A DNA stretch of 23,626 nucleotides, from the IMG/VR virus record IMGVR_UViG_3300034200_001412, positions 1-23,626 of that record, one strand, 5' to 3'. The stretch is from a virus. The notes below the pieces were generated by a model. The model made no database searches and was not told the DNA's origin. It worked only from the letters and a program-made list of their open reading frames with translations. The position numbers and the translations under genes were made by a program. Below, one piece after another: positions 1-23,626 of this stretch (positions are counted from its first letter, which is position 1; the number at the start of each line of letters is the position of its first letter).

Positions 1-1
1 T

Positions 2-214
2 CCAGGAATGACTACAATTGTTGATCTTAAGAAAAATCCAACAAGTTTAACTAAAGATCCAGCAACAGGTAAATTAAAATTAATGGGACCACAAGCTACA
101 GGGGCTCAAAGTGCAACTGCTACAGCACAGCCAACTATCAAAGCAGGAGATGCTGTTGAAATAGGTAAAGTAGAATCACTCCAAGACATACGCAGATTGT
201 CTGGTTTCAAATAA
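2..214 (+). CDS. Hypothetical protein, 5' end outside the window
   Basis: The reading frame is open to the left edge; the first ATG is at 8, but it has no spaced ribosome-binding site and two upstream codons (Pro-Gly) are in frame, so the true start probably lies outside the window. The visible 68-70 residues are polar and rich in Thr, Ala and Lys, with no membrane segment. The last residues, IRRLSGFK, match the end of the next protein (IKKLSGLK), so the two may share a targeting or assembly tail. It sits 10 nt upstream of that gene. I do not recognise the family; a small virion or prohead-associated protein is a guess from position. Confidence 0.6.
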   Translation, partial: PGMTTIVDLKKNPTSLTKDPATGKLKLMGPQATGAQSATATAQPTIKAGDAVEIGKVESLQDIRRLSGFK

Positions 215-224
215 GGAAAAAATT

Positions 225-1229
225 ATGAAAATTAATGATATTGTATTGAAAGAAGGACCTATGAATGCTCAACAGTTAAAAGCAGCTCAAGATGCAGCAG
301 CTGGTAGACCACAGGCACCGACAGCTGCACCAAGTGCTGCACCAGCAGCTGGAACCGGACTGGCAGGTAATAACAAAAATCCGACATACGATCCTAATAA
401 TCCGCAGAAAAAATCACAGACTAAAAAAGTAAAGACTAACAAAGTACAGCCTAAAAAACCAGTAGATGCAATGGCCGGTGCAGATGCAGGAGATCAGCAA
501 ACTAGTAATTATACCGGACAAGTACAAACTTCTACTCCAGCGCCCACAGGTCAAGCGGCACCTAGTGCTGAATTAGACAGACTAAAACAATTAGCTATAG
601 GCGGTGAACAACCAGCTCCAGCACCAGAAGCACCTTACGGTGGAGCAGCAGCCAATGCTATGGCAGCGAAGTCTGCACCTACTCCTCCTCCACAAGCTAA
701 TGCATTAGGAATTCAAGCACAATCTGGAGCAGCATTTGGACAATCTGCACCACAAGCAGATAACCCTAATCCACCTGCGGCCGCACCAGCTCCTGCACCA
801 GCTCCTGCACCAGAACCTGCTCAAGCTGCACAACCTGCACCAATACAGACAGCTCAAGATTTCGCAGGTACGCCTGCAACTAATCCAGATACAGGATTAA
901 GTACTGCTCCGAAGCCAGTCACAACTGGAACAGGAGCTAAAACTAATATAACTACTGGATCGGATGATGAAATGGCTTGGAGATCAAAACAAACTGGTAT
1001 AGTTGATGTTACTAAATATCCTGGCGCAGGTAATTGGGATCCTAAAACTGGAAGAACAAAACAAGATCCTAACAAACCTGGATTCTTTGATAGACTATTC
1101 GGAAAGAAGCAGGCACCAGCTGTTGCATCAGGACCACAAGGTCAAACAGCTCAACCAATGGTACCATCAAATTTTGCTGAATCAAACAGTGAAATAGATC
1201 GTATTAAAAAACTATCTGGATTAAAATGA
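225..1229 (+). CDS. Pro/Ala-rich disordered protein with C-terminal RIKKLSGLK motif
   Basis: The 334-residue product is dominated by low-complexity Ala/Pro/Gln sequence (about residues 25-60 and 130-235, including an Ala-Pro repeat near 185-205), so most of it should be disordered. The N-terminus, MKINDIVLKEGPM, looks ordered and resembles the start of many small marine T4-like phage proteins. A motif LDRLKQLA sits near residue 120, and a related IDRIKKLSGLK forms the extreme C-terminus. The start has an upstream AAGGA. The stop overlaps the next start as ATGA. The function is not recognised; a scaffold, linker or capsid-associated role is inference from composition and neighbours. Confidence 0.75.
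   Translation: MKINDIVLKEGPMNAQQLKAAQDAAAGRPQAPTAAPSAAPAAGTGLAGNNKNPTYDPNNPQKKSQTKKVKTNKVQPKKPVDAMAGADAGDQQTSNYTGQVQTSTPAPTGQAAPSAELDRLKQLAIGGEQPAPAPEAPYGGAAANAMAAKSAPTPPPQANALGIQAQSGAAFGQSAPQADNPNPPAAAPAPAPAPAPEPAQAAQPAPIQTAQDFAGTPATNPDTGLSTAPKPVTTGTGAKTNITTGSDDEMAWRSKQTGIVDVTKYPGAGNWDPKTGRTKQDPNKPGFFDRLFGKKQAPAVASGPQGQTAQPMVPSNFAESNSEIDRIKKLSGLK
783..818 (+). repeat. Tandem 12-nt repeat encoding Ala-Pro-Ala-Pro
   Basis: The unit GCACCAGCTCCT occurs twice exactly and a third time as GCACCAGAACCT. It keeps the reading frame and encodes the APAP stretch of the disordered linker, so its copy number could vary without frameshifting the gene. Confidence 0.8.
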
Positions 1230-1426
1230 AATTAAATGAACTAGTTAAAACATTTGAAATTTACACTTCAAATGATGAAAAGGCAATGTTAAAAAAACTG
1301 AATTATCCTAGAGCATTAAGCAGTTTTAGCGAAAGGGAGCAATTCACAATTGAGGGTATGATACGTAAAAGTTTGGTAATTAAGATAGGAGACAAAGATC
1401 CTAAAGTAATAGCCAATGAATTTTAA
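1226..1426 (+). CDS. Small conserved T4-like phage protein (66 aa)
   Basis: The protein is short and soluble. From memory, its core (FEIYTSNDEKAMLKKL, then a SFSEREQF block and a basic IRKSLV block) matches a small family common in marine T4-like phages, with no known function. The start codon overlaps the upstream stop (ATGA), and the gene overlaps the following start by 11 nt, so it is probably translated by coupling. Nothing suggests a membrane segment or catalytic motif. A structural or assembly role is possible from its neighbours, but I cannot name it. Confidence 0.75.
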   Translation: MKLNELVKTFEIYTSNDEKAMLKKLNYPRALSSFSEREQFTIEGMIRKSLVIKIGDKDPKVIANEF

Positions 1427-1850
1427 AAAACAAGCAGAGAAACTGGAAAAAATATTAGAAGAGGAATTTAATAAAAAAGTTCCTCTACTAGTTGTTAATA
1501 AAAACTGTTTATTATATAAACATTATAAAATTAAAAAGAACGTATTAGAAAACTGGGATTTACAAGATCAGAGCGGTCGTATAATAGAAACTTTTAAATT
1601 AAAAGTGAATGCTGCTCTAGCAGCAAAATTTTATGATAGAAATCAGATAGAAAAGTTTAACGAAGTAAAAAACTTAGATACGAAATATTGGACTAATATA
1701 ATTGATTCTTTAATTTTTAGAGAAAAATGCAATAAAACTAAGGACATGATAAAGAAAGATATATATATTTCTAGATGGGATATTACAAAAACTAGAGCAG
1801 AACAATATAAACTAGAAATTTCAAAGCTCTTTAGTTATAATTTCGGATAA
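1416..1850 (+). CDS. Conserved hypothetical phage protein (144 aa)
   Basis: The 144-residue protein is basic and Lys/Asn-rich. It starts with a charged helix (about residues 2-20). Its central segment, with an ALAAKFYDRN stretch followed by FNEVKNLDTKYW, resembles from memory a conserved unknown family of cyanophages and pelagiphages. The C-terminus has a predicted amphipathic helix with several Arg/Lys residues (about 120-140). No enzyme motif is visible. It overlaps the previous gene by 11 nt and ends inside the late-promoter-like element preceding the next gene. Confidence 0.75.
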   Translation: MNFKKQAEKLEKILEEEFNKKVPLLVVNKNCLLYKHYKIKKNVLENWDLQDQSGRIIETFKLKVNAALAAKFYDRNQIEKFNEVKNLDTKYWTNIIDSLIFREKCNKTKDMIKKDIYISRWDITKTRAEQYKLEISKLFSYNFG

Positions 1851-1853
1851 ATA
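1846..1853 (+). promoter_or_regulatory. T4-like late promoter element GATAAATA
   Basis: The octamer GATAAATA, within CGGATAAATA, lies 28 nt before the next start codon. T4 late promoters are TATAAATA without a -35 box. The same decamer recurs at 3852-3861, also just before a gene. Confidence 0.6.
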
Positions 1854-1881
1854 ATTTTAACAAACCTTATAGGACATAGCA

Positions 1882-2787
1882 ATGCAAGTAAAAGACCTTT
1901 CACATCCAAAAACCAGTAAGACATTGAATGAAAGCATGGCCAAGAAGTTTGGCTATAAGCTTAATTTGGACAGTTTTACTTACGAACAACTAGCAGTGGT
2001 CAGAGACCGTCTAGTTGATAAAATTGCTACATTTGAATCTAGTCAAAATTATGACGCTGTTTACGAGAATAACGAATATCGTAAAGATCGTGCATTCTTA
2101 GATGTTATTGTTCAAGCATTAACAGAGCGTTCATTAAGTCCAGACGAAGAATCTAAGCGTGAGAAATACGTGAAAGGTATGAAGAAAGTTAAAGGCGACT
2201 TTTCAAAGAAATATGGCAAACGAGGCGACGAAGTCATGTATGCTACGGCTACTAAAATGGCTAAAAAAGAAAGCGTAGGCGAAGCAATGGATGTGTTACG
2301 TCAGGCTCTAAGTGAAACAGTATTAAACGAAGGCGAAGAAGAAAAAGCAGCATTGATTATGAAAGCACGTGACATGGTGGACAAAATCACTGGATGGTTA
2401 GAAGACACTGCAAGCCTGAAATCAGAATCTATGCTAGAGTTAGTGGACTCTATAAGAGACGAACTAGGATCTGAAATTAGTAATCAATTTGAACAAAAAG
2501 TTAAGCCAGCATTAGACGATTTATACAGCAATTTAGAAACAAATAGAACTGCTCTAGCACAAGCTGTAGCCGTTATTACAGGTGAAGAAGCACCTGGTAT
2601 GGCTGCACCCGAAATGCCAGCTCCTGAAGGAGAAACTGGTTTAGAAGGTGAGTTAGCAGCCACAGGCGATGAATTTGCAGCCAGTGCTCCAGCAGCAGGC
2701 GGAGAAGCAGCAGCAGGCCGAGAGCGTAGAGAAAGTATAGAATACAGCAGAAAATTAGGCCAAATTTTAAATTCAAAAAAAAAGTAA
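1882..2787 (+). CDS. Putative prohead/structural protein with Lys-rich central domain
   Basis: The 301-residue protein has three parts. An N-terminal region (1-90) is helical and charged. A Lys-rich block (about 92-130) contains YVKGMKKVKGDF and VMYATATKMAKKE, a motif I recall from many cyanophage structural or scaffold-like proteins. A helical region (about 150-230) is followed by an Ala/Pro/Glu-rich disordered tail and a short basic end. No catalytic motif is visible. A GATAAATA late promoter precedes it, which fits expression with virion genes. Its stop overlaps the next start by one base. Prohead core or scaffold is inference. Confidence 0.7.
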   Translation: MQVKDLSHPKTSKTLNESMAKKFGYKLNLDSFTYEQLAVVRDRLVDKIATFESSQNYDAVYENNEYRKDRAFLDVIVQALTERSLSPDEESKREKYVKGMKKVKGDFSKKYGKRGDEVMYATATKMAKKESVGEAMDVLRQALSETVLNEGEEEKAALIMKARDMVDKITGWLEDTASLKSESMLELVDSIRDELGSEISNQFEQKVKPALDDLYSNLETNRTALAQAVAVITGEEAPGMAAPEMPAPEGETGLEGELAATGDEFAASAPAAGGEAAAGRERRESIEYSRKLGQILNSKKK

Positions 2788-3107
2788 TGGAGAGCGCGGA
2801 CCTAGTTCGCGTTCTTTCTAGTCTTCAACATAGAGCTAATTCAAAAAAAGCCACATCTAAATTTAGTTGGGATGCTATCAGCAAGATTTATCAAAATGTA
2901 ACAGGTCAGGATTTAGACTATGATACATTTAAAATGATTTTTGATAAAGATCCTAACGTAAAAAATTTAGTTCAAAACTTTAGCAGCTACGGTATTACTA
3001 TTAAAACTAAAGAAAAAGAACCACCTACAGAATTAGGTCAAAAACCTCAAACAAACAATGCAGATGCAGTAAGAGCTGCTAATAATGTTCTCCAACAACC
3101 AGGTTGA
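2787..3107 (+). CDS. Hypothetical protein (106 aa)
   Basis: The start codon uses the last base of the preceding stop (TAATG), so translation is coupled to the 301-aa protein. Residues 1-80 look like a compact helical domain with a FSWDAISKIYQNVTG helix and a YDTFKMIFDKD helix; the last 25 residues are polar and probably flexible. No family is recognised. Its 3' end overlaps the -35 box of the promoter at 3104-3132, so a new transcription unit begins at its stop codon. Confidence 0.7.
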   Translation: MESADLVRVLSSLQHRANSKKATSKFSWDAISKIYQNVTGQDLDYDTFKMIFDKDPNVKNLVQNFSSYGITIKTKEKEPPTELGQKPQTNNADAVRAANNVLQQPG

Positions 3108-3132
3108 CAGTATTCATTAGTAACTATATAAT
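3104..3132 (+). promoter_or_regulatory. Consensus sigma70-type promoter before the nuclease gene
   Basis: TTGACA (3104-3109) and TATAAT (3127-3132) are separated by exactly 17 nt, a perfect match to the bacterial housekeeping consensus. The -10 box lies in the loop of an inverted repeat, TAGTAAC (3118-3124) and GTTACTA (3133-3139). The expected start of transcription is near 3139. Confidence 0.85.
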
Positions 3133-3138
3133 GTTACT

Positions 3139-3858
3139 ATTACTTTATTACAATCAAAATTTATCTACTCAAAACTACAAAGAGACGAATCGTCAGGGAA
3201 AAGACTTTATGCTTGCCCTGACGGTTCGAAAGTTCCTAGCGTAACAACAATCCTGGACAAAACCAAGCCTGCAGAAGCACGAGAAGCACTGGCAAATTGG
3301 AAAAAGGCAGTAGGTGAAAAACGTGCTCAAGAAATTACTACTGAAGCTGCTGGTCGCGGAACACGTATGCACAAGTTCCTCGAAGACTATATTAAAGGAG
3401 ATACATTAAAAGAATCTGTGTCTAATCCTTATGCTCAACAAAGTTTGTTAATGGCCAAACACGTGATTAAAGAAGGATTTCCTTTAGTTCATGAAGTTTG
3501 GGGCAGCGAGGTTCCGTTATACTTTCCAGGATTATATGCAGGTACCACAGATTGCGTAGGACTACATGACGGCGATGAAGCAATACTGGATTTTAAACAA
3601 ACTAACAAACCTAAAAAATTAGAATGGATCGATGATTATTTCTTGCAACTTACTGCCTATGCTCTTGCACATAACGAAGTACATGGAACAAACATACGTA
3701 AAGGAGTGATCATGATGTGTGTACGCCCACCAGAAATAGACCCTGGTGTCTGGGGCGAACCGCAATATCAGCAATTTGTGTTAGAATCTAGAGATTTTGA
3801 CATGTGGACAGAACGCTGGTGTGATCGTGTAGAACAATACTACAAACTATACGGATAA
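3139..3858 (+). CDS. PD-(D/E)XK (RecB/Cas4-like) exonuclease, start codon uncertain
   Basis: The gene resembles the exonuclease common in marine T4-like phages. Conserved features include SVTTILDKTKP, the RGTRMH helix, an AGTTDCVG strand carrying the first acidic ligand, ILDFKQTNK (D-x-K, the core of the PD-(D/E)XK site) and a QLTAYALAHNEVHG helix. Homology-like sequence continues some 75 residues upstream of the first in-frame ATG (3367), back to about LLQSKFIYSKLQR. There is no ATG, GTG or TTG between the in-frame stop at 3121 and 3367. An ATT at 3139 coincides with the predicted transcription start. An ATG at 3131 is in another frame. I therefore place the start at 3139 with low certainty; the function call is firmer. 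Role: probably DNA processing or recombination. Confidence 0.75.
   Translation: MTLLQSKFIYSKLQRDESSGKRLYACPDGSKVPSVTTILDKTKPAEAREALANWKKAVGEKRAQEITTEAAGRGTRMHKFLEDYIKGDTLKESVSNPYAQQSLLMAKHVIKEGFPLVHEVWGSEVPLYFPGLYAGTTDCVGLHDGDEAILDFKQTNKPKKLEWIDDYFLQLTAYALAHNEVHGTNIRKGVIMMCVRPPEIDPGVWGEPQYQQFVLESRDFDMWTERWCDRVEQYYKLYG
3186..3228 (+). other. Long hairpin inside the nuclease coding sequence
   Basis: Arms CGAATCGTCAGGG (3186-3198) and CCCTGACGGTTCG (3216-3228) pair over 13 positions with one G-U pair, around a 17-nt loop. It lies about 50 nt after the putative start. The protein reads normally through it, so it is not an insertion. It could affect translation of this gene. Confidence 0.6.
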
Positions 3859-3861
3859 ATA
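3854..3861 (+). promoter_or_regulatory. T4-like late promoter element GATAAATA
   Basis: GATAAATA in the context CGGATAAATA, identical to the element at 1844-1853, lies 21 nt before the tail fibre start and overlaps the nuclease stop. Late transcription fits a virion gene. Confidence 0.65.
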
Positions 3862-3882
3862 TCAAATAGCGAGGATATTTAC

Positions 3883-5499
3883 ATGGCCGTAGTTCAAATT
3901 AGCCGCATACAACTTAGACGCGGTAAAGAAAGTGAAACAGGAATTCCACAATTAGCCAGCGGAGAACTTGCATGGGCTATTGACACTCAGAAATTATACA
4001 TTGGTAATGGTGCAGTTAGTGAAGGCGCACCTACTGTTGGTAATACACGAATTATTACTGATGCAGACAACTTGTTAGATATAGCCACTAGCTATACATA
4101 TAAAGTTGATGATCCTAATATTTTAACATCTGACGATGTAAATTACCCAATCACTCGAACATTACAAGAACGATTAGATGAACGTGTAACTGCTGCTTCC
4201 TATGGTATCTATCCTGGATTAGAAGATCAAACAGTAAACATTCAACGTGCTATTGATAATCTGTATCTTAATAAATCTACAATGTTTAATCCAGAGACCA
4301 GAGTAACTTTAGAATTTGCGGCTGGAACGTACTATATCAGTGATACAATTTTTCTACCTAGCCATGTTAGATTAGTAGGTGCAGGTATAAAGAAAACTAT
4401 TTTTCAATTCACATCAGTAAGTAAAACAGTTTTTAGATTTATTGAAGATCAATCTACAACAACTAATAGAAGAGCGATCACATATCCTGTAGGAATTAAT
4501 CCTGGAACACCTGTATTCAATGATCAGCCAAAATTTATTTTACTTAAGGATTTTACTTTAGATGTAGGCGACAATACTAATCAAGCACTACAATTAAATG
4601 CAGTTAGAGACAGTGTATTTGAAGATTTAGAAATAAAAGGAACATTCGATGATAGTACGTTGTCAGGTACTGATAACAGTATCGCTATAGGATTATATGC
4701 ATTAAGTTCCATAGTAACTTGTCAAAGAAACGAATTTAATCGTATCGACATTGAAGGATTTAAACGAGCAGTATTCAGTAAAACAGATATTAAAAATAAT
4801 GTTTTCAATAATTGTAATATTTCAGAATGCGGTGTAGGGTTTAGTTTTGGAGATAACACTGGAGGCAGTCCTTTAGTAGGCGAACAGTATGGTCCAAGAT
4901 TTAATCATATTTTAGATTGTGCGTTCGAAGATATCGACGAACACGGAATTTATATTGAAACTGGATACGGTAATAGATCAAGAGGCAATACTTTTATCAA
5001 TGTAGGCAATGACAGAGGCGGAAACAGTAATAATCAAACTAGTAATATAGCATTTATAGCACAAGGCAATTCTAGTCTTCAAGAAAATTTTGATAGACAA
5101 TACGCATTAACCGGAAATCAAGTAGATACATACTTGCCTGAGGTTTCTGGAATCGCATTGTACTCAAATAGTCAACCAAGATCAATTATTTTAGAAACTA
5201 ATTTTACCGAAACTTTTGCCTTTAGATTACCAATATCTCAAACTATGGGATATGAAATAAATTATGTAACAAAATGCACAAGCCCAGTAGAAACAAGACG
5301 AGGTAAAATTACAGTTGCGGTAAACTACTCAAGTGGCGGTGTACAACTATCGGACGATTTTGATTATACCGGATCTGGAGATTTTTATAACATAAGTTTT
5401 AGTGCAACTAAATCCGGTAATGATGTTATTATCAAATATGTTAATGTAAATGTCAGTAACCAAACTACATTTATCTACACATATCAAGCACTTAGTTAA
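3883..5499 (+). CDS. Tail fibre/spike-like protein with beta-helix
   Basis: The 538-residue protein opens with a domain typical of phage receptor-binding or baseplate-attached fibres: QISRIQLRRGKE, QLASGELAWAIDT, then KLYIGNG (about residues 5-45), resembling the N-terminal fold of phage tropism determinants. From about residue 105 it changes to a pectate-lyase-like right-handed beta-helix: the entry helix VNIQRAIDNLY, LEFAAGTYYISDTI and LPSHVRLVGAG, then many short Asn/Ile/Phe-rich rungs to about 380. The last 120 residues are beta-rich, possibly a trimer tip. I see no convincing catalytic triad, so enzymatic depolymerase activity is not claimed. A late promoter precedes it. Confidence 0.75.
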   Translation: MAVVQISRIQLRRGKESETGIPQLASGELAWAIDTQKLYIGNGAVSEGAPTVGNTRIITDADNLLDIATSYTYKVDDPNILTSDDVNYPITRTLQERLDERVTAASYGIYPGLEDQTVNIQRAIDNLYLNKSTMFNPETRVTLEFAAGTYYISDTIFLPSHVRLVGAGIKKTIFQFTSVSKTVFRFIEDQSTTTNRRAITYPVGINPGTPVFNDQPKFILLKDFTLDVGDNTNQALQLNAVRDSVFEDLEIKGTFDDSTLSGTDNSIAIGLYALSSIVTCQRNEFNRIDIEGFKRAVFSKTDIKNNVFNNCNISECGVGFSFGDNTGGSPLVGEQYGPRFNHILDCAFEDIDEHGIYIETGYGNRSRGNTFINVGNDRGGNSNNQTSNIAFIAQGNSSLQENFDRQYALTGNQVDTYLPEVSGIALYSNSQPRSIILETNFTETFAFRLPISQTMGYEINYVTKCTSPVETRRGKITVAVNYSSGGVQLSDDFDYTGSGDFYNISFSATKSGNDVIIKYVNVNVSNQTTFIYTYQALS

Positions 5500-5510
5500 G
5501 CTCGTATAGC

Positions 5511-5539
5511 TTGACATCCAAAAAAAAGTAGTATATTAT
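5511..5539 (+). promoter_or_regulatory. Sigma70-type promoter of the RNR operon
   Basis: TTGACA (5511-5516), a 17-nt spacer and TATTAT (5534-5539) form a strong housekeeping promoter right after the tail fibre stop. Transcription should start near 5546, leaving a leader of about 112 nt before nrdA. Confidence 0.8.
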
Positions 5540-5545
5540 TAACTA

Positions 5546-5657
5546 TCTGTAAAAGATAAACAATGAGTAGCCTTCAAAACTACTGATATCAAAACAAATA
5601 CCTTAGTGGTAGCTCTTATCACTAAATAGCTTCACAATTATTAAAAAGAATAAATCA
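5546..5657 (+). promoter_or_regulatory. nrdA leader with two hairpins and a late promoter element
   Basis: The leader can form a small hairpin (AGTAG 5566-5570 with CTACT 5580-5584) and a larger one (TTAGTGGT 5603-5610 with ATCACTAA 5618-5625, one G-U pair). A seven-codon reading frame, MSSLQNY, spans 5563-5586 but has no clear ribosome-binding site. ACTAAATA (5621-5628) overlaps the second hairpin and resembles cyanophage late promoters, so nrdA may also be transcribed late. Confidence 0.45.
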
Positions 5658-7994
5658 ATGTCGAACATCACTGTTATAAAAAGAAATGGAAAAAAAGAAT
5701 CTTTAACAATAGAAAAGTGGCAGACACAGATCGCCAAAGTATGCAGTGGAATTGCCGATGTTAGTCAAAGTATGATCGAAATTAAAAGTCAACCACATTT
5801 CTATGATGGTATTACTACTAAAGAAATTGACGAAATTACACTAAGAGCCATAGTTGATTTGATTGATATAGAAAGCAATCCAGATTTAGGACATACCAAT
5901 TATCAATATGTAGCAGGCAAACAGAGACTCAGTATGCTACGCAAAGATGTATATGGTGGATACGAGCCTCCTCACCTTTACGAAATCGTAAAGAAAAATG
6001 TTGCTACAGGATTGTACACAGAAGAATTGTTGTCCTGGTATACAGAAGAAGATTGGAACAAAATGAATGATATGATAGATCATTCAAAAGATGAACAATA
6101 TTCGTATGCTGCTATTGAACAACTGATTGAAAAATATCTAGTCAAGAATCGTAGCACCAAGGAAATATATGAAACTCCTCAAGTTAGATATATGGTGGCA
6201 GCAGCTACAGTCTTTCATAAAGAAGAACCCAATCAAGCACGTATGCGATATATTAAAGAATATTATACAGCGGCCAGTGACGGTCTTTTTACTCTCGCTA
6301 CTCCCGTTCTTGCTGGTCTGGGAACACCAACCAAGCAATTTAGTAGCTGCGTCCTTATACGCAGCGATGATGACCTTGATAGTATCTTCGCTTCTGGAGA
6401 AATGATGGCTAAGTATGCTAGTAAACGTGCAGGAATTGGATTAGAAATTGGTCGACTACGTCCATTAGGCTCTCCGATTCGCGGTGGCGAAATCATGCAC
6501 ACTGGCATGCTGCCTTTTTTAAAAAAATGGTTCGCAGATTTAAGGAGTTGCAGTCAAGGTGGAATACGTAATGCTAGTGCTACTGTTTTTTATCCAATTT
6601 GGCATCATCAGTTTGATGATCTTATCGTGCTTAAGAATAATCAAGGCACAGACGAGACCCGAGTCAGACACATGGACTACGGAGTGGTATTGTCTGCTTT
6701 CTTCTGGCGCAGATTTAAAAATAAAGAATCCATTACTTTCTTTGATCCCAACGAAGTACCAGACCTTTATGAAGCTTTCTACACAAACACGAAACGGTTT
6801 GAAGATTTATACATCAAGTACGAGAAAGTATCTGGTCTGCGCAAGAAAGTTATATCAGCAGAAGAAGTTTTTAAATCTGGAATTTTAAAAGAACGCACAG
6901 ACACGGGTCGTATCTATCTTGTGTTTATAGATAATGTGATGAATCAAGGACCATTTGATCCTGAGTATCATACGATATATCAAAGTAACCTATGTTGTGA
7001 AATATTGTTGCCCACTAAGGCATTTAAAAGATTAGATGACGAAGAAGGACGTATTGCCCTATGCACCCTGGGTTCAATCAACTGGGGTGCCTTTCGTAAC
7101 CCGGAAGATATGCGACGTGCTTGTCGCATCTTACAACGTAGTCTATGTAACATACTGGACTATCAAGATTTCTTATCAATTCAGAGTAAACTGAGCAATG
7201 ACGAAATTCAACCTTTGGGTATTGGTGTTACTAATCTTGCTTATTGGCATGCTAAACGAGGTCTTAAATACGGAGAAACCGATGCATTGGGAGAGGTTAA
7301 AACCTGGATCGAGCATCAAGCTTACTACCTAACTGAAGCTACAGTAGAACTAGCCAAAGAAAGAGGCAAGTGTAAAGACAGCGATAAGACTAGATATGGA
7401 CAAGGTATTTTTCCTTGGGAACTACGAGCAGAAGGTGTAAACGAATTAACTAACTTTGCTCCTGAACTTGATTGGGAACCTCTACGTGCTGAAATGAAAC
7501 AGCATGGTGTTCGTAATGCTACACTAATGGCCATTGCTCCGGTTGAAAGTAGCAGTGTTGTTATAAACAGCACGAACGGTATTGAGATGCCCATGAGCTT
7601 AATCAGTGTTAAGGAAAGTAAAGCAGGTTCGTTTACACAAGTGGTTCCTGAGTATCACAGATTGAAAAACAAATATCAATTAATGTGGGATCAAAGAGAT
7701 TGTGCAGGATATATTAAAACTGCCGCAGTGTTAGCCGCCTATGTTGATCAAAGTATTAGTACAAATACTTTTTATAATCCTGCACATTATCAGGATCGCA
7801 AAGTGCCTACAACATTAATTGCAAAAAATTTAATGCAAGCGCATTATTGGGGGATTAAGACCTTCTATTATAGCTTGATTAATAAAACAGGATCTAAGAG
7901 TCAAGAAGATCTAGGCGAACCAAAGATGAACGGGTTCCATGAAATGGATTTAAGCTTGTTAGATGATGCAGACTGTGAGGCTTGTAAGCTGTGA
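5658..7994 (+). CDS. nrdA: Class Ia ribonucleoside-diphosphate reductase, alpha subunit
   Basis: This is the catalytic subunit that reduces ribonucleoside diphosphates to deoxynucleotides for phage DNA synthesis. It is full length (778 aa; E. coli NrdA is 761). An ATP-cone begins at VIKRNGKKESL (6-16). The active-site set is complete: C231 (in QFSSCVLI), N444/C446/E448 (in SNLCCEIL) and C469 (in ALCTLGSINW), each offset by six or seven from the E. coli residues. The radical-transfer Tyr pair is in IKTFYYS near 736, and the C-terminal shuttle cysteines are in DCEACKL. A superoxide dismutase-like gene, nrdB and a glutaredoxin follow with overlaps, so one operon probably supplies enzyme and reductant. 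Confidence 0.97.
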   Translation: MSNITVIKRNGKKESLTIEKWQTQIAKVCSGIADVSQSMIEIKSQPHFYDGITTKEIDEITLRAIVDLIDIESNPDLGHTNYQYVAGKQRLSMLRKDVYGGYEPPHLYEIVKKNVATGLYTEELLSWYTEEDWNKMNDMIDHSKDEQYSYAAIEQLIEKYLVKNRSTKEIYETPQVRYMVAAATVFHKEEPNQARMRYIKEYYTAASDGLFTLATPVLAGLGTPTKQFSSCVLIRSDDDLDSIFASGEMMAKYASKRAGIGLEIGRLRPLGSPIRGGEIMHTGMLPFLKKWFADLRSCSQGGIRNASATVFYPIWHHQFDDLIVLKNNQGTDETRVRHMDYGVVLSAFFWRRFKNKESITFFDPNEVPDLYEAFYTNTKRFEDLYIKYEKVSGLRKKVISAEEVFKSGILKERTDTGRIYLVFIDNVMNQGPFDPEYHTIYQSNLCCEILLPTKAFKRLDDEEGRIALCTLGSINWGAFRNPEDMRRACRILQRSLCNILDYQDFLSIQSKLSNDEIQPLGIGVTNLAYWHAKRGLKYGETDALGEVKTWIEHQAYYLTEATVELAKERGKCKDSDKTRYGQGIFPWELRAEGVNELTNFAPELDWEPLRAEMKQHGVRNATLMAIAPVESSSVVINSTNGIEMPMSLISVKESKAGSFTQVVPEYHRLKNKYQLMWDQRDCAGYIKTAAVLAAYVDQSISTNTFYNPAHYQDRKVPTTLIAKNLMQAHYWGIKTFYYSLINKTGSKSQEDLGEPKMNGFHEMDLSLLDDADCEACKL

Positions 7995-8545
7995 TGAGTT
8001 ATGAATTTATAAAAGGATTTATTGCAGAAGGCCGTAATGAAAAATTAAGTATTAAACCTTTGCCTTATAAAAAGGACGAACTAAATCCTAGCATAAGTGA
8101 AAATACAATTAACTATCATTACGAAAAGTTAGCTAAGACCTATGCCGAAAGATATAACAAAGGCGAAGGTGACCCTGTGTTCAATGAAGCAGGAGTATTT
8201 TTACACAACATTCTTTTTCAACAATATCAAGCACCGAACAACAAAAATAAACCAGAAGGTGCTATAGAAGAATTTATAAACAAACACTATAAATCCTTTG
8301 ATAAGTTTAAAGAAGAGTTTGAAAAAACAGCAATGAGTATACAAGGTAGCGGATGGGTATATCTTAGTAAAAGTGGTAAAATAAAAACAATAACAAATCA
8401 CGAAGTAAAAAAAGACATAGTACTATTGATAGACTGGTGGGAGCATTCTTGGGCTCTGGATTACCAAGCTGACAAAAAGAAGTATTTAGAAAACCAATGG
8501 AAAATAATTAATTGGAATCATATAAATGAGCAAACAACAATATAA
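7994..8545 (+). CDS. Iron/manganese superoxide dismutase-like protein
   Basis: The 183-residue product aligns with Fe/Mn superoxide dismutase, which dismutates superoxide to oxygen and peroxide. All four metal ligands are recognisable: H42 (NYHYEKL), H71 (VFLHNIL), D147 and H151 (IDWWEHSW). The family's Tyr34 equivalent is Y50, and the C-terminal LDYQADKKKYLENQW block is typical. Differences: the usual second-shell His pair after the first ligand is Leu-Ala (46-47), and the position that often carries Gln near TNH is His136. It has about 20 extra N-terminal residues and no signal peptide, so it is cytoplasmic. ATG 7994 overlaps the nrdA stop; a GTG at 7991 is a less likely start. Activity is not certain given the changes. 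Confidence 0.8.
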   Translation: MSYEFIKGFIAEGRNEKLSIKPLPYKKDELNPSISENTINYHYEKLAKTYAERYNKGEGDPVFNEAGVFLHNILFQQYQAPNNKNKPEGAIEEFINKHYKSFDKFKEEFEKTAMSIQGSGWVYLSKSGKIKTITNHEVKKDIVLLIDWWEHSWALDYQADKKKYLENQWKIINWNHINEQTTI

Positions 8546-9629
8546 CTTACAAACAAAAACAGACTATTTAAGTCGTAAAATGTTCTTGGATCCAGAAGGT
8601 CCAGTTACTATTCAGAGATTTGAAGAAGTCAAGTATCCTAAGATACAAAAAATAGAACAAACAGCACGTGGTTTCTTTTGGGTGCCAGAAGAAATTAGTC
8701 TAACTAAAGATGCCGGAGATTTTAAAGAAGCCAGCGATGCGGTTAAACATATCTTTACTAGTAATTTATTACGTCAAACTGCCTTAGACAGTTTACAAGG
8801 CCGTGGCCCGGCACAAGTGTTTACTCCTTGTGTAAGTTTGCCTGAACTAGAAGCACTTATGTACAACTGGAGTTTCTTTGAAACTAATATTCACAGTCGT
8901 AGTTACAGTCACATTATCCGCAACATCTATAATGTGCCTAAGGAAGTGTTTAACACTATTCATGACACACAAGAAATTATTGACATGGCCAGTAGTGTAG
9001 GCAAGTATTATGATTTATTACATAGACTAAACTGTCGTAAAGAATTAAACGAAGCTAATGTAACTGACATCGAACATGTCAAAGCAATCTGGTTAGCACT
9101 CAATGCCAGTTATGCTTTAGAGGCATTCCGCTTTATGGTTAGTTTTGCTACAAGTTTAGCCATGGTAGAGAATAAAATCTTTATTGGTAATGGCAACATT
9201 ATCAGTTTGATTCTACAAGATGAATTGCTCCATAAAGAATGGACAGCCATGCTAATTAACAACGTGGTCAAAGAAGATGAAAGATTCGCTCGTGCTAAAA
9301 TCGAATGTGAAATCGAAGTATACACTATGTATGAAGATGTTATTCGTGAAGAAAAAGCATGGGCCGACTATCTTTTTAAGAAAGGTCCTGTTATTGGTTT
9401 GAATGCTAATATCTTAAAAGATTTTGTAGACTACACAGCAGTAGGCGCATTGAAGGAAATCGGAATCAAATATCAACACGCTGCTCCAAAGACTACACCA
9501 ATTCCTTGGTTTAACAAACACAGCGATACTAGTAAGAAACAAACTGCCTTACAAGAGAATGAGTCGACTAATTATGTTATAGGCGTAATGAGTGACGCTA
9601 TTGATTATGAGGAGTTGCCAACATTATGA
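8526..9629 (+). CDS. nrdB: Class Ia ribonucleotide reductase, beta (radical) subunit
   Basis: The 367-residue protein is the radical-generating partner of NrdA. Expected metal ligands are D88 (ALDSLQG), E199 (ALEAFRF), E233 and H236 (QDELLHK), with H123 and the radical Tyr127 in NIHSRSYSH. The remaining ligand is odd: the helix reads FFETNIHS, so the Glu (E119) is four residues before H123 instead of the usual three (ETIH in E. coli, ENIH in eukaryotes). The C-terminus, NYVIGVMSDAIDYEELPTL, matches the NrdA-binding tail and keeps the Tyr356 equivalent. It overlaps the SOD gene by 20 nt and the glutaredoxin gene by 4 nt. Confidence in the family is high; the cofactor type is uncertain. Confidence 0.95.
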   Translation: MSKQQYNLQTKTDYLSRKMFLDPEGPVTIQRFEEVKYPKIQKIEQTARGFFWVPEEISLTKDAGDFKEASDAVKHIFTSNLLRQTALDSLQGRGPAQVFTPCVSLPELEALMYNWSFFETNIHSRSYSHIIRNIYNVPKEVFNTIHDTQEIIDMASSVGKYYDLLHRLNCRKELNEANVTDIEHVKAIWLALNASYALEAFRFMVSFATSLAMVENKIFIGNGNIISLILQDELLHKEWTAMLINNVVKEDERFARAKIECEIEVYTMYEDVIREEKAWADYLFKKGPVIGLNANILKDFVDYTAVGALKEIGIKYQHAAPKTTPIPWFNKHSDTSKKQTALQENESTNYVIGVMSDAIDYEELPTL

Positions 9630-9850
9630 AAGCAGTAGTATGGAGTAAGTATCATTGTCCATTTTGTGATCAAGCTAAAGCCTTACTAACACACAAAGGA
9701 ATTGAGTTTGAAGAACGCAAAATCGGAGATGGCTATAGCAAAGAAGATTTATTAGAAGCAGTACCAACAGCACGTACAGTTCCACAGATTTTTTTAGATA
9801 ATAAACTAATTGGTGGATTTACAGAACTTAAACAATATTTAAAAGGCTAA
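9626..9850 (+). CDS. Glutaredoxin
   Basis: A compact 74-residue thioredoxin-fold protein with the CPFC active site (residues 11-14), the cis-proline TVPQIF segment and the GGF-x-ELK glutathione-binding end. In phages this protein usually reduces the C-terminal cysteines of NrdA. The position supports that: its ATG overlaps the nrdB stop by 4 nt. It is shorter than E. coli Grx1 (85 aa) but has all core elements. Confidence 0.93.
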   Translation: MKAVVWSKYHCPFCDQAKALLTHKGIEFEERKIGDGYSKEDLLEAVPTARTVPQIFLDNKLIGGFTELKQYLKG

Positions 9851-9851
9851 T

Positions 9852-10166
9852 ATGTTATTTGAAAAATCAAAATTTAGTGACGGCGACGTAGTAACATTAA
9901 AGTTGTCAGCAGGTGAAGAAGTTATCGGAAAATATATATCGGAAGATTTGAGTACAATAACTTTAGAAAAAGTAGTAATGCTAGCCATGAGCCAAAAAGG
10001 CATAGGAATGGCTCCATATGTCATGACTGTTAATCCTGACAGTAAATTAAACTTTAATAAAAGTTTAGTTACTGTGATTGCAGAACCTGACAAAGAAATA
10101 GCTAATCAATATGTATTCCAAACTACAGGTATTCAACCAGTAAGTGCAGGAAGTATCATAACTTAA
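9852..10166 (+). CDS. Small beta-rich protein, possible Sm-like fold
   Basis: The 104-residue protein begins with strands such as GDVVTLKLSAGEEVIGKYI and STITLEKVVML, a pattern of a small beta-barrel (Sm/SH3-like) and similar to a conserved small protein of T4-like marine phages. The C-terminal third (NKSLVTVIAEPDKEIANQYV) looks like a strand followed by a helix. There is no catalytic motif. It begins 2 nt after the glutaredoxin stop and ends directly at the next ATG. RNA binding, as for Hfq-like proteins, is only a structural guess. Confidence 0.65.
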   Translation: MLFEKSKFSDGDVVTLKLSAGEEVIGKYISEDLSTITLEKVVMLAMSQKGIGMAPYVMTVNPDSKLNFNKSLVTVIAEPDKEIANQYVFQTTGIQPVSAGSIIT

Positions 10167-10376
10167 ATGCACAAGTTTGTTTTTTTAATTAATGAAGAAT
10201 TAAAAACATTTACTACTTGGGAATCTATTCCTGATGATTTCGATCACATTATAGAGTTCGTGCCTGAAATACCAGATGGTCCACATACACATGAGCAACA
10301 TGAAGAAATAGAAAAATGGCATAAAAGATTACAAATGTTAATAGACAAGGAAAATAAAAACCATGGCCTCGGCTAG
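10167..10376 (+). CDS. Hypothetical protein (69 aa)
   Basis: The start follows the upstream stop with no spacer. The product is small, acidic and His-rich in its second half (GPHTHEQHEEIEKWHKR, about residues 38-54), ending in a basic tail. The His/Glu cluster could bind metal, but no known motif is matched. It overlaps the next gene by 14 nt and is therefore part of the same operon. The family is not identified. Confidence 0.65.
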   Translation: MHKFVFLINEELKTFTTWESIPDDFDHIIEFVPEIPDGPHTHEQHEEIEKWHKRLQMLIDKENKNHGLG

Positions 10377-10815
10377 TCCTGCTACATTAACTCCTGTAAC
10401 AATAGGTGAAACTTTTACAGTAACAATAAACATTGTTCCTGATATGCTTGAAACTATTTCTTCTGTTTCTGCTATTCTTTCAGGATCTCCTTCTGAACCT
10501 GGAATTAATATAACAGGAGGGGCTTCGTCTGTAGTTATTAGCGGAAAATATGAATTTACATTTACAGACACTTTTAAATATACAGAGCCAGGAGAAAGTG
10601 ATTTAACTACTACTCCTATTTCTGTAGTAAGTCGAGGTAATATGCCTCCTGATAAAAATTTGTTTGAATTAGCTCAAGATCAGCGACAGTCAGAAATAAG
10701 AACTTATGTTTTAACTGTCAATGGAAATTCAACTCTAACAGTAACACAACAAGTATTAAATCCGTTAGAAGCGATGAGGCAATTTATGGCCAATTATAAT
10801 TACAAAGGAAGTTAA
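10363..10815 (+). CDS. Beta-rich hypothetical protein, probably virion-associated
   Basis: The 150-residue protein is rich in Thr, Ser and Val in alternating patterns (TIGETFTVTINIVP, VVISGKYEFTFTDTF, TYVLTVNGNSTLTVTQQ), as expected for an Ig-like or baseplate beta-sandwich. The last 20 residues form a helix. It lies 1 nt before the PAAR protein, and such pairs are usually baseplate or spike components, so a tail role is inferred. It overlaps the upstream gene by 14 nt. Confidence 0.65.
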   Translation: MASASPATLTPVTIGETFTVTINIVPDMLETISSVSAILSGSPSEPGINITGGASSVVISGKYEFTFTDTFKYTEPGESDLTTTPISVVSRGNMPPDKNLFELAQDQRQSEIRTYVLTVNGNSTLTVTQQVLNPLEAMRQFMANYNYKGS

Positions 10816-10816
10816 T

Positions 10817-11107
10817 ATGCCAGCAGTTACAAGAATTGGTGATGCAGATGTTGCGCACTGCTCTGGTATGGTCAGGGCAGTAGGATCCGGTAACGTTTTT
10901 GTTAACAACAAACCTGTAAGTAGACAAGGGGATGTGAATACAGTTCATTTATTACCAGGTAGTCCTTGCCCAGCACACTCTGCTCCAATCGCCGCAGGTA
11001 GCAGTACAGTCAAAGTGAACAATAAAGGATGTGGAAGAATAGGGGATGGTCTTTCTGGTTGCACCGCAGTGGCAGCAGGTTCACCAAACGTATTTGCAGG
11101 TGGTTGA
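10817..11107 (+). CDS. PAAR-repeat spike tip protein
   Basis: The 96-residue protein has the PAAR pattern: an N-terminal MPAVTRIGDADV strand, a central VFVNNKPVSRQGD strand pair, then VKVNNKGCGRIGDGLSGCTAV and a C-terminal GSPNVFAGG. His and Cys residues (for example H14, C15, the PCPAH segment) could supply the zinc site that holds the tip together. In T4 the equivalent protein, gp5.4, caps the membrane-piercing spike, so this is probably the tip of the tail needle. It ends the RNR transcription unit, and the promoter for the HAD gene overlaps its stop codon. Confidence 0.88.
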   Translation: MPAVTRIGDADVAHCSGMVRAVGSGNVFVNNKPVSRQGDVNTVHLLPGSPCPAHSAPIAAGSSTVKVNNKGCGRIGDGLSGCTAVAAGSPNVFAGG

Positions 11108-11132
11108 CATTAATAAAAATCTAACATATACT
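11104..11132 (+). promoter_or_regulatory. Sigma70-type promoter giving a leaderless mRNA
   Basis: TTGACA (11104-11109), 17 nt, TATACT (11127-11132). A transcription start seven bases after the -10 box is 11139, the A of the next ATG. A palindrome, ATACTT-T-AAGTAT (11128-11140), covers the -10 box and the start codon. Confidence 0.8.
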
Positions 11133-11138
11133 TTAAGT

Positions 11139-11735
11139 ATGGAAAAAATCATACTTACAGACGCAGATGGAGTTATCCTCGATTGGGAATGGGCATTTCA
11201 TGTCTGGATGTCCGAACGTGGTTACGTTAGCAAACCAAATGGAAAACACAGTTATTACTTACACGACCAGTACGAAGATTTGGATCAATACGAAGCTAAA
11301 AAATTGATTAGAATATTCAATGAAAGTGCAGCAATTGGCTTTCTTCCTAGTCTAAGAGATGCTACATATTATGTAAAACGTTTACATGAAGAACACGGAT
11401 TTAAGTTTCATTGTATAACTAGTCTAAGTAATGATACAAATGCTCAAAAGCTTAGAGAAATGAATATTAAAAAAATATTTGGTTCCACAGCATTTGAAAA
11501 ATTCGTTTTTTTAGATACTGGTGCAGATAAAGATGATGCACTGTCTGAATACAAGAACAGTGGATTGTATTGGATTGAAGATAAACCTATCAATGCTGAT
11601 CTTGGACATGCACTAGGACTTAAAAGTATTTTAGTAGAACATGGACACAATATGAAACACGAATGTCCATACCCTGTAGTCAAAAATTGGAAACAAATTT
11701 ATAACATAATTACACAAGGAGAAGATTATGAGTAA
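11139..11735 (+). CDS. HAD-family hydrolase, nucleotidase-like
   Basis: The 198-residue protein carries the haloacid-dehalogenase motifs: the DADGV nucleophile loop (D8 and D10), HCITS (T94/S95), K131 in ADKDDAL and the metal-binding acidic pair in WIEDKPIN (E147/D148). The helical cap segment (about 16-70) resembles 5'(3')-deoxyribonucleotidases, and near-identical proteins are, from memory, common in cyanophages and pelagiphages. Substrate is unknown; nucleotide dephosphorylation is plausible for a phage. A longer frame exists from 11046, but it overlaps the PAAR gene and lacks the HAD start; ATG 11139 begins exactly at the motif-bearing strand. No ribosome-binding site is visible, consistent with leaderless translation. 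Confidence 0.85.
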   Translation: MEKIILTDADGVILDWEWAFHVWMSERGYVSKPNGKHSYYLHDQYEDLDQYEAKKLIRIFNESAAIGFLPSLRDATYYVKRLHEEHGFKFHCITSLSNDTNAQKLREMNIKKIFGSTAFEKFVFLDTGADKDDALSEYKNSGLYWIEDKPINADLGHALGLKSILVEHGHNMKHECPYPVVKNWKQIYNIITQGEDYE

Positions 11736-11922
11736 GTATCAAGAATTAGTAAAATTAGTAGAATCGATGGAAAGTGATTTTGAAAAATTCTACGACAAGG
11801 GCGTAGGCAGTGCTGGAACCCGTGTGCGTAAAGGACTTCAAGAATTGACTAAATTCTGTAAAGAAGCAAGAAATGATGTTACCGCAGTTAAGAACGAACG
11901 TAAAGAGTCCAAAACTAAATAA
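11728..11922 (+). CDS. Histone H1-like protein Hc1
   Basis: This 64-residue Lys/Arg-rich protein matches the Hc1 family of small bacterial nucleoid proteins: an N-terminal helix with LVESMESDFEKFYDKG, the signature AGTRVRKGLQELTKFCKEAR (about 29-48) and a basic flexible tail. Family members bind and compact DNA. It overlaps the HAD gene by 8 nt. Two tiny very basic peptides follow. Whether it packages phage DNA, shields host DNA or alters transcription is unknown. Confidence 0.8.
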   Translation: MSKYQELVKLVESMESDFEKFYDKGVGSAGTRVRKGLQELTKFCKEARNDVTAVKNERKESKTK

Positions 11923-11939
11923 TTTAAAGAGGAAAAATT

Positions 11940-12011
11940 ATGGGTTACAGAGCAAAGACAAAAACTAAAGCTGCGGTACGTAGAGTGCTACGCCGTAGAG
12001 GAAAAATCTAA
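11940..12011 (+). CDS. Tiny basic peptide (23 aa)
   Basis: A short reading frame begins at ATG 11940 with a good ribosome-binding site, AAAGAGG (11926-11932), seven bases upstream. It encodes MGYRAKTKTK followed by AAVRRVLRRRGKI, with ten Arg/Lys in 23 residues. The ribosome-binding site, the tight spacing between genes and the similar peptide next to it argue that it is translated. It lacks acidic residues and would bind nucleic acid or the ribosome; that is inference. No family recognised. Confidence 0.6.
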   Translation: MGYRAKTKTKAAVRRVLRRRGKI

Positions 12012-12020
12012 GGAGAAGTC

Positions 12021-12083
12021 ATGGGAAAGCAACTACGCAAAAGAGCAGCAAAAACTAAGGCAGCAAGTAGGAGAAAACGCTAA
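12021..12083 (+). CDS. Tiny basic peptide (20 aa), paralogue-like
   Basis: ATG 12021 follows AAGGAG (12010-12015) at ideal spacing. The product, MGKQLRKRAAKTKAASRRKR, has ten basic residues of 20. It shares the MG start and a KTKAA core with the preceding peptide, suggesting duplication or the same binding function. Its stop (TAA 12081-12083) overlaps the iscU ATG, and the iscU ribosome-binding site AGGAG (12069-12073) lies inside it, so translation of the two is coupled. No family recognised. Confidence 0.6.
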   Translation: MGKQLRKRAAKTKAASRRKR

Positions 12084-12505
12084 TGTCATATTCTGATCAA
12101 GTTATAGATCATTATGAGAATCCTCGTAATGTCGGCAAACTTGATAAGAACGACCCTACTGTAGGAACAGGATTAGTAGGAGCACCGGCTTGCGGAGATG
12201 TTCTGCAATTACAAATTAAAGTAGAAGATAATATCATCACTGATGCCAAATTCAAGACGTATGGCTGCGGCTCAGCGATTGCAAGTTCGTCGCTTGTTAC
12301 TACATGGCTCAAAGGTAAAAGTCTTGATGAAGCGAATGCCATCAAGAATTCGGAAATTGCCGAAGAGCTCGCATTACCACCTGTCAAAATACACTGTTCG
12401 ATTCTTGCAGAAGATGCAATAAAAGCAGCTTTATCGGATTATAAATCAAAACATGATTCAATTAACAGAAATAGCAGCCAAGAAAGTACAGCAGCAGTTA
12501 TCTAA
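12083..12505 (+). CDS. iscU: Fe-S cluster scaffold protein IscU
   Basis: IscU is the scaffold on which [2Fe-2S] clusters are assembled before transfer. All key residues are present: C37 and D39 (GAPACGDVL), C62 (YGCGSAIASSS) and H104/C105 (VKIHCSILAED). It also has the LPPVK loop (98-102), which in bacteria is the docking motif for the HscA chaperone. At 140 aa it is slightly longer than the usual 128; the extra C-terminal 20 residues overlap the iscA gene by 53 nt and are polar. No iscS or hscA is in the window, so sulfur donation must come from the host or elsewhere in the phage. Confidence 0.95.
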   Translation: MSYSDQVIDHYENPRNVGKLDKNDPTVGTGLVGAPACGDVLQLQIKVEDNIITDAKFKTYGCGSAIASSSLVTTWLKGKSLDEANAIKNSEIAEELALPPVKIHCSILAEDAIKAALSDYKSKHDSINRNSSQESTAAVI

Positions 12506-12773
12506 TCGAGGGCACGGTCTTGGAATAATGGTAGGAGTAAGAACTACCGGATGTTCAGGACTTGCCTATAAATTAGAATATGTAGACACGCCACACACAG
12601 ATCAAATTACATACGAAAGCAACGGTGTTACTATCTTTGTAAATCCAAAAGACTTACCATATATCGATGGTATGACCATGGATTGGCGACGTCAAGGTCT
12701 TAACGAAGGATTTGACTTTATCAATAACAAAGAAAAGGATCGATGCGGTTGCGGTGAATCTTTTAGAGTTTGA
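12453..12773 (+). CDS. iscA: A-type Fe-S carrier protein (IscA/ErpA-like)
   Basis: The 106-residue protein has the A-type carrier fold with three cysteines: C34 in TTGCSGLAY, and C97 and C99 in DRCGCGESF. These carry iron or Fe-S clusters from the scaffold to apo-enzymes. The KLEYVD, VTIFVNPKDLPYIDG and NEGFDFIN segments are typical. It begins inside iscU in another frame, which fixes the start at the MIQLTEIAAKKV helix. The next gene begins 1 nt after its stop. IscA versus ErpA cannot be separated by eye. Confidence 0.93.
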   Translation: MIQLTEIAAKKVQQQLSNRGHGLGIMVGVRTTGCSGLAYKLEYVDTPHTDQITYESNGVTIFVNPKDLPYIDGMTMDWRRQGLNEGFDFINNKEKDRCGCGESFRV

Positions 12774-12774
12774 A

Positions 12775-13101
12775 ATGTGGTCTAGAGAAGATACCAAAAA
12801 TTGGTTATTCCAAATTAGACACAGGTTAGAAGATTTTGATTACTATTTAAAACAAACCGAATCATGGTGCGAATATCATGGTATCGTCAATGATGCACAG
12901 TTGTTTATGTGCTACACAATGACTATAGTTTGGGTCAACTATATGAGAGGCGAAAAGCTTACCAAAAGAGAATTGTTTGAAATTTTAGGGTTCGATCAAC
13001 CAGACTATTCAGATGATTTGTATGAATTGGGTGAAGAATTTCAAAATCTCGATCACGAAAGTTTGCTATATAAAGTCAGTCGTGATTTTATTAGAGACTA
13101 G
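12775..13101 (+). CDS. Hypothetical protein (108 aa)
   Basis: I choose ATG 12775, one base after the iscA stop; a longer frame from 12712 would overlap iscA by 62 nt. The protein is helical and acidic, rich in Trp, Tyr and Phe (WSREDTKNWLFQIRHRL, then an ESWCEYHG helix and MTIVWVNYMRGEKL, about residues 48-61). The latter is hydrophobic but too short and interrupted to be a clear membrane span. No known family or motif. Its position suggests a role with the Fe-S genes, but nothing in the sequence proves it. Confidence 0.6.
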   Translation: MWSREDTKNWLFQIRHRLEDFDYYLKQTESWCEYHGIVNDAQLFMCYTMTIVWVNYMRGEKLTKRELFEILGFDQPDYSDDLYELGEEFQNLDHESLLYKVSRDFIRD

Positions 13102-13127
13102 ACAAAAACCAAAAAGTCTAGTATAAT
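13099..13127 (+). promoter_or_regulatory. Sigma70-type promoter with flanking inverted repeat
   Basis: TAGACA (13099-13104), 17 nt, TATAAT (13122-13127). The arms ACTAGAC (13097-13103) and GTCTAGT (13116-13122) overlap the -35 box and touch the -10 box, so they may form an operator or a small terminator for the upstream gene. Confidence 0.75.
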
Positions 13128-13161
13128 AGCATTTTTAACGATTTGGAGAGTGATTTTGACT

Positions 13162-13545
13162 ATGCATCTCGAAGGCCCTTGGCTAACTACTACAGGCAAA
13201 CGAAAAGGCAAACGTAAATTTCGAAATTCCGAAGAGGCACGTAAGGCAAGAGAATTGGAAGACGATTGGAAAGAATTACAGAAAAAATGGGGCATTGAAG
13301 CTGAAAAAAAACGAGCTAACCGTGCTATGTCTGCATCAGTATATGTGGCACCAAAAGTTGCTCATCGAGGTTCGGATCAGCCCAAAATACCTAGTTTGCC
13401 TTTTACTGGAGGCCCTTGTACTAAACCTGAACAAAAGGTTTACACAGGTACTAAAGTTAAAGGAATTGGCACTATGCATAAAAGTAATGCTGTGCCTATC
13501 TTCAGTGATGAAGAAGCAGTAGACATTAGCAAAATGCGTAGATAA
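13162..13545 (+). CDS. Conserved T4-like phage hypothetical protein (127 aa)
   Basis: The protein begins MHLEGPWL with a very basic segment (about 11-25) and a charged helix (ARKARELEDDWKELQKKWG). The middle has a short VYVAPKVAHRG segment, and the C-terminal third (SLPFTGGPCTKPEQ then GIGTMHKSNAVPIF) is a motif set I recall in several marine T4-like phages, without known function. GTG 13150 and TTG 13156 are alternative in-frame starts. GGAGAG at 13145-13150 is nearest to TTG 13156 or ATG 13162; I prefer ATG. It has its own sigma70 promoter just upstream. Confidence 0.7.
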   Translation: MHLEGPWLTTTGKRKGKRKFRNSEEARKARELEDDWKELQKKWGIEAEKKRANRAMSASVYVAPKVAHRGSDQPKIPSLPFTGGPCTKPEQKVYTGTKVKGIGTMHKSNAVPIFSDEEAVDISKMRR

Positions 13546-13618
13546 TGATTCTATGTACTTTGATAACTACTTAACGTTTTGATTTTTTCAAACTACAGCA
13601 ATTTTTAATATTTTTTGG

Positions 13619-13658
13619 ATTGCTGGTGTGTAGCGATACACATTAATATAATAGGAGG
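13619..13658 (+). promoter_or_regulatory. Hairpin and strong ribosome-binding site before the endolysin
   Basis: In the 121-nt gap before the endolysin, TGTGTA (13627-13632) and TACACA (13637-13642) form a hairpin closed by a GCGA tetraloop. AGGAGG (13653-13658) follows, eight bases before the ATG. CAGCAAT (13596-13602) and ATTGCTG (13619-13625) are a second inverted repeat. No clear promoter seen. Confidence 0.5.
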
Positions 13659-13666
13659 ATGTAACT

Positions 13667-14242
13667 ATGGAAAAATATCTAAGAATCGGTATGCTCGTGC
13701 TGGGTGTATTCTTAGTAGGATCAGCAATACAGGCTATTACTAAAAATCGTATAGCCCATTATCAAAGAGTTGAATTAGCTACTCAAGCAAAAATCGAATC
13801 TAAAAATCGAGAACTTGTAGCTCTCAAAGATAGAGAGCGTCAACTAGAATGTCTAGCTCGAAACATTTATTTTGAATCAGGCAGTGAGTCGTTTGAAGGA
13901 AAAGTGGCAGTGGCCCAGGTAACTTTGAATAGATCAAAGCATCCAAATTTTCCTAACGATATTTGCCAAGTAGTTTACCAAAAAACTATTTTTATGGAAA
14001 AAGTAGTTTGTCAATTTAGTTGGTACTGTGAAAACGGTGGCCGACCAAGGATTAAGCACCCTGAACTTTATAAAGAAAGTTATGAAGTTGCTAAAAAAGT
14101 TCTTTTAGAAAACTTTAGATTAAGTTCTATGAAAGATGCCATGTACTTTCATGCTGTATATGTCAATCCAAATTGGGGCAAAGAAAGAATTGGCGTAATT
14201 GGTAATCACATTTTTTATAGGGATCGAAATGTCAAGATTTAA
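13667..14242 (+). CDS. SleB-type cell wall hydrolase, membrane-anchored endolysin
   Basis: The 191-residue protein has an N-terminal hydrophobic segment (about residues 6-24) with a short basic start, then a charged helix to about 60, then a Hydrolase_2/SleB domain: LECLARNIYFE with the catalytic Glu at 70, EGKVAVAQVTLNRS, ICQVVYQ, CQFSWYCENGG and a C-terminal HAVYVNPNWG and IGNHIFYR. These enzymes cleave peptidoglycan. The N-terminus could be a signal anchor, allowing holin-dependent or membrane-release activation. The gene overlaps a holin-like gene by 14 nt and has a strong ribosome-binding site, which fits a lysis cassette. Confidence 0.88.
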   Translation: MEKYLRIGMLVLGVFLVGSAIQAITKNRIAHYQRVELATQAKIESKNRELVALKDRERQLECLARNIYFESGSESFEGKVAVAQVTLNRSKHPNFPNDICQVVYQKTIFMEKVVCQFSWYCENGGRPRIKHPELYKESYEVAKKVLLENFRLSSMKDAMYFHAVYVNPNWGKERIGVIGNHIFYRDRNVKI

Positions 14243-14540
14243 TCGTTTATATGAACATGCTAAATTTGTTATAACCAAAAAAATTGGCATTATTAGTTCT
14301 GAAACAATGGCTTGGTTAGCCAATATTATGTTACATGCTGCTACTATCCCTAGTTTGATAGCAGTTAGTATGAGTTTAACAGATAGACTGCCCAGTGTAG
14401 ATTTAGTTCTGCTAACTTGGGGCGCATTGACGCTGCTATTTTTAAAAGCAGTCATTGTAAAAGACATGTTAAATGTAGCAACTATTGGTTTCGGATTTAT
14501 CGTTCAAAGTGTCTTAATGATGCTGATATTTTTTAAATAA
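14229..14540 (+). CDS. Small multi-span membrane protein, candidate holin
   Basis: Starting at ATG 14229, the 103-residue protein has a short basic N-terminus (MSRFNRLYEHAKF, then KKIG) and three hydrophobic spans: about 28-48 (AWLANIMLHAATIPSLIAV), 57-76 and 80-103, ending LMMLIFFK. Size, topology and position directly after the endolysin fit a class I holin, but small phage membrane proteins of this type are often unassigned. A longer frame from 14199 would lie within the endolysin gene. The terminator at 14563 follows 22 nt after its stop. Confidence 0.65.
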   Translation: MSRFNRLYEHAKFVITKKIGIISSETMAWLANIMLHAATIPSLIAVSMSLTDRLPSVDLVLLTWGALTLLFLKAVIVKDMLNVATIGFGFIVQSVLMMLIFFK

Positions 14541-14550
14541 CCAAAATACA

Positions 14551-14579
14551 TTGACATTTACCAACCTCTGCAGTATACT
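14551..14579 (+). promoter_or_regulatory. Sigma70-type promoter for the envelope lipoprotein operon
   Basis: TTGACA (14551-14556), 17 nt, TATACT (14574-14579); predicted start near 14586, about 40 nt before the lipoprotein ATG. The -10 box is in the stem-loop of the terminator described next. Confidence 0.8.
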
Positions 14580-14602
14580 TGGTACTGTAGAGGTTTTCTT
14601 TT
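14563..14602 (+). terminator. Stem-loop terminator overlapping a promoter
   Basis: AACCTCTGCAGTA (14563-14575) pairs with TACTGTAGAGGTT (14583-14595) over 13 positions with one G-U pair, around a 7-nt loop, followed by a T-rich run starting at 14594. It would end transcription from the lysis genes. It could also act as an operator, as the promoter -10 box is within it. Confidence 0.75.
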
Positions 14603-14626
14603 ATACACACACTTTGAAAGGCAAAT

Positions 14627-15238
14627 ATGAAAAAGGCTCTTGTAGTAGTTTCGTTAACATCAATCCTTGCTGCTTGCGGCACTACCAGTATGGAACCATT
14701 ACGTACCGAAAATGTAACTAAACGTGAAGTTCCTAATTGGTATTTAGAACATTCTGATGTAGGTAAAGAATCTAAAGATGGTTGGAAGTTTTGGGACAAA
14801 GAAGGATATCTCTATGCAGTAGCAGAAGATGTCAGTCCTAGTATGGAAATGGCTCTAAAGAAAGCTACGCTTAAAGCCAAGGCCAAAGTTCTTGATCGCA
14901 TTACAGGAGAAATGAACAATCGAACTACTATCATCTATGATGAAGAAGGTGGGCCAGAAAAACTAGAAGCATTTCAACAAGGTCAAGACGTAATTGTTAA
15001 TCTTATCGCAGAAAGTGTACTTCGAACTTATGCTGTAGATAAGAAAATGATTGTGTATAATCCAGACACTGCTCACTACCGTGCTTTCGTGTTAATGAAA
15101 ATTACCAAGAAAGATGTAGAAGCTATGGCTAAGGAATACGATGCCAGAGTTGAACGTAGTGAACGTAAGCATGCCGGCAAAAATGTTAACGAAGTCGCTG
15201 GTGAACTTTTAAACCAAACTAAGAATCGTAACAAATAA
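14627..15238 (+). CDS. LPP20-like lipoprotein
   Basis: The protein starts with a lipoprotein signal peptide (MKKALVVVSLTSILAAC, lipobox Leu-Ala-Ala-Cys at C17), so it would be lipidated and placed in the envelope. The mature part has VPNWYLEHSD, GYLYAVAEDVSPSMEMALKK and a long helix of alternating Lys/Ala, a pattern of LPP20-family lipoproteins. Function in the family is unclear. A phage lipoprotein could modify the host surface, block superinfection or affect lysis; none is shown. Its stop overlaps the next start by one base. Confidence 0.75.
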   Translation: MKKALVVVSLTSILAACGTTSMEPLRTENVTKREVPNWYLEHSDVGKESKDGWKFWDKEGYLYAVAEDVSPSMEMALKKATLKAKAKVLDRITGEMNNRTTIIYDEEGGPEKLEAFQQGQDVIVNLIAESVLRTYAVDKKMIVYNPDTAHYRAFVLMKITKKDVEAMAKEYDARVERSERKHAGKNVNEVAGELLNQTKNRNK

Positions 15239-15579
15239 TGATACGCTATTTGTTAATAGGTAGTATAGCTCTATCAGGCTGTACTACCTATACTCCTCGA
15301 GCTAACATACCTGATCAGTACTGTGACATAAAAACTGAAACACGTATTGTTAAAGATAAATCCGGTAAAACTGTTGATGGCCAAACAGTAGAAGTAATGA
15401 AGTGCAACGACAATAAAGTTGATAGATTATTTCATGCTCAAAGTGGTATGGCACAAGACTGTGGAGAATACAAATACTTTATTACATTAAACAATCGACC
15501 AGTAGAAAGGCGTGGTTATGCATGTAAGAAATATGATGGTACTTGGGAAGTTGTGCCTCATCCTAGTATGTACCAATAG
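15238..15579 (+). CDS. Small lipoprotein with surface-antigen-like C-terminus
   Basis: The signal peptide MIRYLLIGSIALSGC ends in a lipobox (LSGC, C15), so this is a predicted lipoprotein of about 98 mature residues. The C-terminal half (DCGEYKYFITLNNRPVER, then YACKKYDGTWEVV) resembles the CREYTQTI...GTACR-x-x-DGSW ending of the 17-kDa rickettsial surface antigen family, with the paired cysteines retained. A disulfide is likely. It overlaps the following gene by 62 nt in another frame. Confidence 0.65.
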   Translation: MIRYLLIGSIALSGCTTYTPRANIPDQYCDIKTETRIVKDKSGKTVDGQTVEVMKCNDNKVDRLFHAQSGMAQDCGEYKYFITLNNRPVERRGYACKKYDGTWEVVPHPSMYQ

Positions 15580-15943
15580 CTATGCTCAAAGCTGGCAAGG
15601 ACCTGTAAATAATCATTGGATGAGTAATGATTCTTTACTGGGTATGGCATATAACCTTTCTAAATTTTTTGGTACAAAATTAAAACCACAAGATCAAAAT
15701 CTACACTCACATGCAGTTTATCATGCATTGAATAATCTTGAAAATGGAGAGTCAGTAGAATGGTTTAATGATCGAACTGATGCTCAAGGCAAAGCTAGAG
15801 TAGTTTATACCTATCCTGGTAATGGTAATATTTGTCGACGTGTACACAGTTGGGTTCGTCTAGGTGCTGACGAAAAAAGTTTTGAAGATACTGCATGTTA
15901 TTATAACAGCACTAAAACATGGAAATTCATCGATAAATATTGA
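15518..15943 (+). CDS. Secreted 17-kDa-surface-antigen-like protein
   Basis: From ATG 15518, preceded by AGAAAGG (15504-15510), the protein has a signal peptide ending in LCLILVCTNSYAQ, with likely cleavage after Ala-Gln, and no lipobox. The mature region (GESVEWFNDRTDAQGK, then NGNICRRVHSWVRL and FEDTACYYNSTKTWKFID) is a clear relative of the C-terminal domain of the rickettsial 17-kDa antigen/COG4520 family. The gene begins inside the preceding lipoprotein gene, and the two proteins share this fold, so they may be an old duplication. Upstream M codons at 15533 and 15536 are alternative starts. Confidence 0.65.
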   Translation: MHVRNMMVLGKLCLILVCTNSYAQSWQGPVNNHWMSNDSLLGMAYNLSKFFGTKLKPQDQNLHSHAVYHALNNLENGESVEWFNDRTDAQGKARVVYTYPGNGNICRRVHSWVRLGADEKSFEDTACYYNSTKTWKFIDKY

Positions 15944-15945
15944 CT

Positions 15946-17544
15946 ATGAAAATTACATTTGCTGATAAAAGTATTGCATGGTTTGCTCTATTCAGCGGAC
16001 TTGCCATTTCTGCTGTGGCTGTTTGGTATTCTGTCGCAGGCCTAATAAGTATTTTTGCCGCCGCGGCTGTACCTATTGCCATTATGGGAATAGTATTAGA
16101 AGTTAGTAAATTAGTTGCCACTGTTTGGTTGAAACAGAATTGGTTTATTGCTCCTAGACTAATTAAAACTTACCTGCTTATAGCAGTATCCATTTTGATG
16201 TTAATTACATCGATGGGAATTTTTGGTTATTTGTCGAAAGCACATTTAGATCAGGCCGTACCTACCGGTGATGTTGCTGCTAAAGTCGCTCTTATAGACG
16301 AGAAAATTAAAACAGAACGTGACAATATTGATGCGGCTAGACGAGCATTGACTCAAATGGATGCACAAGTTGATCAAATGTTAGGTCGTAGCGATACAGA
16401 ACGTGGTGCTGAACGTGCTGTACAAATTCGTCGCAATCAAGCCAAAGAACGCACTGCTCTGCAATCAGATATTGCACGTTCTCAAAAAACAATCGCTGCT
16501 CTTAATCAAGAACGGGCACCAATAGCTAGCGAGTTACGCAAGGTAGAGGCTGAAGTAGGGCCGATTAAATACATTGCGGCTTTACTGTATGGCGATAATC
16601 CGGATCAAAATGTTTTAGAACGTGCAGTTCGTTGGGTCATAATTTTGATTGTTGTTATTTTTGATCCGTTAGCAGTTGTTCTATTATTGTCTAGTCAATA
16701 CAGTTTTCAATACTTCAGACGAGTCAAGGAGGAACAAGATGCTAATACTGATGCCGAACTTAATAGTGTACATGTGGTGGGAGATAGTGGTGGAACCAAT
16801 CCTGTGGTGGCTACCGGAGATCCCCAAGAAGTAATAACGCATTGTCCTAAGTGCAGGACAGAAGTTATGGATGCCCCAGGAATTGGTCCTTTTTGTCCTA
16901 ATAAAGAGTGTGATGTAGTCGATGGATTGTATGGCACAATCGATCCTGAAACAGAGCAATTTTTTAAACGTCTAAGAGTAATTGCTAAATTGCAAGATAT
17001 CGAAGACGATCAAGCAGACATCGAAGAAGCTAATCGTCTGATATCAGAGATTCCAAAAGAAGATGGATATAACTACGAACCAGACGACGGTCCTTTAACA
17101 GAAGAACAAATCAAACAAATTAAAGACTCTGTTGATGAGCATTCAGAAATGCCAAGTGATATCGCAGATCTAAATGAATATGAAAAGCCATATCCGTTTC
17201 CAATGGTACGTCCATTAGAAGGACAAGCCAAGTTAGATCAGGATCTAATTAACAGTGTTCCTGTTCTAGAAAATGAAGAAACATGGGCACAACGAGTAAT
17301 AGACGAGGAAGACGAGGAAGCAGATACAGATGCTCGTAGAGCATGGAAGGCATCTAATCCGCACGATACGTTGAAGCGTCAGCGTTCTTTATACGAACGA
17401 GGCCTTATAGATAAACTACCTTGGGAAACTGTAGCACATTTTGATGCGGAAACTGAAGAATCTAATGATCTAAATTACAAGCAAAATTCAGAACAAAGCC
17501 CTGATTCATTGTGGCAAAAGATTCAGGAAAAAAAGAATAAGTAG
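15946..17544 (+). CDS. Membrane protein with coiled coil and zinc ribbon
   Basis: From ATG 15946 the 532-residue protein has hydrophobic spans at about 10-30, 32-58 and 75-97, a long charged coiled coil (about 115-200, with many Arg/Glu/Gln), and another hydrophobic span (about 228-250, VIILIVVIFDPLAVVLLLSS). After a short linker come C300, C303, C317 and C322 (CPKC and CPNKEC), a probable zinc ribbon. The last 200 residues are acidic and disordered. From memory, similar proteins occur in marine T4-like phages without assigned function. A GTG/TTG-type start at 15940 is possible but ATG 15946 is better. A membrane role at infection or lysis is inference. Confidence 0.75.
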   Translation: MKITFADKSIAWFALFSGLAISAVAVWYSVAGLISIFAAAAVPIAIMGIVLEVSKLVATVWLKQNWFIAPRLIKTYLLIAVSILMLITSMGIFGYLSKAHLDQAVPTGDVAAKVALIDEKIKTERDNIDAARRALTQMDAQVDQMLGRSDTERGAERAVQIRRNQAKERTALQSDIARSQKTIAALNQERAPIASELRKVEAEVGPIKYIAALLYGDNPDQNVLERAVRWVIILIVVIFDPLAVVLLLSSQYSFQYFRRVKEEQDANTDAELNSVHVVGDSGGTNPVVATGDPQEVITHCPKCRTEVMDAPGIGPFCPNKECDVVDGLYGTIDPETEQFFKRLRVIAKLQDIEDDQADIEEANRLISEIPKEDGYNYEPDDGPLTEEQIKQIKDSVDEHSEMPSDIADLNEYEKPYPFPMVRPLEGQAKLDQDLINSVPVLENEETWAQRVIDEEDEEADTDARRAWKASNPHDTLKRQRSLYERGLIDKLPWETVAHFDAETEESNDLNYKQNSEQSPDSLWQKIQEKKNK

Positions 17545-17548
17545 TTAT

Positions 17549-17950
17549 ATGAGTGGAACAAATATTAACTTAATTACACCTCCTGACAGACTGTACAATT
17601 CGAACTTATCATTCTTATTAGTCAAACCGTCTACTAAAATCAAACTGCAATTTCAAGCTACTCTAAGTAAGATTGGAGAAGATGTAAATGTATATGTGTT
17701 TGATGATGCTGAATCGGATATCAACTGGTTATTGTCAGTGAGCCAAAGTGTCGATAGGATTGTTGTAGACATTGATAATTGTGACGATCTTACTAAACTA
17801 TTTGTTTCCTTAATTCTAACACAATCTAATGCTTACTATTATACCACAGATGAAATCACACCGTGGAGTTTAATAAGCAGAAATAGAATGTATAATTTAG
17901 ATTGGGTTTTAGAAGTTCTAGATAAAGACGACGAGGATGAGGATGCCTAG
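17549..17950 (+). CDS. Conserved phage hypothetical protein (133 aa)
   Basis: The protein has a compact N-terminal domain (NLITPPDRLYNSNLSFLLVKP) and alternates beta-strand and acidic turns (VNVYVFDDAESD, VDRIVVDIDNCDD, then a SNAYYYTTDE segment), suggesting an alpha/beta fold of receiver or Rossmann type. From memory it resembles a conserved unknown of cyanophages. No catalytic signature. The C-terminus is very acidic (KDDEDEDA). It starts 4 nt after the preceding gene and overlaps the bS21 gene by 8 nt. Confidence 0.65.
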   Translation: MSGTNINLITPPDRLYNSNLSFLLVKPSTKIKLQFQATLSKIGEDVNVYVFDDAESDINWLLSVSQSVDRIVVDIDNCDDLTKLFVSLILTQSNAYYYTTDEITPWSLISRNRMYNLDWVLEVLDKDDEDEDA

Positions 17951-18167
17951 AAAAGGAACTACAGTAGTGCTAAGAGATGGAGACGATGTAAACAGAGCTT
18001 TACGCAAATTAAAAAACAAAGTAGAGGAAGCTGGTACATTAAAGACTCTACAAAAAAAAGAATTTTATGAAAAACCAACAACAGCTCGTAAACGTAAAAA
18101 AGCAGCAGGTCGAGCTCGTTTCTTAAACAAATTAAAAAAAGAACAATTGCCAAAAAAGTTGTTTTAA
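17943..18167 (+). CDS. rpsU: Ribosomal protein bS21 (phage-encoded)
   Basis: The 74-residue product from ATG 17943 has the bS21 layout: TTVVLRDGDDVNRALRKLKN, then an AGTLKTL helix, and the signature FYEKPTTARKRKKAAGRARF with a basic tail. In bacteria bS21 sits near the mRNA entry side of the 30S subunit and helps initiation; phage copies are known from environmental viruses and could bias host ribosomes to phage mRNA, which is inference. ATG 17937 is an alternative, two codons upstream. The stop is followed by a T-rich stretch and the promoter for the exonuclease. Confidence 0.9.
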   Translation: MPRKGTTVVLRDGDDVNRALRKLKNKVEEAGTLKTLQKKEFYEKPTTARKRKKAAGRARFLNKLKKEQLPKKLF

Positions 18168-18187
18168 TTTAATTTTTTTTGTATAAT
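18159..18187 (+). promoter_or_regulatory. Possible sigma70-type promoter for the exonuclease
   Basis: TTGTTT (18159-18164), 17 nt, TATAAT (18182-18187). The -10 box is perfect; the -35 box is poor. The start of transcription would be near 18194, 13 nt before the exonuclease ATG, which has only a short AGAAAG ribosome-binding site. Confidence 0.5.
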
Positions 18188-18206
18188 ATAATTTTAGAAA
18201 GATTTT

Positions 18207-18788
18207 ATGCTATCTGATATAATGATAGATTTAGAGACTCTTGCCACCTCACCTAATGCAGCAGTATTGACAATTGGAGCTGTTAAATTTGATCCGTTTA
18301 GTAATGAACTCGATAGTCCTAGTTGTGAAAAATTTTATGTCAAAGTAGACATAGACAGTTGCGACGAATTAGAATTAGATGTTTCAAATGATACTCTAGA
18401 ATGGTGGAGTAAGCAGAGTAAAGAAGCACAAGAAGAAGCATTTAGTACAGAAGACAGGATTCATGTAAGAGAAGCCTTTAATCAATTGTATAAATTTTGT
18501 TGGGGAGCTAAACGTGTTTGGAGTCATGGTGCCGCTTTTGACACTGTTATTTGTGAAAATATTTTTAGAAAACTTAATAAGGCAATCCCTTGGAGTTTTT
18601 GGGAAGTTAGGGATACTAGAACGTTGTTTGATTTGGGCATTGACCCAAAAAGACCGCCGGTACTTAAACATCATGCTTTAGAAGATGCGTGGAACCAAGC
18701 AGTGGGAGTACAGAACGTTTTTCAAAGATTAAGGAGCAGTACACAATTTAATGGAAATTTAATACAACCTCTGGCAAATCAGAGATAA
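18207..18788 (+). CDS. DexA-like 3'-5' exonuclease (DEDDh family)
   Basis: The 193-residue protein has the acidic exonuclease motifs: D8-x-E10 in IMIDLETLAT, D112 in WSHGAAFDT, and H156/D160 in KHHALEDAWNQ. The TLEWWSKQS segment and length resemble T4 DexA and the Rv2179c-type exoribonuclease family. It degrades DNA or RNA from the 3' end using two metal ions; which nucleic acid is not decidable here. It may recycle host nucleic acid. The stop overlaps the late-promoter element preceding dnaK. Confidence 0.87.
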   Translation: MLSDIMIDLETLATSPNAAVLTIGAVKFDPFSNELDSPSCEKFYVKVDIDSCDELELDVSNDTLEWWSKQSKEAQEEAFSTEDRIHVREAFNQLYKFCWGAKRVWSHGAAFDTVICENIFRKLNKAIPWSFWEVRDTRTLFDLGIDPKRPPVLKHHALEDAWNQAVGVQNVFQRLRSSTQFNGNLIQPLANQR

Positions 18789-18791
18789 ATA
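18784..18791 (+). promoter_or_regulatory. T4-like late promoter element before dnaK
   Basis: GATAAATA at the exonuclease stop codon, the third copy of this octamer in the window. The transcript would begin near 18797-18798, at the base of the hairpin in the dnaK leader. Confidence 0.6.
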
Positions 18792-18796
18792 AGATT

Positions 18797-18834
18797 GTGC
18801 AGCGCCTTAAGGGTTGTACAAAGGACACGAGTCC
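18797..18834 (+). other. Structured RNA in the dnaK leader
   Basis: GTGCAGC (18797-18803) pairs with GTTGTAC (18813-18819) with two G-U pairs, enclosing CC-TTAA-GG (18805-18812). A second hairpin follows, GGAC (18823-18826), loop ACGA, GTCC (18831-18834). AAGATT (18791-18796) and AATCTT (18838-18843) could close the whole into a three-way junction if the transcript starts upstream. CCTTAA (18805-18810) is complementary to TTAAGG (18851-18856), which is part of the dnaK ribosome-binding site. Confidence 0.5.
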
Positions 18835-18838
18835 AAAA

Positions 18839-18862
18839 ATCTTGCTTAATTTAAGGAGAAAA
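18839..18862 (+). repeat. Chaperone leader box, copy 1 (before dnaK)
   Basis: Starts ATCTTGCTTAA, then TTT, then AAGGAGAAAA, ending 2 nt before the dnaK ATG. The copy at 20781-20804 differs at two of 24 positions. It includes the ribosome-binding site. Confidence 0.8.
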
Positions 18863-18864
18863 AC

Positions 18865-20742
18865 ATGAGCAAAATCATCGGTATCGATTTGGGTACTACT
18901 AATAGTTGTGTAGCAATAATTGAAAACGGTATAAGCAAAGTAATTGAAAATTCAGAAGGTGCTAGAACTACACCTAGTATTGTTGCTTATACTAATGAAG
19001 AAATCCTAGTCGGCGCACCAGCCAAACGTCAAGCAGTAACTAATCCAAAAAATACAATTCATGCATCAAAGCGTCTTATCGGACGTAAATTTAAAGAAGA
19101 CGCTGTACAAAAAGATATCAACTTAATGCCTTACGAGATCATGGAGGCTACTAACGGAGATGCTTGGATACGAGCTAATGGCAAAGAATTGGCTCCTCCA
19201 CAAGTTTCAGCGGAAGTACTACGTAAGATGAAGAAAACCGCAGAAGACTATCTTGGGCAAGAAGTAACACAGGCTGTTATCACTGTACCTGCTTACTTCA
19301 ACGATAGTCAGCGTCAAGCTACTAAAGATGCAGGAAAAATTGCAGGGCTAGAAGTTCTGCGTATTATTAACGAACCAACCGCAGCAGCTCTAGCCTATGG
19401 CGTCGATAAAACAGATAAACGTGATCGAAAAGTTGCTGTATATGATCTAGGTGGCGGTACTTTCGATATCAGCATTATAGAAATCGCTAACGTCGACGGA
19501 GATAAACAAATCGAAGTTCTTTCTACCAACGGCGATACATTCCTTGGCGGCGAAGACTTTGATAATAGAATTATGGATTATCTTGTATCTGAATTTAAGA
19601 AAGAGCAAGGTATTGACCTTAGTAAAGACGTCATGGCACTGCAACGTCTTAAAGAAGCAGCTGAACGTACAAAAATTGAATTGTCCAACAGTTCACAAAC
19701 TGATGTGAATCTTCCATATATCACTGCTGATGCTTCAGGTCCTAAGCATCTAAATCTTAAATTAACTAGAGCAAAATTAGAAAGTTTAGTAGAAGACTTA
19801 ATTCAAAGAAGTTTAGCACCTTGTCGTCAAGCAATGCAAGATGCAAAAGTTAGTGCTGCCGATATTGATGAAATTATTCTAGTCGGTGGGCAAACACGTA
19901 TGCCTAAAGTGCAAGAAGAAGTTGAAAAACTATTTGGTAAAGCACCACGTAAAGATGTTAATCCAGATGAAGCAGTTGCAGCTGGAGCAGCAGTACAAGG
20001 CGCAGTTCTAGGTGGAGATAGAAAAGACGTTCTGTTATTAGATGTGACTCCACTAAGTCTAGGCATTGAAACAATGGGAGGCATTTTTACTAAACTAATC
20101 AGTAAGAATACTACTATACCTACAAAACATAGTCAGGTATTTTCTACAGCCGAAGATAATCAGCCTGCGGTAACTATTAAAGTTGCACAAGGTGAACGCG
20201 AAATGTTTTCTTACAATAAGTTGTTAGGAGAATTTAATTTAGAAGGAATCGCTCCTGCACGTAGAGGCATGCCGCAGATTGAAGTGACATTGGATATAGA
20301 TGCTAATGGTATTATGCACGTGAGTGCCAAAGATAAGAACACAGGTAAAGAAAATAAAATTACCATTAAAAGCGATAGCGGATTAACTCCAGAAGAAATT
20401 GAACGTATGGTAAAGGACGCCGAAGCCAATGCAGACGAAGATCGTAAACAACGAGAGTTGATAGAAACACGAAATAATGCAGAAGGTATTATACATAACA
20501 TTCGTAGTGATATGAAAGAAGTTGAAACTCTTCTTACTGAAGAAGAAAAAACCAAAGTGAATGATGCTTGCAAAGTAGCTGAAGAAGCTTGTGCAGAATC
20601 AGACAAGGAAAAAATTAACGAATCTATCACTACACTTTTTGAAGTACAACAAATAGTTGCAACTGCAAAAAGTAAAAAGGAATCTTCAAGCGGAACTTCC
20701 GAAGATGTTGCAGTAGATGCAGAATTTAAGGAAACTGCTTAA
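18865..20742 (+). CDS. dnaK: Hsp70 chaperone DnaK
   Basis: The 625-residue protein is a complete DnaK. The ATPase domain (about 1-380) has the phosphate-1 loop [43 protein letters not shown] and the phosphate-2 loop [13 protein letters not shown], with [15 protein letters not shown]. The linker [17 protein letters not shown] leads to the substrate-binding domain and helical lid. The C-terminus, VDAEFKETA, is DnaK-like rather than HscA-like. DnaK folds newly made or damaged proteins with DnaJ and GrpE, which are not in this window, so host partners are needed. It may help capsid assembly or, by way of the IscU LPPVK loop, Fe-S transfer; both are inference. A late promoter and an elaborate leader precede it, and a terminator follows. 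Confidence 0.97.
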
Positions 20743-20747
20743 GAACT

Positions 20748-20778
20748 ATATTTGACGCCATTGGGTCAAATATTTTTA
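20748..20778 (+). terminator. Intrinsic terminator after dnaK
   Basis: ATATTTGAC (20748-20756) and GTCAAATAT (20765-20773) form a perfect 9-bp stem with an 8-nt loop, followed by a T-rich run. It starts 5 nt after the dnaK stop, so hsp20 probably needs its own transcription or read-through. Confidence 0.85.
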
Positions 20779-20780
20779 TT

Positions 20781-20804
20781 ATCTTGCTTAAATAAAGGAG
20801 AAAA
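20781..20804 (+). repeat. Chaperone leader box, copy 2 (before hsp20)
   Basis: ATCTTGCTTAA, then ATA, then AAGGAGAAAA, 3 nt before the hsp20 ATG. It is 22 of 24 identical to the copy before dnaK. In this copy CTTAAATA (20787-20794) also resembles a late promoter. Confidence 0.8.
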
Positions 20805-20807
20805 GAA

Positions 20808-21257
20808 ATGACAATGAATGGAACTTTAACACGTTTTGATACAACGGCCTTGAATAAGGCATTGGTAGGATTTGATAGATTATTTGATACTTTTGAAACA
20901 AGGTTTGCAAATCAACTATCAACAAATTATCCTCCACATAATATTATAAAAACAGATGATACTCATTATCAAATTGAAATAGCAATTGCAGGTTTCAAGA
21001 AAAATGAAATTAGTATCGAAGTTGAACAAGAGATTCTAACTGTAAAGGGAGAATCAGAAACACCTAATGAAAATACTGTTAAACAGTACTTACATCGTGG
21101 ACTAAGCAGTAGAAGCTTTGTAAGAAGTTGGCAACTTGCAGAACACATGGTTGTTAACGGTGCTGAAATCAAAGATGGTATCTTGACTATTAATCTAGAA
21201 TACATTATTCCAGAAGAAAAGAAAGCCAGGGTAATTGACATTGTAGAAGTTAAGTAA
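20808..21257 (+). CDS. Small heat-shock protein, Hsp20/IbpA type
   Basis: The 149-residue protein is a class A small heat-shock protein. It has the IbpA-like N-terminus (LVGFDRLFDTFETRF), the YPPHNIIKTDDTHYQIEIAIAG strand set that opens the alpha-crystallin domain, the EILTVKGE strand, a RSFVRSWQL loop, and the C-terminal GILTINLEYIIPEE before a short tail. Such proteins bind unfolded proteins without ATP and hand them to DnaK, encoded just upstream. The start is fixed by AAAGGAG seven bases upstream. Its 3' end holds the -35 box of the clpS promoter. Confidence 0.95.
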   Translation: MTMNGTLTRFDTTALNKALVGFDRLFDTFETRFANQLSTNYPPHNIIKTDDTHYQIEIAIAGFKKNEISIEVEQEILTVKGESETPNENTVKQYLHRGLSSRSFVRSWQLAEHMVVNGAEIKDGILTINLEYIIPEEKKARVIDIVEVK

Positions 21258-21263
21258 TATAAT
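21235..21263 (+). promoter_or_regulatory. Consensus sigma70-type promoter for clpS
   Basis: TTGACA (21235-21240), 17 nt, TATAAT (21258-21263): a perfect match, overlapping the hsp20 stop. The transcript would start near 21270, about 39 nt before clpS. Confidence 0.85.
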
Positions 21264-21265
21264 AC

Positions 21266-21286
21266 AAGGGGACTTTATGTCCCCTT
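21266..21286 (+). promoter_or_regulatory. Hairpin at the start of the clpS transcript
   Basis: AAGGGGAC (21266-21273) and GTCCCCTT (21279-21286) make a perfect 8-bp stem with a TTTAT loop. There is no T-tract after it, so it is a weak terminator candidate; it may instead stabilise the RNA or act as an operator next to the promoter. Confidence 0.6.
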
Positions 21287-21308
21287 ATAAACATCACAGG
21301 AGTTAAAC

Positions 21309-21614
21309 ATGTCTGTAGAACACGACGTAAAAATTGACGAAAAAATCAAACAAAATATACAAGAACCAAAACGTTGGAAAGTGATTTTGTTAAATGACGA
21401 TTATACTCCAATGGATTTTGTAATTTCCGTATTAACTACAATATTTAAACACAGCCAAGATACTGCTAAAGATATTACAATGCAGATACATAATGAAGGA
21501 AGTGGAATTGCTGGAGTTTACACTTTTGAAATTGCAGAAGTAAAAGCAGTCGAAGCAACTTCAATTTCTAGATCTCAAGGGTTTCCTTTACAAATTAAAT
21601 TAGAAGAAGAATGA
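21309..21614 (+). CDS. clpS: ClpS-type adaptor of the Clp protease
   Basis: The 101-residue protein has the whole ClpS core: KRWKVILLNDDYTPMDFVIS (the N29-D30-D31 pocket), a helix ending HSQDTAKDITMQIHNEG (H61), and IAGVYTFEIAEVKAVEAT. In bacteria ClpS delivers N-end-rule substrates to ClpAP and blocks other ClpA substrates. Its N-degron pocket residues are retained, so it may redirect host proteolysis during infection. ClpA and ClpP are not in the window. It has a strong promoter and AGGAG at 21298-21302, and overlaps heme oxygenase by 4 nt. Confidence 0.95.
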   Translation: MSVEHDVKIDEKIKQNIQEPKRWKVILLNDDYTPMDFVISVLTTIFKHSQDTAKDITMQIHNEGSGIAGVYTFEIAEVKAVEATSISRSQGFPLQIKLEEE

Positions 21615-22153
21615 GTCTACGAGAAATAACTAAAGATTTGCACTCAGATGCAGAAAGAACAGTATTTGCCAAAAAGCTAGTTACAGGTTCTTTCACTAAA
21701 GAAGAATACGCTAACTATCTTTGGCAAATGGTACTGGTGTATAATGGTATCGAAACTGCGGCTAACAGTCAAGGAATGTTGAAAAATCTTCCTGACATTG
21801 AACGAGCACATAAGATTTATCAAGACTGTATTGAATTAGTAGGGCCTTATCATAATTTAACTTGGTTGCCTGAAACCATTAGCTATTGCAAGTATTTGTT
21901 AGATTTAAATTACGATCAAGAACGTAGACATTTAATCAAAGCTCATTTATATTGTCGCCATATGGGAGATTTATTTGGTGGGCAAATCATTGCAAAGAAA
22001 TGTCCAGGTCAAGGTCGATTTTATCAATTCAAAGATGCGGAAAATTTAAAAACTGCTATACGTGCTGAATTAACAGACGACCTTGGTGACGAAGCAAAGG
22101 TCGCTTTTCAATGGGCTATTAAGATAATGAAAGCATTGGTTAGAGAAGAATGA
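21611..22153 (+). CDS. Biliverdin-producing heme oxygenase
   Basis: The 180-residue helical protein has the proximal heme ligand H11 (TKDLHSDAE), the WQMVLVYNGIE helix and the distal GDLFGGQ segment (119-125; usually GDLSGGQ) that contacts heme. These enzymes open heme to biliverdin, CO and iron using reducing power from ferredoxin or NADPH. In cyanophages ho1 is part of bilin synthesis, but no bilin reductase gene is seen here, so iron release is a better guess. It overlaps clpS by 4 nt and the desaturase by 4 nt, making a tight operon. Confidence 0.92.
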   Translation: MSLREITKDLHSDAERTVFAKKLVTGSFTKEEYANYLWQMVLVYNGIETAANSQGMLKNLPDIERAHKIYQDCIELVGPYHNLTWLPETISYCKYLLDLNYDQERRHLIKAHLYCRHMGDLFGGQIIAKKCPGQGRFYQFKDAENLKTAIRAELTDDLGDEAKVAFQWAIKIMKALVREE

Positions 22154-22902
22154 CCGGATTGGATTTAAATAAAGAATTTCGAGATTATTATTTAAAATTT
22201 AATCTTCCTTTACAAATTGTCGCAATTACAGCGACAATTTTTTTATCTTTTAATATAGTCAAAGTTCTTTTATTTACGATATTTTTTCATATTTTAATTT
22301 ATTGGGCAGGTATCCAATGTGGTTCTCATAAATTATTTTCTCATAAAAGTTGGATACCAAAATATAAATGGATCACTTATTCCATTGGCATTATTTCTTG
22401 TTTTGGAATCATGGGGGGTCCTATACTATGGAGTTTAATGCACAGGTGGCATCATGCACATAGTGATACTGATTTAGATCCACACAGTCCTAAACATGGA
22501 TACTTACATAGTTATTTTACATGGTTTTTAAACATTCCACATGTACCTCTAAGAATAATAAAAGACCATATTTTAGATTACAATTTGATACGTATTGATA
22601 GAAATTGTAAAAAAATTGTTTACATTACTTTACTTTTTTTAACAGTGCTAGATTACGAAATTGCATTAAGTCTATTACTCGCTATGGTAATCACTTTTCA
22701 TATAGAAATGAGTGTTAATTGTTTCGCTCATAAACAATTAGATGGGGAATGGAAAAGTGTTAACTATATAAGTTTAGCATTTATAACAGGAGGCAGCACT
22801 CTACATGCAAACCATCATGCAGATTCTTCAAATTGGAATTTTAGTAAAAAATGGTTTGAGCTTGATCCCAGTGCATGGATTATAAAATGTTTGAAAAAAT
22901 AA
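22150..22902 (+). CDS. Membrane fatty-acid (acyl) desaturase 1
   Basis: The 250-residue protein has the three histidine boxes of integral di-iron desaturases: H60-x4-H65 (GSHKLFSH), HRWHH (98-102) and HANHH (219-223), with the LDPHSPKHG stretch of delta-9-type enzymes. Four hydrophobic segments fit two hairpins in the membrane (about 20-40, 40-55, 75-92, 158-185). It would introduce a double bond in acyl chains, affecting membrane fluidity; it needs oxygen and an electron donor. It is shorter than many (about 300 aa), but all boxes are intact. A second, related desaturase begins inside its 3' end. Confidence 0.93.
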   Translation: MTGLDLNKEFRDYYLKFNLPLQIVAITATIFLSFNIVKVLLFTIFFHILIYWAGIQCGSHKLFSHKSWIPKYKWITYSIGIISCFGIMGGPILWSLMHRWHHAHSDTDLDPHSPKHGYLHSYFTWFLNIPHVPLRIIKDHILDYNLIRIDRNCKKIVYITLLFLTVLDYEIALSLLLAMVITFHIEMSVNCFAHKQLDGEWKSVNYISLAFITGGSTLHANHHADSSNWNFSKKWFELDPSAWIIKCLKK

Positions 22903-23626
22903 ATTACTTAGATAAATTTAGATTATTTTATTGTTTTAATATTTTAAGTATTCCAGTAGGAATCGTTGTTGCTTTCTATACATCGCTATGGTGGCTTGTA
23001 CTAGGCATTGTATGGTATCGCATAGTAGGCATATTATTTGTATCAATAGGATTACATAGATATTTTACTCATAGAAGTTTTAAAACTGGATATAAAAGAC
23101 ACTTGTTGTTTGCTATAGGATCCATTATTAGCGGTAACGGTAGTCCAATTGCATTTGCTGCTCAACATACACATCATCATAGACACAGTGATAAAGAGTT
23201 AGATTTACATAGCCCTAAAGATGGAATATTACATTCATGTTTTTCTTGGTTACTAAATTCTAAAAAATGGTTTTTAGAAGAAAAAGAAATGAAAATTCCC
23301 ATGTTTATCTTAAAAGATAGGGTTGTAAATTTTATTCATAAGTATTATTTCGCCTGCTGGTTTTTAATATCAGCAATACTATTTTTAATAGATTGGAAAT
23401 TGTTCTTGTTTCTTATGCCTTTCGCAGGAGGACTTAGCATTTTAACCAGCAATATAGTAGTAGGGTACCTAGTGCATATTAAGTTGCCAGGATCATATAA
23501 AAGTTTTGATACCAAGGACAATAGTTATAATAATAAATGGATTCAGATAATCGAAACAGCAGAAGGGTATCATAATAATCATCATGCAGATCCTTCTAAC
23601 TATAATTTTGCAAAGAACAAAGGTGA
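22887..23626 (+). CDS. Membrane fatty-acid desaturase 2, cut by the window end
   Basis: No stop codon occurs before the window edge. From ATG 22887 it overlaps the first desaturase by 16 nt in another frame. The 246 visible residues include two hydrophobic segments, GLHRYFTHRSF (H57-x4-H62), HTHHH (H94, H97, H98), LDLHSPKDG and a third box HNNHH near 230 followed by ADPSNYNF. All three boxes are present, so only a short C-terminus is missing. It is a diverged relative of its neighbour, so the two may act on different substrates or positions. Confidence 0.9.
   Translation, partial: MFEKINYLDKFRLFYCFNILSIPVGIVVAFYTSLWWLVLGIVWYRIVGILFVSIGLHRYFTHRSFKTGYKRHLLFAIGSIISGNGSPIAFAAQHTHHHRHSDKELDLHSPKDGILHSCFSWLLNSKKWFLEEKEMKIPMFILKDRVVNFIHKYYFACWFLISAILFLIDWKLFLFLMPFAGGLSILTSNIVVGYLVHIKLPGSYKSFDTKDNSYNNKWIQIIETAEGYHNNHHADPSNYNFAKNKG

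Follow-up and report, generated by a model that had tools for sequence, protein, structure and literature searches.

A superoxide dismutase gene between phage nrdA and nrdB encodes a protein with a predicted capsid-targeting propeptide

Why does a phage encode a superoxide dismutase (SOD) between the two subunits of its ribonucleotide reductase (RNR)? The window analysed here is a stretch of 23,626 nucleotides of viral DNA (IMG/VR record IMGVR_UViG_3300034200_001412). On its plus strand, nrdA, encoding the class Ia RNR large subunit (5658..7994, 778 aa; phrog_84, E 1.3e-266; PF02867), is followed by a phage Fe/Mn SOD homologue with an ATG start (sod, 7994..8545, 183 aa), by nrdB, encoding the class Ia R2 subunit (8526..9629, 367 aa; phrog_86; E. 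coli NrdB-type, E 9.4e-71), and by a glutaredoxin gene (9626..9850; PF00462, E 9.6e-14). As described in the earlier note on this DNA, the SOD gene overlaps both of its neighbours, sharing one base with the nrdA stop codon (TGATG) and 20 bases with nrdB. That note suggested that the SOD could protect NrdB or even help to assemble it. Our analysis points to another role. The SODs of large freshwater phages carry a near-universal tag resembling the head-packing tags of T4, so the enzyme is probably located in the particle and injected with the DNA, rather than serving the RNR. We consider it probable that, in a phage-specific branch of the Fe/Mn SODs, the enzyme has turned into an internal head protein of the T4 type, ejected at infection.

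Fold and metal site of the phage SOD

Both SOD domains are detected in the protein above the Pfam cut-offs (PF02777/PF00081; Sod_Fe_C E 3.8e-24, Sod_Fe_N 1.4e-07), and the PDB sequences that it matches belong to Fe/Mn SODs (best E 3.6e-29). An AlphaFold2 model calculated with 48 family members as input shows a confident SOD fold (mean pLDDT 90.7, pTM 0.85), in which residues 1-13 alone fall below pLDDT 50 and appear disordered. The PDB matches of this model in Foldseek are likewise Fe/Mn SODs, with TM values up to 0.82.

The four ligands of Fe/Mn SODs named in the earlier note are present and align with the known ligand positions. They are His42 (8117..8119), His71 (8204..8206), and Asp147 and His151, which belong to an Asp147-Trp-Trp-Glu150-His151 segment (8432..8446) that also contains the conserved Glu. 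His42 and His71, as well as Leu46, Tyr50, Gly67 and His136, are invariant in 165/165 phage homologues, Asp147 and His151 are kept in all 164/164 with sequence at that point, and the equivalents of Tyr34 and Glu170 are invariant or nearly so among the 165. The window protein is a genuine member of the SOD family with a complete ligand set. Within the clade of nrd-linked SODs described below, the domain is under strong purifying selection (pN/pS 0.19, compared with ~0.28 for the N-terminal tag; both values are approximate, with synonymous sites near saturation).

The second-shell differences noted earlier are also confirmed. Leu46-Ala47 (8129..8134) replaces the His30-His31 pair, and His136 (8399..8401) occupies the C-terminal water-coordinating position, which is Gln or His in other SODs. 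Throughout the phage SOD family the second-shell His pair of the HXXXHH motif is absent, with Leu at position 46 and Ala or Tyr at position 47, and XD-2 is Leu in 234/237 proteins. The partner of His30 (Tyr174 in E. coli MnSOD) is also gone, replaced by Ala (Ala154 in the window, 8453..8455; Ala in 146/164 of the family) or, less often, by another residue. Furthermore, the phage proteins lack ~20 residues of the alpha1-alpha2 hairpin as well as 6-12 residues ahead of the Asp ligand. Most SodFM3/4 members also have a C-terminal water-coordinating His, so that His136 alone is not strange; the second His of HXXXHH is already lost in SodFM4 (PMC10172142). The loss of both His30 and Tyr174 could reduce dismutase activity.

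The N-terminal extension and its likeness to T4 propeptides

Phage SODs have ~24 residues before a conserved Pro-Tyr and cellular SODs ~8; the phage proteins carry an N-terminal extension of 10-13 residues that is absent from the cellular enzymes. It follows the pattern M-x(n)-[LIV]-x-E-[GAS...]. In the window it reads MSYEFIKGFIAE|GR, the bar marking the predicted cut, and other phage SODs start with MRAVEFLTE|SK, MREYIDLLE|AS, MYNFIRYVSLNE|G or MNDSIKKYISIAE|A. A [LIV]xE motif is found within the first 18 residues of 235/238 SODs; the SOD of Vibrio phage 2.275 lacks the tag. The Glu of the motif is present in all 49 aligned SODs, and an alignment anchored on it shows Leu, Ile or Val at P3 (L29/I17/V3) and mostly Gly, Ala or Ser at P1'. 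In the nrd clade, Phe5, [ILV]10, Glu12 and Gly13 are found in 27/27 SODs and Ile6 in 26/27, with variable residues between them.

We predict that the first 12 residues (7994..8029) form a capsid-targeting propeptide, cut by a prohead protease after Glu12 and before Gly13, on the basis of the [LIV]xE motif, the conservation of its Glu, the likeness to T4 IPII and IPIII and the disorder in the model. The mature SOD domain would then run from Gly13 (8030..8542), an assignment in keeping with the distance to the first ligand His. In most phage SODs the predicted cut lies 28-31 residues before this His, and E. coli SodB/SodA have 25 residues from Met1 to His26; cleavage would therefore leave a SOD of normal N-terminal length.

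T4 IPII and IPIII both start with MKTYQEFIAE|A. The T4 protease gp21 cleaves after L/I-X-E, the propeptides of the internal proteins comprise 10-19 residues, and fusions of the IPIII tag to beta-galactosidase, GFP or nuclease are packaged and then delivered to the host (PMC9026906). A propeptide of such length and ending, scored as [LIV]xE, is found in 48/50 SODs at 80% non-redundancy. The cognate protease and a matching capsid cleavage motif are present as well. A gp21-like prohead protease (PF03420) is encoded in 9/14 SOD-phage contigs, the other five being possible fragments, and the T4 gp23 cleavage site FLTE|AEIGG aligns with YLAE|S, QLSE|S and FLVE|N in the major capsid proteins of G002 (a 364-kb contig with an identical SOD), G014 and PA5oct, respectively. 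Other protein starts in G002 are MKSFKEYLTES, in a virion structural family (phrog_14802), MKILEVINEA and MNIFEIIAEA.

The L/I-x-E motif alone proves nothing, since it is short and native to the unrelated IscA, ErpA and IF-1, which match it through their own family sequence. Among E. coli proteins, 7/45 match a loose form of the pattern and 2/45 a strict form. The motif occurs in none of the neighbouring NrdA, Grx, IscU, QueD, KdsA and UVDE proteins and in 1/13 NrdB proteins. Elsewhere in the window, a Pro/Ala-rich protein of 334 aa (225-1229), with no Pfam or PHROG match, starts with MKINDIVLKE|G and is a candidate capsid-targeted protein.

In PA5oct, the SOD (gp223) bears the depositors' ESI-MS/MS tag, and most of the tagged proteins are virion parts. 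NrdA, NrdB, ThyA (thymidylate synthase), FtsH and others are also on this list; because replication and metabolic enzymes are tagged too, and contamination is possible, the detection is weak evidence of packaging. Only one of three motif patterns tried is enriched among the MS-detected proteins of PA5oct ([ILV]xE[AGS], 7/93 vs 2/191, p 0.007). The genes flanking SOD look early or metabolic, which counts against packaging. So does the chemistry: dismutation by the phage SOD would yield H2O2, and a search for a phage catalase partner found none. An AhpC-like gene is present in just 5/11 genomes.

From these features we infer a course of packaging, cleavage, ejection and catalysis. The SOD would be synthesized with its 12-residue propeptide, which would recruit it to the core of the prohead, whereupon the gp21-like protease of the phage would cleave after Glu12. 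The trimmed, normal SOD would stay in the DNA-filled head and enter the host with the genome at infection. It would then clear superoxide from the first moments, shielding iron enzymes such as host Fe-S proteins, the products of phage Fe-S assembly and the class Ia RNR. Fe-S clusters are damaged by superoxide, which fits the linkage of SOD to the Fe-S assembly genes described below. The broader proposal is that a widespread lineage of T4-like jumbo phages uses such a propeptide to load an active Fe/Mn SOD into the head and delivers it together with the DNA, thereby defending the host, or the packaged genome, from superoxide ahead of phage gene expression. In our estimate this proposal has an even chance of being correct; it would parallel the virion SOD of chloroviruses with an unrelated enzyme.

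Gene neighbourhood and alternative roles

In a tree built from 100 non-redundant phage SODs together with 11 cellular SODs, the phage proteins form one clade apart from the sampled cellular SODs (support 100/98). The nrd-linked SODs constitute a single nested clade (n=27, 100/97), and one further SOD beside nrdB (L160) is found elsewhere in the tree. The PA5oct and Vibrio phage SODs are on long branches, and their placement is unsure. Across the deeper tree, most of the other placed SODs are located directly 5' of iscU-iscA or erpA, frequently with gene overlap; 53/100 non-redundant SODs have an iscU, iscA or erpA gene no more than 1.7 kb away, and two loci (L139, L245) have the intermediate order nrdA-SOD-iscU-iscA-nrdB. 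The window itself encodes, also on the plus strand, the Fe-S scaffold IscU (12083..12505; TIGR01999 above cut-off), whose gene is directly 3' of SOD in sister phages, and the A-type Fe-S carrier IscA (12453..12773; TIGR00049 above cut-off; TIGR02011, E 7.5e-39).

This arrangement speaks for a cytosolic SOD that belongs to an Fe-S/iron supply module, is made early and shields the cluster assembly that depends on phage IscU, IscA and ErpA, the nrd linkage being secondary. Two A-type carriers (IscA, ErpA) per contig are found in 8/11 contigs, and the phages have no IscS scoring above cut-off, which implies that the jumbo phages rely on a host sulfur donor. Such a role is compatible with packaging as an extra feature, but it leaves unexplained the L/I-x-E extension that is conserved in all contexts, and IscU carries no such tag. 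We regard it as rather unlikely.

Several other features of these loci are noted here. IscU and/or A-type carriers are encoded in the jumbo phages G002, G003, G006, G007, G012, G013, G015 and G017, as at 12083-12773 of the window. In the iscU-linked clade (L118, L093, L095 and relatives), the gene 5' of SOD encodes a UvsE/UVDE UV-damage endonuclease and is itself preceded, at greater distance, by KdsA- and QueD-like genes. The window region 18865-23626 contains dnaK, hsp20, clpS, a heme oxygenase gene and a tandem pair of fatty-acid-desaturase-like genes, the second of which runs off the end of the contig; hsp20-clpS is directly 5' of SOD in PA5oct. At 10363-11107, a match to a PHROG labelled toxin (phrog_23903), with no Pfam match, is followed by a PAAR-repeat protein.

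The proposal that the SOD is cytosolic, co-translated with NrdA and NrdB, and protects or helps assemble the metal-radical cofactor of NrdB is supported by the gene overlaps on both sides, by the fixed order within a well-supported clade and by the separate occurrence beside nrdB in L160. In the closest 80 viral loci, SOD lies between nrdA and nrdB in 80/80, where the contig reaches that far; together with the purifying selection, this rules out a random recent insertion without synteny. As to how often the gene takes this position, a question raised by the earlier note, the order is constant within its own clade (27/100 non-redundant phage SODs), while the wider clade adjoins iscU, iscA or erpA instead. 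Seen from NrdB, SOD is absent from 67/71 informative loci with 83-99% identical NrdB and lies between nrdA and nrdB in 3/71, rough frequencies that rest on the matches listed. Twelve of these contigs, up to 200 kb and possibly partial, lack SOD along their whole length, and the nrdA-nrdB gap is also occupied by class II aldolase, HNH and iscU genes. The consistent nrdAB linkage expected of an RNR accessory protein is thus not observed, the arrangement being confined to one SOD clade and most listed nrd loci being devoid of SOD. The synteny is stable in one lineage and does not single out the RNR as partner; we read the nrdA-SOD-nrdB order as one among several taken by a mobile redox/iron cassette, and not as a sign of an NrdB chaperone. 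In L023-L030 (except L028 and L029), NrdA and NrdB are ~93-96% identical to those of the window and SOD just 78-79%, which suggests that recombination replaced the SOD gene alone or that this gene evolves faster.

The link between superoxide and R2 cofactor assembly, also invoked for this locus, does not hold up here. NrdI (PF07972) is absent from 11 contigs of up to 372 kb, and NrdB resembles the class Ia R2 of E. coli and has the radical Tyr, so superoxide-dependent (class Ib/Ie) activation is rejected. There are no Fer2 matches indicating a YfaE-like ferredoxin in the 11 contigs. In the FFETNIHSRSY segment of NrdB, a single residue is inserted between the equivalents of Glu115 and His118 of E. 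coli R2 (E-T-N-I-H vs E-T-I-H), a change that could affect the di-metal site. We discarded this insertion as a link to SOD, since it is shared by the SOD-less phages X1, Moby, RaK2 and SNUABM_19; it is not found in Cr30 or Vibrio S4-7. With the SOD N-terminus pointing to the capsid and the relatives beside Fe-S genes, a dedicated NrdB role appears improbable.

A packaged but catalytically idle SOD fold, serving as a structural or DNA-binding head protein or a decoy with its metal site kept for stability, would accord with the family-wide replacement of His30 and Tyr174, with the shortened hairpin and with the fact that virus SOD homologues outside phages, such as those of poxviruses, need not be active, but we consider it very improbable given the invariance of the four ligands, the Tyr34 equivalent and the conserved Glu over a very divergent family, the water-coordinating His that is always kept and the strongly constrained domain.

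Relation to known systems and implications

We return to the packaged SOD. With the SodFM family (PF00081/PF02777) the phage SODs share the fold, the four metal ligands and the Tyr34 and Glu170 equivalents, and with most SodFM3/4 members the C-terminal His (PMC10172142). They differ in the missing HXXXHH His pair and partner Tyr, in the shortened hairpin and pre-Asp loop, in the N-terminal protease-motif extension and in their separation from the sampled cellular SODs. The likeness to T4 IPII and IPIII consists of a 10-13-residue propeptide ending in L/I/V-x-E|A/G/S, with the protease and the capsid motif in the same genomes. In contrast to those small, basic, phage-specific proteins, the phage SOD is a cargo with a metalloenzyme fold whose packaging is predicted.

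A virion SOD has a precedent in the Cu/Zn SOD (A245R) of chlorovirus PBCV-1, which is reported to be carried in the virus particle, superoxide being lower after infection (PMC7019647). It is likewise virus-encoded, but its fold is unrelated and the virus infects a eukaryotic alga. We know of no prohead-protease tag on A245R.

The SodB proteins of PA5oct, MIJ3 and Callisto (Wroclawvirus; jumbo T4-like phages) show the phage SOD signature and the tag MNDSIKKYISIAE|A. They are just 42% identical to the window SOD and adjoin hsp20-clpS, not nrd or isc genes. They are annotated as SodB or hypothetical, and our literature search found no study of their function.

Phage SODs as such are already known and are found in databases under this name. 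We found no study of phage SOD function in the open-licence literature, the paper defining SodFM1-5 does not mention phages or viruses (PMC10172142), and a 2026 jumbo-phage review does not mention SOD. What appears new, judging from sequence, is a SodFM branch with a predicted virion-targeting propeptide. In the BFVD, a 501-aa uncultured phage protein annotated as superoxide dismutase (A0A6J5L953) is far longer than the SOD domain and is possibly a fusion.

P. aeruginosa PAO1 supports the growth of PA5oct and Callisto, a setting in which packaging is directly testable. The L/I-x-E propeptides provide a sequence handle for predicting, in T4-like jumbo phages, which other auxiliary metabolic enzymes are carried in the virion and which are cytosolic. 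If the proposal is correct, these phages would deliver an antioxidant enzyme into the host as infection begins, which would link superoxide to the earliest minutes of the conflict between phage and host.

Follow-up and report, generated by a model that had tools for sequence, protein, structure and literature searches.

A ROSE-type leader upstream of phage dnaK and its possible reading by the phage's own Hsp20

ROSE elements are defined by a U(U/C)GCU motif that pairs with the Shine-Dalgarno (SD) sequence and, in the short elements, by a stable first hairpin (PMC3669281). In E. coli, translation of the ibpA mRNA is repressed by IbpA itself through the 5' UTR, which requires Arg93; the protein seems to favor structured RNAs, thermometers being an example (PMC10474464). 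Among phage mRNAs, the lambda cIII leader forms two mutually exclusive folds, and its translation is lowered at high temperature (PMC4166951). In the open-access literature we found no paper that connects cyanophage hsp20 or phage dnaK with ROSE elements or other thermometers.

The leader described here precedes dnaK in a 23,626-nt (23.6 kb) virus record, IMGVR_UViG_3300034200_001412, the whole of which is referred to as the window. Leaders of this type resemble ROSE thermometers (RF02523 ROSE_3 and the short Pseudomonas ibpA elements) in their stable first hairpin with a GAUGCC..GGGUC-type top and one bulged purine, in the U(U/C)GCU opposite AGGA in the next hairpin, and in their association with hsp20 control. 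Unlike known ROSE elements, they are phage-encoded, stand behind late-type promoters and occur on dnaK and groES besides hsp20, and one class, carrying UUACU, replaces the signature G. As in the IbpA self-repression of E. coli and other gammaproteobacteria, there is an IbpA-like Hsp20 that carries the essential Arg93 and whose own gene has a ROSE-type leader; in the phages, however, dnaK and groES are among the proposed targets, and residue 54 appears to be where specificity varies. FourU thermometers likewise occlude the SD with a hairpin before a heat-shock gene, but the phage leader has no four-U run opposite the SD, the pairing strand being CUUGCUU. The lambda cIII leader is similar as a phage mRNA with a temperature-sensitive ribosome-binding site and, unlike the phage chaperone leaders, lacks the ROSE motif. 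We propose, with a probability of roughly 0.68, that the dnaK leader is a ROSE-type, thermometer-like translational control element of a phage chaperone regulon read by the phage's Hsp20, with the heat response and the binding inferred from sequence. We speak of a chaperone regulon because the same element precedes hsp20 here and groES in some relatives.

Structure of the dnaK and hsp20 leaders

The plus strand of the window encodes dnaK (18865-20742; Hsp70, 625 aa; Pfam PF00012, E 1.1e-257) and hsp20 (20808-21257; 149 aa; Pfam PF00011, E 5.7e-19), and an identical DnaK is encoded on a 165.8-kb contig. Host-like phage genes in the window code for a Fe/Mn superoxide dismutase, a NifU-like scaffold, ClpS, a heme oxygenase and a fatty-acid desaturase, the last a weak match (7991-8545, 12083-12505, 21309-21614, 21611-22153 and 22150-22902). 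A tail-fibre candidate at 3883-5499 combines a pectate-lyase-like domain with the N-terminal domain of a major tropism determinant.

T4-like late promoters have a TATAAATA-type motif a few bases upstream of the start of transcription. The sequence GATAAATA at 18784-18791 on the plus strand, where the exonuclease gene upstream has its stop codon in overlap with it, resembles such a promoter, and each of the 79 related leaders has a motif of the form [ACGT][AC]TAAATA 45-100 nt ahead of dnaK. Within the window, GATAAATA alone is neither rarer nor commoner than chance, and it is given weight because it is conserved before dnaK. The transcript start that the original prediction had placed before dnaK is therefore reasonable, and transcription probably begins at this putative promoter. 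On the plus strand GATAAATA occurs at four gene ends (1846, 3854, 15932 and 18784), overlapping or adjoining stop codons. A scan of the window for sigma-70 consensus promoters gave no excess over shuffles; the gap between hsp20 and clpS (21235-21289) contains a perfect TTGACA-17-TATAAT match as well as an 11-pair terminator-like hairpin in minus-strand orientation.

Three hairpins were found in the dnaK leader, all on the plus strand. Hairpin 1 (18795-18821) has 11 pairs, a CC/GG top and one bulged purine at 18804, which is G here and A in other phages. Hairpin 2 (18823-18834; GGAC-ACGA-GTCC) is optional and occurs in about half of the relatives. In the SD hairpin (18840-18859), UCUU-G-CUU stands opposite AAGGAGA, so that the ROSE motif UUGCU (18842-18846) is imperfectly paired with AGGA (18854-18857) near the start codon. 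When the leader was folded alone, CUUGCUU (18841-18847) paired with the SD sequence AAGGAG (18853-18858), with one purine, G18844, left over. The fold of the 86-nt leader has a predicted energy of -22.2 kcal/mol (z -3.0), lower than that of 199 of 200 dinucleotide shuffles.

The hsp20 leader has two hairpins, so both leaders agree with the ROSE architecture of two to four hairpins, the first of them stable. Its hairpin 1 (20748-20773, plus strand) has a bulged G at 20757, and its SD hairpin (20781-20804, plus strand; ATCTTGCTTAAATAAAGGAGAAAA) is a 92% copy of the 24-nt block at 18839-18862. This element stands directly behind dnaK and is not preceded by a late-type promoter. That the hairpins merely shield a late mRNA at its 5' end, with no regulatory role, would suit leaders that begin right after a late-type promoter, as the dnaK leaders do. 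We regard this as very improbable, since the strand that occludes the SD hardly varies and is specific to chaperone genes and the hsp20 leader carries the element without such a promoter.

The Rfam models recognized these leaders to different degrees. Nothing in the window reached a gathering threshold, the 'freshwater-2' hit (RF02980, E 0.11) being not significant, and the dnaK leader gave no match to the ROSE families even at E 10. The hsp20 leader matched ROSE_3 (RF02523) with 26.8 bits (E 5.1e-4), below the curated cutoff of 43 bits; the leader of one phage relative scored 52.5 bits, above that cutoff. The window leaders are therefore named ROSE-type and are not placed in RF02523.

Relatives and gene specificity of the element

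Eighty phage DnaK loci were gathered, giving 79 leaders, of which 61 are non-identical. In all 61, a hairpin is formed by CU[U/C][G/A]CUU...AAGGAG, and the top of hairpin 1 follows the pattern Y-R-C-Y...R-G-G. The pairing strand reads CU[U/C]GCUU in 47, which thus carry UUGCU or UCGCU, and CUUACUU in the remaining 14, a UUACU class that falls outside the published U(U/C)GCU motif. In UUACU-class phages (e.g., L030, L032 and L065), codons 2-4 of dnaK are Ser-Lys-Ile, written TCT AAG ATC, which is complementary to GATCTTA in the leader; the UUGCU class uses AGC or AGT.

A covariance model built from 19 dnaK leaders found exactly two matches in the window, the dnaK leader (3e-20) and the hsp20 leader (20749-20806, E 9.3e-10). 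It also identified 163 places in 94 phage loci; in 11 large phage records there were two to three matches per record. In an alignment of 145 distinct leaders that was fitted to the structure, 96.1% of cells were paired vs 79.8% in shuffles, two-sided changes numbered 414 vs 120, and the covariation score was 0.460 vs 0.152, with slid registers reaching at most 0.092. Hairpin 1 showed two-sided changes in 8 of 10 pairs, its lower stem varying freely among relatives, and an unconstrained MAFFT alignment concurred, with two-sided changes in 7 of 9 pairs. Covariation proves hairpin 1 and not the SD hairpin, because the SD helix is nearly invariant; the predicted SD hairpin is supported by its conservation.

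These comparisons also bear on a switch that had been envisaged for this leader, in which CCTTAA (18805-18810) in the first hairpin would pair with TTAAGG (18851-18856) in the SD region as an off state. Both segments and the GGAC/GTCC hairpin at 18823-18834 lie where the original prediction put them, the two segments are indeed complementary over six bases, and a hairpin does enclose CCTTAA, although it extends over 11 pairs (18795-18821, bulged G at 18804) and not the 7 bp first described. Its CC sits in the covarying stem, however, leaving only TTAA as loop. CCTTAA occupies the hairpin-1 apex in one of the 61 non-identical leaders, others reading CCGTAA, CCAATA, CTTCGG and so on, and forcing CCUUAA to pair with UUAAGG cost 6.0 kcal/mol (-12.3 vs -18.3). 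On these grounds the switch was rejected, and we allow it next to no chance. The covariation check that had been suggested thus came out in favor of the leader, in which hairpin 1 covaries, and against the alternative pairing. The partner of the ribosome-binding site that is present in 61 of 61 leaders is CU[U/C][G/A]CUU; this local pairing, through CUUGCUU in the window, and the recurrence of the 24-nt block before hsp20 had been missed. The general idea of an RNA thermometer or a protein-controlled leader before a heat-shock gene appears well supported by the sequence comparisons.

Viral contigs were also scanned, blind to gene identity, for CTTGCTTA-N2-6-AAGGAGA (UUGCU..AAGGAGA). Of the 81 matches listed, from 80 loci, 76 preceded one of the two genes hsp20 and dnaK. 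As is typical of ROSE elements, most of these precede a small heat-shock gene (hsp20, 72 of 81), with dnaK (four matches) and, in some relatives, groES being additional. In contrast, control patterns with U or C in place of G (UUUCU and UUCCU) stood before hsp20 or dnaK in none of 80 matches listed for each. The A version, searched with a slightly different pattern, gave 56 chaperone genes among 88 matches listed (40 dnaK, 14 hsp20 and 2 groES). Pattern matches at L265 and L274 lack hairpin 1 and were taken as chance. All eight cultured phages examined, among them S-PM2, P-SSM4 and HTVC008M, have the element before hsp20, and bacterial hsp20 genes of Polynucleobacter, SAR11 and SAR86 are also preceded by it.

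In some relatives (L065, 1157-5600; L048 and L258; L008; L018), dnaK, groES and hsp20 lie in one cluster, and each gene has its own ROSE-type leader, with differing hairpin-1 stems. The element was also seen before genes for 88-90-aa proteins, in L086 (about 2809-2826, minus strand) and L798 (about 1500-1530, minus strand, in the record of L016), the latter being the one place checked outside the chaperone cluster among the 11 large phage records. These small proteins, which gave no significant Pfam match, are possible further members of the regulon.

Leader purines and residue 54 of Hsp20

Hairpin 1 and the SD hairpin have a local motif in common, in which a pyrimidine paired with G is followed by a bulged purine and then by C-G. 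In a canonical parse, which was used for the counts because an unbiased bulge finder misplaced several bulges, the purine bulged from hairpin 1 and the one opposite the SD were both G (G/G) in 143 elements and both A (A/A) in 70. The only mismatch in this parse is an overlapping double match in L007. In 90 of 92 loci with several elements the purines were uniform across genes, though hairpin-1 stems vary from gene to gene within a phage; the only real exceptions were L216 and L231.

The leader class was compared with the residues of 171 non-redundant phage Hsp20s over 136 alignment columns. Positions 54 and 93 are numbered on the E. coli IbpA sequence, in which R93 agrees with PMC10474464. The window Hsp20 has Ala at position 54 and Arg at position 93, and 134 of 138 phage Hsp20s, that of the window included, retain Arg93. 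Position 54 was Thr in 46 of the 49 proteins encoded in cis behind A-class leaders (the others being Ser) and Ala in 120 of the 122 behind G-class leaders (with one Ser and one Gly). The class overlap at this column was 0.008, and the next best of the 136 columns gave 0.189.

The same correspondence was seen in trans. In all 69 resolved cases the dnaK leader matched the Hsp20 encoded elsewhere on its contig (32 A/A with Thr54, 37 G/G with Ala54), with none crossed, and dnaK leaders in which hairpin 1 could not be resolved added six with Thr54 and four with Ala54. The groES leaders agreed as well (three A/A with Thr54, two G/G with Ala54; none crossed). Phages with Ser54 mostly had mixed leaders. 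In L216 the dnaK leader has an A bulge and a G in the motif; in L231/L679 the dnaK leader has the same combination and the hsp20 leader the reverse, a G bulge with an A in the motif, the L679 bulge having been read by eye. The Ser54 phage L723 is A/A and not mixed.

On an Hsp20 tree built with the position-54 column left out, the leader class must change five times or more, with four of these changes forced by supported branches, and none of 200 bootstrap trees had only one change. Residue 54 switched in accord with the leader class in four of four independent pairs, for which the sign test gives a p of only 0.125 because there are few independent pairs (four to five switches). On the DnaK tree, the class of the dnaK leader needs seven changes, two of them forced. 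Leader and gene may have moved together by recombination, yet each switch still changed both. Two leader bases thus covary with one Hsp20 residue, as if Hsp20 read the RNA.

Could the element act as a pure RNA thermometer, melted by heat and read by no protein, with the G/G or A/A coupling reflecting lineage history or contact between the hairpins of one RNA? In its favor, published thermometers have a matching motif and regulate reporters without any phage protein. Such a thermometer leaves without explanation, however, why dnaK and groES purines match a residue of an Hsp20 encoded elsewhere, why leaders of Ser54 phages are mixed, and why leader and residue switched jointly more than once; we consider it unlikely, though a serious alternative. 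We lean, somewhat beyond even odds, toward phage Hsp20 being a sequence-specific RNA-binding repressor of the hsp20/dnaK/groES regulon, which would read two copies of 5'-Y-R-C-Y...R-G-G-3' with residue 54 choosing R (Ala for G, Thr for A, Ser for both). The code would have switched several times, all leaders changing with the protein. The IbpA precedent for an Hsp20 reader is gammaproteobacterial, which counts against the phage reading.

Proposed control of the chaperone genes

In what we see as the most economical model, the transcript would begin at the late-type promoter, and hairpin 1 with its bulged purine and the SD hairpin would fold, with CUUGCUU covering AAGGAG. Translation would be poor until the SD hairpin opened, through warming or through the repressor being drawn away. 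The repressor would most likely be the phage's own IbpA-like Hsp20, bound to the two purine-marked hairpins; when busy with misfolded protein, it would release the leaders, which would constitute a feedback regulon.

For the temperature response we relied on folding predictions. With coding sequence included, predicted SD openness in related leaders rose from 0.44 at 5 C to 0.66 at 37 C, against 0.43 to 0.49 in control genes; across the family, nearest-neighbour folding gave no clear thermal switch and does not discriminate as proof of a thermometer. The window dnaK leader went from 0.05 to 0.85, its opening being predicted for the interval from 15 to 37 C, with the anti-SD strand moving to codons 1-3. 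This strand might be bistable, alternating between the SD and the first codons (UUGCUUA/UGAGCAA here; GAUCUUA/UAAGAUC in the UUACU class), as is predicted in the window with a switch near 25 C and as the fitting TCT AAG codons, nearly always found in the UUACU class, would allow. However, pairing between codons 2-4 and the anti-SD strand was not clearly enriched over synonymous recodings, the fold was not predicted for the window's hsp20 leader, and the codon choice may reflect lineage history; we think a bistable leader improbable.

The ROSE-type leaders would form a regulon in phages, cultured ones included, that reaches dnaK and groES. Since two leader purines change together with one Hsp20 residue, both sides of a possible contact can be named; the paired change also suggests that phages meter their chaperones by the folding load of the infection and not by heat alone.
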